Translations under genes and position numbers: made by a program
Part shown: positions 1-64,000 of the stretch, one piece after another
Layout: every line of letters begins with the position of its first letter
Position numbering within the stretch: the stretch's first letter is position 1
The notes under the pieces: model-generated
Told to the model about the DNA's origin: nothing
Seen by the model: only the letters and a program-made list of their open reading frames with translations
Database searches by the model: none
Origin: Kocuria marina
GTDB taxonomy: Bacteria > Actinomycetota > Actinomycetes > Actinomycetales > Micrococcaceae
Length of the DNA: 64,000 bases
Reading direction: 5' to 3'
Assembly: GCA_014652975.1 (NCBI GenBank)
Contig: BMZV01000003.1
Location: 62,001 to 126,000 of the forward strand

Positions 1-509
1 CCCTCGATCTCCGCCTTGGGCACGAGGGCCGCCACGGAGTCGATGACGATGATGTCGATGGAGCCCGAACCCACAAGCATGTCCATGATCTCGAGCGCCT
101 GCTCACCGGTGTCCGGCTGGGACACCAGCAGGTTGTCCGTGTCCACACCGAGCTTCTCGGCGTAGACCGGGTCCAGCGCGTGCTCGGCGTCGATGAAGGC
201 GGCGATCCCGCCGGCCTTCTGGACGCTGGCCACGGCGTGCAGGGCCACGGTGGTCTTACCCGAGGATTCCGGGCCGTAGATCTCCACGACACGGCCGCGG
301 GGGAACCCGCCGATACCCAGTGCGACGTCCAGCGCGATGGAACCGGTGGGGATGGTCTCGATCTTGTTGGCGGGGCGATCCCCCAGCCGCATGACCGATC
401 CCTTGCCGTAGTTCTTGTCGATCTGGGACAGGACGGTGTCCAGCGCCTTCTGACGATCGGATCCGGCCACCTGAGAGGGTGCCGGTGCGCCCTTGGACTT
501 GGCTGCCAT
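1..509 (-). CDS. recA: RecA recombinase, N-terminal part (cut by window edge)
   Basis: Recombinase that forms ATP-dependent filaments on single-stranded DNA, drives strand exchange and triggers LexA self-cleavage. The visible 169 residues cover the N-terminal domain and the start of the ATPase core: Walker [10 protein letters not shown] at residues 79-87 and the Walker B region IDIIVIDS near residue 150. The start ATG lies at 509-507. The 3' end falls outside the window. A LexA-type box lies about 120 bp upstream, so SOS induction is expected. The neighbour order DUF3046-recA is usual in actinobacteria. Identity is certain from sequence; regulation is inferred from the box. Confidence 0.97.
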
Positions 510-628
510 GTTTCACCTCGGTTCTCGGGGGCCGGGGCGGCCCTGTCGATATCTTCGCGTTCCACGGTACAAAGGGGGTCCGACAGCCATAAGCGACCGG
601 ACGGGTTGTGGAGCGCGCGTGAGCTGAT

Positions 629-644
629 TCGAATATACCTTCGA
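629..644. promoter_or_regulatory. LexA (SOS) box upstream of recA
   Basis: The 16 bp TCGAA-TATACC-TTCGA match the actinobacterial/Gram-positive LexA consensus TCGAAC-N4-GTTCGA at five of six bases in each half. The site lies between the stop of the DUF3046 gene (677) and the recA start (509), where the recA promoter must be. The match is seen directly; LexA binding is inference from family knowledge. Confidence 0.8.
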
Positions 645-676
645 AGACGGCGTGGCGCACGCCGCCCACGGCGAAC

Positions 677-898
677 TCAGCGCCGGGGCGGTTGATCCGG
701 GCCCCACCACCGGGACTCGGGGATCTCCTGGGCGCGGCACACCGCGAACCACACCGTCTTGGGGTCCGCCCCGGACTCGAGGGCCTCCGCGGCCGTGCGC
801 TCACCCAACTCGGTTAAAACGAGATCCCGAGCGAGAACCCGGCTGTACGCCGCCCCGAATTCGTGGGACATCAGGTCCCAGAACGCACTGACTCGCAT
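677..898 (-). CDS. DUF3046 family protein
   Basis: Small 73-residue protein beginning MRVSAFWDLM and carrying the family features: an N-terminal helix, the run VLARDLVLTELGERTAAEAL and a C-terminal ESRWWG. This actinobacterial family of unknown function is nearly always found just upstream of recA, as here. The start at 898 is chosen because it has a GGAGAA ribosome binding site 7-8 nt upstream and fits family length; a longer reading from 994 adds an unlike N-terminus. It probably has its own promoter in the 161 bp after clgR. No biochemical role can be stated. Confidence 0.85.
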   Translation of the reverse strand: MRVSAFWDLMSHEFGAAYSRVLARDLVLTELGERTAAEALESGADPKTVWFAVCRAQEIPESRWWGPDQPPRR

Positions 899-1059
899 GA
901 ACAACTTCTCCTCGGTATCGACGCTGCATAGCTCCGCTAACTCTCCACGCTGTGCGGACCCCACGGTGCTGCAACGAGCAACGGACCCGCCCACCGGGCG
1001 GGTCCGTTCGTTGGTCTGGTGGACCGCGGCCGACTCGGCCGCAGCGAGCGGGGTCTGAC

Positions 1060-1485
1060 TCAGTGCGCGCCGGCGGCGGTGCCACCGCGCAACTGACGCA
1101 TCTCCCGCGTGAACTCCTCCGTGAGCTCGGACGGCACGGTGTCAGGGATGAACGTGCCCTCGGCGTAGGCGAGACGATCCGCGACCTCGCGCAGCATCTG
1201 GGACATGGGGATGTCCAGTGCCGCACAGATGGACGCGAGCAATTCGGAGGAGGCTTCCTTCTGTCCTCGCTCCACCTCGCTCAGGTACCCCAGCGAGACG
1301 CGGGCACTGTGCGAGACCTCGCGCAGGGTCCGGCCCTGACGCTGGCGGACGTTGCGCAGCACCTCGCCTATCTCCTGACGCAGGACACCGACCTTGACAT
1401 CATTGGTTTTCCCGTGAGCTTCATCGGACACACCCACGTCCTTCCAACGGACAACACCATTGACAGACACGGGTTGCTTCGTCAT
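1060..1485 (-). CDS. clgR: ClgR-type XRE-family transcriptional regulator
   Basis: DNA-binding regulator of Clp protease and other proteolysis/stress genes in actinobacteria. The 141-residue protein has an XRE helix-turn-helix at about residues 38-95 with the ClgR-typical run [20 protein letters not shown], where the recognition helix ends in the strongly conserved [10 protein letters not shown]. The start ATG at 1485 has a GGAGAAG ribosome binding site; an upstream extension to 1635 has no homologous look. The gene follows cinA by 149 bp, in the conserved pgsA-cinA-clgR-recA order. The protein ends in AGAH rather than the double Ala used as a ClpP degron in Streptomyces lividans ClgR. Confidence 0.92.
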
Positions 1486-1634
1486 GTGAATTGCTTCTCC
1501 TCGTACGAATTGACGGGGCCTTCTGCATCGCTGACGACGCAGTGGTCGAGGCCTCTTGAGCCCATCGGGCTCAACCTCTGATATCCATAACGGGCTTACG
1601 TGTTCGATTGTTCCCGCTCGGCGGCCTAAAAACA

Positions 1635-2132
1635 CTAGGCGTTGGCTGGGAATGAGATTTGAGTCGTCAATGCGTCAAGCGCGCGGCCCACGGTGGCTTG
1701 CCGGATCTCGGCCCGGTCACCGCTGAGATCCAAACGCTCCACCCGCTCCACACCCGGACCCGCGATCCCCACGAAGACGGTTCCCACGGGGTGTCCGTCG
1801 TGCGGTTCCGGCCCGGCGACCCCGGTGGTGGACACGGCCCAGTCCACGCCCAGGCGCTCGCGCGCACTGCGGGCCATGGCCACCGCGACCTGCGGGTCCA
1901 CCGCGCCGCGTTCCTCGAGCAGCTCGTGGGACACACCCAGCACGCGTTCCTTGACGGCGTGCGAGTAGCTCACGACCGCTCCCTCGAAACACGCCGAGGC
2001 ACCCGCCACGGTCACGATCGCGGATGCGAGCGCGCCCCCGGTGAGAGATTCGGCCGTGCCCACCGTGACCCCGCGAGCGACGGCGCGGCGCACGAGCTCC
2101 GCAGCGTCGTACCCCGGCCGGTTCTCTGTCAC
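1635..2132 (-). CDS. cinA: CinA C-terminal domain protein, nicotinamide-nucleotide amidohydrolase (PncC)
   Basis: Single-domain CinA/PncC protein of 165 residues, predicted to deamidate nicotinamide mononucleotide to nicotinate mononucleotide in NAD salvage. Family motifs are present: TAESLTGG at residues 26-33 and [10 protein letters not shown] at about 101-110. It lacks the N-terminal molybdopterin-binding domain of full-length CinA, which is normal for this short form. The GTG start at 2132 overlaps the pgsA stop by 4 bp (GTGA), giving translational coupling. The clgR gene follows. The enzymatic role rests on family knowledge. Confidence 0.92.
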
Positions 2133-2761
2133 GCCGCATCCCCGCGCACGGCCCGGTTGCGCAACTGCACGGCCTTGATCACGTAGTCGATGCCCGTGAT
2201 CACGGTGGCGAGCAACGCGAGCGCGGTGAGCACCCATGCGAACCACAGCCACCACTGCCCCACGAAGGGGGTGAGCGGCAGCAGCAGGGCGATCAGCGCC
2301 ACGGTCTGCAGGACGGTCTTGGTCTTGCCGCCCTTGGACGCGGCCATCACGCCGTAGCGGATCACCACGAATCGCATGAGCGTGATGCCCCACTCGCGCA
2401 CCAGGATCACGATCGTGACCCACCACCACAGCTCCCCGAGCATGGACAGCACCACGAACGCGGCACCCGTGAGCAGTTTGTCCGCGATGGGATCGGCGAT
2501 CTTGCCGAAACTCGTGATGAGGTTGCGCGCCCGGGCGATGTCCCCGTCGAGCTTGTCCGTGAGCATCGCGAGCCCGAACGTGACCACGGCGGCCCAGCGC
2601 ATGCCCATGGAGTCCTGGCCGTGGGTCCCCCCGGCCACCAGGAACCACACGAAGAACGGGACCATCACGATCCGCAGTGCCGTCAGGGCATTCGGCAGGT
2701 TCCAGTTGGAGGCGTTGGGGGCGGGCGCCCCGGGCGCCGCCGCGCCGTCGTTAACCGTCAT
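2129..2761 (-). CDS. pgsA: CDP-diacylglycerol-glycerol-3-phosphate 3-phosphatidyltransferase
   Basis: Membrane enzyme that transfers the phosphatidyl group from CDP-diacylglycerol to glycerol-3-phosphate, the committed step to phosphatidylglycerol. The CDP-alcohol phosphotransferase motif DG-x2-AR-x8-G-x3-D-x3-D is complete ([15 protein letters not shown] followed by KIADPIAD). About five to six hydrophobic segments are visible. The ATG at 2761 overlaps the ftsK stop as ATGA and is preferred to the ATG at 2779, which would lie deeper in ftsK. The 3' end overlaps cinA by 4 bp. Length, about 210 residues, is normal. The paralogous inositol-phosphate synthases are less likely given this neighbourhood. 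Confidence 0.93.
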
Positions 2762-5697
2762 CGTCCCGTCAACTCCCATGCATCCTCGGATTGGTCGGAC
2801 CCGTCGTGGTAGTCGTGGGCCACGTTCGACAGCGACGCCGCCACGAGGTCCTCGCCGGACGCCGACGCCGCGAGCGCACCGTCTGCGGCGGCCGGTGTAC
2901 TCTGCGCGGGTGGTTCCTCGCCGCGGATCAGGGCGAGGGTCGCGGCGAGGTCGTCCGGCTTGACGAGGACGTCACGTGCCTTGGACCCCTCGGACGCCCC
3001 GACCACGCCGCGTGACTCGAGCAGGTCCATGAGCCGCCCGGCCTTCGCGAAACCCACGCGCAGCTTGCGCTGGAGCATGGACGTGGACCCGAACTGCGTG
3101 GTGACGATCAGCTCGGCGGCCTGAAGCAGGACGTCGAGGTCGTCCCCGATGTCCTCGTCGATCGTCTTCTTGGGCGCTTCCTGCACGACGTCGTCGCGGT
3201 AGTGCGTGCTCATCTGCGACTTCACGTGCTCCACGACCTTGTGGATCTCCGACTCGGAGACCCACGCGCCCTGCACACGCATGGGCTTGGACGCACCCAT
3301 GGGCAGGAACAGGGCGTCACCCTGGCCGATCAGCTTCTCCGCACCGGGCTGGTCCAGCACCACGCGGGAGTCGGTGACCGAGGACGTCGCGAACGCCATC
3401 CGGGACGGGACGTTGGCCTTGATCAGACCGGTCACGACGTCCACCGAGGGCCGCTGCGTGGCGAGCACGAGGTGGATGCCTGCGGCACGCGCGAGCTGGG
3501 TGATCCGCACGATCGCGTCCTCGACGTCCCGCGGGGCCACCATCATGAGATCCGCGAGCTCGTCCACGATCACCAGCAGGTACGGGTAGGGGCGGATGGT
3601 GCGCTTGGACCCGGGTTCGGGTTGCACCTTCCCGTTGCGCACGGCCTTGTTGAAGTCGTCGATGTGCTTGTACCCGAAGTGGGAGAGGTCGTCGTAGCGC
3701 GCGTCCATCTCCCGCACGACCCACTGCAGGGCCTCGGCGGCCTTCTTGGGGTTGGTGATGATCGGGGTGATCAGGTGCGGCACGCCCTCGTATGCGGTGA
3801 GTTCCACACGCTTGGGGTCCACCATGACCAGGCGCACCTCGTCCGGGGTGGAGCGCATGAGGATCGAGACGATCATGGAGTTCACGAACGAGGACTTACC
3901 CGCACCGGTAGCACCGGCCACGAGCATGTGCGGCATCTTGGCGAGGTTCGCGAGCACGAAGCCGCCCTCCACGTCCTTGCCCACGCCCATGATCATGGGG
4001 TGTTCGGACGCCCGGGCCTTCTGCGAGCGCAGCACGTCCCCCAGCGCCACGGTCTCACGATCCGTGTTGGGGATCTCGATGCCGATCGCGGACTTGCCCG
4101 GGATGGGCGAGAGGATCCGCACGTCCGCGGACGCCACCGCGTACGCGATGTTCTTGGACAGCGCCGTGACGCGCTCCACCTTGGTCCCGGAGCCCAGTTC
4201 GATCTCGTAGCGCGTGACCGTGGGCCCGCGCGAGAAGCCGGTGACCTCGGCGTCCACCTTGAACTGTTCGAGCACGCTCGTGAGCGCCCGGACCACCTGG
4301 TCGTTCGCCTCGGAGCGTTCCTTGGCGGGCGGGCCCTGCACGAGGTCCGCCACGGGCGGGAGGCTGTAGGCGACGTCGCCCTGCAGCTTGAGCTGCTCGG
4401 AGCGGGCCGGGATGGGTGTCGCGGGCGTGTGGGTGCGCGGCTGGGCGTCATCGTCCACCTTGAGGGCGGGCGCGTCCGACGCCGCCGCGGTGTCCGCCGC
4501 GGGCGCGATCCCCTGCTCCTCGCGTAATTTCTGGGCGGCGCGCTGGGACTTGGTGGGGCGCTTCTCGCCGGGGCGCAAGGCGACCTCCGGGTTCGGGATC
4601 GCGTCGGTGTCCTGGACCTCGGACGCCGCGGTAGAGCCCTCCGCCTGCGCGGCGTCGCGCACGGAGGAGGACCCACCGGCAGAACCCCGGCGCGCGGAGC
4701 GTTCCGCGTGCGAGCCGACGTCGAACACGCTCGTCGATCCCGCGTCCCGTGCCTCGCGGCGGTTGGCCTCGCCCACGACAGCGCGCTCGAACGCCTCGTC
4801 ACCGTCGTAGCGTTCCAGCTCGTGGCGCTGCTTGCGTCGCTCGGAGCGCCGGGAGCGCTTCTCGCGTGTGGGCCGGGTGGGATCGAGGTAGGAGCGGTCG
4901 TGCGCGGGATCGGTGACGTCGGTCGCGCGGGGCTCGTACTGGCCCGTGAGACGGCGGTAGAGCTCGCGCAAGCGCGGCCCGATCTCCCCCACGGGCGTGG
5001 CGGTCATGACGAGCACGGCCAACGCCGCGAGCAGCACGAACACCGCGAGCGCGCCCCATCGGGTGATCAGGGACGCCAACGGGTCCGCGGCCAGGAAGCC
5101 CACGAAACCACCCGCGCGCCACACGGCGTCGAACCCGTCACCCAGACCGGGCGCGCCACCCAGCAGGTGCGCGGTGCCCGCGCCGGCGACGGACAGCGCG
5201 AGCAGACCGATTGCGATGCGGTTGTTGGCCTGCGTGGCCTCGGGGTGACGGAAGACGCGGATCGCGAAGAAGAAGCAGAAGATGGGCAGCACGAGGGCCA
5301 TGAACCCGAAGGTCCCGCCCACGATCGCGTGCACCCAGGACGCGGGGATCGCCACGAGCGCGAGGTCCACGCCGCGCAGGTTCCACCACTCGACCGCGGC
5401 GATCACGACGGCGAGCACGAGCCACACGAGCGCACCACCGTCGCGGCGCTGTTCGGGAGCCATGTCCGTGCGCACGGTCCCCACGCGGCGCACCGCGGCC
5501 CCCACCACGTGTCCGGCGCCGGACCACGCGTTGACCACCCCGTGCAGGGCGGTGGAACCGGCCGAGGGCCCCGTGGATCCGGAGCGTGCGGACGTGGACC
5601 GTGCGGGGGCCTTCTTGCCGTTCTTAGGGGAACGCGCGGAACTCGAGGACCTGCCGGAGGCCTTCGAGGAGCGCGCGGGGGAAGTTCGAGACGCCAT
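2758..5697 (-). CDS. ftsK: DNA translocase FtsK/SpoIIIE
   Basis: Septal DNA pump that clears and sorts chromosome termini at division. The 979-residue protein starts with about 80 Ser/Arg/Lys/Ala-rich residues, followed by four or five membrane segments (about 90-245), a charged low-complexity linker (about 250-460) and the RecA-like motor. The Walker [10 protein letters not shown] lies near residue 594 and the Walker [10 protein letters not shown] near 709. The winged-helix gamma domain ([20 protein letters not shown]) starts near 860. The 3' end overlaps pgsA by 4 bp. A strong stem-loop separates it from rnj upstream. Domain order and length fit the family fully. Confidence 0.97.
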
Positions 5698-5716
5698 GCC
5701 CCCAGGGTACCCGGAC

Positions 5717-5760
5717 GCGCAGCGACCCGCCCGGAGTCGGATCCGGGCGGGCCGCTGCGC
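5717..5760 (-). terminator. Stem-loop after rnj
   Basis: GCGCAGCG (5717-5724) and CCCGCCCGG (5726-5734) pair with CCGGGCGGG (5743-5751) and CGCTGCGC (5753-5760). The result is a 17-bp stem with one A/C mismatch and an 8-nt loop, 20 bp past the rnj stop. No T-run follows, so it may terminate only in the actinobacterial manner or act as a 3' end stabiliser. Confidence 0.65.
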
Positions 5761-5779
5761 AGTGCGGTGGTCCGGGGCG

Positions 5780-7474
5780 TCAGGCCTCGACGACCACGGG
5801 CACGATCATGGGCTTGCGCCGCAGCTTGCGGGAGACCCACGAGCCCACGGTGCGCCGCACGATCTGCTGCAACTGGTGGGTCGTGTGGTTCTTGCCGCTC
5901 TCGCCGAGCGCGTCCTCGAGGGCCGCGGAGATCCGGGGGCGGATCTCGTTGAACACGGTGTCCTCCTCGGCCACGCCGCGCGCGTGGATGTCCGGGCCGG
6001 AGACGATCTTGCCGGTGTCCCGGTTGACCACGGTGATCACGGAGATGAAGCCCTCCTCGCCGAGGGTCATGCGGTCCTTGAGGTCCGCGTCCGTGATCTC
6101 ACCCACGGAGGAGCCGTCCACGTAGATGAACCCGCACTCCACCTGCCCGGTGATCTTGGCCGCGCCGGAATGCATGTCCACCACGGTGCCGTTCTCCGCG
6201 AGCAGCACGTGGTCCGCGGGGACGCCGGTTTCCTGGGCCAGGTTGCCGTTGGCGATCAGGTGCCGGATCTCGCCGTGGACCGGCATGACGTACTCGGGTT
6301 CCACGATGTTGTAGCAGTACAGCAACTCGCCCGCCCCGGCGTGACCCGAGACGTGGACCTTGGCGTTGCCCTTGTGCACCACGTCCGCGCCCAGGCGCAT
6401 GAGCCCGTTGATCACGCGGAACACGGAGTTCTCGTTGCCCGGGATCAGGGAGGACGCCAGGATCACGGTGTCCCCCGCGTTGACCTGGACCTTGTGGTCC
6501 CCGTTGGCCATGCGGGACAGCGCGGCCATGGGCTCACCCTGGGAACCGGTGCACATGATGACGATCTGGTCGTCCCGGTAGTCGCCCACCTTCTTCTGGT
6601 CCACGAGCACGTTGGGCGGCACGTCCAGGTAGCCGAGCTTCTCGGCGATCGCCATGTTGCGGATCATGGATCGGCCCATCAGGGCGACCTTGCGACCACT
6701 GGCCACGGCGGCGTCGAGCACCTGCTGCACGCGGTGGACGTGGGAGGAGAACGACGCCACGATCACGCGCTGCTTGGCGCGGGCGACCACGTCTGCGAGC
6801 ACGGGACCGATGGCCTTCTCGGACGCGATGAACCCGGGAACCTCGGCGTTGGTGGAGTCCGTGAGGAACAGGTCCACACCCTCCTCGCCCAGGCGGGCGA
6901 AGTGACGCAGGTCCGTGATCCGCCCGTCCAGGGGCAGCTGGTCCATCTTGAAGTCACCGGTGTGCAGCACGGTCCCGGCCTTGGTGCGCAGGAACACTGC
7001 CAGGGCGTCCGGGATGGAGTGGTTCACGGCCACGAATTCGCACTCGAACTCACCGAGGCGCTCCACCTGGCCCTCGCGCACGGCCATGGTGAAGGGCTTG
7101 ATCCGGTGCTCCTGCAGCTTGGCCTCGATCAATGCGAGCGTGAGCTGCGAGCCCAGGATGGGGATGTCCGGGCGGCGCTTGAGCAGGTACGGGACCGCGC
7201 CGATGTGGTCCTCGTGCCCGTGGGTGAGCACGATCGCGACGATGTCGTCGAGGCGCTCACGGATGTGGTTGATGTCCGGCAGGATCAGGTCCACGCCGGG
7301 CTGGGTTTCCTCGGGGAACAGGACACCGCAGTCGACCACGAGCAGCTGCCCGTTGATCTCGAACACGGTCATGTTCCGACCGACCTCGCCCAGACCGCCC
7401 AGGGGGATGACTCGCAGGGTGTCCTTCGCGAGTGCCGACGGTTCGGAGAGGTCGGTGGTGTTCCAATGGGTCAT
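5780..7474 (-). CDS. rnj: Ribonuclease J
   Basis: Metallo-beta-lactamase/beta-CASP ribonuclease with 5' exonuclease and endonuclease activity in mRNA turnover and rRNA maturation. The 564 residues include the HxHxDH motif in [11 protein letters not shown] (about residues 81-91), a second zinc ligand region VAVNHSIPD, the LHTGDFK motif, and the beta-CASP part with CTGSQGEP and HVSGHAG. The C-terminus [15 protein letters not shown] matches the family. The ATG at 7474 follows an AAAGGGG ribosome binding site. It lies 15 bp after dapA, so dapA and rnj are co-transcribed, an arrangement common in actinobacteria. Confidence 0.96.
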
Positions 7475-7489
7475 GAGACCCCTTTCATC

Positions 7490-8425
7490 TCAGGTGGTCA
7501 GCGTGTCGGCGATGACCGACGTGCTCAGGTCCGAGCGGATCTGCTCCAGCTCGGCCTGTGTGGGTGTCACGTGCGGCAAGCGCACCGTGTTGTTCGGCAG
7601 GCGGCCCTGCCAATGAAGAATGGTCTTCGCGGCCACGGCCCCGGGGATCCGGGTCATGGTGGCACGCACGAGCGGCAACAACTCCTCATTGAGCCGCTGC
7701 GCGGTCTCGAGGTCCCCCGCCAGGGAGGCGTCCACGAGTTGGCGGTAGCGCGGGGTGTCGATGTGGGTGGTCACACCCACGAGCCCGGACGCGCCGAGCG
7801 CGATCCACGGGAGGGTGAGACCGTCGTCGCCGGAGTAGAAGAGCAGGTCCGTCTCGGCCATGACCCGGGCGGCGGCCATGAAGTCCGCCTTGGCGTCCTT
7901 GACGGCCACGATGTTCGGGTGGGAGGCCAGAGAGATCATGGTCTCGGGCTCGATCGGGATCCCCGAGCGCCCGGGGATGTCGTACACCATGACGGGCGTG
8001 TCCACGGAGTCCGCAAGCGAACGGAAGTGCGCCTCGACCCCCGCCTGGCTGGGCTTGTTGTAGTACGGGGTGACGATCAGCAGGCCGTCCATCCCGATCT
8101 TCTGCGCCTCGAGGCACAGGAAGCGAGAGTGCTCGGTGTCGTTCGAACCGGTCCCCGCGAGCAGCGGCACGCGCCCGCCCACGGCATCCTTGACGGCACG
8201 GAAGACCGAAAGGTTCTCCTGGTCGGTCATAGTGGAGTACTCACCGGTGGTGCCGCACACCACCAGACCGTCACAACCGTCGTCCACGAGTTGCTCGGCG
8301 AGGCGACCCGTGGCCTCGAGATCCACCGAGCCGTCGTCGTGGAAGACCGTGACCATGGCAGTGAGCAGGGACCCGAACATGGGCGCGGACCGCTGCGTCC
8401 GCGCAGGTGCGCTGTCGTGTGTCAT
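7490..8425 (-). CDS. dapA: 4-hydroxy-tetrahydrodipicolinate synthase
   Basis: Condenses pyruvate with aspartate semialdehyde in the lysine/diaminopimelate pathway. Key residues are visible: the GTTGE motif (Thr-Thr), the MVYDIPGR tyrosine, and the Schiff-base lysine in VAVKDAK about 175 residues in. Length (about 311) is slightly above the usual 290-300 because of an N-terminal tail. ATG at 8425 is used; a GTG two codons upstream (8431) is an equal alternative and neither has a strong ribosome binding site. It sits between the membrane protein gene and rnj in the run dapB-(membrane protein)-dapA-rnj. Confidence 0.96.
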   Translation of the reverse strand: MTHDSAPARTQRSAPMFGSLLTAMVTVFHDDGSVDLEATGRLAEQLVDDGCDGLVVCGTTGEYSTMTDQENLSVFRAVKDAVGGRVPLLAGTGSNDTEHSRFLCLEAQKIGMDGLLIVTPYYNKPSQAGVEAHFRSLADSVDTPVMVYDIPGRSGIPIEPETMISLASHPNIVAVKDAKADFMAAARVMAETDLLFYSGDDGLTLPWIALGASGLVGVTTHIDTPRYRQLVDASLAGDLETAQRLNEELLPLVRATMTRIPGAVAAKTILHWQGRLPNNTVRLPHVTPTQAELEQIRSDLSTSVIADTLTT

Positions 8426-8434
8426 ATCCACAGG

Positions 8435-9070
8435 TTACCGCCCAGAGCGGGCGAGCACCGTTTCCGGATCCGTCCCCCGATGTAGGGCTATGGCGGTGCG
8501 CATGGACCTGCGGGCCCGCCGGCCGTCGCCGCTCGCGGAGTACGCGAGGCTCAGTCGGTACCACCCGCCCCAGTCTGCGGGGAACGCCTCGACCTCGCGG
8601 CGCACGACGTCGAAGTGCTCGTCCGCGGCGGCCCGCACGTACCGTCCGGACGGGGTCCTCGGCAGATCGTCCGCGGGAAGCTCACCGCGCGCGGCGAGTT
8701 CCCGGCCGAGGCGTTCTGTGCGGGCGCCGAAGACGATCTCGCGCACCATGGCCCACGTGCCCACCGCGGGGATCACGAGCATGGCCACGCCCAGCAGGGT
8801 GGGCAGCCAGCCCCCCGTGCCGAGCAACAGGACCGCCCGGTGGAGGGCCAAGGCGAGGTACAGGGCCAGCAGCCCGATCATGAGCGCGGCCAGGATACGA
8901 CCCTTCGCACCCACCTCGAGCACGGTGAACACCGCGGCGAACGCGAGCATGGCGACGAGCCAGATCTTGGAGCCCACGGAGATCGGCAGGATAAGCACCG
9001 TGATCACGAGCAGCACGATCACGGCCGTGGCCCACCAGCGCAGACCGGAGAAGGAACGGGCGCGGCTCAC
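8435..9070 (-). CDS. Membrane protein with TPR-like C-terminal tail
   Basis: The 211-residue protein has four or five hydrophobic segments in its first 115 residues, then a soluble tail with a TPR-like stretch (WGGWYRLSLAYSASGDGRRA). I do not recognise a named family. The GTG start at 9070 overlaps the dapB stop by 4 bp (GTGA), and the stop lies 10 bp before the dapA start. It is therefore part of the dapB-dapA operon, and comparable small membrane proteins sit at this point in related actinobacteria. The function is unknown; linkage to cell-wall precursor genes is its only clue. Confidence 0.75.
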   Translation of the reverse strand: MSRARSFSGLRWWATAVIVLLVITVLILPISVGSKIWLVAMLAFAAVFTVLEVGAKGRILAALMIGLLALYLALALHRAVLLLGTGGWLPTLLGVAMLVIPAVGTWAMVREIVFGARTERLGRELAARGELPADDLPRTPSGRYVRAAADEHFDVVRREVEAFPADWGGWYRLSLAYSASGDGRRARRSMRTAIALHRGTDPETVLARSGR

Positions 9071-9825
9071 AGCCCCAGGTCCATGTAGCCGTCCAAGCCG
9101 TGGGTCAGCCCCGGGTGCTTCGCGACCGAGCGCACGCCCAACAGCACACCCGTCATGAAGGACACGCGGTCGAAGGAATCGTGGCGCACGGTCAGCTGCT
9201 CCCCCGTGTTGCCCAGCAGGGTCTCCTGGTGGGCCACGAGCCCGCGTAACCGCACCGAGTGCACGTGCACACCGTCCAGGTCCGCACCGCGTGCGCCGTG
9301 CGGATCGGATTCCGTGGCATCCGGCGACGGCGCCACACCGGCCCGTTCGCGCGCGGCGGCCACGAGCGCGGCGGTTCGCGCCGCGGTACCGGACGGGGCG
9401 TCGAGCTTCTGGGGGTGGTGCAGCTCCACGATCTCCACGGACTCGAAGAACGCCGCGGCCATCTCGGAGAACTTCATGGCGAGCACCGCACCCACCGCGA
9501 AATTGGGGGCGATCAGCACACCCGTGTCCGGGGAATCGGCGAGCCACGACTCGAGCTCGGCCAGAGTGGCGTCGTCCCAGCCCGTGGTCCCCACGACCGC
9601 GTGGATACCGTGTTCCACGGCGAAGCGCACGTTCTCCCGCGTGGCGCTCGGGACCGTTAGGTCCACGACCACCTGGGCGCCGGAGCTCACGATCTCCTGC
9701 AGGTCGTCACCGCGACCGAGGGCCGCGACGAGTTCCATGTCCGAGGCGTCCGTGATGGCCTTCACTGCCTCGGAGCCCATGCGTCCGTTGCGGCCCAGTA
9801 CGGCCACCTTGATCTGCTCGTTCAT
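9067..9825 (-). CDS. dapB: 4-hydroxy-tetrahydrodipicolinate reductase
   Basis: NAD(P)H-dependent reductase that follows DapA in lysine/diaminopimelate synthesis. The 252 residues show the nucleotide-binding GRNGRMGSE near residue 10 and the substrate/catalytic motif ELHHPQKLDAPSGTA (HHxxKxDAPSGTA). The ATG at 9825 has a GAGG ribosome binding site. An in-frame ATG five codons upstream (9840) overlaps the M16 peptidase stop as ATGA and is a possible alternative. The stop overlaps the next gene's GTG by 4 bp. Gene order M16 peptidase-dapB is widespread in actinobacteria. Confidence 0.96.
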   Translation of the reverse strand: MNEQIKVAVLGRNGRMGSEAVKAITDASDMELVAALGRGDDLQEIVSSGAQVVVDLTVPSATRENVRFAVEHGIHAVVGTTGWDDATLAELESWLADSPDTGVLIAPNFAVGAVLAMKFSEMAAAFFESVEIVELHHPQKLDAPSGTAARTAALVAAARERAGVAPSPDATESDPHGARGADLDGVHVHSVRLRGLVAHQETLLGNTGEQLTVRHDSFDRVSFMTGVLLGVRSVAKHPGLTHGLDGYMDLGL

Positions 9826-9836
9826 GTGATCCCGCC

Positions 9837-11240
9837 TCATTCCTGGTTCTGCTCGACGTGCGGCCCCACCACGGTGCGCACCGTGGCGTCCGCGGAAAAT
9901 TGCGCTGCCAGTGCCTGCACGTCCTCGGACGTCACGGCGCGGATGCGCCGCAGGGACTCGTCCACGTCCATGAAGATGCCCGTCTTCAGTTCCGCGGACC
10001 CCAGCCGGGACATCCGTGACCCTGTGTCCTCGAGGGCGAGGACCGTGGCACCGCTGAGTTGGCCCTCGACCTTCGCGAGTTCTGCCGCATCCATCCCGTC
10101 CTGGGCGAGCCGGTCCAGCTCGGCGCGCATGAGCTCGCTGACCTGGTCCACGCGCTCGCCCGTGCACCCCGCGTACATCCCGAAGAATCCGGCGTCCGAG
10201 TAGGAGCCCGAGAAGGAGAACGTGGAGTACGCGAGCCCCTTCTGCTCCCGGATGGTGTGGAACAACCGCGAGGACATCCCGCCACCCAGGGCGGCGTTGA
10301 GCACGGTCATCGCGAAGCGACGCTCGTCCCCCGACTGCAGTCCGGCGCCGCCCAGCACCACGTGGGCCTGCTCGACCGGGCGCTCGAACGTGTGGGTCCC
10401 CACCAGGGGCGTCAGCTGCGCCGGCGAGGAGTCCCGCCGGGCACCGGCGTGGCCGGTCGCGTCCGGGTCCCAGCCCGCGCGGGCCAAGGACTCGCGCACG
10501 AGTTCCACGACGCGGTCGTGGTCGAGACCCCCGGCCACCGTGACCACGAGGTTCTCGGGGAGGTAGGAGCCGCGGTAGTGCTGCCACACCGCGTCACGGG
10601 TCACGGAGCGGATCTCCTCGGGGGTGCCCGCGATGGGCCGCGCGAGCGCGGACCCGTGGAGCACCTCGGCGTTGAACTGTTCGAACGCGAAGTCCGTGGG
10701 ATCGTCCCGGTCCATGGCGATCTCCTCGAGGATCACACCGCGTTCGCGGTCGAACTCCTCGGGGTCCAGGACGGCACCGGTGAACATGTCCGCGAGCACG
10801 TCCACGGCCATGGGCAACTGCTCGGAGAGCACCCGTGCGTGGTAGCACGTGTGTTCGTGGGCCGTGAACGCGTTGGACTCCCCGCCCACGCGGTCGAAGG
10901 CCTCCGCGATCTCGAGCGAACTGCGCCGGGAGGTGCCCTTGAACAGCAGGTGCTCCAGGAAGTGCGTGGAACCGAGCATGCCCGGGGCCTCGTCACGCGA
11001 GCCCAGGCTCACCCAGAACCCCACGGACACCGAACGCTGCCCGGGCATCTTCTCGGTGAGCACCCTGGTCCCGCACGGCAGGACGGTGCGCATGATCACG
11101 GCGCCCTCGGCGTCGTCGTGCACCACGTGGGTGAAGCCCGGCGCCTGCGCCGTGGCCGAATAGGCCCGAAGGCGGGCGGCCCCGCCGGAGACGTGCTCCG
11201 CGGGATCGCCCGCCCTCAGGGGAAGGTGAACAACTGTCAT
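9837..11240 (-). CDS. M16 family zinc metallopeptidase (processing-peptidase type)
   Basis: The 467-residue protein carries the inverted zinc motif HxxEH as HFLEH at residues 93-97 and the distal glutamate ligand in ILEEIAMDRDDP near 172. Both M16 homologous halves are present, including the substrate-side region GLAYSTFSF in the second half. This makes it a catalytically competent M16B protein like Bacillus YmxG. It has no signal peptide, so it should act in the cytoplasm. It sits 21 bp after pnp and 11 bp before dapB, a conserved pnp-peptidase-dapB order. Its natural substrates are not known. Confidence 0.92.
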   Translation of the reverse strand: MTVVHLPLRAGDPAEHVSGGAARLRAYSATAQAPGFTHVVHDDAEGAVIMRTVLPCGTRVLTEKMPGQRSVSVGFWVSLGSRDEAPGMLGSTHFLEHLLFKGTSRRSSLEIAEAFDRVGGESNAFTAHEHTCYHARVLSEQLPMAVDVLADMFTGAVLDPEEFDRERGVILEEIAMDRDDPTDFAFEQFNAEVLHGSALARPIAGTPEEIRSVTRDAVWQHYRGSYLPENLVVTVAGGLDHDRVVELVRESLARAGWDPDATGHAGARRDSSPAQLTPLVGTHTFERPVEQAHVVLGGAGLQSGDERRFAMTVLNAALGGGMSSRLFHTIREQKGLAYSTFSFSGSYSDAGFFGMYAGCTGERVDQVSELMRAELDRLAQDGMDAAELAKVEGQLSGATVLALEDTGSRMSRLGSAELKTGIFMDVDESLRRIRAVTSEDVQALAAQFSADATVRTVVGPHVEQNQE

Positions 11241-11261
11241 CTAGTAACGAACACCCTCTGC

Positions 11262-13520
11262 TCAGTTCTCGTCGTCGGAGGACTCGGCCGGGGCCTCGGA
11301 CTCGGCCACGACGGGCGCGAGGGACAGCTTGCCGCGGTCGTCCACCTTGGTGATCTCCACCTGGACCTTCTGGCCCACGGACACGACGTCGTCGACCTCG
11401 TTGACGCGCTTGCTGTCGTTGAGCTTGCGCATCTCGGAGATGTGGAGCAGACCATCCTTGCCCGGGGTCAGGGACACGAACGCACCGAACGTGGTGGTCT
11501 TGACCACGGTGCCCAGGTAGCGCTCGCCCACCTCGGGGACCTGCGGGTTGGCGATCGCGTTGATCGCCGAGCGCGCGGCCTCCGCGGAGGGGCCATCCGT
11601 GGCGCCGATGTACACGGTGCCGTCGTCCTCGATGGAGATGTCGGTGCCGGTGTCCTCCTGGATCTGGTTGATCATCTTGCCCTTGGGGCCGATCACCTCA
11701 CCGATCTTGGACACGGGCACGTTCACCGAGATCACGCGCGGCGCGAACTCGCTCATCTCGTCCGGGGCGTCGATCGCGGAGGTCAGCACGTCCAGGATGT
11801 AGAGCCGGGCCTCGCGCGCCTGGGTCAGGGCCGAGGCCAGGACCGAGGCGGGGATACCGTCCAGCTTGGTGTCCAGCTGGATCGCGGTCACGAACTCGGA
11901 CGTACCGGCGACCTTGAAGTCCATATCACCCAGCGCGTCCTCCGCACCGAGGATGTCGGTCAGGGCCGCGTACTGGACCTCGCCGTTGACGGTGTCGGAG
12001 ACCAGGCCCATGGCGATACCGGCCACGGGAGCGCGCAGCGGCACACCGGCGTTGTACAGCGACAGCGTGGACGCGCACACGGAACCCATGGACGTGGAGC
12101 CGTTGGATCCCAGCGCTTCGGAGACCTGACGGATCGCGTACGGGAACTCCTCCCGAGAGGGCAGCACGGGCGTGATCGCACGCTCGGCGAGCGCGCCGTG
12201 ACCGATCTCGCGGCGCTTGGGCGAACCCACGCGGCCGGTCTCACCCGTGGAGTACGGGGGGAAGTTGTAGTGGTGGATGTAACGCTTGTGCTTGACCGGG
12301 GCCAGCGAGTCGATCTGCTGCTCCAGCTTGAGCATGTTCAGCGTGGTGACACCCATGATCTGGGTCTCTCCGCGCTCGAACAGCGCGGAACCGTGCACGC
12401 GCGGGAGCACGTCCACCTCGGCGCTGAGCTGACGGATGTCCGTGAGACCGCGGCCGTCGATGCGCACCTTGTCCTTGAGGATGCGCTGGCGCACGGTCTG
12501 CTTGGTTAGGGCCTGGTAGGCACCGTTGACCTCGTCCGCGCGGCCCTCGAAGGCCTTGCCCTCGCCCGTGAGCTCGGACAGCGTGGACTGGTGCAGTTCG
12601 TCGGTCGCGGCCTCGCGCTCCTGCTTGCCGGCGATCGAGTAGACCTCCGCCATGCGCTCGCCCACGAAGTCCTTGACGGCCTCGGCGGCGTCGTCCCCGT
12701 ACCCGCCGAAGCGAGGCAGGTCCAGCTCGGGCTTGGCGGTGCGGGAGGCGAGATCCGCCTGGGCGTCGCACAGGGCCTTGATGAACGGCTTGGCGGCCTC
12801 GAGGCCCTCGGCCACGAGCTCCTCGGTCGGTGCGACCGCGCCCTGGCCCTTGATGAGCTCCCAGGCGTTGTCGGTGGCCTCGGCCTCGACCATCATGATC
12901 GCGACGTCCGAGCCGCCGTCCTTGGTGCTCACCACGCGGCCGGCCACGGCCATGTCGAACACGGCGTTCTCCAGCTGCGAGTGCTTGGGGAACGCAATCC
13001 ACTGATGGGAACCGTTCTCCTGGGCCATGAGCGCCATGCGCACGCCGCCCACGGGGCCCTGGAAGGGCAGCCCGGACAGGGTCGTGGACATGGACGCGGC
13101 GTTGATCGCCACGGTGTTGTAGATCTCGTCCGGGGCGATGGACGTGACGGTCACGACCACCTGCACCTCGTTGCGCAGGCCCTTGCCGAACGCGGGGCGC
13201 AGCGGGCGGTCGATCAGACGGCACGTGAGGATCGCGTCCGTGGACGGGCGACCCTCACGGCGGAAGAACGAACCGGGGATGCGACCTGCGGCGTACATCC
13301 GCTCCTCGACGTCCACCGTGAGCGGGAAGAAGTCGAAGCCCTCCCGCGGGTGCTTGCCCACGGCCGTGGCCGAGAGCATGGAGGTCTCTTCGTCGATGTA
13401 GACCATGGCCGAACCCGCGGCCTGGCGGGCGAGTCGGCCGGTTTCGAAGCGCACGACGCGCTTGCCGTACGAGCCGTTGTCGATGACGGCTTCTGCACTC
13501 TGGATTTCGGGACCCTCCAA
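11262..13520 (-). CDS. pnp: Polyribonucleotide nucleotidyltransferase (PNPase)
   Basis: Phosphorolytic 3'-5' exoribonuclease of mRNA decay; in actinobacteria also a polymerase of 3' tails (GpsI). The 752 residues contain two RNase PH domains (about 15-590), a KH domain with IGPKGK near 613 and an S1 domain ([17 protein letters not shown]) near 670, then an acidic tail. The start is TTG at 13520, backed by a strong GGAGG six nt upstream; no ATG is better placed. It follows rpsO, as in most bacteria, with a 10-bp perfect hairpin between them that may allow autoregulation or processing. Confidence 0.97.
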
Positions 13521-13723
13521 GGGTCACCTCCGTTTCTTCGTGGTGCGCGATCCGCGCGACACACCGGTCTTCGATCGAGGCGCTCGCAGCGCGTGAGCGT
13601 TGCGAAGGCCACTGTCGAGGACCGCGACATGCAGCGCGGTCACGCCATGACGTGATTTCTCGTTGGACTGTCCGGACACGCGGTCCGGGTGGCGGTGTTC
13701 GTCACGAACAGCGCCGGTTGCGG

Positions 13724-13759
13724 CGGTTCCCCGCGCTCCGACAGGGGCACGGGGAACCG
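13724..13759 (-). terminator. rpsO-pnp intergenic stem-loop
   Basis: CGGTTCCCCG (13724-13733) pairs perfectly with CGGGGAACCG (13750-13759) around a 16-nt loop, 6 bp past the rpsO stop. No T-run follows. In other bacteria the rpsO-pnp space carries a terminator and an RNase III processing site that PNPase uses for autocontrol; a like role here is inference. Readthrough into pnp would still be possible. Confidence 0.6.
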
Positions 13760-13765
13760 GTCACA

Positions 13766-14035
13766 TCACTTGCGCAGGCCGAGGCGCTCGATGAGCGCAC
13801 GGTAGCGGGCGATGTCGGTGCGACGCAGGTAGTCCAGCATGCGACGACGCCGTCCCACCAGGGCCATGAGGCCACGGCGGGTGTGGTGGTCGTGCTTGTG
13901 CATCTTCAGGTGCTCGGTCAGATCGGAGATCCGACGGGACAGCACCGCGATCTGCACCTCGGGCGAACCGGTGTCACCCTCGTGCGTCGCGTACTCGGTG
14001 ATGATCTGGTTCTTGATCGTGGCATCCAGGGCCAT
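13766..14035 (-). CDS. rpsO: 30S ribosomal protein S15
   Basis: Primary 16S rRNA binding protein of the small subunit platform. At 89 residues it has exactly the family length, with the conserved run [20 protein letters not shown] and the RNA-binding [20 protein letters not shown]. The ATG at 14035 follows a GAGGAG ribosome binding site. It is transcribed away from luxS; the 326 bp between them hold both promoters. Identity is unambiguous. Confidence 0.98.
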
Positions 14036-14255
14036 GTGTAACTCCTCGAGTCAGTACCGTGACCGCCCGGTGCGCGAGATTCTCGCCCGGGGTCCGGGAG
14101 CGAGCTCCCGGGGTCGGACCGCCACGGACCGCAGTCAGACCAGCGTCCATCCTAACCGATCCTCCGCCGGGGCACCGTAAGGACCGTCACCACTCGGCGG
14201 ACGACGGCGCGGCGCACCGCTGCAGGGCCCCGCACCCACACGGTGCGGCAGCGCT

Positions 14256-14317
14256 GTCGCCGCCCCGCGGGAGGGCCAGCGCCGTCCAACGGGAGCGACG
14301 TCGCCGCCCCGCGGGAG
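14256..14317. repeat. 18-bp direct repeat upstream of luxS
   Basis: GTCGCCGCCCCGCGGGAG occurs twice, at 14256-14273 and 14300-14317, identical over 18 bp and 44 bp apart start to start. The 326-bp divergent region between rpsO and luxS holds no gene; apart from this pair I see only GC-rich sequence. The second copy ends 45 bp before the luxS start, so the repeats may be regulator sites; that is inference. Confidence 0.55.
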
Positions 14318-14361
14318 CGCCCCGGACGTGCGAAGCGGGACCGACCTGGAACAATGGGGGC

Positions 14362-14820
14362 ATGCAGAAGATGAACGTCGAATCATTCAACCTGGACCAC
14401 CGCAGCGTGGCCGCCCCCTACGTGCGGATCGCGGATCGGAAGGAACTGCCGGGTGGTGACACCCTCGTGAAGTACGACGTCCGCTTCACCCAGCCCAACC
14501 AGGCGCACCTGGAGATGCCGGCGGTACACTCGATCGAGCACCTCACCGCGGAGCACATGCGCAATCACACGGACGCCCTGATCGACTTCTCCCCCATGGG
14601 CTGCCAGACCGGTTTCTACGCGCTCATGCTGGGAGTGGAGACCGAGGAGTTCGAGCGCCTGCTCGAGCGCACCTTCCGGGACATCCTCGAGGCGGACGAA
14701 GTCCCGGCCGCGAACGAGGTGCAGTGCGGCTGGGGCGCCAACCACAGCCTCGAGGCCGCCCAGGATGCGGTGCGCGGATTCCTGGCCGAGCGCGAGCACT
14801 GGGACGAGGTCACGCGGTGA
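14362..14820 (+). CDS. luxS: S-ribosylhomocysteine lyase
   Basis: Cleaves S-ribosylhomocysteine to homocysteine and DPD, the precursor of autoinducer-2. The 152 residues show the metal motif HSIEH (residues 56-60), the catalytic cysteine in PMGCQTGFY (Cys81), and the third metal ligand in [14 protein letters not shown] (Cys122). Starts at 14362 or 14371 are both possible; the GGGGG tract upstream fits the second slightly better by spacing. The stop overlaps the GTG of mtnN by 4 bp, so LuxS is coupled to the enzyme that makes its substrate. Confidence 0.96.
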
Positions 14821-15593
14821 CGGACGACGCCGCACGGTTCGCCGCGTGCGTGGGCGCACCGGCCGTCGTGGTCGCCATGGCGGAGGAGGCCGAACCGTTC
14901 CTCGCGGACGCCGACTCCCGCTGCGAGAACCCCCACGTGATCGGCGGTGCCGAGCTGTACGCCGTCGAGGCCGCGGGGCGCCCCGTGCTCGTGGTGCGTA
15001 CCGGGATCGGATTGGTCAATGCCGCGTCGACCCTGAGCGTGATGCTGGAGCGGTTCGAACCGAGCGCCGTGATCTCCGCCGGTTCCGCCGGGGGCCTGCG
15101 CGCGGACGTCAACGTGGGTGACCTGGTGATCGGCACCGAGTTCCGCTACGCGGACGCGGACGCGACCGCCTTCGGGTACGAACCGGGACAGGTGCCCGGG
15201 ATGCCCCCGGCCTTCGCGGCGTCGTCGGAGCTCGTGACGGCCGCGAGCAGCCTCGCGGCCGCAGAGGGTTACGCCGCGTGGCGCGGGACGATGCTCTCGG
15301 GCGGCGCGTTCGTGACGGCGCGCAACGTGGGGGCGACCCGCGAGGTGTTCCCCGAGGCCCTGAGCACGGACATGGAGACCACGGCGCTCGCGCACGTGTG
15401 CCACGACCGTGGCGTGCCCTTCCTGGCCGTGCGCGCGATCTCGGACCTGTGCGGTCCCGCCGCGGACCAGCAGTTCCACATGGAACTGGACATCGTGGCC
15501 CGGATCAGTGCCCAGGCCGTGACCGAACTGCTCGGCGGGCTCCCGCCCGTCCAGCCACCCACACGTCGAGAAGAACGAGGAACGCATGAGTGA
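14817..15593 (+). CDS. mtnN: 5'-methylthioadenosine/S-adenosylhomocysteine nucleosidase
   Basis: Removes adenine from S-adenosylhomocysteine (and methylthioadenosine), giving S-ribosylhomocysteine for LuxS. The 258 residues carry the glutamate region AMAEEAEPF (residues 20-28), the ISAGSAGGL loop, the ribose-binding STDMETTA (183-190) and the catalytic aspartate in AISDLCG (Asp210). GTG start at 14817 gives a GTGA overlap with luxS; the stop overlaps the aldo/keto reductase start by 8 bp. The pair replaces, at least in part, the one-step S-adenosylhomocysteine hydrolase used by many actinobacteria. Confidence 0.94.
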
Positions 15594-16458
15594 CGACAAG
15601 ACCAAGGACCTGAAGGACGCCGCCCCGGACGTCGCCAAGCACGTGCTGCGCGACGGTCACGAGATCCCCCAGCTGGGGTTCGGCACGTACCCCATGGACG
15701 ACGCCGAGGCCGAGGCCCTGATCCCCGAGGCCGTGTGGCGCGGCTACCGGCTCATCGACACCGCGGTGAACTACGGCAACGAACGCGGCGTGGGCCTCGG
15801 TGTGCGCTATTGCGACATCCCCCGCTCGGACCTGTTCCTCACGTCCAAGCTCCCGGGCCGGGATCACGGTACGGACAGCGTGCGGCGGTCACTCGAGGGC
15901 ACGCTCGAACGGCTCGGCACGGACTACCTGGACCTCTACCTGATCCATTGGCCCAACCCCAGCGTGGACCGGTACGTGGACACGTGGCGCGCCATGATGG
16001 CCGCGCGCGACGAGGGCCTCATCCGCTCGATCGGTGTCTCCAACTTCCTGCCCGAACACCTCCTGCGCCTGGAGCGGGAGACCGGGGAGATGCCCGTGGT
16101 CAACCAAGTGGAGCTGCACCCGCAGTACCAGCAAGAGACCCTGCGGGCGTTCCACGAGGAGCACAAGATCCTCACCGAGGCGTGGTCCCCGCTGGGGCGC
16201 AAGACGGACCTCCTGCAGGACCCGTGGCTCGTGGAGATCGCACGCAAGGTGGGACGCACCCCGGCCCAGGTGGCGCTGCGCTGGCACGTGCAGTCGAGCA
16301 TCGTGGCGATCCCCAAGTCCTCGAACACCGAGCGCATGGCGGAGAACATCGACGTGTTCGAGTGGGAACTCACGGACGAGCAGATGGAACGGGTGCGCAT
16401 GCTGCACACCGGCATCAGCGGTTCGGGGTTCGACCCCTCCGTGCACGAGGAGATGTGA
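15586..16458 (+). CDS. Aldo/keto reductase
   Basis: NADPH-dependent carbonyl reductase of the AKR superfamily. The 290 residues show the catalytic tetrad: Asp58 and Tyr63 (LIDTAVNYGNE), Lys88 (LTSKLPG) and His121 (LYLIHWP). The NADP-binding IPKSSNTERMAEN lies near 245. The ATG at 15586 has a GAGGAA ribosome binding site and overlaps mtnN by 8 bp, so it is the third gene of the luxS operon. A link to DPD or other dicarbonyl metabolism is tempting but unproven; AKRs are promiscuous. It ends 19 bp before the convergent ribF. Confidence 0.92.
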   Translation: MSDDKTKDLKDAAPDVAKHVLRDGHEIPQLGFGTYPMDDAEAEALIPEAVWRGYRLIDTAVNYGNERGVGLGVRYCDIPRSDLFLTSKLPGRDHGTDSVRRSLEGTLERLGTDYLDLYLIHWPNPSVDRYVDTWRAMMAARDEGLIRSIGVSNFLPEHLLRLERETGEMPVVNQVELHPQYQQETLRAFHEEHKILTEAWSPLGRKTDLLQDPWLVEIARKVGRTPAQVALRWHVQSSIVAIPKSSNTERMAENIDVFEWELTDEQMERVRMLHTGISGSGFDPSVHEEM

Positions 16459-16477
16459 TCAGCCCCACCGGGTGAGC

Positions 16478-17491
16478 TCAGTCGGTCCCGCGCGCCTGTT
16501 CCCGCAGGATGTCGCGGGACCGATTCACGTCGTCGCGCATCTGGGACACGAGCGCGTCGATCCCCCGGTAGGCCACCATCCCGCGCAGGCGTTCCACGAA
16601 TTCGACCACCACGGTCTGCCCGTAGAGGTCGAAGTCCTCCACGGCCTCGTCCGGGCGGTCGATCACGTGGGCCTCGACCTGGCGGTTCACACCGTCGAAC
16701 GTGGGATTCGACCCCACGGAGATCGCCGTGGGCCAGCGGGTGCCGTCCTGGTCCACGAGCCAGCCCGCGTAGACCCCGTCCGCCGGGATGAACCCCGTGG
16801 CCTCGGGTGCCAGGTTGGCCGTGGGGAAGCCCAGTTCACGCCCGCGTGCGGCCCCGTGCACCACTTCCCCGCGCATGCGGTGGTGCCGGCCGAGCAGTTT
16901 GGCAGCACCGCGGATGTCCCCCGCCTCGAGGCACGAGCGCACCCACGTGGACGAGCAGCGACGGTCGTCGCTCCAGCCCACCAGACCGTTGAGTGCATCC
17001 GTGTCCTCGGGGACCAGACCCGCGACGTCGTCCACGACCTCGACCTCGAAGCCGTGTTCACGGCCGAGCTCCCTGATCACCGGCAGGTCCCCCGTGTTGT
17101 CACGCCCGAGCCGGACGTCCGACCCGATCACGAGACACACCGCGCCCAGTGGTTTCACGAGGTAGTCGACCACGAACTCCTCGGGGCTCAGCTCGGAGAA
17201 CTCGAGGCTGTACGGCAGCACGAGGACGGCGTCCACGCCTGTGGCCTCAAGGGCGTCGAGCTTGTCCTCGAGACCCATGATGAGTCCGGGGTGAGATTCG
17301 GGCCGGTGCACGAGAGCCGGGTGCGGATCGAAGGTCACGACCACGGAGCGGGCCTCGAGACGCCGGGAGGTCTCGAGCAGCCGCGCGAACACGTGTTGAT
17401 GACCGCGGTGGACACCGTCGAAGTTGCCGATGCTCACCACGGAGGGACCGAATCCCGGGGTGACCTCGTCCAGGCTTCTCCAGCGAATCAC
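16478..17491 (-). CDS. ribF: Bifunctional riboflavin kinase/FMN adenylyltransferase
   Basis: Makes FMN and FAD from riboflavin. The 337 residues contain the N-terminal nucleotidyltransferase motif GNFDGVHRGH (residues 22-31) and its second signature near SSTWVR. The C-terminal riboflavin kinase domain has GRELGFPTANL and FDGVNRQVEAHVID. GTG start at 17491 with GAGGAG upstream. Length is normal. In actinobacteria ribF usually follows truB; here two small membrane protein genes lie between them on the same strand. Confidence 0.95.
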   Translation of the reverse strand: MIRWRSLDEVTPGFGPSVVSIGNFDGVHRGHQHVFARLLETSRRLEARSVVVTFDPHPALVHRPESHPGLIMGLEDKLDALEATGVDAVLVLPYSLEFSELSPEEFVVDYLVKPLGAVCLVIGSDVRLGRDNTGDLPVIRELGREHGFEVEVVDDVAGLVPEDTDALNGLVGWSDDRRCSSTWVRSCLEAGDIRGAAKLLGRHHRMRGEVVHGAARGRELGFPTANLAPEATGFIPADGVYAGWLVDQDGTRWPTAISVGSNPTFDGVNRQVEAHVIDRPDEAVEDFDLYGQTVVVEFVERLRGMVAYRGIDALVSQMRDDVNRSRDILREQARGTD

Positions 17492-17539
17492 TGTTCTCCT
17501 CGATGTCTTCTGCGTGGTCAGGGTGTGTGCGGGCGACGT

Positions 17540-18010
17540 CTAGAGCCTACCGCTCCGCCGGGAGGGCCGTGTCAGCCACAACCACACGAGCCCCACGATC
17601 GGGAGCACGAGCGGCACGTAGCCGTAGCCGGCACCGAAGTGGGACCACACGCTCGCCTTGGGGAACAACTGCGGTTCCAGGACACTGAGCAGGCCCACGC
17701 CCAGCACACCCACGAGCTCCACGACCACGGCCACCGTGGCGACCCTGTGCCAGCCCGGACCGGACTTGGCCAAGGCGATCGTCGCCAGGACGTAGATCGC
17801 GGCGGAGATCGTGGACAGGATGATCGCGAGCGGGGCCACGGAGAACTCGGTGGCGAGCTGGTAGAGCGAGCGCACCCCCGCGGAGAGCGAGAAGACGGCG
17901 TACACCACGATCAGCAGCCGCCCGAACCCCGAGTTCTTCCGGTCGGATCCCGCGCGGGGCCCCGACCGCCCGAAACGGTTCTGCAGCGTGGTGCGTGAGG
18001 GCTCAGCCAT
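17540..18010 (-). CDS. Conserved membrane protein (four predicted TM helices)
   Basis: The 156-residue protein has a basic N-terminal stretch (RNRFGR...DRKNSGFGR), then four hydrophobic segments and a short Arg-rich C-terminus. I do not recognise a named family. It begins 41 bp after the next membrane protein gene and lies in the truB-(membrane)-(membrane)-ribF run, so it may be co-transcribed with truB. ATG at 18010 is the first start inside the homologous-looking region. The function is unknown. Confidence 0.65.
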   Translation of the reverse strand: MAEPSRTTLQNRFGRSGPRAGSDRKNSGFGRLLIVVYAVFSLSAGVRSLYQLATEFSVAPLAIILSTISAAIYVLATIALAKSGPGWHRVATVAVVVELVGVLGVGLLSVLEPQLFPKASVWSHFGAGYGYVPLVLPIVGLVWLWLTRPSRRSGRL

Positions 18011-18051
18011 GCTCGTCCTTCCCCCGGCGGCCCGTCCCGGCCGCTGCGGCG

Positions 18052-18423
18052 TCACTGGTAGTAGTAGATGAAGTTCATGCGGTAGACCATCACGGCCACC
18101 ACGGGACCGGCGGCGGCCAGGATGAGGGTGGACCACCGCGAGCGTTCCACGAGGGACCACACGAACGTCCCCGCGGGGATCAGCAGCGCCGTGAGCAAGT
18201 AGCCCCAGTACTCGAGCAGGCTCCCGGAGGGATCCGGACCCAGCACGGGCAGGAACACCGAGCCCACCGCGTAGACCAGCAGGAACGCCTCGAGCACGAG
18301 CACGGAACCCTGGGAGAAGTCGTCCGGCGCACGGCCGCGCGCGGCCTGCACGAGGCAGATCACGCACGAGAGCGCACCCAGGACCACCGATGCCCAGAAC
18401 CACCCGTCATAACCCCACAGCAT
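18052..18423 (-). CDS. Small conserved membrane protein
   Basis: The 123-residue protein begins MLWGYDGWFWASVVLG and has four hydrophobic segments, ending FIYYYQ. The ATG (18423-18421) shares one base with the truB stop (TGATG), so translation is coupled to truB. It has no recognised domain. Together with the next gene it forms a pair of small membrane proteins between truB and ribF. The two differ in sequence and are not an obvious duplication. Confidence 0.7.
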   Translation of the reverse strand: MLWGYDGWFWASVVLGALSCVICLVQAARGRAPDDFSQGSVLVLEAFLLVYAVGSVFLPVLGPDPSGSLLEYWGYLLTALLIPAGTFVWSLVERSRWSTLILAAAGPVVAVMVYRMNFIYYYQ

Positions 18424-19625
18424 CAGTCGTGCGTCCGTTCCGTTCGCTTGGTTCCGTCCTGTTCCGCTCCGGGGTCACCCGCCCCGGGTTTTTCCACGCC
18501 TGTATCATCTGGCGCCGCGGCAGCCGTGAACGTCACCCCCGCCGCGATCCCGAGCACCGACGTCGTGTACCGGCGGTCGGCGGGGCCACGGTCCTCGGCG
18601 AGGGCCACGAGTGTCCCGTCCGGTGCGAAGCATGCGACGGGCAGCTCCGCCCGGGATCCCTCGCGCCCCTCGGAGCCCGACGCCGCGGCGTCGCCGGCGG
18701 ATGCGGTGTCGCCGGCGCCTGCCCCGGAACGAGACGCGGCGCCGTCGACCTGCGACGCGCCGCCAGGATGAACCTGCGTCGCGGCGATCCTGCGCCCGTG
18801 CGACAGGTCCGTGGCCTCCCGGACGGTGAGCTCGCGCACGGGAAACAGTCCGCGGGCGGCGTCGTCGATCGGCAGCGTCGAGACCGTGCCGCCGGCGCGC
18901 ACCTGCTCCGTGAGCTCGTCGAGCGTGTGCGACTGCTCGAGCGTGAACGACCCCACGCGCGTGCGCCGCAGCGCCGTGAGGTGCCCGCCCACGCCCAGGG
19001 CCTCCCCGAGGTCGCGCGCGAGGGCGCGGATGTACGTCCCGGAGGAGCACGTCACGGTCGCATCGACATCCACCGCGGTGGGCTCAGCGTCGGTCGGCTC
19101 GCGGGAGATCCCGTGCACCGTGAACTCGTGGACGGTGACCGGTCGCGCGGGCAGCTCCACGTCCTCGCCCTTGCGCACACGGGCGTACGAGCGCTGCCCG
19201 CCCACCTTGATCGCGCTGACCGCGGACGGGACCTGCTGGATCTCACCGGTCAGCTCGGCGACCGCGGCCAGGACGGCGTCATCGGTGAGCGCGGCGAGCC
19301 GCTCGGGCGCAGCCGTGCTCGTGACGTCCCCCTCGGCGTCGTCGGTCACGGTCGCGGCACCCAGGCGGATGCTCGCCCGGTACGTCTTGTCCGTGCCCGT
19401 GACGTAGGTCAGCAGCTTGGTGGCCTTCTCGACCCCCACGACCAGCACGCCCGACGCCGCGGGGTCCAGCGTGCCCGCGTGACCCACCTTGCGGGTCCCC
19501 GCGAGGCGGCGCATGCGCGAGACGACGTCGTGCGAGGTCCAGCCGAGCGGTTTGTCCACGACGACGAGCCCGGCCACCCTCGGGAGCGAGGGTGCCGGGC
19601 TCGGGATTTCCTGGCGATCGGTCAC
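18423..19625 (-). CDS. truB: tRNA pseudouridine(55) synthase
   Basis: Makes pseudouridine 55 in the T-loop of tRNAs. The catalytic aspartate lies in GHAGTLDPAASG (Asp54 from the chosen start), with the KTYRA and GTYIRALARDLG motifs later. The GTG at 19625 lies 4 bp past the rbfA stop; an ATG at 19664 would overlap rbfA by 35 bp. The 400-residue length exceeds the usual 300 because of an Ala/Gly/Ser-rich insert (about residues 288-325) before the C-terminal PUA-like part and a hydrophilic tail. Order rbfA-truB is conserved. Confidence 0.94.
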   Translation of the reverse strand: MTDRQEIPSPAPSLPRVAGLVVVDKPLGWTSHDVVSRMRRLAGTRKVGHAGTLDPAASGVLVVGVEKATKLLTYVTGTDKTYRASIRLGAATVTDDAEGDVTSTAAPERLAALTDDAVLAAVAELTGEIQQVPSAVSAIKVGGQRSYARVRKGEDVELPARPVTVHEFTVHGISREPTDAEPTAVDVDATVTCSSGTYIRALARDLGEALGVGGHLTALRRTRVGSFTLEQSHTLDELTEQVRAGGTVSTLPIDDAARGLFPVRELTVREATDLSHGRRIAATQVHPGGASQVDGAASRSGAGAGDTASAGDAAASGSEGREGSRAELPVACFAPDGTLVALAEDRGPADRRYTTSVLGIAAGVTFTAAAAPDDTGVEKPGAGDPGAEQDGTKRTERTHD

Positions 19626-19629
19626 CGGG

Positions 19630-20085
19630 TCAGTCCCGCGACCGGCTCTCGGGGGCTTCGTCATCCGCGTCGGACGTGCGGTAGGCGTCCTCCCCCGCGG
19701 CGTACTGAGCACCCTGGGCCTGTTCAGCCACCTGGGCGTCCTTCTCACGCGCGGTGCGCAGCAGCGACTCGAGACGTGCGGCGTCCGCGGGGATCTCGTC
19801 CGCGACGAAGGTGAGCGTGGGGGTCAGGCGAGCGGTGATGTTCTTCCCGACCTCGGAGCGCAGGATGCCCTTGGCGGACTCCAGGGCCCGCGCGGTGTCC
19901 TGCCGCTGGGTCTCATCCCCGTAGACGGTGTAGTACACGGTGGCGTGCTGCAGGTCGTTGGTGACCCGCGCGTCCGTGACGGTCACGAAACCCACCCGGG
20001 GGTCCTTGATCCTGCGTTCGAGCGCCTGGGCCACGATCACCTTGATGCGATCGGCCAGTCGAGCGGCGCGGGCGGCGTCGGCCAT
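19630..20085 (-). CDS. rbfA: 30S ribosome-binding factor RbfA
   Basis: Late-stage 30S maturation and cold-adaptation factor with a KH-like fold. The 151 residues include RIKVIVAQALERRIKDPRVGFVTVTDARVTND and the VYYTVYG strand, followed by a variable acidic tail. The ATG at 20085 has a GAGGAG ribosome binding site; a longer frame to 20178 has none. It follows infB after 218 bp that contain three strong stem-loops, and precedes truB by 4 bp. Confidence 0.94.
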   Translation of the reverse strand: MADAARAARLADRIKVIVAQALERRIKDPRVGFVTVTDARVTNDLQHATVYYTVYGDETQRQDTARALESAKGILRSEVGKNITARLTPTLTFVADEIPADAARLESLLRTAREKDAQVAEQAQGAQYAAGEDAYRTSDADDEAPESRSRD

Positions 20086-20162
20086 GGTGGTACTCCTCGT
20101 GTCCGGGCAACGCCGGGGCGTTGCACTGTGCGGGGGTGGTGCGCCGTGACGCGCCACCCGGT

Positions 20163-20190
20163 GCGATCCGCCCATCACGGAACGGATCGC
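20163..20190 (-). terminator. Third stem-loop between infB and rbfA
   Basis: GCGATCCG (20163-20170) pairs perfectly with CGGATCGC (20183-20190) around a 12-nt loop. In transcription order it is the last of three hairpins after infB and lies 78 bp before the rbfA start. No T-run follows. Confidence 0.45.
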
Positions 20191-20200
20191 GGTGCGGGCG

Positions 20201-20240
20201 GGGTGCCCGCGTGATCCCCGTGGGAATCACACGGGCACCC
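20201..20240 (-). terminator. Second stem-loop between infB and rbfA
   Basis: GGGTGCCCGCGTGAT (20201-20215) pairs with ATCACACGGGCACCC (20226-20240), a 15-bp stem with one C/A mismatch and a 10-nt loop. It is a strong terminator-like or processing hairpin without a T-run. Confidence 0.6.
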
Positions 20241-20259
20241 GGACCCGCTGTCACATGGT

Positions 20260-20295
20260 CGCGGCCGGTGCGCTCGCGTGAGTGCACCGGCCGCG
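20260..20295 (-). terminator. First stem-loop after infB
   Basis: CGCGGCCGGTGC (20260-20271) pairs perfectly with GCACCGGCCGCG (20284-20295), a 12-bp GC-rich stem with a 12-nt loop, 8 bp past the infB stop. This is the strongest candidate for infB termination or 3' end protection. No T-run follows, which is usual in high-GC actinobacteria. Confidence 0.65.
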
Positions 20296-20303
20296 GGAAC
20301 CCG

Positions 20304-23222
20304 TCAGTCGCGCGGCTTCTCGCGCATCTCCCAGGTCTCGATGAGGTCGCCCTCGCGGATGTCGTTGAAGGAACCGAGTCCGATACCGCACTCGTAACCC
20401 TCGCGCACCTCGGTGGCGTCGTCCTTGAACCGGCGTAGCGAATCGATGGTGAGGTTGTCCTGCACCACGTTGCCGTCGCGCACCAGGCGGGCCTTGCCGT
20501 TGCGGCGCACCACACCCTTGGTGATGTACGCACCGGCGATGTTGCCCCACTTGGACGAGCGGAAGACCTCGCGGATCTCGGCGGTACCGAGCTCCACCTC
20601 CTCGTACTCCGGCTTGAGCATGCCCTTGAGCGCGCTCTCGACGTCGTCGATCGCGTTGTAGATCACGGAGTAGAACTTCATCTCCACGCCCTCGCGCTCG
20701 GCCAGGTCCGTCACGCGCTCGGCGGGACGGACGTTGAAGCCGATGATCACGGCGTTGTCCACCGTGGCCAGGTTGACGTCGTTCTGGGTGATCGCGCCCA
20801 CGCCGCGGTGGATGACCCGCAGCTGGACCTCTTCGCCCACGTCGATCTTGAGCAGCGAGTCCTCGAGCGCCTCCACGGCACCGGACACGTCACCCTTGAT
20901 GATGAGGTTGAGGGTGTCGATCTTGCCCTCGGCCACGGCCTCGTCGAAGGACTCGAGCGTGATCCGCTTGCGGCGCTTGGCGAGTTGGGCATTGCGGTCC
21001 GCGGCCTCACGCTTCTCGGCGATCTGACGCGCGGTGCGCTCCTCCTGGGTGGCCAGGAACGTGTCACCCGCGCGCGGCACGGAGGACAGACCCAGCACCT
21101 GCACCGGGCGGGACGGCAGCGCCGCCTCCACGGTGCGGCCCATCTCGTCGAACATGGCACGCACGCGACCGTACGCGGCACCGGCCACGATCGAATCGCC
21201 CACGGTGAGCGTGCCGGACTGGACCAGCACGGTGCACACCGCGCCGCGGCCCTTGTCCAGGTTGGCTTCGATGGCGACGCCGCGGGCGTTCTTGTCCGGG
21301 TTCGCCTGCAGTTCCAGAGCGCCGTCCGCCGTGAGCACGATGGCGTCCAGCAGGTCGTCGATGTGCAGGTTCTCACGGGCGGAGACGTCCACGAACATGG
21401 TGTCGCCGCCGTACTCCTCGGGCACCAGGCCGTACTCGGTGAGCTGACCGCGGATCTTCTCCGGGTTGGCGTCCGGCTTGTCGACCTTGTTCACGGCGAC
21501 CACGATCGGCACGTTCGCCGCCTGGGCGTGGTTGAGCGCCTCGACGGTCTGCGGCATCACGCCGTCGTCCGCGGCGACCACGAGCACGGCGATGTCCGTG
21601 ACCTGTGCACCACGGGCACGCATCGCGGTGAACGCCTCGTGACCCGGGGTGTCGATGAACGTGATGAGCCGTTCCTGACCGTCCACCTCGGTGGAGATCT
21701 GGTACGCACCGATGTGCTGGGTGATGCCGCCGGCCTCACCCTCGATCACCTTGGTGTTACGGATCGCGTCCAGCAGGCGGGTCTTACCGTGGTCCACGTG
21801 ACCCATGACGGTGACCACCGGCGGGCGCGGTGCCAGGACGTCCTCGCCCTCAGCCTCCAGTTCCGCCTCGAGGTCGATGTCGAAGGACTCGAGCAGCTCG
21901 CGCTCCTCGTCCTCCGGGGAGACCACCTGGATTTGGTAGCCGAGCTCGGCACCTAGCAGCTGGAAGGTGTCCTCGTCCAGGGACTGGGTCTGCGTGGCCA
22001 TCTCACCCAGGTGGATGAGCACGGTCACGAGCGACGCCGGGTTCGCGTTGATCTTCTCCGCGAAGTCCATGAGCGAGGCACCGCGGCGCAGCCGCACCAC
22101 AGTGCTGCCGTCGCCGTGGGGAACCGACACGCCGCCGACGGCGGGTGCGCTCATCTGCTCGAGCTCTTGGCGCTTCGCCCGCTTCGACTTGCGGTGCTTG
22201 CCGCGGGCACCACCGCGACCGAAGGCACCCTGCGTGCCACCGCGGCCACCGCGGCCGCGGAAACCACCGCCGCCACCGGTACCACCGCCGCCGGCGCCAC
22301 CACCGCGGCGGGGTCCCCCACCGGGTGCCGGGCGGCTACCGATCGGAGCCACACCCGTGGTGTGACCGGGCATCATGTTCGGCGAGGGGCGGGGTCCACC
22401 GGGACGGGGGCCGCCCTGACCCGTTCGCGGTGCACCCGTACGGGGCGCACCGGGACGCGGGCCACCCTGGCCCGCCTGAGCGGGACGGGGGCCACCCGGA
22501 CGGGGACCGCCGGGACGGGGTCCGCCCTGACCGGCATTGCTCGAACGCATCCCCTGCTGGGACGCGAACGGGTTGTTACCGGGACGCGGTGCTCCGGGCT
22601 TGGCCGAGCGCTGCTGGCCGGGGCGCGGCGCACGCTGACCACCGTCGGAACCGCGGCCCATGCCCTGCTGGGACGCGAACGGGTTGTTCCCCGGACGCGG
22701 TGCGGACTGACCCGGCTTGGCACTACCGGGCTTGGGGGCGTTGGCACGGGGGCCCGGGGTCGCCGCACTGCGCGGCGTGGCCGAGTCGGAGGCAGCTGGC
22801 TTGGAGGCAGCGGGCTTCGCGACCGGGGTCTCGGAGGCCTGGGGCTCGGACGCCGACTTCGCGGGGGCCTTGGGGGCACCCGGGGTCGGCGCGGCGGATC
22901 CGGCAGCGGGCTTGGCCGCGGCGTCGGAACCGGCGGGCTTGGACTGGACCCTGCCCCCGGGCTTGGGCGCGGAGGACTTCTCCGCGGGCTTCCTGGCGCC
23001 CTGCTGCGCGGGCTTGCCGGAGTTGCCCCCGGCGGAGTTCTTGGACTGCGCGGCGGAATCGCCACCGGCGGGGTACGCCGAACGCAGCTTCTTGGCCACG
23101 GGCGGTTCCACCGTGGAGGACGCTCCGCGAACGAATTCGCCGAGTTCCTGAAGTTTGGAAATAGCTTCCTTGGACGTGATTCCGAGCTCTTTCGCGAGCT
23201 CGTGGACACGGGGCTTGGCCAC
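20304..23222 (-). CDS. infB: Translation initiation factor IF-2
   Basis: GTPase that brings initiator tRNA to the ribosome. The 972 residues begin with the IF2_N helix ([20 protein letters not shown]), then a long Pro/Gly/Arg/Ala-rich region (about 50-350), a second IF2_N-like segment and the G domain. That domain shows GHVDHGKT near 472, DTPGHEAF near 520 and NKVD near 577, followed by the C1/C2 domains. The run [10 protein letters not shown] occurs twice in the linker. GTG start at 23222 with AGGAGA upstream. It follows ylxR after 116 bp holding a hairpin. Confidence 0.97.
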
Positions 23223-23281
23223 TGTTCTCCTGTCTCGGTCCGCACCGAAACAGGTACGAACCGCTTATTTTCCGTTGACGT

Positions 23282-23315
23282 GGCCACCGGACGCACACGT
23301 GCGTCCCGCGTGGCC
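23282..23315 (-). terminator. Stem-loop between ylxR and infB
   Basis: GGCCAC (23282-23287) and GGACGCA (23289-23295) pair with TGCGTCC (23300-23306) and GTGGCC (23310-23315). A 4-nt loop closes a 13-bp stem broken by a small internal loop. It lies in the infB leader, 60 bp before its start, so it could attenuate or be a processing site; there is no T-run. Confidence 0.5.
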
Positions 23316-23338
23316 GCGGGTTGAGTACTCGAAGGCAC

Positions 23339-23671
23339 TCATCGGCCGGCACTCATCGGTTTTCCATGGGCTTCTGACTCGCTTTCCTGGTGTTCGTCCT
23401 CCTGCACCGACAGGAGGACGCGCAGCTGTTGCTCGAGGTCGTCCGTGGTCACGGCGGTACGGAACGAGCGATGGAACGCCCGTTTGCGCACCGCGGTGGC
23501 AACGCACTGCCGGGTGGCGTGCACCCAGGCTCCTCGGCCTCCCGCTCGGCGGTGAAGATCCGCCACGACCCGGGGGCCCTGCGGTGTGTCCTCCATCGTC
23601 ACGCGGACGAGTTGATCAGGGGGGCTCACCTCTCGGCACCCCACACAGGTACGAAGACTGTTGACGCTCAT
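23339..23671 (-). CDS. ylxR: YlxR family RNA-binding protein (DUF448)
   Basis: Small protein of the nusA-infB operon. The 110 residues show the family signature RTCVGCR (residues 7-13) and GRGAWVH (45-51), plus an acidic C-terminal extension. In other bacteria YlxR proteins bind nucleic acid and affect transcription or RNase P; the role here is inferred from family only. It starts at 23671, 125 bp after the nusA stop, and precedes infB, the universal order. Confidence 0.92.
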   Translation of the reverse strand: MSVNSLRTCVGCREVSPPDQLVRVTMEDTPQGPRVVADLHRRAGGRGAWVHATRQCVATAVRKRAFHRSFRTAVTTDDLEQQLRVLLSVQEDEHQESESEAHGKPMSAGR

Positions 23672-23796
23672 CCCCGCTCCTCATGACCCGTCGTCCGGTT
23701 TTCAGGCGGCACGGAACCGCGCGGAAGGACGATGGTCGACCTGATCAGAGCAAAGTCTAGCGCGCCGCGCGGGATTCCCCCGAATCCTGGGGGTGT

Positions 23797-24774
23797 TCAG
23801 CGATCCGTCGCGCGGGATTCGGGGACGATGTCGATGCGCCACCCCGTGAGCCGCGCGGCCAGGCGGGCGTTCTGCCCCTCCTTGCCGATCGCGAGGGACA
23901 GCTGGGCGTCCGGGACGACGGCGCGCGCGGAGCGGGCACCCTCGTCCAGCACGTTCACCCGGGACACCCGCGCCGGGGACAGGGCGTTGCCAATGAACCG
24001 GGCGGGATCGTCCGAGTAGTCGATGATGTCGATCTTCTCGTCTCCGAGCTCGTTCATCACCGCGCGCACGCGCGAACCCATGTCACCGATGCACGCACCC
24101 TTGGCGTTGGCCCCGGGGCGCTTGGCGGCCACGGCCATCTTGGTGCGGTGCCCGGCCTCGCGCGCCAGGGTCACGATCTCCACGGAACCGTCCGCGATCT
24201 CGGGGACCTCCATCTCGAACAGTCGGCGCACCAGATCCGGGTGGGAGCGGGACAGCGTGATGGACGGGCCCTTGAACCCGCGCTTGGCCTCCACGACGAA
24301 CGCGCGGATCCGCTGACCGTGCTCGTAGCGCTCCCCGGGGACCTGCTCGTGCGGCGGCAGCAGTCCCTCCACGGTGCCCAGGTTCACCTGGACCATCTTG
24401 GGGTTGTTGCCCTGCTGGATCTGACCGGAGACGAGTTCCCCCTCGCGGCCCTTGAAGTGACCCAGGACGTTGTCGTCCTCGACGTCGCGCAGTTTCTGCA
24501 GGATGACCTGGCGCGCGGTCGCGGCGGCGATACGACCGAAACCGGACGGGGTGTCGTCGAACTCGCCCACCCGCTCGTCGTTCTCGTCCAGCTCGGGAGC
24601 CCAGATGGTCACGTGTCCACTGCGACGCTCGACCTCGGCGCGGGCGCCGTTGATGGCCCCCGGCGAGCGCATGTACGCGAGCAGCAGGGCCTGTTCGATC
24701 GTGGGGATCAGCACGTCCACGGGGATGTCGCGCTCGCGTTCCAGCAAGCGCAGGGTGCTCATGTCGATGTCCAT
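23797..24774 (-). CDS. nusA: Transcription termination/antitermination protein NusA
   Basis: Binds RNA polymerase and nascent RNA to control pausing and termination. The 325 residues give the short actinobacterial form: N-terminal polymerase-binding domain (about 1-125), S1 domain (about 130-200), then two KH domains with [18 protein letters not shown] and [20 protein letters not shown]. There is no acidic C-terminal repeat. The ATG at 24774 is used; MDIDMSTL also has a start four codons in (24762). The 146 bp between rimP and nusA contain a stem-loop. Confidence 0.95.
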
Positions 24775-24836
24775 GTGTCCGGCCTTCCTTCACACCACGC
24801 GGGGGTTCCGCACCGTATTCGGAGCCGGGAACCAAA

Positions 24837-24867
24837 CAGCGCGCCGCACACGGGGTGCGGAGCGCTG
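24837..24867 (-). terminator. Stem-loop between rimP and nusA
   Basis: CAGCGC (24837-24842) and CCGCAC (24844-24849) pair with GTGCGG (24855-24860) and GCGCTG (24862-24867), with one G/A mismatch and a 5-nt loop. It lies in the nusA leader and may attenuate transcription or separate rimP from nusA messages. Confidence 0.5.
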
Positions 24868-24920
24868 CTGCATGGGTCTGTCTCGTGTTCTTCCGGCTAT
24901 CGTACATCCCCGCGGGGACG

Positions 24921-25412
24921 TCAGATCTCCACCTCCACCTTGGCACCGCGCACGTCCGCGTAGGCCACGCGCTCGGGGTCCAGGTACTTCACCGGCATTC
25001 CCTTCTTGGGTTGGTGCCAGCGCTGGACCACGGCGTGGTCCTCGTGCGCCTCGAGCAGCCGCGCCGAGTAGCGCTCCCCCTCCGCGGGCCGGATCCGCAC
25101 GAAGTGACCCACGCTGCGCCGCCAATGCCGCGGCGTCTCCAGGTCGCGTGTGGCCCCCGGCGAGGAGACCTCGAGTTCATACGGCGGGCCGGGCACGGGG
25201 TCGTCGCGGTCCAGGGCGTCGGAGACCTGCCGCGCCACCTCCGCCACGCGGTCCAGGCTCAGAGAGTCCGTACCGTCCGGCAGGTCCACGAGCACGCGCA
25301 GCATCCGGTTCCCGCCCTGGCCCGTGAACTCGCACTGCTCCAGGAAGAGCCCGGCGGCCTCGACCACCGGTTCCACGCTCGCGCGGATGCGCGTCTCGTC
25401 CACTGTCGTCAT
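24921..25412 (-). CDS. rimP: Ribosome maturation factor RimP
   Basis: 30S assembly factor. The 163 residues contain the N-terminal alpha/beta domain with LVDLPDGTDSLSLDRVAEVARQVSDALD and the hinge PYELEVSSPGATRDLETPRHWRR, then the SH3-like C-terminal domain. The ATG at 25412 has an AAGGAGG ribosome binding site. It is the first gene of the rimP-nusA-ylxR-infB-rbfA-truB run and is transcribed away from the plus-strand gene at 25509, so the rimP promoter lies within about 100 bp. Confidence 0.94.
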   Translation of the reverse strand: MTTVDETRIRASVEPVVEAAGLFLEQCEFTGQGGNRMLRVLVDLPDGTDSLSLDRVAEVARQVSDALDRDDPVPGPPYELEVSSPGATRDLETPRHWRRSVGHFVRIRPAEGERYSARLLEAHEDHAVVQRWHQPKKGMPVKYLDPERVAYADVRGAKVEVEI

Positions 25413-25508
25413 GTCCGTCCTCCTTGTGCGGCTCGCGGCGTCACCGCGCCGCGTTCGTCCTGCGTGCTGCTCCCTATCATGGAACAGACCCGTCCCCCGG
25501 AGGAATTC

Positions 25509-26519
25509 GTGAGTTCTCGCCCGACCGCACCCCCCGCCAGCGCCTGGCGCGTCCTGGCCGTGGCGCTCACCCTGGTCCTGGTGCTCGTGCTCGCCGCGGG
25601 TTTGTGGGCTCGTTGGCGTTCGTTGTCCGACGACGACGCCGCACGCCTCGGCGCGCGCGCGACCGTCGCCTCCGTGCGCACGGGCCTGCGCCCCGATCCC
25701 TCGGTCCTTCCCGACGCCGTCCTGGCGGATCAGGAGGCCGCATTCGGCCCGGCGGCAACTCCCTCCCAGGCCCGCCACCTCGAGGCACGCGGTACCGGGG
25801 CCCCGCCGGGTTCACTGGCCGACGCCGCAGCATGGCTCGAGGACGTCGCCAGGACCTCGCCGAACGGGGAGCTGGCGGCCACCGCCGCGAGCGTCGCGGC
25901 GTCGTGGTGGGCGGCGGAGCCACCACCGGCTGGCGCGGACCCCACCGCACGCCGAACAGAAGAGAGCGAGGCGGGTTCGGGGGCCGGTTCCCCCGCAACG
26001 TCGGACGGATCCGCAGGGGAACGGGACGGTGACGGCCCTGTCAGCGGAGCGGCACCGAAAGTACCCACCGAGGAAGGGGACGGCGAGGACACCGACGACG
26101 ACGCGGCGTCGTCGTGCGAACCTGCGCAGCTCGCCGCGGTCACGGCCCTGGACCGTGCGCGGTTCACCGCCGAGGCGGCCGCTGCGCGGATCCCGGCCGA
26201 CGCCGCACAGAGGGGCACCATGGACGCGGTCACGGACACGCTCGATGCCACGCTGCGTGAGCCGGCGGTGACTCCGATGTTGTCGTGCGATCCCGCACCC
26301 GTCGCGGGCGGTCACGTCCTGCCCGCCGGCTTCGCGGAGGACCCCACCCGAGCGGTGGGCGGGACACTGCGCGAGGCGAGCGCCGCGCTCGTGTCCGCCG
26401 TGGGGGCGTCGTCGCCCGAGGACCGGGACTGGCTGCTCACGGGGCTGCTGGAGACGGCCGTCGCAGCGCAGCACCTGGACCCCGCACACCCGGTGCCCGC
26501 CCTGCTGGGGAGGGAATGA
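25509..26519 (+). CDS. Membrane-anchored Ala-rich protein of unknown function (possibly DUF4439-like)
   Basis: The 336-residue protein begins with a signal-anchor: a short polar leader, then the hydrophobic run LAVALTLVLVLVLAAGL. An extracytoplasmic Ala-rich region follows, split by an acidic low-complexity stretch (about 150-205). GTG at 25509 has GGAGG five nt upstream; an ATG at 25479 is in frame but poorly placed. In mycobacteria the rimP-proS interval holds Ala-rich DUF4439 (ferritin-like) genes; position and composition suggest a relative, but I cannot confirm the fold. Cysteines in SSCEPAQ and MLSCDPAP could form a disulfide. Confidence 0.65.
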   Translation: MSSRPTAPPASAWRVLAVALTLVLVLVLAAGLWARWRSLSDDDAARLGARATVASVRTGLRPDPSVLPDAVLADQEAAFGPAATPSQARHLEARGTGAPPGSLADAAAWLEDVARTSPNGELAATAASVAASWWAAEPPPAGADPTARRTEESEAGSGAGSPATSDGSAGERDGDGPVSGAAPKVPTEEGDGEDTDDDAASSCEPAQLAAVTALDRARFTAEAAAARIPADAAQRGTMDAVTDTLDATLREPAVTPMLSCDPAPVAGGHVLPAGFAEDPTRAVGGTLREASAALVSAVGASSPEDRDWLLTGLLETAVAAQHLDPAHPVPALLGRE

Positions 26520-26540
26520 CGCACGCAGCGCACGCGCCGG

Positions 26541-27347
26541 TCAGCGACCCGTGAGGATGTCCAACCCCAGCTTGGCGATCAACACCGTGACCACCGTGAA
26601 GAAGACCACGCGGATGAACGCGCTGCCCCGGGCCACCGCGGTGCGTGCGCCGAGGTAACCCCCGGCCATGTTGCTGAGCCCGAGCACGAGACCCAGCCCC
26701 CACAGGACGGAACCGTGCGCCGCGAAGACCGCGATGGCGCCGACGTTCGTGGCCAGGTTGACGATCTTGGCCTTCGCGCTCGCCGCGAGGAAGCTGTAGC
26801 CCAGTAACGATACGAGCCCGATGATCAGGAACGACCCCGTTCCCGGGCCCATGACGCCGTCGTAGAAACCGATCAGGGCGCCCAGCGCGACAGCCAGTCC
26901 GTAGTGCCGCGCGCCGGTGTGTCGCAGCGCGGTGAGCTGACCCATGGACGGCTTGGCCACCGTGAACACGAGCACGGCGATCAGCGCGAGCACGATGATC
27001 GGCTTGAACACCGCGGCCGGGAGTGTGGCGGCCACGGCCGCACCCGCCCCCGACGCGACGAGGGCCACGACGGCCATGGGCAGCGCGGTGCGCAGGTCCG
27101 CGTGGATACGACGGTAGAACGTCACCGCGGACGTGGTCGTGCCGAAGACCGAGCCCATCTTGTTCGTCGCGAGCGCCTGGACCGGTGTGATGCCCGGGAT
27201 CAGCAGCATCACGGGCAGTTGGAGCAACCCTCCACCGCCCACCACGGCGTCGATGAACCCCGCGGCGAAACCCGTGAGCACCAGCAGCACGACGAAGCCG
27301 GAGGCGGCGGAGTCCAGACCGGAGCCCGCGAGGGAGGACAGGTCCAT
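26541..27347 (-). CDS. TSUP family permease (TauE/SafE type)
   Basis: Inner-membrane protein of 268 residues with about eight hydrophobic segments and the family's two related halves. The N-terminal half has GFIDAVVGGGGLLQLPVML and LATNKMGSVFGT; the C-terminal half has GFYDGVMGPGTGSFLI and NLATNVGAI. The family exports or imports sulfur-containing and organic anions such as sulfite, sulfoacetate or taurine; the substrate here is not predictable. The start at 27347 is 21 bp past the proS stop, so the two are likely co-transcribed. It is convergent with the gene ending at 26519. Confidence 0.9.
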   Translation of the reverse strand: MDLSSLAGSGLDSAASGFVVLLVLTGFAAGFIDAVVGGGGLLQLPVMLLIPGITPVQALATNKMGSVFGTTTSAVTFYRRIHADLRTALPMAVVALVASGAGAAVAATLPAAVFKPIIVLALIAVLVFTVAKPSMGQLTALRHTGARHYGLAVALGALIGFYDGVMGPGTGSFLIIGLVSLLGYSFLAASAKAKIVNLATNVGAIAVFAAHGSVLWGLGLVLGLSNMAGGYLGARTAVARGSAFIRVVFFTVVTVLIAKLGLDILTGR

Positions 27348-27368
27348 GACGGAACACCCGGGCCGGGA

Positions 27369-29195
27369 CTACAGGGTGTCGTCCGCGGGGGTGTCCGATC
27401 CGCGCAGTTCGGCGGTGAGTTCGGCAACCACGTCATCGCGCGCGATGTCCCGGGACTGCCCGCTGCGCCGGTCCTTGAGCTCGAGCATCCCGTCCTTGAG
27501 CCCGCGGCCCACCACGAGCACGGTGGGTACGCCCAGCAGCTCGGCGTCGCCGAACTTCACACCCGGGGAGACCTTGGGACGATCGTCGAACAGGACGCTG
27601 ATCCCGGCGTCCTCGAGGTGCGCGACGATCTCCTCCGCGGCCTCGAGCACCTCCGTGCCCTTGCCCGTGGCCACCACGTGGACGTCCGCGGGGCTGAGGT
27701 CGCGCGGCCACAACAGGCCCTTGTCGTCGTGGTAGAACTCCGCCACAGCCGCGAGCGCGCGGGTCACGCCCACACCGTAGGAGCCCATGGTCACGGTCAC
27801 GAGTTTGCCGTTGCTGTCCAGCACCCTGAGCCCGAGGGCATCGGCGTACTTGCGCCCGAGCTGGAAGACGTGGCCCATCTCCATGCCACGCGCGATCTCG
27901 AGGGGCCCGGAACCGTCCGGTGCGGGGTCCCCGTCACGCACGGTGCAGGCCTCGAGGGTGCCGTCCCACGTGAAGTCGCGCTCGGCGACCAGGTGGTAGA
28001 CGTGGGTCTCGGCCACGTTCGCGCCGGTGATCCACGAGGTGCCCGGCACCACGCGGGGGTCCACGAAGTACGGGATGCCCGTGCGGGACTCGGAACCGAG
28101 CAGGGCGTCGTCGCGGCTCAGACCCGGACCGATGTAGCCCTTGACGAGTTCGGGCACGGCACGCAGCTCGTCCTCGGTCGCGGCGGCGACCTCGAGTTCA
28201 CCGCCCTGTCCGAGGGCCTCACCGATCCCGGCTTCCACGCGCTTGAGGTCCACGTCGCGGTCCCCGGGAACGCCCACGGCCACGAGCTGACGCTTACCAC
28301 CGGGCAACGAGACGGACAGCACGACGTTCTTGAGCGTGTCCGCGGCGGTCCACGGCTCGCCTTCGCGGGGGTGCAACTCGTTGGAGCGCTCCACAAGCGT
28401 CTCGATCGTGGGGCTCGCGGGGGTGCGGTGCACTTGGGCCGCAGGAGCGTCCGCGTAGTCGATCGGTTCCGGGACCACCGTCGTCACGGCTTCCACGTTC
28501 GCGGCGTAGCCTCCAGCCGAGCGCACGAAGGTGTCCTCACCCACGGACGAGGGGTGCATGAACTCCTCGGACCGGGATCCGCCCATGGCCCCCGAGGTCG
28601 CGGACACGGCCACGACCGGCAGGCCGAGGCGTTCGAAGATCCGCACGTACGCCGCGCGGTGCTTGGCGTAGGACTCGTCCAACCCCGCGTCGTCGATGTC
28701 GAACGAGTAGGAGTCCTTCATGATGAACTCCCGCCCGCGCAGCAGACCCGCGCGGGGGCGGGCTTCGTCCCGGTACTTGGTCTGGATCTGGTACAGCGAG
28801 ACCGGGAGGTCCTTGTAGGACGAGTAAAGATCCTTCACGAGCAGCGTGAACATCTCCTCGTGCGTGGGCGCGAGCAGGTAGTCCGCGCCCTTGCGGTCCT
28901 GCAGCCGGAAAAGGTTCTCACCGTACTCGGTCCAGCGGTTGGTGGCCTCGTAGGGTTCGCGCGGCAACAGCGCCGGGAAGTGCACCTCCTGGGCGCCGAT
29001 CGCGTTCATCTCCTCGCGCACGATCAGCTCGACCTTCCCCAGGACGTTCAGCCCCAGGGGCAACCACGTGTAGATCCCGGGCGCCGCGCGGCGGATGTAC
29101 CCGGCGCGCACCAGGAGCTTGTGGCTGTCCACGTCTGCGTCCACGGGGTCTTCGCGCAGCGTGCGCAGGAACAAGGAACTCAGGCGAAGGGGCAT
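27369..29195 (-). CDS. proS: Proline-tRNA ligase (bacterial type with editing domain)
   Basis: Charges tRNA-Pro. The 608 residues are of the long bacterial type: class II core with motif 2 ([27 protein letters not shown] region), an inserted YbaK-like editing domain (about 240-390) that clears mischarged Ala, motif 3 ([14 protein letters not shown]) and an anticodon-binding domain. ATG at 29195. The editing insert is complete, unlike short mitochondrial forms. It follows the GNAT gene by 98 bp on the same strand. Confidence 0.96.
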
Positions 29196-29293
29196 GAAGG
29201 GATCCTATCCACCCGTGAAGGGAACGATCGAAGCGGCGGGTATCCCCGCGAGTCTATCGCTGCGCGGCACCGGCGCACGCCGGGCCCGGGGTC

Positions 29294-30154
29294 TCACAGG
29301 AGGACCGTGGCGAAATCCCCGTGCCGCCGGAAACCCACTCGGCGGTATGTGGCCAGGGCGGGTGCGTTGAACGAGTTCACGTAGAGGCTCACGGTCGGGA
29401 CGTACTGCCGGGCGAGCGCCACGGTCGCGGCCATACACGGCACGGCCAGTCCCCTCCCCCGGTGCTCGGGGTCCACCCACACGCCCTGGATCTGGCACAC
29501 GGACCCGTGCAGCGACCCGATGTCCGCCTTGAAGATCACGGTGCCGTGCTCGTCGGTGAGCACCGCGGTCCTGCGATCGCGCACGAGGGAGCGTACTCGC
29601 TGGCGGTAACCCTCCGCCCCGGTGGTGAAGGGGGAGTACCCCACTTCCTCGGTGAACATGGCCGCGGCCGCGGGCAGCACGCGAGGGAAGTCCTCGTCCT
29701 GCGCCCATCGCACATCGCGGGCGGGCCCCGTGAACAACTCGGGTGCGGGATCACGGTCCATCACGAGTAGCGGTTGCACGGGACGGACGTCGAAGGGTTC
29801 GGGCCACGTGTCCCGCAATCGTTCCCACAGTCCGAGCACGGGATCAGCGGGACCGAAGAACGAGGCGAAGCGGGGGCCGCCGCGGGCCAGGACGTCCGCG
29901 ACGAGGTCCGTCCCGGTCCGGTCGAGCACCACGGGGACCACGTTGGTTCCCGCCCAGCACGCGCCCACGAGCTCGCCGGAGGAGTCCACCACACCGATCA
30001 CGGGCGGCTGCCGCCGACCGCGGGCGGCCCGGATCCGGGCCACGTGCGCCGCGACGAACACCCCGGACACCGCGTGCCGCGCCAGCAGGCGGTCCAGTGC
30101 CGACTGGTTCACGGCGGCGGGTGAGAGCACCCGCGGGGCGCGGCGCAGGATCAC
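29294..30154 (-). CDS. GNAT family N-acetyltransferase (DUF4081 plus GNAT)
   Basis: The 286-residue protein has two parts. The N-terminal DUF4081-like half includes [19 protein letters not shown]. The C-terminal GNAT domain has the acetyl-CoA loop [14 protein letters not shown] and the strand [19 protein letters not shown]. The GTG start at 30154 overlaps the ispG stop by 4 bp (GTGA), so it is coupled to ispG. A GNAT gene directly after ispG is a conserved actinobacterial pairing (as at Rv2867c-Rv2868c in Mycobacterium tuberculosis). The acceptor is unknown. Confidence 0.88.
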
Positions 30155-31317
30155 CCGGCGGTCACAACCGGCGCGCCCTCGACCGGCTGGCCGTTCTCGT
30201 CCAATTCCATGCTCTCGGCCATCTCATTGGCCTGGGCGAGCAGGGTCTCCACGATCTGGTCCTCGGGAACGGTCTTGATGACCTCACCGCGCACGAAGAT
30301 CTGGCCCTTACCGTTGCCCGAGGCCACGCCCAGGTCCGCTTCGCGGGCTTCTCCCGGGCCGTTGACGACGCAGCCCATCACGGCCACGCGCAGCGGCACG
30401 GTCAGGTGTGCCAGGCCCTCGTTGACCTCCTCGGCGAGCTTGTAGACGTCCACCTGCGCGCGCCCGCACGAGGGGCACGAGACGATCTCGAGCTTGCGCG
30501 GGCGCAGCCCAAGCGACTGCAGGATCTGATTGCCCACCTTGACCTCTTCGACCGGAGGCGCGGACAGGGACACGCGGATGGTGTCCCCGATGCCCTGACC
30601 GAGCAGGATGCCGAAGGCGGTCGCGGACTTGACGGTGCCCTGCAGGGCCGGGCCGGCCTCCGTGACACCCAGGTGCAGCGGCCAGTCCCCGCGCTCGGCA
30701 AGCAACTGGTAGGCGCGCACCATGGTCACGGGGTCGTTGTGCTTGACGGAGATCTTGAAGTCGTGGAAGTCGTGCTCCTCGAACAGCGAGGCCTCCCACA
30801 CGGCGGACTCCACGAGCGCCTCCGGGGTGGCCTTGCCGTACTTCTGCAGCAGGCGCTTGTCCAGGGAGCCCGCGTTCACGCCGATCCGGATGGACACGCC
30901 CGCGGCCTCCGCCGCACGGGAGATGCCCTCGATCTGGTCGTCGAACTTGCGGATGTTGCCCGGGTTCACGCGCACACCGGCGCACCCGGCGTCGATCGCG
31001 GCGTAGACGTACTTGGGCTGGAAGTGGATGTCCGCGATCACCGGGATCGGGGACTTCATGGCGATGATGGGCAGGGCGTCGGCGTCGTCCTGGGACGGGC
31101 ACGCCACGCGCACGATGTCGCAACCGGCGGCGTTGAGCTCGGCGATCTGCTGCAGCGTGGCGTTGATGTCCGTGGTGGGGGTCGTGGTCATCGACTGGAC
31201 GCTGATCGGGTGCTCCGACCCCACACCCACCGCACCCACCTGGATCTGGCGGGTCTTGCGCCGGGGCGAGAGCACCGGTTGGGGCGCGGCGGGCATACCG
31301 AGATTGACCGAGGTCAC
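30151..31317 (-). CDS. ispG: 4-hydroxy-3-methylbut-2-enyl diphosphate synthase
   Basis: Iron-sulfur enzyme of the MEP isoprenoid pathway that converts MEcPP to HMBPP. The 388 residues show [14 protein letters not shown] near the N-terminus and RVNPGNI in the barrel. The 4Fe-4S ligands are SCPSCGR (near 280), [11 protein letters not shown] (near 315) and its glutamate. GTG at 31317 is chosen because GGGAGG lies 6-7 nt upstream; a frame open to 31473 lacks this. It overlaps the GNAT gene by 4 bp. metQNI, not the usual M50 protease gene, lies between it and dxr. Confidence 0.95.
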
Positions 31318-31433
31318 GAATTGCCTCCCAAGGAAGTGGCGTCCGGGGCCCGTGACGCGCGCCCCGCGATGTTGCACTGTCCATTGTGCCCCACTCCTCC
31401 CACGTGCTACAGCCGCACGTGATGCGCCGAACA

Positions 31434-31469
31434 CGACGCCGCCCCCGGAATGTTCCAGGGGCGGCGTCG
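31434..31469 (-). terminator. Terminator of the metQNI operon
   Basis: CGACGCCGCCCC (31434-31445) pairs perfectly with GGGGCGGCGTCG (31458-31469) around a 12-nt loop, 24 bp past the metI stop. It separates the methionine transporter from ispG, whose own promoter must lie in the remaining space before 31317. Confidence 0.75.
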
Positions 31470-31492
31470 CCATGGTACGGGGCGCGTGAGCG

Positions 31493-32152
31493 TCAGCGGC
31501 GCATGATCCTGCGCGCGAGCCAGTTGCCGAAGAACTGCACGAGCTGGACCAGGATGATGATCACGATCACCGCGGCCCACGTGACCTGGTCGTTGAAGCG
31601 CTGATAGCCCAGGCGCAACGCGAAGTCACCCAGACCACCGGCACCGATCGCACCGGCCATCGCGGACATGTCCGTGATGCCGATGACCAGGAACGTGTAC
31701 CCCAACACGAGCGGGCCGAGCGCCTCCGGCAGGATCACCGTGGTGATGATCTTCCAGCGCGAGACCCCCATGGACCGCGCGGCCTCGATCACCCCGGGAT
31801 CCACCGTCATGAGGTTCTGCTCCACGATGCGGGCCACCGCGAACGTAGCGCCGATGGTCATGGTGAAGATCGCGGCGTTGGGGCCCAGGCGCGTGCCCAC
31901 GACCGATTCCGTGACCTGACCCAGGGCGGCCAGCAGGATGATGAACGGGATGGGACGCACGAAGTTCACCAGGAGGTTCAGCGCGGTGAACAGTGGACCG
32001 TTCTCCAGGATGCTGCCCCGCCGGGTCACGTAGAGCCCCATGCCCACGGCCAGGCCGATGAGCCCGGCCAGCACGAGGGTCACGGAGACCATATACAGCG
32101 TCTGCCCGGTTGCGTCCAACAACTGCGGGCCCAGAGCAGACCACTCCATCAC
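31493..32152 (-). CDS. metI: Methionine ABC transporter permease MetI
   Basis: Integral membrane subunit of the D/L-methionine importer. The 219 residues have about five hydrophobic segments and the BPD_transp loop ([29 protein letters not shown]), the coupling helix region that contacts MetN. The GTG at 32152 gives a GTGA overlap with the metN stop; the next codon is ATG and may be used instead. It is the last gene of metQ-metN-metI and is followed by a 12-bp perfect terminator stem. Confidence 0.94.
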
Positions 32153-33201
32153 TCACTCACCTCCCGCACCGTGGTGACGGCGCGCAGACTCTCGACGGCG
32201 CGGTCCACGGACTCGTCCGAACCGGTCAGGGACAGCGTGAGCGTTCCGAAGGACTGTGACTGCAGGATGGAGATCCCCCCGAAGGCAATGTTGAAGCTGA
32301 CACCGTCACGGGCGGCGTCCGAGAGCACGTCCCCGATCCGGTTCTGGTCGGTGACGTCCACCAGCACGAGCCGCCCGGGGTGTTCCCGGCGCAGCTTCTC
32401 GATCTCGTCCGCGCGCGGCACGGTGCGCGTGACCGAGGAGACGAACTTGCGCGTGGTCTGCGCCCGCGGGTGGGCGAAGACCTCCGCGGTGGTCCCGGTC
32501 TCCACCACCCGACCGCTGTCCATCACGGCCACGCGGTCCGCGGTGGCCCGCACCACGTCCATCTCGTGGGTGATCAACACGATGGTGATCCCCAGCTCAC
32601 GGTTGACGCGCTTGAGCAGACCCAGGACCTCCTGGGTGGTCTCCGGGTCCAACGCCGAGGTGGACTCGTCCGCGAGCAGCAGTTCGGGATTGCTCGCGAG
32701 CGCGCGGGCGATCCCCACGCGCTGCTTCTGACCACCCGAGAGCTGCTCGGGGTAGTTCCCGGCGCGCTCGGTCAAGCCCACGAACTCCAACAGTTCCGCG
32801 ACCCGCGCCTTGCGTTCCTCGGGCTTCCACCCGGCACGCTTGAGCGGGTACTCGATGTTGCCCGCCACGGTGCGTGACGTGAACAGGTTGAACTGCTGGA
32901 AGATCATCCCGATCTTGCGGCGGATGGGCGCCAGCTGGGACTCGCTGCGCCCGTCCACACGGTTACCGGCGACCTCGAGCGTCCCGGACGAGATCGGTTC
33001 CAGGCCGTTGATCAGCCGCACGAGGGTGGACTTGCCCGCCCCCGAGTAGCCGATCACCGCGAAGATCTCACCGCGGCGGATGTCCAGGTCCACGGAGTCC
33101 ACCGCGGTCACGGTGCGCGGGCGGCGTTTGGACCCCGTGACGAAGACCTTGCTCACGTCCCGGAAACTGACCAGGGTGTCCGCCGTGGCGGACGGGCTCA
33201 C
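32149..33201 (-). CDS. metN: Methionine ABC transporter ATP-binding protein MetN
   Basis: ATPase of the methionine importer. The 350 residues have Walker A GYSGAGKST (51-59), the signature LSGGQKQRVGIARAL near 155, Walker B LLLADE, and a C-terminal NIL ligand-binding domain (about 270-345). That domain lets intracellular methionine inhibit transport in characterised MetN proteins. GTG start at 33201 overlaps the metQ stop by 4 bp. With the SAM-sensing leader, control by end product would act on both RNA and protein. Confidence 0.95.
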   Translation of the reverse strand: MSPSATADTLVSFRDVSKVFVTGSKRRPRTVTAVDSVDLDIRRGEIFAVIGYSGAGKSTLVRLINGLEPISSGTLEVAGNRVDGRSESQLAPIRRKIGMIFQQFNLFTSRTVAGNIEYPLKRAGWKPEERKARVAELLEFVGLTERAGNYPEQLSGGQKQRVGIARALASNPELLLADESTSALDPETTQEVLGLLKRVNRELGITIVLITHEMDVVRATADRVAVMDSGRVVETGTTAEVFAHPRAQTTRKFVSSVTRTVPRADEIEKLRREHPGRLVLVDVTDQNRIGDVLSDAARDGVSFNIAFGGISILQSQSFGTLTLSLTGSDESVDRAVESLRAVTTVREVSE

Positions 33202-34082
33202 TTGGTCTGCTCCTTGAGGTCCTGCGAGTAGCGGGCCAGCAAGTCCTTGAGCTCCTGCTGGTCCACCTTGGTGGGCACCGCGGTGCCCTTGGTCTCGGTC
33301 TTCTCCGCGTCCTGGACCTTGTCGTCGTAGTAGAAGCTCGCGACCTTCTTCAGGGTCTCGTTGTCCGCGTTCGCCTCGGTCGCGGCGAAGAGGTTGTCGT
33401 ACACCTTGGCACTGTCCGCGGTGGGATCGTCCTGAGCCAGCGCGGACTTGGGATCGATGTTCGCGCGGTCCAGGAAGTCGTTGTTGACCACGGAGGCGGC
33501 CACGGAGTCCATGGACAGCACGGTCTGCTCGGCGGAGACCGGGCGGACCGTGACCTTGGACTTGGCGGTGTCGATGTCCTGCTCGGTGGGGGCGATCGTG
33601 TCCTTGGTGAACTCCACGAGACCCTGCTGGTGCAAGAGGTTCAGGGCGCGGGACAGGTTGATCGAGTCGTTCGGCACGGCGATCTCGTCACCCTGCTTGA
33701 AGTCACCCACGGATTTCACGCTCTTGGAGTACAGCCCCAGCGGGAAGATGGACGTGGAGCCCACGGGAGTGATGGTGTCCCCGGAGTTGTTGTTGTAATC
33801 GGCGAGGTACGCGATGTGCTGGAACCAGTTCATGTCGATGTCACCGCTCTTCAGAGCGGGGTTCGGCTGGCTGTAGTCACTGAAGTCCACGTACTCGACC
33901 GTGATGTCGTTGTCCGCGGCGACCTGCTTTAACGCGTCCTGCACGGGGGTCGAGCCCACGATCCCGACGGTGATCTTGCCGTCCGCGGCCGGGTCCGAGT
34001 TGTCGGAGCCGCCGCCGCACGCGGTGAGGGTGAGGCCCAGGGTGGTGGCCAACACGACGGGAATCAAACGCTTGGTTCGCAT
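33198..34082 (-). CDS. metQ: Methionine-binding lipoprotein MetQ
   Basis: Surface substrate-binding subunit (NlpA/MetQ family). The 294 residues begin with a lipoprotein signal peptide, MRTKRL then a hydrophobic core and the lipobox LTAC (residues 19-22, lipidated Cys22), followed by a GGGSDN linker. The family run VEYVDFSDYSQPNPALKSGDIDMNWFQH is present. ATG at 34082 has an AAAGG ribosome binding site at better spacing than the ATG at 34088. First gene of metQNI, preceded by a SAM-IV-type riboswitch. Confidence 0.95.
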   Translation of the reverse strand: MRTKRLIPVVLATTLGLTLTACGGGSDNSDPAADGKITVGIVGSTPVQDALKQVAADNDITVEYVDFSDYSQPNPALKSGDIDMNWFQHIAYLADYNNNSGDTITPVGSTSIFPLGLYSKSVKSVGDFKQGDEIAVPNDSINLSRALNLLHQQGLVEFTKDTIAPTEQDIDTAKSKVTVRPVSAEQTVLSMDSVAASVVNNDFLDRANIDPKSALAQDDPTADSAKVYDNLFAATEANADNETLKKVASFYYDDKVQDAEKTETKGTAVPTKVDQQELKDLLARYSQDLKEQTK

Positions 34083-34214
34083 GATCATGCCTTTCCAGGG
34101 GTCTGTGACGGGGACTCGCGGGGCGAACAGTCCCCCCTGGATGAGGGCACACGGGACGGGCACGTGCTGATTTCCGGGGAACCGCACTTGCCGTGATCTG
34201 TTGCAACCGCGACC

Positions 34215-34294
34215 GGATGGTCATCTGGGGCACCCCGCTACGGGAGAGGGTTGCCGTCCGGCCAGCCAGAGCTACGCGCCGGATCTCGTCATCC
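34215..34294 (-). ncRNA. SAM-IV-type S-adenosylmethionine riboswitch
   Basis: On the minus strand the leader of metQ reads GGATGACGAG, then GGCTGGCC...CGGCAACCCTC, then CGGGGTGCCCC and ATGACCATCC. These are the hallmark blocks of the actinobacterial SAM-IV/SAM-I family core (CGGCAACCCUCC followed by GGGGUGCCCC and a closing GAUGACC) in the right order. The outer stem pairs GGATG (minus-strand view of 34290-34294) with CATCC (34215-34219). It starts about 8 nt after a candidate -10 and ends 133 bp before the metQ start. SAM binding should turn off methionine import. A covariance-model search would confirm it. Confidence 0.85.
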
Positions 34295-34301
34295 ACTCGG
34301 A

Positions 34302-34332
34302 ATTTTAGCACGGCCCTGCCATGGGCCGGCAA
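34302..34332 (-). promoter_or_regulatory. Candidate promoter of the metQNI leader
   Basis: Minus-strand TAAAAT (34307-34302) is a good -10 element, with TTGCCG (34332-34327) upstream at a long 19-bp spacing. The riboswitch core begins 7 nt downstream of the -10, as expected if transcription starts at its first stem. The -35 assignment is weak. Confidence 0.5.
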
Positions 34333-34346
34333 CCGCCGGAAGGGCC

Positions 34347-35624
34347 CTATGCCATCCCGGCGATACGTTCGTCCGCGCGGGCCCGGGCCCACTCCTCCGC
34401 CCCCAGGACGTCCTCGAGGGTGGGCCGCGTGACGCCGTCGTGATCCTCCAGCACACGCTCGACCATGTCCACGATCTGCATGAAGCCGAGCGCCCCGCGG
34501 TGGAACGCGTGCACGGCCTGCTCGTTGGCGGCGTTGAACACCGCGGGCCACGTCCCGCCGCGCGAACCCGCGTGCTTCATGAGCTCCACGGCGGGGAACG
34601 CCTGCGAATCGAGCGGTTCGAACGTCCACTGTGCGGCCCGGGTCCAGTCGCACCCCGCGGCGGCGCCGGTCACGCGGTGGGGCCAGCCGATTCCGAGCGC
34701 GATGGGCAGGCGCATGTCCGGCGGGGACGCCTGCGCCAGGGTGGATCCGTCCACGAACTCCACCATGGAGTGCACGACCGATTGCGGATGCACCGTGACG
34801 TCGATCCGGTCCAGGGGGACGTCGAACAGTAGGCTCGCCTCGAGCACCTCCAGTGCCTTGTTGACCATGGTCGCGGAGTTCGTGGTGACCATGACCCCCA
34901 TGTCCCACGTGGGGTGCTGCAGGGCCTGTTCGGGTGTCACGCGCGTGAGCTGCTCGCGCGTCATGCCGCGGAACGGTCCGCCGGACGCCGTGAGCACGAG
35001 CCGGCGCACCTCGGAGGCCGTCCCGGAGCGCAGGGCCTGGGCGATCGCCGAGTGTTCGGAGTCCACGGGGATCAGCGCGTCCTGGAGGCCCGTGTCCGCC
35101 GCGGCGCGCAACACGAGCGGACCGCCCGCGATCAGGGACTCCTTGTTCGCGAGCGCCACCCGCCGACCCGCTCCCAGCGCCGCCAGGGTGGGTGCGAGCC
35201 CGATGCTCCCGGTGATCCCGTTCAGCACGAGGTCCGAACCCTCCCACTGCGCGATCCGGGTTGCAGCGTCCGGCCCATACAGGACCTCGGGTGCCGCCGA
35301 CGACGCCGCGCGTGACCGGTCCGCAATCAGCTCACGCAACCGGGTGGCGTCGTCCGCCGTACCGCTCGTGCCCACCGCACGGACACCGAACGTCACGGCC
35401 TGCTGCGCGAGCAGCTCGAGGTGACCCGCGCCCGCGGCGAGCGCCACGACCTCGAAGGGCTCGTGGGTGGCATCCGAGACGGGCCGGCGCAGCCCCGCGG
35501 CCTCGGACACGACGTCGAGCGCCTGCGTCCCGATGGATCCCGTGGACCCCAGGATCACGAGGCGCCGGGGGGCCTGCCGGGTGGCGGAGTCGAGATCGGG
35601 GGTCATGCCGGTGGAGGAAGTCAT
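34347..35624 (-). CDS. dxr: 1-deoxy-D-xylulose-5-phosphate reductoisomerase
   Basis: Second enzyme of the MEP pathway, converting DXP to MEP with NADPH. The 425 residues show the NADPH loop GSTGSIGTQ (26-34), ALANKESLIAGG, the metal/substrate residues in PVDSEHSAI and LTASGGPF, and MGVMVTTNSATMVNKALEV. ATG at 35624 has only a weak GGGG upstream; ATG at 35606 is an alternative. The gene ends 14 bp before the metQ promoter region. Its normal partner, an M50 site-2 protease gene, is not next to it. Confidence 0.95.
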   Translation of the reverse strand: MTSSTGMTPDLDSATRQAPRRLVILGSTGSIGTQALDVVSEAAGLRRPVSDATHEPFEVVALAAGAGHLELLAQQAVTFGVRAVGTSGTADDATRLRELIADRSRAASSAAPEVLYGPDAATRIAQWEGSDLVLNGITGSIGLAPTLAALGAGRRVALANKESLIAGGPLVLRAAADTGLQDALIPVDSEHSAIAQALRSGTASEVRRLVLTASGGPFRGMTREQLTRVTPEQALQHPTWDMGVMVTTNSATMVNKALEVLEASLLFDVPLDRIDVTVHPQSVVHSMVEFVDGSTLAQASPPDMRLPIALGIGWPHRVTGAAAGCDWTRAAQWTFEPLDSQAFPAVELMKHAGSRGGTWPAVFNAANEQAVHAFHRGALGFMQIVDMVERVLEDHDGVTRPTLEDVLGAEEWARARADERIAGMA

Positions 35625-35705
35625 GACCCCAGTATCGCGTGAGCGCCGCACCCCGCACGCACGGCACCGAGCACACGACTCCGGACGCACGACACGGGAG
35701 ATACG

Positions 35706-35737
35706 ACAAGGGCGCCACCCGGAGGTGACGCCCTTGT
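35706..35737 (-). terminator. Terminator after the GlsB-like gene
   Basis: ACAAGGGCG (35706-35714) and CACC (35716-35719) pair with GGTG (35724-35727) and CGCCCTTGT (35729-35737). This is a 13-bp stem with one C/A mismatch and a 4-nt loop, 31 bp past the stop at 35769. It separates this gene from dxr. Confidence 0.75.
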
Positions 35738-35768
35738 GCGGATGGCCCGTTCAGGACCCGCGGATGAT

Positions 35769-36032
35769 TCAGCGACGGCGGCCGACGACGGCGCCGTAGA
35801 TGAGCAGCACGATGATCGCGCCGATCACGGACGTGATGATCGTGCCGATGCTGAAGCTGTTGATCCCGTCGCTCAGGCCGGGGATGAAGCTACCCAGCCA
35901 GCCGCCCAGGAAGGCCCCCACGATGCCGAGGATGATGGTGACGATGATCCCGCCACCCTGCTTGCCCGGAAGGATCAGCTTGGCGAGCGCGCCGGCGATC
36001 AGACCGAGGATGATCCAGCTAATGATGCCCAT
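35769..36032 (-). CDS. GlsB/YeaQ/YmgE family stress-response membrane protein
   Basis: The 87-residue protein has three hydrophobic segments and glycine-rich turns typical of the transglycosylase-associated family: MGIISWIILGLIAGALAKLI, then GGGIIVTIILGIVGAFLGGWLG, ending YGAVVGRRR. Members are induced by acid, osmotic or general stress in several bacteria; no catalytic residues are evident. It stands alone between the terminators of actP and itself, so it is a single-gene unit with its own promoter. Confidence 0.88.
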   Translation of the reverse strand: MGIISWIILGLIAGALAKLILPGKQGGGIIVTIILGIVGAFLGGWLGSFIPGLSDGINSFSIGTIITSVIGAIIVLLIYGAVVGRRR

Positions 36033-36129
36033 TTCTCCACCTCTGGTTCTCGTTGTGCGCGTTTGCGGTGTTCCGCAACCGCATGTGGTCAGCGAACTGG
36101 TTCACAGTGTAGTACCAGACATCAACGCT

Positions 36130-36174
36130 ACACGGGCCGCCGCGTCCGGATGAAACCGGACACGGCGGCCGTGT
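36130..36174 (-). terminator. Terminator of the DUF485-actP operon
   Basis: ACACGG, CCGCCG and GTCCGG (36130-36135, 36137-36142, 36144-36149) pair with CCGGAC, CGGCGG and CCGTGT (36156-36161, 36163-36174). This is an 18-bp stem with one bulged G and one C/A mismatch, and a 6-nt ATGAAA loop, 20 bp past the actP stop. Confidence 0.75.
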
Positions 36175-36193
36175 CAAGGGGCGGTGAACCAGG

Positions 36194-37834
36194 TCAGTGC
36201 GAGACGGCCTTCTCCGCTCCCACTCCCGTGAGGGAACGCACTTCCATCTCGGACTGCTTGCGCGGGTCCTCCGGCCGGCGCTCGCTGAGCGAGCCCAGGA
36301 AACCGAGCAGGAAGGACGCCGGGATCGAGATGATGCCGGGGTTGGACAGCGGGTAGAACGCGAAGTCCGCGCCGGGGATCATGGAGGTCTCCGATCCGGA
36401 CATCACCGGGGAGAAGATAATGAGCACCACGGAGATGATCAGCCCGCCGTACATGGACAATACCGCGCCGCGCGTGGTGAAGCGCTTCCAGTAGAGCGAG
36501 TAGAGGATGGTGGGCAGATTGGCGGAGGCCGCCACCGCGAAGGCGAGGGCCACGAGGAACGCCACGTTTTGACCCTGCGCGCCAATGCCGCCGGCGACCG
36601 AGATCAGGCCGATGACCACCACGGTGGTCTTGGCCACCCGCAGTTCCTGACGCGGGTCCGAGGTGCCCTTCTTGATCACGGACGTGTAGATGTCGTGTGC
36701 GAAGGACGCGGAGGCCGTGATAGCCAGACCGGCGACCACGGCGAGGATCGTGGCGAACGCGACCGCCGCAATCAGACCCATGAGGATGGACCCGCCGAGT
36801 TCGTACGCGAGCAACGGAGCCGCCGAGTTCACACCACCAGGCGCGCCCTTGATCCGGTCCGCACCGATCAGCGCGGCCGCACCGAACCCGAGCACCAGGG
36901 TGAAGAGGTAGAACAGGCCGATCAGAGTGATCGCCCAAACCACGGACTTGCGGGCCTCCTTGGCGGTGGGCACCGTATAGAAGCGCATGAGCACGTGCGG
37001 CAGGCCGGCGGCGCCCAGGACGAGGGCCAGACCCAGCGAGATGAAGTCCAGCTTGGAGATCTCGCTCACGCCGTACTTCAGTCCGGGATCGAGCATCGCG
37101 GGGTTGTTGTTCGTCTCCACGGCCGCGCCGAGCATGGTCGAGAAATTGAACCCGAACAAGACCAGGATCCACACGGTCATCACGGCGACGCCGGATACGA
37201 GCAGGCACGCCTTGATGATTTGCACCCATGTGGTGCCCTTCATGCCGCCCACGAGCACGTAGACGATCATGATGACGCCCACGATCACGATCACCAGGGA
37301 CTGCCCGGCCCGGGAGCCGATCCCCAGCAGCAGGGACACCAGGGCCCCCGCCCCGGCCATTTGCGCCAGGAGGTAGAAGAACGTCACGGCCAGGGTTGAG
37401 ATGGACGCCGCGACCCGCACGGGCCTCTGCCGCAATCGGAACGACAGCACGTCCGCCATGGTGAACTTGCCGGTGTTGCGCAGCGGCTCGGCGATCAGTA
37501 GCAGGGCCACGAGCCACGCGACGAAGAAGCCGATCGAGTACAGGAACCCGTCGTAGCCCTGCAGGGCGATCGCGCCCACGATGCCCAGGAACGACGCCGC
37601 GGAGAGGTAGTCACCCGCGATGGCCAGACCGTTCTGGGTCCCGGAGAACGAGCGCCCACCCGCGTAGTAGTCCGCGGCCGTGGCGGTGGACTTGGACGCC
37701 CGGATCACGACCACGAGCGTCACGAGCACGAACGCCAGGAAGATCGAGATATTGATCGCGGGGTTGCCCACGGTGGACGTGGCGGTCTCCGCCAGGTGCA
37801 CCGCGGGTGTCGAGAGGGCGGGGACGGCGATCAT
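36194..37834 (-). CDS. actP: Sodium:solute symporter, acetate/monocarboxylate type (ActP/MctC-like)
   Basis: Membrane permease of the SSS family, 546 residues and about 13 hydrophobic segments. The start of the transport core (AADYYAGGRSFSGTQNGLAIAGDYLSAASF) and the MRFYTVPTAKEARKSVVW run are typical of acetate/pyruvate/propionate carriers (ActP, MctC). It overlaps the DUF485 gene by 4 bp (ATGA), and a DUF485-ActP pair is the usual arrangement. The substrate could be acetate, pyruvate or another short acid; sequence alone does not decide. The symbol follows the family. Confidence 0.88.
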   Translation of the reverse strand: MIAVPALSTPAVHLAETATSTVGNPAINISIFLAFVLVTLVVVIRASKSTATAADYYAGGRSFSGTQNGLAIAGDYLSAASFLGIVGAIALQGYDGFLYSIGFFVAWLVALLLIAEPLRNTGKFTMADVLSFRLRQRPVRVAASISTLAVTFFYLLAQMAGAGALVSLLLGIGSRAGQSLVIVIVGVIMIVYVLVGGMKGTTWVQIIKACLLVSGVAVMTVWILVLFGFNFSTMLGAAVETNNNPAMLDPGLKYGVSEISKLDFISLGLALVLGAAGLPHVLMRFYTVPTAKEARKSVVWAITLIGLFYLFTLVLGFGAAALIGADRIKGAPGGVNSAAPLLAYELGGSILMGLIAAVAFATILAVVAGLAITASASFAHDIYTSVIKKGTSDPRQELRVAKTTVVVIGLISVAGGIGAQGQNVAFLVALAFAVAASANLPTILYSLYWKRFTTRGAVLSMYGGLIISVVLIIFSPVMSGSETSMIPGADFAFYPLSNPGIISIPASFLLGFLGSLSERRPEDPRKQSEMEVRSLTGVGAEKAVSH

Positions 37835-38220
37835 GGCCGGGCCTCCTGGTGGTCGCCGGCCCGGTGGCCGGAAGTGGATTCGAGGTCCTCACGCAACGCG
37901 GTGGCCTGCGGATCGAGCTTGCGGTTGGCGAAGCTCACGTACGCGGCGGTGATCCCGAATGTGGTGACGAACTGCAGCAGACCCAGGATCAGACCCAGGT
38001 TGACGTTGCCCACGACCCGCGTGGACATGAAGCCCGGCGCGTAGATGGCGAGGACCACGTAGAGCAGGTACCAGACCAGGAACGCGATGGCCAGGGGGAA
38101 GACGAAGGATCGGTGGGTCGAGCGCAGCCGTTGGAACTCGTGCGAACGCTGGACCGCGGGGAAGTCGATGCCCTGGGTTGCCGTGGAACCGTTGGGGTCG
38201 ACAGGGGGCGTGGACGCCAT
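37831..38220 (-). CDS. DUF485 membrane protein, partner of the symporter
   Basis: The 129-residue protein has two hydrophobic segments (about 43-65 and 75-98) with the DUF485 pattern: RSFVFPLAIAFLVWYLLYVVLAIYAP and LGLLQFVTTFGITAAYVSFANRKLDP. YjcH is the E. coli relative, encoded before actP. Strong ribosome binding site AAGGAGG upstream of the ATG at 38220. It is the first gene of the symporter operon and its 4-bp overlap couples the two. The molecular role, possibly an accessory subunit, is unproven. Confidence 0.9.
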   Translation of the reverse strand: MASTPPVDPNGSTATQGIDFPAVQRSHEFQRLRSTHRSFVFPLAIAFLVWYLLYVVLAIYAPGFMSTRVVGNVNLGLILGLLQFVTTFGITAAYVSFANRKLDPQATALREDLESTSGHRAGDHQEARP

Positions 38221-38234
38221 GTGTGCCTCCTTGC

Positions 38235-38261
38235 GTGATGGTCATCACAGTACGCACTGTG
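38235..38261. promoter_or_regulatory. Two overlapping inverted repeats before the DUF485-actP operon
   Basis: GTGATG-GT-CATCAC (38235-38248) and CACAGT-ACGC-ACTGTG (38246-38261) are both perfect inverted repeats sharing three bases, 15-41 bp before the operon start. This is typical of an operator, for a dimeric regulator. The half-sites do not fit the GlxR/CRP consensus exactly. The rest of the 161-bp region is unusually AT-rich and holds the promoter. Confidence 0.45.
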
Positions 38262-38381
38262 TATCCAATGACACAAGACATGCCCGTCACAACGTCGAAA
38301 AACCCCTGAAATTCGCGGTTTGGTTAGCCCACCTTACAATTTTAATCGATCTGTGTATACATTCAGCGTCATGGCGCGCCG

Positions 38382-39128
38382 CTACGGCCGCATGGCCAGG
38401 ACGAACTCCACGGCCCGGTCCAGGAACGCGTCCACCTGTTGTTCCTCGTAGCTGCGCTGACCCTGGGCGGATCGAAAGACCGCCGTCCTCACGAGCCGCG
38501 GGTCCACCTCGGGTTCACCGCGCAACGCGTCCATGAGCCGGTCGCACAGCACGTCCACGTCCGCCGCCGCGTAACCCAGCGTGCGGTGCGAACTCGGCCG
38601 GCGGAAGCGTTCACCGTGCGGGCGGTTGAGCCGCCCCAGCAACAGCCCGGCCAACAGCTCCAGGTGCTCCTCCCAGCGCCGGGCGCCGTGCTCGGCCACG
38701 AACGCGGCCTTCTCCCGCGCGAACAGCTCGTCCTCCACGGCGTCCAGGTGGGCGTCCACCGCTCCGGGGTCGTAACCGCCCTTGACGCGGTCGAACACGC
38801 GCTCGCGCACCTGCCGGCTGCCCAGCCGACGACGCCGCTGCGCCGCCTCCGCGCTCTCGGGTTCACGGTCCGCGTCGGTCGCCCCGGCGGTGTCCGCGGA
38901 CGCAGCAGAGTCCTCGGCGGTGACGGGGTCCGTGACATCGGCCGAGTCAACGACCGGCTCAGCGACCGTCCCGGGGCCCGCGACCGGGTCCACGTGGCCA
39001 CCGGGGGCGGGCGGCGTCGTCGTCGTATGCATGACCGCGGCGAGGCGGTCCAGGAAGTCGTCCACCTGGGCGGGGTCGTAACCCCAGGCCCGCTCGCCGA
39101 GGCGATCGAAACGTTGCTGAGTACTCAT
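38382..39128 (-). CDS. Protein with four DivIVA-type motifs
   Basis: The 248-residue protein repeats the DivIVA N-terminal motif (GY-x-x-x-x-VD-x-x-LDRL) four times. The copies are GYDPAQVDDFLDRL (16-29), GYDPGAVDAHLDAV (118-131), GYAAADVDVLCDRL (185-198) and a variant SYEEQQVDAFLDRA (226-239). An acidic low-complexity linker (about 40-98) follows the first. No long coiled coil is visible, unlike canonical DivIVA/Wag31. It starts 85 bp after cdsA. A scaffold or membrane-curvature role is inference; four copies are unusual. Confidence 0.85.
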   Translation of the reverse strand: MSTQQRFDRLGERAWGYDPAQVDDFLDRLAAVMHTTTTPPAPGGHVDPVAGPGTVAEPVVDSADVTDPVTAEDSAASADTAGATDADREPESAEAAQRRRRLGSRQVRERVFDRVKGGYDPGAVDAHLDAVEDELFAREKAAFVAEHGARRWEEHLELLAGLLLGRLNRPHGERFRRPSSHRTLGYAAADVDVLCDRLMDALRGEPEVDPRLVRTAVFRSAQGQRSYEEQQVDAFLDRAVEFVLAMRP

Positions 39129-39213
39129 ACCCGCCCTTCCGCGGCCGGGACGCGACCCGCGAGGGGCGGCGTCCGTGCGTCCCGGGCACGCGGGCGGTCG
39201 GCCCGCGACCGCG

Positions 39214-40188
39214 TCACCCCAGGACGGTGAACAGTTCGAAGATCACGTAGCCGGTGATCACGGCGAAGACGATGGAGTCGATGCGATCCATCACTCCGCC
39301 GTGACCAGGCAGGAGGGTCCCCATGTCCTTGATCCCGATCTCCCGCTTGATCATGGACTCGGAGAAGTCGCCCACGGTGGCCACGACGACGATCGCGACC
39401 GCCAGGACCGCGCCCTGCCACCACGGCATCTCCACGAGGAAAAGCGCGCACAGCACGCCCACGACCACGGCACCGCCCACGGATCCGCCGAAACCCTCCC
39501 ACGACTTCTTGGGAGAGATCTTGGGTGCCATGGGGTGTTTGCCCCATACGACCCCCACCGCGTAGCCGAAGGTATCGGAGCTGACGGCCAGCAGGATGAT
39601 CGTGAGGACCTTGTGGGGTCCGTCCGGGGAATGGTAGAGCAGCACCGCCGTACTCAGCAGGAACGAGGCCCACACGAGCGCGAACACCGAGCCCATGATG
39701 GACAGCATCATCCCCTGCTTGGGCCCGAAGGCCCGCCACACCACCACGAGTGTCACGGCGAGCACGAGCGCCATGGACAGCGCCTCCGCCCCGCCGAAGA
39801 ACGCCGCGAGCGGCATGAGCACCGCCGCGATCACCGCGGGGACCTGCGGGATCTGCACGCCCTTGTAGGTCAGTGACCGCGCGATCTCCCACACCCCGAT
39901 ACCCGCCGCGGTCCCGGCCAGCAGGGCCAGTACGAGCGGGACGAAGAACAGTCCCGTGACGAGCGCGCCGATGAGCACGACGGCCACGGCCACGGCGGCC
40001 GGGAGGTTACGGCCCGCCCGCGAGGGGGCCTTGTGCTCGGTGCTGCGCTGTAAGGGGCGGGTGAGGACCTGCCGCAGCGAGCCCGTGGTGACCAGGGGGT
40101 CGTGCGCCCGCCCCTGCTCCCCCGCCGGGGCGGGAGACGGCTGGCGGGTGTCGCGGTGCGGGGAGCCGGGGGAATCAGCCGATGCCAT
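39214..40188 (-). CDS. cdsA: Phosphatidate cytidylyltransferase
   Basis: Makes CDP-diacylglycerol from phosphatidate and CTP, feeding PgsA encoded elsewhere in this window. The 324 residues begin with about 75 polar residues, then about eight hydrophobic segments. The family motifs lie at KISPKKSWEGFGGS and DFSESMIKREIGIKDMG, ending LPGHGGVMDRIDS. The ATG at 40188 shares one base with the frr stop (TGATG). Order pyrH-frr-cdsA is conserved. Confidence 0.95.
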   Translation of the reverse strand: MASADSPGSPHRDTRQPSPAPAGEQGRAHDPLVTTGSLRQVLTRPLQRSTEHKAPSRAGRNLPAAVAVAVVLIGALVTGLFFVPLVLALLAGTAAGIGVWEIARSLTYKGVQIPQVPAVIAAVLMPLAAFFGGAEALSMALVLAVTLVVVWRAFGPKQGMMLSIMGSVFALVWASFLLSTAVLLYHSPDGPHKVLTIILLAVSSDTFGYAVGVVWGKHPMAPKISPKKSWEGFGGSVGGAVVVGVLCALFLVEMPWWQGAVLAVAIVVVATVGDFSESMIKREIGIKDMGTLLPGHGGVMDRIDSIVFAVITGYVIFELFTVLG

Positions 40189-40745
40189 CAGGCGCCGAGC
40201 AGTTCGGCTTCCTTGTTCTTAAGCAGATCGTCGATCTGGTCGATGTGTTTCTTGGTCGCAGCGTCCAGGTCCTTCTCGCCGCGCTTGCCGTCGTCCTCGC
40301 CGACCTCACCGTCCTTGACGAGCTTCTCGATGGCCTCCTTAGCGTGGCGGCGCACGTTGCGCACGGACACCCGGCCCTCTTCCGCCTTGTTCGAGACGAT
40401 CTTCACGTACTCCTTGCGGCGCTCCTCGGTGAGCTCGGGCATGACCACGCGAATCACGTTGCCGTCGTTGGCGGGGTTCGCGCCGATATCCGAGTCCCGC
40501 AGGGCCTTCTCGATGTCGTTGAGAGCGCTGCGGTCGTAGGGGGTGATCAGCAGGGTGCGGGCCTCGGGGGTCTGGAACGACGCGAGCTGCTGCAGCGGGG
40601 TGGGCGTGCCGTAGTACTCCACGAGCAGGCTCGAGAACAGCGCCGGGTTGGCCCGGCCGGTACGAACCGTCGAGAAGTCCGTCTTGGCGGCGTCCACCGC
40701 CTTACCCATCTTGGTCGTGGCATCCGAGAGGACATCTGAAATCAC
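40188..40745 (-). CDS. frr: Ribosome recycling factor
   Basis: Splits post-termination ribosomes with EF-G. The 185 residues match the family length and its tRNA-like three-helix bundle, with [20 protein letters not shown] and [18 protein letters not shown] start at 40745 with AAGGAG upstream. One-base overlap with cdsA; 119 bp after pyrH. No anomalies. Confidence 0.97.
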
Positions 40746-40864
40746 GGGTGTTTCTCCTTATGAGCTGGCCGGCCGGCGGTACTGACGCCGGTGGCGACGG
40801 TTCGTTCTCCCCACTCTAACGGGCAGGGGGTGGCTGGTCGCGCGATGCGACGGCCCGCGAGACC

Positions 40865-41641
40865 TTACGGGGTGACCAGGGTCCCGATCTCCTCGCCCAG
40901 CACCGCGCGGGTCACGTTGCCCGCGCCCTCCATGCCGAACACGCGCATGGTCACGTTGTTGTCGCGGCACAGCGCGAACGCGGTCTGGTCCATCACGCGG
41001 ATGTCCCGCGCGATTGCCTGGTCGTATGTGAGGCTCGCGAGACGCTGCGCGTCCGGGTCCTTACGCGGGTCCGCGGTGTAGACGCCGTCCACACCGTTCT
41101 TGGCCATGAGGACCTCGCTCGCGTGCACCTCCAGGGCGCGCTGCGCGGCCACGGTGTCCGTGGAGAAGTAGGGCAGGCCCGCACCCGCACCGAAGATCAC
41201 CACGCGGTCCTTCTCCATGTGGCGGATCGCACGGCGGGGGATGTAGGTCTCCGCGACCTGCTCCATCTTGATGGCGGACTGCACGCGCGTGTCCACGCCG
41301 CACTGCTCCAGGAAGTCCTGCAGCGCCAGGCAGTTCATCACGGTGCCCAGCATGCCCATGTAGTCGGCGCGCGAACGGTCCATCCCGGCCTGGGAGAGCT
41401 CCGCGCCGCGGAAGAAGTTGCCGCCACCGACCACCACGGAGGTCTCCACGCGGCCCACGGTCGCGGCGATCTGTTCGGCGATCTCACGCACCACCGAGGT
41501 GTCCACGCCCACGCTGCCGCCACCGAAGACCTCGCCCGAGAGCTTGAGCAGGACCCTGCGACGCGCCGGTTCGGTGCGCCGCAGCTGCCGGTCCCCGCCG
41601 AGGGCCCCGTCCTGGGGTTCCGATTCGATGATGCTGGGCAT
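40865..41641 (-). CDS. pyrH: UMP kinase
   Basis: Phosphorylates UMP to UDP; hexameric amino-acid-kinase fold. The 258 residues carry an N-terminal polar extension of about 28 residues, then [24 protein letters not shown], the [13 protein letters not shown] segment and [23 protein letters not shown] at 41641 has GGGAGG upstream. It follows the rpsB-tsf unit after a strong terminator. No anomalies. Confidence 0.96.
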
Positions 41642-41714
41642 GGATCCTCCCGGGGGGCCGATTCGTGGTCTTGAGGCGGCCCGCCCTTGGCAGACCGCCC
41701 TCCAGCATACAGAA

Positions 41715-41754
41715 GCGGCGGGGCACCCCCGGTCCCCCAGTGGTGCCCCGCCGC
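41715..41754 (-). terminator. Terminator of rpsB-tsf
   Basis: GCGGCGGGGCACC (41715-41727) pairs perfectly with GGTGCCCCGCCGC (41742-41754), a 13-bp stem with a 14-nt loop, 89 bp past the tsf stop. The minus strand continues TTCTGTATG, mildly T-rich. pyrH starts 74 bp further on. Confidence 0.8.
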
Positions 41755-41842
41755 GTCAGTGCGGGACGCGCGACGGTCTCCCGTCGAGACGTCGCTGTGG
41801 GCCTCACGTGCTCGGCGCACGCGGGACCCCGCGAACGGGTGC

Positions 41843-42673
41843 TCAGGCCCCCACGCGGAACCGCGCGAACGCGGTGGCGGTGGCGCCGGCCTCGGACAGC
41901 ACCTGGCCCACGGACTTCTTGGCGTCCTTGGCGAAGTCCTGGTCCACGAGCACGACGTCCTTGTAGTAGCCCTTCAGGCGACCCTGGACGATGTTCGGGA
42001 TGATCTTCTCGGGCTTGCCCTCGTTGCGAGCGGTTTCCTCCGCGACGCGCTTCTCGTTCTCCACGGTCTCCGCGGGGACGTCCTCCTCGGAGAGGAAGGA
42101 CGGGGACATCGCGGCGATGTGCACGGCAACGTCGTGCGCGGCGGTCTCGGCGTCAGCACCGGACACGGCCAGCAGGACACCCACCTGGGCGGGCAGGTCC
42201 TTGGAGGTCTTGTGCAGGTACACGGCCACGTGGTCACCGGCCACACGGGCCACACGACGCACGACGACCTTCTCGCCCAGCAGCGCACCGGTCTCGGTCA
42301 CGAGATCGGAGATGGTCTTGCCGTCCACCTGGGCGGCCAGCAGGGACTCGAGGTCCGCGGCGTCGGAGGCCACGGCGGCGTCGAGCACCTTGTTGCCGAA
42401 CTCCACGAACGGGGCGGACTTGGCCACGAAGTCGGTCTCGGAGTTGACCTCGACCATGTAGCCCACGTTGTTCTCGGTGCGGGCCACAATGATGCCCTCG
42501 GCGGTCGAGCGACCCTCGCGCTTGGTCACACCCTTGAGGCCCTTGACGCGGATGATCTCCTGGGCCTTCTGGGCGTCACCGTCGGCCTCATCCAGGGCCT
42601 TCTTGACGTCCAGCATCCCGGCACCCGTGCGCTCGCGCAGGGCCTTGATGTCGGCAGCGGTGTAGTTCGCCAT
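41843..42673 (-). CDS. tsf: Elongation factor Ts
   Basis: Nucleotide exchange factor for EF-Tu. The 276 residues begin with the UBA-like domain and the diagnostic ALRERTGAGMLDVKKALDEA, then the core with VEVNSETDFVAKSAPFVEF. ATG at 42673 with AGGAG upstream. It follows rpsB after 114 bp that hold a 9-bp perfect stem-loop, probably setting the S2:EF-Ts ratio. Confidence 0.97.
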   Translation of the reverse strand: MANYTAADIKALRERTGAGMLDVKKALDEADGDAQKAQEIIRVKGLKGVTKREGRSTAEGIIVARTENNVGYMVEVNSETDFVAKSAPFVEFGNKVLDAAVASDAADLESLLAAQVDGKTISDLVTETGALLGEKVVVRRVARVAGDHVAVYLHKTSKDLPAQVGVLLAVSGADAETAAHDVAVHIAAMSPSFLSEEDVPAETVENEKRVAEETARNEGKPEKIIPNIVQGRLKGYYKDVVLVDQDFAKDAKKSVGQVLSEAGATATAFARFRVGA

Positions 42674-42698
42674 GTGAACTCCTCTGTTGTCGGTTCGT

Positions 42699-42730
42699 CC
42701 GTGCCGGACGCCTCAGGACGCCCGGCACGG
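42699..42730 (-). terminator. rpsB-tsf intergenic stem-loop
   Basis: CCGTGCCGG (42699-42707) pairs perfectly with CCGGCACGG (42722-42730) around a 14-nt loop. It lies 58 bp past the rpsB stop and 26 bp before the tsf start. A partial terminator or processing site is likely; there is no T-run. Confidence 0.6.
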
Positions 42731-42787
42731 TTCCGGTCACCACGATGGGTCACCGGGAAGAATGGAAGGTGAACTCGCTCACCGGCC

Positions 42788-43645
42788 TTACTCGGCGGCG
42801 GGGGCGTCCTTCTGCTCGGTCTCGGCGGGCTGCTCGGCGGCGGGCGCGGCCTGCTCGGCCGGGGCCGCCTGCTCGGCGGTCTGCTCCTTGTGCTGTTCCA
42901 GCAGCTCGCGCTCCCACTCGGCCATGGGCTCCTCGACGGCGTTGGACTTGCCGTTGTTGCGCTCCATGAGGCCCTCGGCCACGGCGTCGGCGATCACGCG
43001 GGTGAGCAGTGAGACGGAGCGGATGGAGTCGTCGTTACCCGGGATCGGGAACGCGACCTCGTCCGGATCGCAGTTGGTGTCGAGGATCGCGACGATCGGC
43101 ACGCCGAGCTTCTGCGCCTCGTCCACCGCGAGGTGTTCCTTCTTGGTGTCCACGATCCAGACCAGGGACGGGGTCTTGGTGAGGTTGCGGATGCCGCCGA
43201 GCGTGCGCTCCAGCTTCTCCTTCTCGCGGCGCAGCAGCAGCAATTCCTTCTTGGTGTACTGCGAGCCGGCGACGTCGTCGAAGTCGACCTCTTCCAGTTC
43301 CTTCATGCGGTCGATCCGCTTGGAGACCGTCTGGAAGTTGGTGAGCATGCCACCGAGCCAACGGTGGTTCACGTAGGGCATGCCCACGCGGGTCGCCTGC
43401 TCGGCGATCGCTTCCTGCGCCTGCTTCTTGGTGCCGACGAAGAGAATGGTGCCGCCGTGGGCCACGGTCGACTTGACGGCCTCGTAGGCCTTGTCGATGA
43501 AGCCCAGCGACTGCTGAAGGTCGATGATGTAGATGCCGTTGCGCTCGGTGAAGATGAAGCGCTTCATCTTCGGGTTCCAGCGACGGGTCTGGTGGCCGAA
43601 GTGGACGCCGTTGTCGAGCATCTGGCGCATGGTAACGACAGGCAT
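42788..43645 (-). CDS. rpsB: 30S ribosomal protein S2
   Basis: Small-subunit protein near the mRNA exit. The 285 residues begin with the diagnostic [27 protein letters not shown] and include [12 protein letters not shown]-type ([15 protein letters not shown]) and [12 protein letters not shown] motifs. A C-terminal Glu/Ala/Gln-rich tail of about 45 residues extends it beyond the usual 250, common in actinobacteria. ATG at 43645 has GGAG upstream. First gene of rpsB-tsf. Confidence 0.97.
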
Positions 43646-43666
43646 GTCGTCTCCTCATGAATAATG

Positions 43667-43719
43667 GACGGCCCGCGGGCCGTCTCGGTGTTTACGGTTG
43701 TCGACCGGCCGTGCCGGTC
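43667..43719 (-). promoter_or_regulatory. Palindromes in the rpsB leader
   Basis: GACGGCCCGCGGGCCGTC (43667-43684) is a perfect 18-bp palindrome 21 bp before the rpsB start. A second stem, GACCGGC (43703-43709) with GCCGGTC (43713-43719), lies just upstream. If transcribed they form two hairpins in the S2 leader, where many bacteria place r-protein autoregulation. The rest of the 367 bp between rpsB and the gene at 44013 shows nothing else I can support. Confidence 0.4.
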
Positions 43720-44012
43720 CCTGGCGCAATTCGTGAGTCCTACTCGTGGAGCAGGCTCCCGTGGTTCCATACCGCGACCACCCGGTAACCGGGGCCTCGG
43801 ACCGAGGACCACGCACCCGGGCGGACCATGTCCGCCGTGGGTTCCCTCGCGCGCGAAGTCAGCCATCCCGCATTGGCGCGCACCCTCGAGCGGGCACGGT
43901 GAACCAATGGCAGAGTGACTGCACCCTGTAGGATACAGCATCGCGCGGCGTCCTCGCTCCACATCGGAGCGCCTCCCCGCCCCTTCGGACCGGGCTGCCG
44001 CACGCTGTCGTC

Positions 44013-44630
44013 ATGTGTTCCTCCGGTCACGACGACGCCGCCCCGCCCATTCCTCGTCACCCACCCGTTCCAACGGTCCCACCCATTCCCGTGCACCCGC
44101 CGTTTCCCGCACGCCCGCCCGGACGGTCCCCGCACCACGCCGTGTACTGCGCTGTGATGGCCGCGGTCCTCGCGCTTGGCTCGCTGCTGACCCACCCCGC
44201 GGCGTGGGCCTCTCCCGACTGGGCCTGGCCCGTGTCCCCGCGCCCGTCGGTGAGCCGGCATTTCGAGGCTCCCGCACAGAAGTGGCTGCCCGGCCACCGG
44301 GGTGTGGATCTACACGCTCCCCCGGGCACGCCGATACGTGCACCGCAGGACGGGGTCGTGAGTTTCGTGGGTGTCGTCGTGGACCGGGAGGTCCTCACGG
44401 TGGACCATGGCGAGGGGCACAAGTCCTCATTCGAGCCGGTGTCCTCGTCCGTGCGAGTGGGTGACCGGGTGAGCCGGGGGCAGGTGATCGCCAACGTGGC
44501 CACTCCCGGCCACGGCCCGGGCGGGGATGCGGTGCACTGGGGTGTGCGGGAGAACGGGGAGTACGTGAACCCGTTGCTATTCGTGGCGGACCTGCGGCCG
44601 TCGGTGTTGTTGCCGGTCCCCGGTGAGTGA
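44013..44630 (+). CDS. Secreted M23/LytM-like domain protein
   Basis: The 205 residues start with a Pro/Arg-rich leader, then a signal-peptide-like core (AVMAAVLALGSLLTHPAAWA, about 48-67) and a LytM fold. Zinc-ligand motif HRGVDLHA (His and Asp) is present; the second motif reads AVHWGVRENG, keeping the third ligand His but with Ala where active enzymes have the first His of HxH. This variant is common in actinobacterial secreted relatives and may be a non-catalytic activator of cell-wall hydrolases. A shorter start at 44157 is possible. Confidence 0.8.
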   Translation: MCSSGHDDAAPPIPRHPPVPTVPPIPVHPPFPARPPGRSPHHAVYCAVMAAVLALGSLLTHPAAWASPDWAWPVSPRPSVSRHFEAPAQKWLPGHRGVDLHAPPGTPIRAPQDGVVSFVGVVVDREVLTVDHGEGHKSSFEPVSSSVRVGDRVSRGQVIANVATPGHGPGGDAVHWGVRENGEYVNPLLFVADLRPSVLLPVPGE

Positions 44631-44660
44631 GACCACAGTGAGCCGGCGTGGCATGTCCTG

Positions 44661-44734
44661 TAGGGCGGGTGGGGCTTGAACCCACGACCAAAGGATTATG
44701 AGTCCTCTGCTCTGACCAGCTGAGCTACCGCCCC
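44661..44734 (-). tRNA. tRNA-Met (CAT), elongator type
   Basis: Complete cloverleaf on the minus strand: acceptor GGGGCGG with CCGCCCT (G1:U72 wobble), D arm TAGCTCAGCTGGTCAGAGCA, anticodon loop CTCATAA (anticodon CAT), and T arm GTGGG-TTCAAGC-CCCAC. Discriminator A; CCA is not encoded. CAT could also mark a lysidine-modified tRNA-Ile; the body looks like elongator Met. Confidence 0.9.
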
Positions 44735-44803
44735 CTGTGCGACCGCGAACGGATGTCGAGGTCGCCGCCCTACGCTACCGCATGCGCGGCGTCGCAGGGC
44801 CCG

Positions 44804-45958
44804 TCACGACTCCGCGCCGGTGTAGAGCCGCTCGAACGTATCCAATGTCTTGGCGAAGGAGTGGCGGGACACCATGTCCCGGCTGCGCTCGCCCATGGCC
44901 CGCCGCTGTTCGGGCGGGGCATCGAGGACCAGTTGCAGCTTGGTCGCGAGGTCCCCGGAATTGCCCGGGGAGAAGAGGTACCCGTTGCGCCCCTCGTCCG
45001 CGAGGTGGGGCAGCGCGCGGGCGTTGGCGAGCACCACGGGGGTCGAGGCGCTCATGGCCTCGAGCGTCACGAGGGACTGCAGTTCCGCTGTCCCGGGCTG
45101 GCAGAACACGTCCGCGCGGAGGTAGGCCGTGCGTAGCTGCTCGTCCGTGAGGAACCCCAGGAAGTGGACCCGGTCCGCGACACCGTGTTCGTGTGCGAGT
45201 TTCACGAGCCGGTCCAGCTGTTCCCCCTCCCCCACGATCTCGGCGTGAACGTTCTTCTCCCGCGGGATCAGGGCCACGGCCTCGATGAGTTCGTCCACAT
45301 TCTTCTCCACGGCCAGGCGTCCGCAGAACAGTACGATCGGGTGGTCCGGGTGCTCGATCTGCTCCCCCGCGGCGGCTTCGTAGTCACCGGCCTGGATCCC
45401 GTTGGACACCGCGATCGCCCGATCGGGGACACCGTTGTCGACCATGGTGCGCACCGCGAGCGGCGTGGGTGCGGTGATGACGTCGCAGCGGCCGTACACG
45501 CGGGCGATGTCCCACCACGAGACCTTGCGGTAGCCGCGCACGAACCACTGCGGGAACGGCAGGAACGGCTCGATGTTCTCGGGGACGAAGTGATTGGTCC
45601 CCACGACCCGGACACCACGGCGCACGGCCTCACGGACCACGAGCCGGCCCAGGATGTAGTGGCACTGGACGTGGACCACGTCCGGGCGGACGTCGTCGAA
45701 CAACCGCGCGACCTCCCGCACGATCTCCCACGGGAAGCACAACCGGAAGTAGGGGTGGGTGAACGCGTGGTGGGAGCGGAACCGGTGCTCGGTCACCCCG
45801 GCGTCGTCCATGATCCGGGACGGGCCGCTCGTGGGCATGGGTGCTGCGACGTGGACCTCATGACCCCGTTCCAGCATGCCGCGCGCGAGGCGGCGGGCGA
45901 ACTGCGCGGAACCGTTGATGTCGGGCGGATAGGTCTCAGCGGTGATCAGTATTCTCAA
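44804..45958 (-). CDS. GT4-family glycosyltransferase
   Basis: Retaining GT-B glycosyltransferase of 384 residues. N-terminal Rossmann domain begins LRILITAETYPPDINGSAQF; the C-terminal nucleotide-sugar site has VLFCGRLAVEKNVDELIEA and the EX7E motif in GTAELQSLVTLEA. The TTG at 45958 is preferred because homologs start at this strand; a TTG at 46030 would overlap the upstream gene by 50 bp. It resembles mannosyl- and other lipid or polysaccharide glycosyltransferases (PimB/MgtA-like); donor and acceptor cannot be assigned. It lies 22 bp after a DMT-type membrane protein gene. Confidence 0.88.
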   Translation of the reverse strand: MRILITAETYPPDINGSAQFARRLARGMLERGHEVHVAAPMPTSGPSRIMDDAGVTEHRFRSHHAFTHPYFRLCFPWEIVREVARLFDDVRPDVVHVQCHYILGRLVVREAVRRGVRVVGTNHFVPENIEPFLPFPQWFVRGYRKVSWWDIARVYGRCDVITAPTPLAVRTMVDNGVPDRAIAVSNGIQAGDYEAAAGEQIEHPDHPIVLFCGRLAVEKNVDELIEAVALIPREKNVHAEIVGEGEQLDRLVKLAHEHGVADRVHFLGFLTDEQLRTAYLRADVFCQPGTAELQSLVTLEAMSASTPVVLANARALPHLADEGRNGYLFSPGNSGDLATKLQLVLDAPPEQRRAMGERSRDMVSRHSFAKTLDTFERLYTGAES

Positions 45959-45980
45959 GGCCTTGTGTTCCGTAGGGGGA

Positions 45981-46934
45981 TCAGCGATCGGTGGCGCGTT
46001 CGGTTCGTCGGGGTGTCGCCGTGTCCGCAACCGCCCCGCTGGTCACCGCGTCCTGCTGGGCGCGTGCGGCCGCCCGGCGTTGCAGGACCTCGGGGTGGTG
46101 TCGCGAGAGCACGACCACGCCGACTATAGCAACGAGACCCGCGAGCCCCATGGCCGTGCCGAGTGCCCCGGTGAAGGAGTCACCGGCCTCTCCCAGGACC
46201 ACGAGACCCAGGGCCACACCCACCATGGGGTCCACCACGGTAAGCCCGGCGATCACGAGATCCGGCGGTCCGCACGAATACGCGCACTGCACCATCCACC
46301 CGCCCAGCGCAGCGGCGACCACGATCATGAGCACGCTGGTCCACCGGATGTCCCCGAACCCGCTGGACGTGATGGTGGTGGCGGTCAACCGGACGAGCAC
46401 GGCCACGAAGCCGTAGAGGAGCCCCGCTCCCAAGACGTAGAACATGCTGATCCGGTGCCGGCGCACGAATAGCTCGCACACACCGATGAGCACCACGAGG
46501 CCCACAAGCAGGGCGACCACCGTGTTCTCGGCACGCGTTCCGGGTACGTGGGTGGGATCCGTCCCGATCACGGCGCACACCACGAACGTGGCTCCACCCA
46601 CGCTGCACAGGGCTACGGCGAGCCACGTGCCACGGTTGATGATCAGGTGGCGGTGCCGGGCGTGCAACAGCGTGGTGATGACGAGTGCGATCACCCCGAT
46701 GGGCTGCACCACGGTCACGGTCGCAAGCGAGAGCGCCGCGACGTTCAGCACCGTTCCGAGGCCCAGCAGCGCGAGTCCGCTGAGCCAGCGTAGATTGCGC
46801 ACGAGGGGCCACAGCCCCCGCGGCGTCAACGGTCCCTCGGTGTGCCCGGTGACCGCCACGGATTGCGTCTGCGTACCGAGCGCGAGGCACACCGCCGAGC
46901 TCAGTGCCAGAGCCACCGCGATCCACTGCATCAC
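45981..46934 (-). CDS. DMT-type multi-spanning membrane protein
   Basis: The 317 residues show nine or ten hydrophobic segments in two related halves (VVQPIGVIALVITTLL in the first, VVDPMVGVALGLVVLGEA in the second), the pattern of drug/metabolite transporter superfamily proteins, ending in a charged tail. MMQ start: ATG at 46934 or 46931. It is likely co-transcribed with the downstream glycosyltransferase (22 bp). The substrate is unknown; flipping of a lipid or sugar intermediate for the glycosyltransferase is possible but unsupported. Confidence 0.8.
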   Translation of the reverse strand: MMQWIAVALALSSAVCLALGTQTQSVAVTGHTEGPLTPRGLWPLVRNLRWLSGLALLGLGTVLNVAALSLATVTVVQPIGVIALVITTLLHARHRHLIINRGTWLAVALCSVGGATFVVCAVIGTDPTHVPGTRAENTVVALLVGLVVLIGVCELFVRRHRISMFYVLGAGLLYGFVAVLVRLTATTITSSGFGDIRWTSVLMIVVAAALGGWMVQCAYSCGPPDLVIAGLTVVDPMVGVALGLVVLGEAGDSFTGALGTAMGLAGLVAIVGVVVLSRHHPEVLQRRAAARAQQDAVTSGAVADTATPRRTERATDR

Positions 46935-47099
46935 CGATTCATCACGTCCTCCGTCACGGTCTCATCGTAGAGCTCGGGGGCGCGGCGGGCCTGGGAGTTC
47001 ACCGCATGTTCGAACCGAGGCACGAGGGATCCCATACCGCCGGATGAGACGCACCGGAGCCGGAGGAGTCGCGCCCTCGAGGACGCCCCCCGGGCACGG

Positions 47100-47136
47100 C
47101 GGAGGCCGGGTTGCGACGACGGCGACCCGGCCTCCG
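47100..47136 (-). terminator. Terminator after the holin-like gene
   Basis: CGGAGGCCGGGT (47100-47111) pairs perfectly with ACCCGGCCTCCG (47125-47136) around a 13-nt loop, 35 bp past the stop at 47172. The remaining 165 bp up to 46934 hold the promoter of the DMT-type gene and nothing else I can identify. Confidence 0.75.
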
Positions 47137-47171
47137 GCACGGCTGGCGACTCACGCGAGCCGCGCACCCGG

Positions 47172-48083
47172 TTACTTCTTGAGCAGCTTGCGCAGGAACA
47201 CCAGGAACGCGGACCCGGCGGCCACGGCGACCGCGAGGGGCTGCCAGCGCTCGCTCAGGACGTCCTGGGCGGACGTGGAACCGGCGGGACGGACCCCCTG
47301 GGAGCCACCCTTGGACGCGAAGGTCCGCTTGACCGTCTCCTGGGTCTCGGTGAACGTGCGCTGGGTGCGGCCCACGAAGCCCTGCGTGGCGGCCTGGACG
47401 GAATCGGCGCGGTTCTGGGCGTCGTCGCGCAGGCTCTTGAGGTGTTCGCGGCGCAGCTTGAGGCGGTGGCGCAACTGCTCCTCGGTGGGCTTGACGGGCT
47501 TGACCTGGTTGGGGTCGTTGGCCGCCTCTTCCTTCTCCCGCTGCTTCTTCTGCTCGGTCTCGTTCATCTCACGCTGGACACGGCCCTCATTGTACGCGGA
47601 GCCCTCCTTGACCACACCGAGGTCGTAGCGCAGCCCGAAGATGGCCTTCTTGGGCATTAGTGGCAACGCACTCTTGATCTTGGCGATCCCGATCAGCGCG
47701 AGCACGGCCAGGATGATGAGGAACAGCAGGGCGAGCAGCAGCGCGGCCAGCCACGCCGGCATCACGTGGGACAGGCCCGCGATGGCGGCACCGATCAAGG
47801 CGATGACGGCGAGGCCCAGGAACACGAGACCGACCACCGCGAGCGCGGCGCCCACGCCCACCTTGATGCCCTTCTCCTTGAGCTCCAGGAACGCGAGCTG
47901 GGCCTCATCTTTGAGCTGCTTGGGGAGCAATCGGGTGAAGACCTTGACGACGTCCGTGATGGACGCGGCACCCGGCTTCGTGGTGGTGCGAGTTCTTGCC
48001 CCGGACGTGTGTCCTGTGTGGCCGGATGAATGCCCGGTGCTGCCGGACGAGTGACCGCTGTTGGGGTCCACTGCATGGCTCAT
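47172..48083 (-). CDS. Phage-holin-superfamily (Phage_holin_3_6-like) membrane protein
   Basis: The 303-residue protein has a Ser/Gly/His/Thr-rich N-terminus and two adjacent hydrophobic hairpins (about 85-112 and 118-145) typical of actinobacterial phage-holin-3-like proteins. A long Lys/Glu/Arg-rich, probably coiled-coil region (about 180-265) follows, and a last hydrophobic helix (AVAVAAGSAFLVFLRKLL). Despite the family name these chromosomal genes are not phage parts; there are no other phage genes here. ATG at 48083; the frame remains open to 48179. The function is unknown. Confidence 0.78.
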   Translation of the reverse strand: MSHAVDPNSGHSSGSTGHSSGHTGHTSGARTRTTTKPGAASITDVVKVFTRLLPKQLKDEAQLAFLELKEKGIKVGVGAALAVVGLVFLGLAVIALIGAAIAGLSHVMPAWLAALLLALLFLIILAVLALIGIAKIKSALPLMPKKAIFGLRYDLGVVKEGSAYNEGRVQREMNETEQKKQREKEEAANDPNQVKPVKPTEEQLRHRLKLRREHLKSLRDDAQNRADSVQAATQGFVGRTQRTFTETQETVKRTFASKGGSQGVRPAGSTSAQDVLSERWQPLAVAVAAGSAFLVFLRKLLKK

Positions 48084-48234
48084 GCCGCCTCCGATGAGTA
48101 CGTGGTGGTGCTGAACGGTTGATCTGATTTCAAAATACCATTCGGCCGCGCGCCCAGCGGGCAGGGACGGGCGCGACACCTCGGGCGTGACGAGGCTCGG
48201 ACCTTGTCAACCACCGGGGGCTGTGGAAAACTGA

Positions 48235-48350
48235 AGGCGTTCATTGAAAGCAGATTCCTCCACATAAGTCAACATTGCATTATATTCAGAATCACGCATG
48301 ATTCACAAAAGATCTTATTGTTGGGTGATTTCTTCGAGAGGGTTCACGGC
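48235..48350. other. AT-rich patch at the edge of a decayed locus
   Basis: About 115 bp here are roughly 60 % A+T, with runs such as CATTATATTCAG and CACAAAAGATCTTATTG, in a window that is otherwise strongly GC-rich. It lies between the holin-like gene and the start of the M20 pseudogene. It may be the remains of a promoter region or the junction of an insertion or deletion. No inverted repeats or target duplication are seen. Confidence 0.5.
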
Positions 48351-49492
48351 CCCGCAGATCGAGGCTCCCGCGTCCGACGTCATCGACTGGCGCCGCCGCA
48401 TCCACGCCCACCCGGAGCTGTCCTACAAGGAGCACGCGACATCCGACTTCGTGGTGGAGACACTCCCGAGCTTTGGCCTCTCCCCCGAGCGCCCCACCGA
48501 GACCTCGGTGACGGTACTGATCCAGGGCCGGGGGCCGGGTAGCACAGTGGCGTTGCGCGCGGACCTGGACGCCCTGCCTTTGCGGAGGAGACCGGGGACT
48601 CGTTCGCCTCCACGGTGAACGGTGTCATGCACGCGTGCGGTCATGACACCCACACGGCCACGCTGCTGGGCACGGCCCGGGTGCTGAGCGGCCTCACGGA
48701 CAGTTTCGACGGCGCCGTCACGCTGATTTTCCAGCACGCAGAGGAGACTCCCCGGGCGGCGCCAAGGAGCTCGTGGGTCAGGGCGTGCTCGAGGGCGTGG
48801 ACGCGATCTTCGGGGTGCACATGGCGAACCAGGCCACCGGCACGATCTCCGCGCGCAAGGGTGTCACCTCCACCGTGGCGGGCGGCTTCTTCGCGACTAT
48901 CAAGGGCCAGGGTTCCCACGCTCCCATGCCGCAGAACTGTGCGGACCCGGTGCTGGTCGCCGCGCAGATCACGGTCGCGCTGAACACGATCGTCTCCCGC
49001 AGCGTGGCCCCCGACCACATGAACGTGGTCAACGTGGGCATGATCTGGGCGGGCGGAGCCCCCGACGTCATCCCGGACACCGCCCGGATCGGCGTATCCA
49101 TGCGTACGGTCGCGGACGAGGACTGGGAGGTCCTCGGGTCCCGCGCGACCGACATCGTGGAGGAAACGTGCGCCGCCTACGGTGCCACGGCCACGTTCGA
49201 ATGGGCGGACGGCTACCCCGTGATCGTCAACGACGACGACGTCGCGCAGATCGGCTACGACGCCGCGGTGTAGGCCCTGGGCGAGGACAAAGTCTCCTGG
49301 GGCCCGGGCACGTCCGCCTCCGACGACTTCGCGTACTTCGCGCGGGAGGTCCCCGCGTGCTTCGTGTTCCTGGGGGGTGGCACGGCCGAGGACCGGCTGC
49401 CCTACATGAACCACCACCCCAAGTTCGGCATCAGGGAAGAGGCCCTCGAGGCCGGCGTGCGCACGGAGGTGCAGATGGCCCTGAATGATCCA
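48298..49492 (+). pseudogene. M20 family amidohydrolase pseudogene (IAA-amino acid hydrolase type)
   Basis: Remains of a metal-dependent amidohydrolase that would cleave N-acyl amino acids. Recognisable pieces in order: VIDWRRRIHAHPELS and ALRADLDALPL (frame 1); GVMHACGHDTHTATLLG and FQHAEETP (frame 3); AKELVGQGVLEGVDAIFGVH through DDFAYFAREVPACFVFLGGG (frame 2). A 1-nt loss near 48583, another in the C-run at 48750-48753, and an in-frame TAG at 49271 break it. The metal-binding Cys-Gly-His-Asp-x-His survives in sequence. It reads on, without a gap, into transporter remnants. Several independent lesions argue against sequencing error. Confidence 0.85.
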
Positions 49493-50165
49493 CGTTCCAC
49501 TCCCGCGTACGACGGACACCCGACCATGAATCTCACGAGCACCCAGAAAGGCATCTTCGTCACGCTCGTGCCGGCGGCGCCGGAGCTGCCGGGCGACGGC
49601 GCGGCGTCGTCCTCTGCCGCTGCAAGCACCGAGGAGGGTGCCAACTCGAGTGCGAAGAAGGACGTCTCGATCCTCGACGCCTGGAAGAATCGCAACTCCC
49701 TGGTGCTGGGGCTGTGCCTGCTGCTCAACAACCTGGTGGGCGTGGGGCTGCTGACCTGGCTCGCCACGATGTACTCGCAACAGTTCTAGATCACCCCTAC
49801 CGGGTGGCAGTACATGGTCGTGATGCTCGGTTACGGGCTCTCGTTGTGGATCGCCACCTCCACCGGGCCCGGCGTCGTCAAGAAGTGGTTCGAGAACAAC
49901 GAGAAGGTGTTCATGCTGATCATGTTCGTGATCGGCGCCGTCGTAGACGCCGGGGGGGTACACGACCGCGTTCGTGGTACTGGGTGCACTGCTCGTGCTC
50001 GGTGGTCTCGCTCCGTTCCTGCTCCGGGAACCCCGCGCCCCGCTCGATCCGCAGGGTCCGCGCGCGGCGGGGCCCGATGCAGACGCCACGACACCCCCGG
50101 GCGAACCCCACGCGGGCGTGGACGCGGCCGCGGGCACCACGGGCCGACCCGACTCCCGGCGGTGA
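49493..50165 (+). pseudogene. Remnant of a membrane transporter (MFS-like second half)
   Basis: Follows the M20 remains in frame: a central-loop-like stretch (SSSAAASTEEGANSSAKK), then hydrophobic segments such as SLVLGLCLLLNNLVGVGLLT and MVVMLGYGLSLWIATSTGPG, and after a frame change VVLGALLVLGGLAPFLLREP. A TAG at 49787 and an extra G in the run near 49950-49956 interrupt it. The first half of the transporter is missing, so a deletion probably joined it to the hydrolase. The MFS assignment is tentative: the loop-then-six-helix layout fits, but no diagnostic motif remains. Confidence 0.7.
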
Positions 50166-50186
50166 GCCCCGCCGGGAGAGGGACCG

Positions 50187-50987
50187 TCAGGCCACGGTGG
50201 CAGCGGCGCGACCGCTCGCCGTCGTGACCTGTTCCGTGTCCAGGTGACCGTCCTGCATGCTCACGCATGCGTCCGCGAGGGGGACGAACTCGGTGTCGTG
50301 CGTGACCACGAGGGACGCCAGGCCGAAGGTGTGGGTCAGATCCGCGAGCAGTTCCATGACGCTGCGGGACCGCGCGTGGTCCAGCGCCGCGGTGGGCTCG
50401 TCCACGAGCAGCAGGTGCGGCCAGTTCATGAGCGCCCGGGCGATGTTGACGCGCTGGCGCTGCCCACCCGAGAGCTGATGGGGGCGGCGGTCCGCGCAGT
50501 TCTCGAGCCCCACCTGTGCGAGCAGTTCGCCCGCCCGAGCGCGGGCCCGCGCAAGCTCCTTGCCCCTGGCCCCGGCCACGTGCGCGGCGAGTACGAGTTG
50601 TTCGCGGGCGGTCAGCGAGGCCAGGAGATTGGGCTGCTGGAACACCATGCCCGTGTGCTCCCGGCGGACCCCGGCGAGTTCGCGTTCGGGGAGCTCCTCG
50701 AGCCGACGGCCCGCCACGGACACCGAGCCGGAACTTGGGCGGACCAACCCGGCGGCCACGGCGAGCAGCGAGGACTTGCCGGACCCGGACGGGCCCACGA
50801 GCGCCGTCATGGTGCCCGCGGCCAGCTCGAGGGACACACGGTCCAGGGCTCGCACCGTGCGGGGTTCGCCCTGCTCGTCCGTGCCGTCCGGGTACTCCAG
50901 GCAGAGGTCGGTCACCCGTAGGGCGGGATCGTCGGTCGAGTACTCATGCGGCCCGTCCGGGCGTGCCGCTGCGGTGTGGTTGTCCAT
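50187..50987 (-). CDS. ABC transporter ATP-binding protein (LolD/MacB type)
   Basis: The 266 residues carry Walker A GPSGSGKSS (65-73), Q-loop VFQQPNLL, signature LSGGQRQRV (172-180), Walker B LLLVDEPTAALD (192-203) and the H-loop VVTHD. It is the type that energises FtsX/MacB-like permeases. ATG at 50987 has GGAG upstream. The permease gene ends 44 bp before it, so the two form an operon, divergent from a histidine kinase-response regulator pair. Export of a peptide, lipid or antibiotic is the usual role of such units. Confidence 0.92.
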   Translation of the reverse strand: MDNHTAAARPDGPHEYSTDDPALRVTDLCLEYPDGTDEQGEPRTVRALDRVSLELAAGTMTALVGPSGSGKSSLLAVAAGLVRPSSGSVSVAGRRLEELPERELAGVRREHTGMVFQQPNLLASLTAREQLVLAAHVAGARGKELARARARAGELLAQVGLENCADRRPHQLSGGQRQRVNIARALMNWPHLLLVDEPTAALDHARSRSVMELLADLTHTFGLASLVVTHDTEFVPLADACVSMQDGHLDTEQVTTASGRAAATVA

Positions 50988-51031
50988 GGGGTCTCCTGCG
51001 CGGTGACGGGGGTGACGATCGGAATGCATGC

Positions 51032-52147
51032 TCAGTTGCCTCCCAGGGCGATCATCGGATCCACGGTGGACACGCGGCGCACGGCGAGCACGGACCCGAT
51101 CAGTCCCAGCGCCAGGACACCGGCCACGGGCAGCGCCATGGTCGTAGCGCTCAGCACGAACGGGACCGCGGACCCGGCGAGCGCACCGCCGGCGATCCCC
51201 AGGCCGCCGCCCACGAGCACGCCGATCGTGAGCACCACGACGGCCTGGACCAGGGAATCCCGCACCACGTAACCACGGCTCGCGCCGAGAGCGCGCAGCA
51301 CCGCAATGTCCCGGGTGCGCTGGATGGTCCACACGGTCAGGAAGGAGATCACCACCAGGGCGCTGATGCCGTAGAGGAAGCCCTGCATCATGCGCAGCGA
51401 GCCCTGCTCCGACTCGTAGGCGGGCAGCGCCGCGAAGGCGTCCCCGGTGTCCATGGCCACGGTTGCGGTGCGCTCCGTGACCCCCTCGGGCACGGTGTCC
51501 GTGGTGAGGGCCAGGGCGGTGGCCTGCTCGGGGTCGTCGGTGTGGGCCACGGCGGGAAAGTCCTCCATGCTGAGCCACACGACCGGCACGTGGCTGTAGT
51601 ACTCGTCCGCCACGACCCCGGTGACCTTCAGGGACGTGCCGGCCAGGGTCACCGCGTCCCCCACGCCCACGTTCATCTCGCGAGCCAGCGTCTCACTGAG
51701 CACGGCGGTGCCGTCCTGTGGGTGGGTGACCCCGTTGACGGCGCTCAGCCCGGGCGCGAGCCGCGAGCCCGGTTCGAGCGCGACACCGGCCACGGAGGTG
51801 GCCGACGCAGCGTCTGCGGAGGAGTTCGCCCCGTCCCCGGCCCGCGCGGTGGTCTGCACGAGGCCGAGCCGCTCCACGTGGTGCGCGCCCACGGTGTCAC
51901 GCCACGCGCGCGTTTCGTCCGCGGTGATCCAGGACGTCGTGAAGGACGGGTCGGACGCGTCCCCCGCCGGGGCACTGAGCACGAACCGCTGCGCCTGCAA
52001 CCGTTCCAGGGCCGAGGTGTTCTGGTGGCCTAGCCCGTTGGTCAACCCGGTGAGCAGTACGAGCAACAGCGTGATCAGGGCCACGACGGTCGCGAGCAAC
52101 GCGAACCGCCCCTTGGCGAACGTGATGTCCCGTAGGGACAGGTACAT
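51032..52147 (-). CDS. ABC transporter permease (FtsX/MacB-like)
   Basis: The 371 residues have the classic layout. One N-terminal helix (FALLATVVALITLLLVLLTGL) is followed by a large extracytoplasmic domain of about 200 residues and three C-terminal helices, starting at GFLYGISALVVISFLTVWTIQ. The cytoplasmic loop RTRDIAVLRALGASRGYVVRDSL is the FtsX coupling motif. It precedes the ATPase gene. With the divergent two-component system this resembles envelope-stress or antimicrobial-resistance modules; the substrate is unknown. Confidence 0.92.
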   Translation of the reverse strand: MYLSLRDITFAKGRFALLATVVALITLLLVLLTGLTNGLGHQNTSALERLQAQRFVLSAPAGDASDPSFTTSWITADETRAWRDTVGAHHVERLGLVQTTARAGDGANSSADAASATSVAGVALEPGSRLAPGLSAVNGVTHPQDGTAVLSETLAREMNVGVGDAVTLAGTSLKVTGVVADEYYSHVPVVWLSMEDFPAVAHTDDPEQATALALTTDTVPEGVTERTATVAMDTGDAFAALPAYESEQGSLRMMQGFLYGISALVVISFLTVWTIQRTRDIAVLRALGASRGYVVRDSLVQAVVVLTIGVLVGGGLGIAGGALAGSAVPFVLSATTMALPVAGVLALGLIGSVLAVRRVSTVDPMIALGGN

Positions 52148-52258
52148 GGTGATCTCCGATGGGTCGAGAAACTGTTCCCCTCAAGCCTCGCGGGACGCGG
52201 CCGCCGGTGGATCGCCCCGCGGGTGGAGACCGTCCAGCCCCTCGGGGGATGCCGCGCT

Positions 52259-52272
52259 CAACCAATCGGTTG
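52259..52272. promoter_or_regulatory. Short inverted repeat in the divergent ABC/two-component promoter region
   Basis: CAACC-AATC-GGTTG is a perfect 5-bp inverted repeat with a 4-nt spacer, 111 bp upstream of the permease start. It is a plausible half-turn operator for a NarL-type regulator, but the size is small enough to occur by chance. Confidence 0.3.
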
Positions 52273-52352
52273 ATCCGCCACTCGCGTCACATGCGTAGCA
52301 TGGCGGGAGACCCGGCCGTGCCGTGCGCGCTGCTCGCCGATGGCGGCATCCG

Positions 52353-52376
52353 CCCGATCGCCGCGCGGCGATCGGG
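52353..52376. promoter_or_regulatory. Perfect 24-bp palindrome in the divergent promoter region
   Basis: CCCGATCGCCGC (52353-52364) is followed directly by its exact reverse complement GCGGCGATCGGG (52365-52376). It lies in the 358 bp between the permease (start 52147) and the histidine kinase (start 52506), which hold no other gene. As DNA it would suit a dimeric regulator; as RNA it would be a hairpin in the kinase leader. The function is inferred from position only. Confidence 0.5.
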
Positions 52377-52505
52377 ACGCCGCGTCTTGGTCGGGGCACC
52401 GCACTCGTGCGACCGCGCCCGGGACCCGGGCAGGACGACGACGCCGTCCCCGGCACACCGCTCCGACCAACCAGTCCACCGCACGACCTGGAAAGGAGCC
52501 CCCGA

Positions 52506-53789
52506 GTGCGCGAGGACCTCTCCACCCCCGCAGTGCTGAGCGCCCTGCGGGTCACGTTGCACGTGAGCTTCGCGGCGCTGTTGGTGCTCGCCGCCGTGCG
52601 CGCAGTGCTGCACCTGAGCCGGGCCCCTGGCGGCGGGGCGATGATCGCCGTCGTCCTGGGACTGAGCGTGCTGCTCGCGGCGGTCTACCTCGCGGGGACC
52701 CTGGTGGAGAACCGTGTGGCGCGGGGTCGTGCGAGCCGGGAATCCCTGCGGTGGGGTCCCGGGTGGCTCGGTCTCATCGCGGCGCTGTGGGCCGCGCTGG
52801 CCCTGCTGAGCCCGGACTTCTCGTGGGTCGCGTTCCCCCTGTTCTTCCTGTGCCCCGTGGTACTGCCCACCGCGGCGGCGCTGGTCGCGATCGTGGTGCT
52901 CACCGGCGTCGTGGTGCTCTCCCAGTACCTACATGCCGCCCCGGGAGCGTTCACGGCGGGAATGGTGCTCGGACCCGCGATCGGTGCGATTGTCGCGCTG
53001 CTCGTGAGCTTCGGGTACCGCGCACTGTACGAGGACACCCGCCGCCACGTGCGCGCGATCCGCGATCTCGAATCCACGCGAGCTGAGCTGGCGCGCCAGG
53101 AACGGGACGCGGGGACCATGGCCGAGCGCGACCGGTTGTCCCGCGAAATCCACGACACCCTGGCCCAGGGCCTGACCTCGATCGTGCTAGTCTCACGGGC
53201 CGCACAGCGCTCGCTGGAGCGCGCGGAGCTCGACGCGGCCCGCGCGCAACTGGCCACGATCGAGGACACGGCCGCGGCCGACCTCGCGGAGGCGCGTCGG
53301 TTCGTACGGGACCTCGCCGCACCGGCACCGGGTGACTCCCTGCCCGCCGTCCTCGCGGAGGTGTGTCACCGCACCCGGGAGGCGGCCCGCGCCGTGGGCG
53401 CGCCGCTCACGTGCGAGTTCACGGTGGAAGGTGCCGTCCCCGAACTGCCCGCCCCGCAGCGCACCCTGTTCGTAAGGGCAGCGCAGTCCACCCTCGCGAA
53501 CGTGACCTCGCACGCGCGGGCGTCACGCGCCGTCGTGACCCTCGCGGGCTGGGACGACGCCGTGACGCTGGACGTCGTGGACGACGGCGCGGGCTTCAGA
53601 CCGCGTTCCGCCGCCGACGACGCACGCAACGACAGCTTCGGACTGGCCCACCTGCGACGCCGCGCGCACGAGCTCGGGGCCGTCCTGACCGTGGAGTCCG
53701 AACCCGGCGCCGGAACGGCTGTGAACCTGCGGTTGCCCCTGCCCGCGCCCGAAGCCACCCGCCCCCTGCCGAATGGAGATTCGTCATGA
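52506..53789 (+). CDS. Sensor histidine kinase (HisKA_3, NarL-system type)
   Basis: Membrane sensor of 427 residues. Five or six hydrophobic segments fill residues 15-170 with almost no extracytoplasmic domain, so the signal is probably sensed within the membrane. A short coiled coil follows, then the dimerisation domain with phospho-acceptor His216 in REIHDTLAQGL, and an HATPase domain with N-box ANVTSHARAS and DVVDDGAGF. GTG at 52506 has AAAGGAG upstream. Its stop overlaps the response regulator start (ATGA). Divergent from an FtsX-type ABC transporter it likely controls. Confidence 0.93.
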   Translation: MREDLSTPAVLSALRVTLHVSFAALLVLAAVRAVLHLSRAPGGGAMIAVVLGLSVLLAAVYLAGTLVENRVARGRASRESLRWGPGWLGLIAALWAALALLSPDFSWVAFPLFFLCPVVLPTAAALVAIVVLTGVVVLSQYLHAAPGAFTAGMVLGPAIGAIVALLVSFGYRALYEDTRRHVRAIRDLESTRAELARQERDAGTMAERDRLSREIHDTLAQGLTSIVLVSRAAQRSLERAELDAARAQLATIEDTAAADLAEARRFVRDLAAPAPGDSLPAVLAEVCHRTREAARAVGAPLTCEFTVEGAVPELPAPQRTLFVRAAQSTLANVTSHARASRAVVTLAGWDDAVTLDVVDDGAGFRPRSAADDARNDSFGLAHLRRRAHELGAVLTVESEPGAGTAVNLRLPLPAPEATRPLPNGDSS

Positions 53790-54409
53790 CCACCCGCGTA
53801 TTGCTCGTGGACGATCATCCCGTGGTGCGCGCCGGGCTGCGCGCGGTGCTCGAATCGGTGGGTGACATCGTGGTCGGCGCCGAGGCGCCGGACGGACGCG
53901 TGGCGCTCGAGATGCTGTCCCACGCGGGCGGCTCCGTGGACGTGGTGGTCATGGACCTGCAGATGGGTTCCGAGATGGGCGGGCTGGACGCGACCCGGCG
54001 CATTGTCGCGGCGGGCGGGCCCCCGGTGCTGATCCTCACGACCTACGACACCCAGGCGGACATTGTCGCCGCGCTCGAGGCCGGCGCGACCGGTTACCTC
54101 CTCAAGGACTCGCAGCCCGAGACCATCGGTGCCGCCGTGCACGACGCCGCCGCGGGCCGCCCCGTGTTGTCCCCCTCCGTCACGGCGCGGCTCATGCAGC
54201 GGGTGCGTTCCCCCGGCACGTCGCTGAGCGCGCGGGAGATCGAGATCCTGCGCGGGCTCGCCACGGGCGCGTCCAACAGGGCCCTGGCCAAGGAATTGTT
54301 CATCTCGGAAGCTACCGTGAAGACGCACCTTGTACACATCTACGACAAGCTCGGGGTGGACAACCGGACGGCGGCGGTCAACCGTGCGCGGGAAGAACAC
54401 CTGATCTGA
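53786..54409 (+). CDS. LuxR/NarL-family response regulator
   Basis: The 207 residues have a receiver domain with acidic pair Asp9-Asp10, phosphorylation site Asp57 (VVVMDLQMG), Thr/Lys switch residues (LILTTYD; Lys107 in GYLLKDSQ), and a C-terminal LuxR helix-turn-helix (LSAREIEILRGLATGASNRALAKELFISEATVKTHL, about 143-180). The ATG at 53786 overlaps the kinase stop. The likely targets are its own promoter and the divergent ABC transporter; that is inference from arrangement. Confidence 0.94.
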   Translation: MTTRVLLVDDHPVVRAGLRAVLESVGDIVVGAEAPDGRVALEMLSHAGGSVDVVVMDLQMGSEMGGLDATRRIVAAGGPPVLILTTYDTQADIVAALEAGATGYLLKDSQPETIGAAVHDAAAGRPVLSPSVTARLMQRVRSPGTSLSAREIEILRGLATGASNRALAKELFISEATVKTHLVHIYDKLGVDNRTAAVNRAREEHLI

Positions 54410-54900
54410 CGGATGCGATCACCGCGGCGATCCGCTCGGGGTGATCCACCATGACGAAGTGACCGCTGCGTCGTCGCAACACGATCGTGTGCACGGGCGC
54501 TTCCCGGGACAGGTAGGTGGCCCGGGCGAGCACATGGCGCACCCACCGGGTGGTCCTGATCCGCGGCAGCCGTCCGTTCGCGGCCACCACCAGGACGTCC
54601 AGCTCCGGGTCCAGGGGCGTATGGGCGGCCAGTTCCTGCAACCGGTTCATGCACGCCACGTAGCCCGCGAGTTCCCGCAGGGACCCCATGAGGAAGTTCG
54701 GGGATGTCAGATCTACGCGCAGCTGCGGCCACGAACGCATGAGGCGTCCGCGTCCGGGCACGAGTCGCCCGGCCACGACGGGGCCCACCACACGCCACGC
54801 CGGAGCAGCACACGATGACCGGCCCGGAGCCCGCATCGAGGATCCGTACGGGGCCGCCCATAACTTCGTGGGTGCTGACATGATCCCCGATGCCCGACGG
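54378..54900 (-). pseudogene. Alpha/beta hydrolase remnant
   Basis: N-terminal piece VRILDAGSGPVIVCCSGVA, the usual first strand and oxyanion region, is in one frame. The remainder (VVAGRLVPGRGRLMRSWPQL through the catalytic-histidine region RSGHFVMVDHPERIAAVI) is in another. The central part with the nucleophile Ser elbow is absent, so an internal deletion plus a frameshift has removed activity. It overlaps the 3' end of the response regulator gene by 32 bp on the opposite strand. It is preceded by a DUF998-like remnant on the same strand. Confidence 0.65.
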
Positions 54901-54904
54901 CGCG

Positions 54905-55279
54905 GAACCGTTGTCCTTTTCGTTGCGAGTTCCCGTGAGCGCAACCGCTGGGCGACGGGCACACCGGCCGCGGCGATGAGCCACACCGCGATTGCGAGAG
55001 GACATCACTTCGCGGGCCCGTCCGTCCCTCGCGTACCGTTCGGGAGAGCGCGCCACAGGGTCCGCAGCCGCGCAGAGGAGAACGCCGTCACCCCGGTGAG
55101 CACCACCCCGACCTCTGCGTCCACGGTTCGCAGTACGGTGGCCCCGGGGGGTCCGCGACGACGTACTCGGACACGAAGGACGTCCACGGGTGCAGTTCCC
55201 TGTTCACGAGCGGATAGAGGACCCACACCGAGTACAACAGCGCCGCTGCGGCGCACAATCGGCGAGAAGCCAGAGTCAC
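54905..55279 (-). pseudogene. DUF998-like membrane protein remnant
   Basis: Begins MTLASRRLCAAAALLYSVWV, followed by LYPLVNRELHPWTSFVSEYV, which resembles the start of DUF998 proteins (first helix and the PxxSFxSEL loop). The frame is lost at a C6 run (plus-strand G6 at 55146-55151) and resumes as LRTVDAEVGVVLTGVTAF. Only a last hydrophobic patch (WLIAAAGVPVAQRL, near 54975) remains of the rest. Most of the six-helix protein is missing. The region 54410-55380 thus holds only decayed coding sequence. Confidence 0.55.
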
Positions 55280-55381
55280 GGAACCGGGTCACCCGCCTGA
55301 GTCGTGGGCCGCACATACGGAACAGCCGCCGAGTCTACTAGGCCGCGGCGGTTCCCGGAGGCGGGTGCCGCCCTGGATACG

Positions 55382-55418
55382 ACGGAGGCCCCCTTCCGTA
55401 CTGGAAGAGGGCCTCCGT
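55382..55418 (-). terminator. Terminator of tRNA-Asn
   Basis: ACGGAGGCCC (55382-55391) and CTTCC (55393-55397) pair with GGAAG (55403-55407) and GGGCCTCCGT (55409-55418), a 15-bp stem with one C/A mismatch and a 5-nt loop, directly behind the tRNA 3' end. Confidence 0.8.
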
Positions 55419-55420
55419 GG

Positions 55421-55496
55421 TGGCTCCCCCGACTGGACTCGAACCAGTAACCCTTCGATTAACAGTCGAATGCTCTGCCAATTGAGCTACGGGGGA
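55421..55496 (-). tRNA. tRNA-Asn (GTT)
   Basis: Minus-strand cloverleaf: acceptor TCCCCCG with CGGGGGA, D arm TAGCTCAATTGGCAGAGCA, anticodon loop CTGTTAA (anticodon GTT), T arm ACTGG-TTCGAGT-CCAGT, discriminator G and an encoded CCA. 76 nt including CCA. A strong terminator follows. Confidence 0.96.
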
Positions 55497-55603
55497 ATGT
55501 ACGCACTGCTGCGCAACGAGACGATACTTTACCGCCCCGTCGCGGCTTCCTCAAATCGAATCCCCGCCACCACCCGCAAGCGCCACACCCCTCTGAGTCG
55601 GGG

Positions 55604-57574
55604 TCACGCCCCGGTGAGGCTGCGCCGCTGCAGTTCGAGGTCCAGCAGTTCGCGGTTGAGCTGTTGGTACAGCTCGGGTTCCCGTTGCGCGTTCAACCGG
55701 TTGAGGTGGGCCAGCTTGTCCGACTTCGCCCGGTTGATGTGCATCTCCACGAGCGAGGTGAGCACGCCCACCGCGTAGTTGCGCATTTGTTGCTCGGTGG
55801 CCGCGGGTAGCGGCGTGACGGACAGTTGTGCGAGGTAGCCGTGCAGCGGTTCGGGCAGGTGGGCGCGCACGTGTTCGAGCCACGTGCGACCGCCCTCACC
55901 GTGATAGTCCTCGTCCGCGCGGGCGGCCACCACGGCATCGTGCAAGACCTGGTGCACCCGGTACGTCATGCCGGCGGAATCGAAATGCTCCCAGTAGCCG
56001 TCCGGCACGAGGTCCGGGAGCTGGAGCACCACTTCGAGCGCCTCCCGTTCCATCCGGGACACGGGTTCGCGCGGATCCGGCAGCTCGGGCGCCTCGGGCC
56101 GGTGGTTCTCACCGGGGGCTGAGCCAGGCCCGGAGACAGGCCCCGAGCCATGCCTCGATCCGGCCGAGTCACCGCGGTGGCCACGAGCATCCGGACGGTC
56201 CGGGGTCGACCCCTGACCGCGCCCCCGCCCCGGTTCTCCCCGGCCGTTCTCACTGCGGGAGGCGGCGTCGACGGCGCGCAGCACCTCGTCCGTCTCGATC
56301 CCCAGCCACCCGGACAGCTCCCGCGCGTACGCGGGGCGCAGGGCGGGGTCACGGATCCCGGCCACGATCGGGGCGCACGCCCGCATGGCGCGGAGCCGAC
56401 CCTCGAGGCTGTTGACGTCGTACTCGCGGATCGTGGCTTTCAAGGCGAACTCGAACAGCGGGGTGCGGGACTCCACGAGATCACGCACGGCCACGTCCCC
56501 GCGGGTCAGGCGCAGGTCACACGGATCCATCCCGTGGGGCTCGACCGCCACGTAGGTCTGGGCCACGAACCGCTGGTCCTCCTGGAAGGCGCGCAGCGCG
56601 GCCTTCTGTCCGGCGGCATCGCCGTCGAACGTGAACACGACCTCTCCCCCGGCGGAGTCGTCCGAGAGGAACCGGCGCACGATCTTGATGTGGTCCGCGC
56701 CGAACGCGGTGCCGCACGTGGCCACCGCCGTGGTGATCCCGGCCAGGTGGCACGCCATGACGTCCGTGTACCCCTCCACGACCACGACCTGTTTGGTCTT
56801 GGCGATCGGCCGTTTGGCCAGGTCAATGCCGTAGAGCACCTGGGACTTCTTGTAGAGCTGGGTCTCGGGGGTGTTGAGGTACTTGGGGCCGGGATCGTCG
56901 TCGTAGAGCTTGCGTGCCCCGAACCCGATGACCTCCCCCGCGACCGCGCGGATGGGCCAGATCAGCCGCCCCCGGAACCGGTCGTAGAGTCCGCGGTTGC
57001 CCTCCGAGACCATGCCGGTGAGCTTGAGTTCCTGGTCCGTGAACCCGTGATTGCGCAGGTGCTGCAACAGGTGGGACCACCCCTGCGGTGCGTAGCCGAT
57101 CCCGTAGGTGCGAGCGGCGTCATGATCGAAACCTCGCTCCCCCAGGAACCGCTGGGCCGCGGCGGCCTGCCGGGTGTAGAGGTTGCGTTGGAAGAACTCC
57201 GCGGCCACCTTGTGTGCGTCGAGCAACCGCTGTCGACGCCCTACTTCCTCCCGGTTGGGTGCGGAACCCTGCTCGTAGTGCAGCTCGTACCCGATCCGGG
57301 CGGCCAACCGTTCCACGGTCTCCGAGAACGGCGTGTGGTCCATTTCCATGAGGAAGGAGATGACGTCCCCGGACTCGTCGCACCCGAAGCAGTGGTACGT
57401 GCCCAGTTGGGGGCGCACGTGGAAGGACGGCGTGCGTTCGTCGTGGAAGGGGCAGAGTCCCTTGTACGAACCGATGCCCGCGGGCTTGAGGGTCACGTAC
57501 TGTTCCACGACCTCGCGGAGGTCCGTGCGCGCACGGACCTCGTCGATGTCTTCACGCTTGATCAGTCCGGCCAC
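55604..57574 (-). CDS. dnaG: DNA primase
   Basis: Makes RNA primers at the replication fork. The 656 residues have the CHC2 zinc finger (CPFH at 41-44, CFGC at 62-65), the RNA polymerase domain with TOPRIM motif VVVEGYTDVMAC and FTFDGDAAGQ, then a Gly/Arg/Pro-rich linker (about 440-505) and the C-terminal helicase-binding domain. GTG start at 57574. The linker is longer than in E. coli but usual for actinobacteria. It is preceded by 199 bp with no gene, holding its promoter. Confidence 0.96.
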   Translation of the reverse strand: MAGLIKREDIDEVRARTDLREVVEQYVTLKPAGIGSYKGLCPFHDERTPSFHVRPQLGTYHCFGCDESGDVISFLMEMDHTPFSETVERLAARIGYELHYEQGSAPNREEVGRRQRLLDAHKVAAEFFQRNLYTRQAAAAQRFLGERGFDHDAARTYGIGYAPQGWSHLLQHLRNHGFTDQELKLTGMVSEGNRGLYDRFRGRLIWPIRAVAGEVIGFGARKLYDDDPGPKYLNTPETQLYKKSQVLYGIDLAKRPIAKTKQVVVVEGYTDVMACHLAGITTAVATCGTAFGADHIKIVRRFLSDDSAGGEVVFTFDGDAAGQKAALRAFQEDQRFVAQTYVAVEPHGMDPCDLRLTRGDVAVRDLVESRTPLFEFALKATIREYDVNSLEGRLRAMRACAPIVAGIRDPALRPAYARELSGWLGIETDEVLRAVDAASRSENGRGEPGRGRGQGSTPDRPDARGHRGDSAGSRHGSGPVSGPGSAPGENHRPEAPELPDPREPVSRMEREALEVVLQLPDLVPDGYWEHFDSAGMTYRVHQVLHDAVVAARADEDYHGEGGRTWLEHVRAHLPEPLHGYLAQLSVTPLPAATEQQMRNYAVGVLTSLVEMHINRAKSDKLAHLNRLNAQREPELYQQLNRELLDLELQRRSLTGA

Positions 57575-57773
57575 TCGGCCAGTTTAGGCACCCCGTCAAA
57601 CCGGATCGCGCACTCGTCACGGATGTGCAGCGGCCCCCGCACGGTGCGCTCGTGGCGCAGCGTGCGGGAGCCGCTGCAGCGGACCGGAACGACTGGTTAA
57701 CGGGCCCGCGAGGACACGCGATGACTCCGGCCACGGCGTCACCGAACGGTCCCGCGACGAACAGGGCGCGGGG

Positions 57774-59076
57774 TCAGCGAGCCGCCGGGGCATCGTCGTT
57801 CCCGCCGACCACCATGCGGCGGTCCGGGGCACCCACGGTCTTGGACCCAACCATGGCCAGGCTGCCCAGGGCACCGACCGCGGCGAACGCGAAGAACCCC
57901 CACGGGTACGCGAGCCCGGCACCCAACAGCGTGCCGCCCACAATGGGACCGCTGATCGCGCCGAGACGCCCCACCCCGGCGGACATGCCCAGGGCGGTCG
58001 CGCGCACGCGCGGCGGGTGGTTGGTCGCGGTGAACGCGTACACGAGCACCTGGGAAGAGAACACGAAGCACCCGGTCAGGAACACCATGACGTAGATCCC
58101 GGCCACGGTCAGCCGGATCGCGAGGGCCGCGAGCAGCACGGCCGAGGCCGCGAACCACATGATGCTCGCGATGCGGGGGGGTAATCCGGTCCGCCACGCG
58201 GCCACCGATCCACAGCCCCACCACGGCGCCCACGTTGAGGATGAGCAGGAAGCCCAGCGCGTTGCCGAGGTCGTAGTCCGCGGCGCGCATGATCTGCGGC
58301 AACCACGTGTTGAGCCCGTACACGAGCAGCAGACCCATGAAGGACGCGATCCAGATCACCACGGAGTTGCGCGCGTACGTGCCGCTCAACAGTAGGGCCG
58401 CGCCCTTCTTCTCAGCCACCACCTGGGCCGACGGCGCTGCGGCACCGCGCGCGCCCGAGGCCGCGGGGGCGGCGTCGCCGATCTCCAGAGGCACGTTGTA
58501 GTGCGCGGCCACCCGGCGGGCATCCTCGAGGCGGCCCTTGGACGCGAGGTAGGACGGGGACTCGGGCAGGAACACGAGCATGAGCGGTACGAGGATCAGG
58601 GCGGGCAGCGCGCCCGCGATGAACATGGTGTGCCACGTGAAGTGGGACAGCACCCAGATCGCGAGCGCCGCGGTGAGCACGGCACCCACGTGGTAGCCGG
58701 TCATCATGACCGTGGTGGCGTTGGAGCCGCGGCCGGGGCGGGAGAACTCGGTGACCATGGAGATGCCGGTGGGCAGGCAACCGCCCAGGCCCAGGCCCGC
58801 GAGGAAGCGCAGGATGCCGAACCACAGGACGGTCGGGGCGAACGCGGCGGCGAACGTGAGCACCGAGAATACGATCACGGCTCCGATGAGCATCTTGCGC
58901 CGGCCCCAGCGGTCCGTGAGGTAGCCCATGCCCAGGGCGCCGACCATCATGCCGAACAGACCGGCGGTCGCGACCGCGGTGGCCTCACCGGTGGTCATCC
59001 CCCACGCCTGGTCCGCGAGCAGGGCGGGCATGACGGCGCCGAGCACCACGGCGTCGAAACCGTCCAGGGACGAGAT
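57774..59076 (-). pseudogene. MFS transporter pseudogene (AAHS, aromatic acid:H+ symporter-like)
   Basis: Sequence from SLDGFDAVVLGAVMPALLAD onward matches the AAHS layout: YLTDRWGRRK motif A, GLGLGGCLPTGISMVTEF, a central loop, then the second half. A C7 run on the minus strand (plus G7, 58175-58181) shifts the frame after GGRVADRI; six C would restore ITPRIASIM and the rest to the stop at 57774. The N-terminus is also lost: no start codon or first half of helix 1 precedes SLDGFD, where the sequence meets the dgt 3' end. The truncation makes it a pseudogene even if the C-run is variable. Confidence 0.82.
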
Positions 59077-59105
59077 GTGGGGCGCAGAATCGATGCCGCC
59101 GGACC

Positions 59106-60425
59106 TCACCAGAGCGGCTTGTCCCCCGTGCGCCAGTTGGTGCCCCGGATCCGGTCGTGCAGCGCGACCGCGGAGCGGTCCGTGAGGCACGCGATCTGAT
59201 CGACCACGAGCCGCAACCGGGCGGCTTCACTGCCGGGGCCGTCCCCCAGGGCACGCCAGTCCGCGGCGAACTCGGGGGCCAGGAACCGCCCGTCCGTCTG
59301 CATCAGGGCGTCCACGAGGATCGTGAGGATCTCGTGCTGGTTGTCGTAGAGGGGCAGGGCGTCCCGCACGGTCATCACGAACGCGGTCGCGATGCCCTTG
59401 AGCACCCCGATCTCCAGCTCCGTCTCGCGCGGGACCACGAGGGACGCCCGGTACCGGGTGAGCCGGTCGTCCCCGGCCACGTCCCGGGTGGCCGCGACCG
59501 CGGACATCGCGAACCGGCCGATCAACTGGCTCGTCATGTTCTTCAGTCGTGCCAGATCCGCGCGTGTCCCGTGCAGACGGGGAATCCACACGGATGAGGA
59601 CTCGAGCCGGGACAGCGCGGCGTCGAGCTCGTCCTCCGTGGCCGCGGGCAGGTACCAGCTGCGGGTGCACTCGATGACCCGGTGGCGGTGCGCGGGTTGC
59701 GTGAGGTTCTCGAGCTGCAGGGCGTGGGCCGCGACCGCGTCCTCGACGTCGTGGACGCTGTAGGAGATGTCGTCCGCGAGATCCATGACCTGGGCCTCGA
59801 TGCACTTGCGTCCGGGCACCGCGCCCGCGCGGAACCACTCGAACACAGGCAGGTCGTCCTCGTAGACTCCGAACTTGCGGTTGGGGCGCCCGTCCGGCCG
59901 GGGCGGGGCGTCCGCCGCGCTCCACGGGTACTTGCACGTGGCGTCGAGTGTCGCGCGGGTAAGGTTGAGCCCCGCGGGCTCCCCCGACGGCGCGATGATC
60001 TTGGGCTCGAGCCGCACGAGCAGGCGCAGGGTCTGGGCATTACCCTCGAAGCCCCCGATCCCGCGGGTCAGCTGCGCGAGCGCCGTCTCACCGTTGTGCC
60101 CGAACGGCGGGTGACCGAGGTCGTGGGACAGGCACGCGGCGTCCACGACGTCCGGATCGCACCCGAGCGCCTTGCCCAGCTCGCGCCCGATCTGGGCGAC
60201 CTCGAGCGAATGGGTTAGCCGGTTGCGCACGAAGTCGTCCGACTGCGGCGAGACCACCTGGGTCTTGGCCGCGAGCCTTCGCAGCGCGGAACTGTGCAGC
60301 ACGCGCGCGCGGTCCCGCTCGAAGTGACTGCGATGGCGGTTGTGGTGGTTCTCGGCGACGAACCGCTCGGTGTCAGTGGGCTCGTAGCCCGGGGGCAGGA
60401 TCGCCAGACGGTCGGGGGTGTGCAG
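59106..60425 (-). CDS. dgt: Deoxyguanosinetriphosphate triphosphohydrolase-like HD protein
   Basis: HD-domain dNTPase of the actinobacterial dGTPase-like family. Metal ligands lie in NRLTHSLEVAQ and SHDLGHPPFGHNGE, and the substrate region in DLADDISYSVHDVEDAV. The conserved N-terminus (PPGYEPTDTERFVAENHHNRHRSHFERDRARV) extends upstream of the first standard start, GTG at 60302. That frame stays open with no ATG, GTG or TTG; the likeliest start is CTG at 60425, 9 nt after GGAGG. It lies 5 bp from the dusB stop. dnaG-dgt proximity is conserved in actinobacteria. Confidence 0.88.
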   Translation of the reverse strand: MHTPDRLAILPPGYEPTDTERFVAENHHNRHRSHFERDRARVLHSSALRRLAAKTQVVSPQSDDFVRNRLTHSLEVAQIGRELGKALGCDPDVVDAACLSHDLGHPPFGHNGETALAQLTRGIGGFEGNAQTLRLLVRLEPKIIAPSGEPAGLNLTRATLDATCKYPWSAADAPPRPDGRPNRKFGVYEDDLPVFEWFRAGAVPGRKCIEAQVMDLADDISYSVHDVEDAVAAHALQLENLTQPAHRHRVIECTRSWYLPAATEDELDAALSRLESSSVWIPRLHGTRADLARLKNMTSQLIGRFAMSAVAATRDVAGDDRLTRYRASLVVPRETELEIGVLKGIATAFVMTVRDALPLYDNQHEILTILVDALMQTDGRFLAPEFAADWRALGDGPGSEAARLRLVVDQIACLTDRSAVALHDRIRGTNWRTGDKPLW

Positions 60426-60430
60426 TGGGA

Positions 60431-61615
60431 TCAGCCTCCCGAGACGTCGAGCTCGGCGGCCGCGAGACCCAGCCGTTCGGCGTCGCCCAGGATGCGGGAG
60501 TCGAGCCAGCCGTCCGGCAGGTGGGGCTTCTTAGGCGAGCCCGCTCGGCCCCGAGGCCCTTCGACGTCCGGGCCCGGGTAGGGGGCATCCAGGTCGAGTT
60601 CGTCGAGCAGTTCGCGCAGCGCGGCGAGTGTGGGCACCTGCGCCATGCGGGCGCGTAACTGCCCGCCCACCGGGTACCCCTTGAAGTACCAGGACACGTG
60701 CTTGCGGATCTCGCGGCAGCCCTTGAGTTCGTCCCCGAACTCCTGGGTGAGCAGCTCGGCGTGGCGGTACACGGTCTCCGCGACCTTGCGCACACCCGGC
60801 CGGTAGCGGCGCGGGCTGCCCTCGAAGGCTGCCTGCAGGTCCCCGAACAGCCACGGCCGGCCCTGACAGCCCCGACCCACGACGACGCCGTCCACGCCCG
60901 TGTGCTCGACCATGCGCACCGCGTCCTCCGCGGAGAAGATGTCCCCGTTGCCCAGCACGGGGATGTCCGGGAGGGCCTCGCGCAGCCGCGCGATCGCATC
61001 CCAGTCGGCGTGGCCCGAATAGTGTTGTTCGAGGGTGCGCCCGTGCAGGGCCACCGCGGCGATCCCCTCATCGCGGGCCATGCGCCCGGCATCCAGGAAG
61101 GTCTGGTGTTCGCCGTCGATGCCGATGCGCATCTTGACGGTCACGGGGATCTCCCCGGCCTCGCGCACCGCCGTGCGGATGATCGCGCGGAACAGGTCGG
61201 TCTTCCACGGCAGGGCGGAACCACCCCCGCGCTTGGTGACCTTGGGCACGGGGCACCCGAAGTTGAGGTCGATGTGGTCCGCGCGATCCTCCTGCGCGAC
61301 CATCCGCACGGCCTTGCCCACGTTCACGGCGTCCACACCGTAGATCTGGATGGATCTCGGGGTCTCGTGGGGGTCGTGGTCGATGATCCGCAGGGACTCG
61401 GGGCGGCGTTCCACGAGTGCCCGCGCCGTGACCATCTCGGTCACGTACAGTCCCCCGCCGTACTCCCGACACAGGGTGCGGAAGGACTTGTTCGTGACCC
61501 CGGCCATCGGCGCCAGGACCACGGGTACGTCCACGGTCAGCCGGCCCAGCTGTAGGGGTTTCAAGTTCAACACGGCCGGTTCACGGTCCGCGGTCTCAGT
61601 CGTCTCGGTGCTCAT
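60431..61615 (-). CDS. dusB: tRNA-dihydrouridine synthase (DusB type)
   Basis: FMN-dependent reduction of uridines in tRNA D-loops. The 394 residues show VVLAPMAGVTNKSFRTLCREYG, the catalytic Cys121 in DLNFGCPVPKV, VTVKMRIGID and the phosphate-binding GNGDIFSAEDA plus VVGRGCQGRPWLFGD. ATG at 61615 lies 20 bp inside the 3' end of the TPR gene. It ends 5 bp before the likely dgt start, so TPR-dusB-dgt form one operon. The frame is open further upstream to 61849 without homology. Confidence 0.94.
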   Translation of the reverse strand: MSTETTETADREPAVLNLKPLQLGRLTVDVPVVLAPMAGVTNKSFRTLCREYGGGLYVTEMVTARALVERRPESLRIIDHDPHETPRSIQIYGVDAVNVGKAVRMVAQEDRADHIDLNFGCPVPKVTKRGGGSALPWKTDLFRAIIRTAVREAGEIPVTVKMRIGIDGEHQTFLDAGRMARDEGIAAVALHGRTLEQHYSGHADWDAIARLREALPDIPVLGNGDIFSAEDAVRMVEHTGVDGVVVGRGCQGRPWLFGDLQAAFEGSPRRYRPGVRKVAETVYRHAELLTQEFGDELKGCREIRKHVSWYFKGYPVGGQLRARMAQVPTLAALRELLDELDLDAPYPGPDVEGPRGRAGSPKKPHLPDGWLDSRILGDAERLGLAAAELDVSGG

Positions 61616-62447
61616 CGTGGGCCATTGTCTCATTCGTCCGCTGCCCGGCGTCGCGGTCGGTGCGCGCGGACGCGTCCACCTGCTCGAGTCGCATCGCGAG
61701 CTTGAACGCGCGCACCTGCTTGTCCCTGCGACCCAGGGTCTTGTACACCGCGCCCAGGTCCCGCAGACATTGCACCCACTCGCGGGTGTGGGCCTCCGGC
61801 TCGGGCAGCGCGGGGTAGAGGTTGCTTGCGGTGTGGAGGGCGTGGGCAACGTCGTTCCAGGCCATCATCCCCTCGGCGAGCGCCGCGAGCCCTTTCCAGC
61901 ACATGATCTGCCCGGCCACGTCCCCGCGCGCTTCGCAGCCCGCGAGCACGGTCTCGTAGTGCTCGGCCGCGAGTTTGCGCCGCCCGGCCGCTTGCGCCGC
62001 GGTGGCCAGGTGGGACACCCAGCGCAGGTCCTCCCGCGTGACGAAGCCCGCACCGTCCCCGGCGGGTCGCGCCGGATCCACCCCCGCCGCCGCGGCCCCC
62101 TCCTGGAACTCGCGGTATGCGTCCCACGGGCGCCCGGCCAGCAGCAACACGTCCCCGAGGTTCTCGAGGCACTGCACCCGCGCTCCCAGGGATCGCGCCG
62201 ACCGTGGCGCGCGCTTGTACTGCGTCGCGGCCAGACGGTAGTGGTGTTCCGCGTCCGCCCAGTCGCCGGCGTCCCGCGCGAGATTCCCCAACCACGACGC
62301 CGCCTGGCCCGCTTCCAGCCACGCCTCCCCGAGTCGCGCCGTGCGCAGGGCCGCCTCGTAGTGATCGCGTGCCGTGGCGGTGTCCCCGGACGACGACGCC
62401 GCCCGGCCCCGTTGCAGCCTGCGCGCCACCCTGGCCCGTGCGAACAT
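61596..62447 (-). CDS. Tetratricopeptide-repeat protein
   Basis: The 283-residue cytoplasmic protein is built of about six helix-turn-helix TPR-like units, e.g. ATARDHYEAALRTARLGEAW, AEHHYRLAATQYKRA, AAEHYETVLAGCEARGD and LGAVYKTLGRRDKQVRAFKLA. No enzymatic domain. ATG at 62447 has AGGAGGAG upstream. Its 3' end overlaps dusB by 20 bp. TPR proteins bind partners; which one is unknown. An isolated paralog-free function cannot be predicted from this window. Confidence 0.8.
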   Translation of the reverse strand: MFARARVARRLQRGRAASSSGDTATARDHYEAALRTARLGEAWLEAGQAASWLGNLARDAGDWADAEHHYRLAATQYKRAPRSARSLGARVQCLENLGDVLLLAGRPWDAYREFQEGAAAAGVDPARPAGDGAGFVTREDLRWVSHLATAAQAAGRRKLAAEHYETVLAGCEARGDVAGQIMCWKGLAALAEGMMAWNDVAHALHTASNLYPALPEPEAHTREWVQCLRDLGAVYKTLGRRDKQVRAFKLAMRLEQVDASARTDRDAGQRTNETMAHDEHRDD

Positions 62448-62530
62448 GCGCCCTCCTCCTGTGCTCCTACCGCGTGATTCTTCCAGCCCCGATCGTTGCC
62501 CCGTGCAACCGATGCCGCAGGGGCGCGGGG

Positions 62531-63946
62531 TCAGAGGACCCTGCGGGCGGCGTCGGACGGGGTGAGCGTGAGGAACAGCGGATCGAGGAACCCGTTCTCC
62601 GCGAACCGGTGCTGCACCGCGCTCGCGAGTCGCTCCACGTGGGTCTCGGGAGCCAAGGCGATCACCGAGCCCCCGAAACCGCCGCCCACGACCTTGGCAC
62701 CCAAGGCCCCGGCGGCCAGGCAGCCCTCGACCGCCGTATCCAGTTCCGGGACCGTGACCTGGCAGTCGTCCCGCATGGACTCGTGGCCCGCCACGAGCAG
62801 CTGACCCACGGCCGCCCAGTCCGGATCCGCCTCACGCAGGAGTCGGGCGATCTTCTCCGAGCGCACCATCTCGGTCACGGAATGACGCAGGCGCAACCGG
62901 GTCCCTCGGGGGTCCTCGGCCAACGGGGCGCCCGCCCCGAGCAGGTGGTCGAAGCGCTCGAGGACCGCCGCGGCGTCGTCGAACCCCGGATCCTCGGGCA
63001 GCGCGTCGCGCAAGCGGGAGACCCCGAGCACCGCGGCAGCGGCCTCGCACTCGGCGCGGCGGGAACTGTACTGACCGTCGGCCAGTTTGTGCGGGGCGGA
63101 CGTGTCCACGGCGAGCCACGTGAGACCCGCGAGCGCGGGATCGGCGGGCAGACGGGCGACGTCGAAATCGCGGCAGTCCAGCGCGAGCAACTGCCCGGCG
63201 TGCGAGCGCAGGGACGCCGTCTGGTCCAGGCCGCCGGTGTTGGCGCCCACGATGTAGTTCTCCGCGTCCATGCAGGCTCGGGCCAGGGCGCGGCGCAGGG
63301 TGTCGTCCGGGTGGTCGTCGCCCGTGCGCAGCGAGAACAGGGCGAGCGCGACCGAGCACTCGAGCGCCGCGGAGGAGGCGAGCCCCGCGCCGATGGGCAC
63401 GGTCGAGTCCACGAGCAGGTCCGCGCCGAAGTCCGCACCGAGCGCGAGTCCGGGCACGGCCTCGTGCTCGGAGTGCCCCGCGGCCACGCGGTTCATCCCC
63501 CACGCCACGCCCGCGGCGTAGCCGAACCAGCCATGGATGGCTCCGGGTTGGACGTCACTCACCCGGGCCGCGCGCAGTTCACGGTCCGCGACGGAGGCGT
63601 CCGTGTCCTGGAGGGACTGCGCGTGCAGCAGCCCGTCCGTGCGGGGTGCTGCGGCGGTCAACGTCACGTACTGGTGGGCGAAGGGCAGGCACATCCCGCC
63701 CGAGTAGTCGATGTACTCGCCCATGAGATTCGCGCGGCCGGGCGCGGCCCACACCCCTGCGGGCGGGCGGGCGTAGACCTCCTCGAACTTCGTGCTCAAC
63801 CGCTGCGCCCGCTCACGCACGTCCGGTTGCGCGACCCAGCGCGGGCGCGCGAAGTCTTCCGGGGTGGTGGTTTCGCTGAGCTCACAGGACACGGACGGTT
63901 CCTCACATGGTGTGGACGGGGCGTCGTAGGACGACTGACGAACCAT
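62531..63946 (-). CDS. galK: Galactokinase-like GHMP kinase
   Basis: Phosphorylates galactose at C1 in the Leloir pathway. The 471 residues (longer than the usual 380-400 by a 60-residue N-terminal tail) have APGRANLMGEYIDYSGG (68-84), the ATP loop PIGAGLASSAA, the catalytic-Asp region NTGGLDQTASL, and VVGGGFGGSVIAL. The galactose-binding signature GEHTDY is GEYIDY here: Tyr78 replaces the His that contacts sugar in GalK. The next gene upstream is a sugar porter, so the unit is for sugar uptake and phosphorylation. Substrate may differ from galactose. Confidence 0.88.
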   Translation of the reverse strand: MVRQSSYDAPSTPCEEPSVSCELSETTTPEDFARPRWVAQPDVRERAQRLSTKFEEVYARPPAGVWAAPGRANLMGEYIDYSGGMCLPFAHQYVTLTAAAPRTDGLLHAQSLQDTDASVADRELRAARVSDVQPGAIHGWFGYAAGVAWGMNRVAAGHSEHEAVPGLALGADFGADLLVDSTVPIGAGLASSAALECSVALALFSLRTGDDHPDDTLRRALARACMDAENYIVGANTGGLDQTASLRSHAGQLLALDCRDFDVARLPADPALAGLTWLAVDTSAPHKLADGQYSSRRAECEAAAAVLGVSRLRDALPEDPGFDDAAAVLERFDHLLGAGAPLAEDPRGTRLRLRHSVTEMVRSEKIARLLREADPDWAAVGQLLVAGHESMRDDCQVTVPELDTAVEGCLAAGALGAKVVGGGFGGSVIALAPETHVERLASAVQHRFAENGFLDPLFLTLTPSDAARRVL

Positions 63947-63952
63947 TGTCCC

Positions 63953-64000
63953 CTACCCGGCGCGGAAGTAGCGCTCCAGCTCCTCGAGGGACTTGTCCTT
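63953..64000 (-). CDS. C-terminal end of a sugar porter (MFS SP family), cut by window edge
   Basis: Only 15 codons and the TAG stop are in the window. They read KDKSLEELERYFRAG, the typical C-terminus of sugar porters (PETKGKSLEEIE...). The stop lies 6 bp before the galK start, so transport and phosphorylation of the sugar would be co-expressed. Family assignment from so short a piece is tentative. Confidence 0.6.
   Translation of the reverse strand, partial: KDKSLEELERYFRAG

Follow-up and report, generated by a model that had tools for sequence, protein, structure and literature searches.

The metQNI operon of this Kocuria genome, whose products would import methionine, is preceded by a leader that had been proposed, from the nucleotide sequence, to bind S-adenosylmethionine (SAM) and to shut off methionine uptake when SAM is high. 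Two questions are raised by this locus, i.e., to which riboswitch class the leader belongs and how it would act on metQ. On the minus strand of the window (the whole stretch of DNA analyzed, 64,000 nucleotides), the genes run in the order dxr, leader, metQ, metN, metI, ispG, an acetyltransferase-like gene and proS. The dxr frame stops at 34347, metQ starts at 34082, and metQNI lies between dxr and ispG (31493–34346). The parts of the leader and the operon, all on the minus strand, are given below.

34310–34302, minus: candidate extended −10 element TGCTAAAAT, containing TAAAAT at 34307–34302; TG[CT]TA is conserved
34294–34179, minus: SAM-IV aptamer (P1, P2a/b, P3, PK-1, P5, PK-2), from the RF00634 match and pairing in Kocuria
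34294–34290, minus: P1 5' strand GGATG, pairing with 34219–34215; GC/GC/AU/UA/GC invariant in 27/27 rows
34270–34266, minus: PK-1 5' strand UCUGG, pairing with 34228–34224; pair 25-71 changes from UA to CG in 6 sequences
34256–34246, minus: conserved block CGGCAACCCTC, read in the sequence
34243–34239, minus: PK-2 5' strand CCGUA in the P3 loop, pairing with UGCGG at 34186–34182; pair 56-109 changes from AU to GC in 7 sequences
34237–34227, minus: conserved block CGGGGTGCCCC, read in the sequence
34224–34215, minus: conserved block ATGACCATCC, read in the sequence
34213–34190, minus: P5 hairpin, from the Rfam alignment, with two non-standard pairs distally; outer three pairs 96.2% paired
34186–34182, minus: PK-2 3' strand, from the RF00634 alignment and pairing in Kocuria
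34181–34083, minus: linker and putative expression platform, with no U run of four or more; sequence diverges between Kocuria clades
34153–34146, minus: CGUGUGCC, predicted to pair with GGCA at 34091–34088 and with the start-codon region at 34083–34080 in the MFE structure without the aptamer
34141–34136, minus: UCCAGG, predicted to pair with CCUGGA at 34099–34094, over the 5' half of the Shine-Dalgarno sequence
34096–34090, minus: Shine-Dalgarno sequence GGAAAGG; GAAAGG precedes the start in 27/27 Kocuria leaders
34082–33198, minus: metQ, methionine-binding lipoprotein; PF03180 (NlpA lipoprotein), 196.2 bits
33201–32149, minus: metN, ATPase with a C-terminal NIL domain; PF00005 and PF09383; TIGR02314 at 304.5 bits (cut-off 499.7)
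32152–31493, minus: metI, permease; PF00528; PRK10782 at 158.5 bits, under the cut-off of 212

The importer named in the original prediction is supported by the MetQ-, MetN- and MetI-like Pfam domains of the three downstream genes, and their best NCBIfam matches are likewise the MetQ, MetN and MetI models, all below the curated cut-offs. MetQ is 99% identical to that of K. marina and 90% identical to those of K. salsicia and K. tytonicola, and its relatives in the PDB include 4yah, named D-methionine-binding lipoprotein MetQ. Because the relatives share the start and the preceding GAAAGG, the start of metQ was taken as the ATG at 34082, with an in-frame ATG at 34088 as the alternative. The metN gene overlaps metQ by GTGA.

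Class and extent of the aptamer

When all Rfam families were run over the window with cmscan, RF00634 (SAM-IV) was matched at 34293–34179 on the minus strand with 90.1 bits (E 6.6e-15), compared to a gathering score of 38 for this family, and model positions 1–116 were all matched. The other matches at gathering score in the 64-kb window were two tRNAs only. In a scan of a short region around the leader at a lax threshold, SAM-IV was the sole family listed. Both scans display just the best of overlapping clan members; SAM-I and the SAM-I/IV variant were run separately across the genome. At E ≤ 0.001, SAM-I (RF00162), a class marked by P4 and a kink-turn, did not match at the metQ aptamer (C3:96179–96293), with 94 of 183 first-look candidates scored, and the SAM-I/IV variant (RF01725) gave 0 matches in the whole genome, with 80 of 80 candidates scored. 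SAM-I was found at three places elsewhere in the same genome, all on contig C1 (genus search, E ≤ 0.001).

The metQ leader aptamer is thus a complete SAM-IV aptamer, as judged by the covariance model and both pseudoknots. It is assigned to SAM-IV rather than SAM-I because the part with P5 and PK-2 is present. It also lacks P4, as the 4–6 nt between the PK-1 and P1 3' strands leave no room for it. The sequence blocks, GGATG and TAAAAT on which the original prediction rested were all found at their places on the minus strand, and the match to a SAM riboswitch model that it had anticipated was obtained for SAM-IV. Its label of SAM-IV/SAM-I holds in its SAM-IV half, by P5 and PK-2, and is too loose in its SAM-I half. 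The span that it gave (34205–34335) covers the promoter and the larger portion of the aptamer, yet leaves out the PK-2 strand (34186–34182) and the 3' side of P5. The distance from aptamer to start, put at 133 nt, comes to 132 nt if counted between ATGACCATCC and the ATG, and to 99 nt once P5 and PK-2 are included. A further mark of SAM-IV is its position ahead of a gene for sulfur metabolism; metQNI lies downstream here, and metQ does so in 27/27 Kocuria. Binding of SAM by the metQ aptamer, and the direction of control, would follow from its membership in the SAM-IV family.

Conservation in Kocuria and beyond

MetQ was found in all of the 27 Kocuria genomes searched (this one included), and in each of them a SAM-IV aptamer lies upstream of metQ, with 85–112 nt from its tail to the start and 196–228 nt from P1 to the start (n = 27). 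The SAM-IV core is flanked by GGATGACGAG and the tail GCAAG(U/C)(A/G)CG in 27/27 leaders. The TG[CT]TA element ends 7–10 nt before the P1 GGATG, again in 27/27 leaders, and fits an extended −10 promoter, from which transcription of the metQ leader is predicted to start at ~34296–34294; a sigma-70 scan that also required a −35 hexamer found nothing at the metQ leader.

Pairing was evaluated in an alignment of 26 distinct Kocuria sequences (out of 27 rows). The 34-pair structure with both pseudoknots was paired in 99.0% of cells. Six of the 34 pairs vary on both sides, amounting to 36 cells, compared to 10.4 in shuffles and at most 1 in slid versions, and the covariation score was 0.142, compared to 0.087 for shuffled and ≤0.038 for slid controls. 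The count of further pair types runs in the opposite direction, with 11 in the aptamer alignment and 13.1 in shuffles. Relatedness alone can beat shuffles without any structure, and more weight belongs to the slid controls. All five pairs of PK-1, which links the P2 loop to the strand following P3, were 100% paired, one of them changed on both sides, while the five pairs of PK-2, which links the P3 loop to the strand following P5, were 96.2% paired, the outermost being lost in 5 of the 26 sequences and intact in this leader. P1, P3 and most core positions are invariant across the 27 rows. That the aptamer is a decayed or non-functional relic, to which the two non-standard distal pairs of P5 and the outermost PK-2 pair missing from 5 of 26 sequences (though kept here) might point, is hardly credible given this invariance, the compensation of the varying pairs in the 27 rows and the conserved promoter element.

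Outside Kocuria, no SAM-IV match above gathering score was found before MetQ at eight named loci (four from Rothia, two from Micrococcus and one each from Nesterenkonia and Glycomyces), of which the Nesterenkonia locus is uninformative, with only 4 nt of upstream sequence. A MetQ-like match was found in 22 of 32 genomes of other genera. Of 30 loci, 16 were scanned, and at three of these, which represent three further families of the order, SAM-IV precedes a MetQ-like gene, although one of the three rests on a weak MetQ match (53.8 bits). As these loci carry SAM-IV, the pairing of SAM-IV with metQ is not unique to Kocuria. At loci L060 (genome G017) and L062 (genome G007), the frame beside the riboswitch and metQNI instead resembles a formate acetyltransferase. 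Given this different neighbor, the riboswitch and metQNI may move as one unit.

This genome contains five SAM-IV matches, which precede a luciferase-like monooxygenase, a Cys/Met PLP enzyme, the methylenetetrahydrofolate reductase gene (MTHFR, metF), metQ and, for the weak fifth (L005:1501–1643; 40.5 bits with a cut-off of 38), a small open frame of ~92 codons; this last match may be due to chance or be a degenerate copy. The SAM-IV match before the luciferase-like monooxygenase (L001:1501–1615, minus strand, 96.9 bits) stands back to back with a SAM-I match (L001:1744–1835, plus strand, 60.3 bits), the two being divergent and 128 nt apart, and a divergent SAM-IV/SAM-I pair within 210 nt occurs in at least 9 of the 27 Kocuria genomes. 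Among the matches listed, the element before metF (loci L122–L148) belongs to SAM-IV in 12 Kocuria genomes and to SAM-I in another 14, which together cover all 26 genomes with a MetF match (of 27). The identity to MetF of this genome is 71–100% in the 12 SAM-IV genomes and 36–44% in the 14 SAM-I genomes. Because the identity split follows the riboswitch class, the metF gene and its riboswitch class may have been exchanged together.

Control at the metQ translation start

Folded without the aptamer, the metQ Shine-Dalgarno sequence costs 9.2 kcal/mol to open (z 2.31), and none of 40 shuffles was as high. Among the 39 genes called in the window by a rough rule, 27 had a ribosome-binding site, and the z of metQ was the highest of these 27, closely followed by that of the gene at 52506; the values for its neighbors metN, metI and ispG were −0.96, −1.70 and −1.91, respectively. 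Because no other of the 27 ribosome-binding sites is as strongly occluded as that of metQ, the folding models favor translational control of metQ. The called starts at 52506 (plus strand) and 52147 (minus strand) are also unusually occluded (z 2.12 and 1.81), and no Rfam family at gathering score lies near either. The UCCAGG/CCUGGA helix is part of the MFE structure without the aptamer, with pair probabilities of 0.96–1.0 for 34094–34097.

The 27 Kocuria leaders were grouped by us into clades A–E by sequence. In clade A (eight species, including this one), the mean Shine-Dalgarno z was 1.71 for metQ vs. −0.43 for metN, and three pairs of UCCAGG/CCUGGA are kept in 8/8 leaders and two in 6/8, without compensatory change. 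In clade D (two species), the corresponding means were 3.69 and 1.45. No excess occlusion of the metQ Shine-Dalgarno sequence over that of metN was found in clades B, C and E, so that the contrast is seen in two of five clades; in clade B (four species), occlusion falls on the start codon instead (z 1.8–3.0). Overall, the z of metQ exceeded that of metN in 20 of 27 leaders (Wilcoxon p 0.02, for sequences that are not independent). The whole leader folds no better than shuffles (z 0.08), and the per-clade consensus folds differ in structure, with 1, 4, 5 and 0 compensated pairs.

We consider it fairly probable that the SAM-IV riboswitch in the metQNI leader acts by SAM-dependent occlusion of the metQ translation start. 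The operon would have its own extended −10 promoter between dxr and metQ, with transcription beginning a few bases before P1, and the 5' leader folds into the SAM-IV aptamer with its two pseudoknots, as shown by the model match and covariation. SAM, by analogy with the family, would stabilize the aptamer; while the aptamer stays intact, the linker is modeled as free to cover the Shine-Dalgarno sequence and start codon of metQ, so that little MetQ would be made and methionine import would fall. Expression of metN may fall with that of metQ through translational coupling at the GTGA overlap. At low SAM, the aptamer strands would compete for the linker and the site would open, a step that equilibrium folding does not reproduce.

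Several folding tests bear on this last step. With the whole aptamer freed, the Shine-Dalgarno sequence of this leader gained 1.6 kcal/mol, which was reached by 7 of 40 shuffles; with the tail alone freed, it gained 0.28 kcal/mol, which 51 of 100 shuffles reached. When the complete aptamer was included and left free, opening the site still cost more than in shuffles (z 2.4 here; mean 0.75, n = 27), and the MFE structure of the whole leader keeps it closed. Across the 27 leaders, two-state opening by the PK-2 tail was unsupported at the Shine-Dalgarno sequence, and at the start codon at most 4 of 100 shuffles reached the values of L037, L045, L047, L056 and L057. For the whole aptamer, the opening test gave a mean z of just 0.49 at the Shine-Dalgarno sequence and 0.61 at the start (n = 27). 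The guess of translational repression in the original prediction therefore gains from the unusually occluded ribosome-binding site, but not from any opening beyond that of shuffles in equilibrium folding. Because pseudoknots, kinetics and co-transcriptional folding, proteins and the ribosome lie outside the models, the missing open state does not amount to a disproof.

The same aptamer could also act on transcription. The original prediction noted no obvious terminator stem, and our analyses agree, finding 0 terminator-like sites in 33900–34500 (shuffles give just 0.3) and no run of four U in the linker. An intrinsic terminator lacking a clear U tract, such as the strong hairpin predicted at 34135–34130/34115–34110, would have a parallel in this genome at the SAM-IV leader of metF, where a GC-rich hairpin, whose 3' arm holds a GGAGG Shine-Dalgarno sequence, is followed by U6 and then directly by the ATG. 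A hairpin of this type was found at 8 of the 13 metF loci examined (leaders L122–L129), seven with at least four U and one with UUU; the pattern used gave no output at the other five. The metF hairpin could act on translation and transcription simultaneously, blocking the former and terminating the latter. The hairpin at 34135–34130/34115–34110, however, is absent from the consensus folds of the other clades, and U runs of four or more occur in only 5 of 27 metQ linkers, in four cases right where the aptamer ends, which, together with the lack of terminator-like sites, makes such a terminator at metQ very unlikely. Rho might instead stop transcription before metQ, if a C-rich linker that is not being translated becomes accessible in the SAM-bound form. 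This would agree with the absence of an intrinsic terminator and with a linker that varies between clades and has few compensated pairs, and an occluded metQ start would itself keep the leader untranslated; C-rich stretches are, however, expected anyway in a G+C-rich genome, and we regard termination by Rho as rather unlikely.

A switch of three strands was also considered, in which a linker segment would have two alternative partners, namely the 3' strand of PK-2 with the nucleotides after it when SAM is low (open) and the ribosome-binding region, mimicking that strand, when SAM is high (closed). A segment complementary to both is present in this leader (z −4.08, with 1 of 300 shuffles as good) and in the near-identical L037 (z −4.29, 0 of 300), and in clade E at L056, L060 and L061 (z −2.97, −2.30 and −2.14), where tail and linker partners co-change by eye, with AAUC/GAUU in L060 and CAUC/GAUG in L061. 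The mean complementarity z over the 27 leaders, uncorrected for relatedness, was only −0.99 for the same segment pairing with both, −0.60 for tail/linker and −1.12 for linker/ribosome-binding site, and clade means computed by hand for the shared segment were −1.6 (A), 0.0 (B), −0.5 (C), −0.1 (D) and −1.9 (E). Moreover, the model with a locked tail has no general effect at the Shine-Dalgarno sequence, and G-rich/C-rich runs, from which the strong signal comes, were noticed only in this leader and L037. The scheme has appeal in clades A and E and little or none in B, C and D, and such a three-strand switch appears improbable. The related idea that the ribosome-binding region imitates the PK-2 strand and that one linker element chooses between them, so that the SAM-IV-specific pseudoknot would report SAM to the ribosome, is quite doubtful. 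Occlusion of the metQ translation start remains our preferred reading, by which the cell can probably stop methionine import when SAM suffices.

Comparison with known SAM riboswitches

A literature search of limited depth retrieved no paper reporting the Kocuria metQ SAM-IV leader, and no description of a SAM-IV expression platform was met in the limited portion of the literature covered. The metQ leader contributes a good further example to a known type of switch and does not represent a new kind. With it, methionine uptake joins the SAM-IV targets of Kocuria and 27 natural variants of one leader become available, and a single strain offers SAM-IV leaders with (metF) and without (metQ) a terminator-like hairpin for comparison.

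Reported SAM-IV targets include the O-acetylhomoserine sulfhydrylase gene of M. avium (PMC3774663), cg1478 of C. glutamicum (PMC3890552) and the cysteine desulfurase gene of S. lividans (PMC8079986), whereas the target here is metQNI. The architecture described for SAM-IV, including the RNA of Mycobacterium sp. studied by cryo-EM, consists of P1, P2a, P2b, P3, P5, PK-1 and PK-2, without P4 (PMC6890682). The metQ aptamer has the same helices and pseudoknots as RF00634, likewise without P4, and the four-nucleotide turn after P1 (PMC6890682), and no difference in the aptamer was seen. The SAM-I/IV variant RF01725 belongs to the same superfamily (PMC2864571), but the SAM-I/IV class is described as lacking PK-1 (PMC6890682), which the metQ aptamer possesses. 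In Bacillota, for which SAM and T-box elements are described, it is SAM-I (the S box) that precedes metN/metI/metQ (PMC12452182). The metQ leader resembles SAM-I RF00162 in its ligand (by family), related core motifs and the same kind of operon (PMC12452182), and differs from it by the absence of P4 and the presence of the two SAM-IV pseudoknots.
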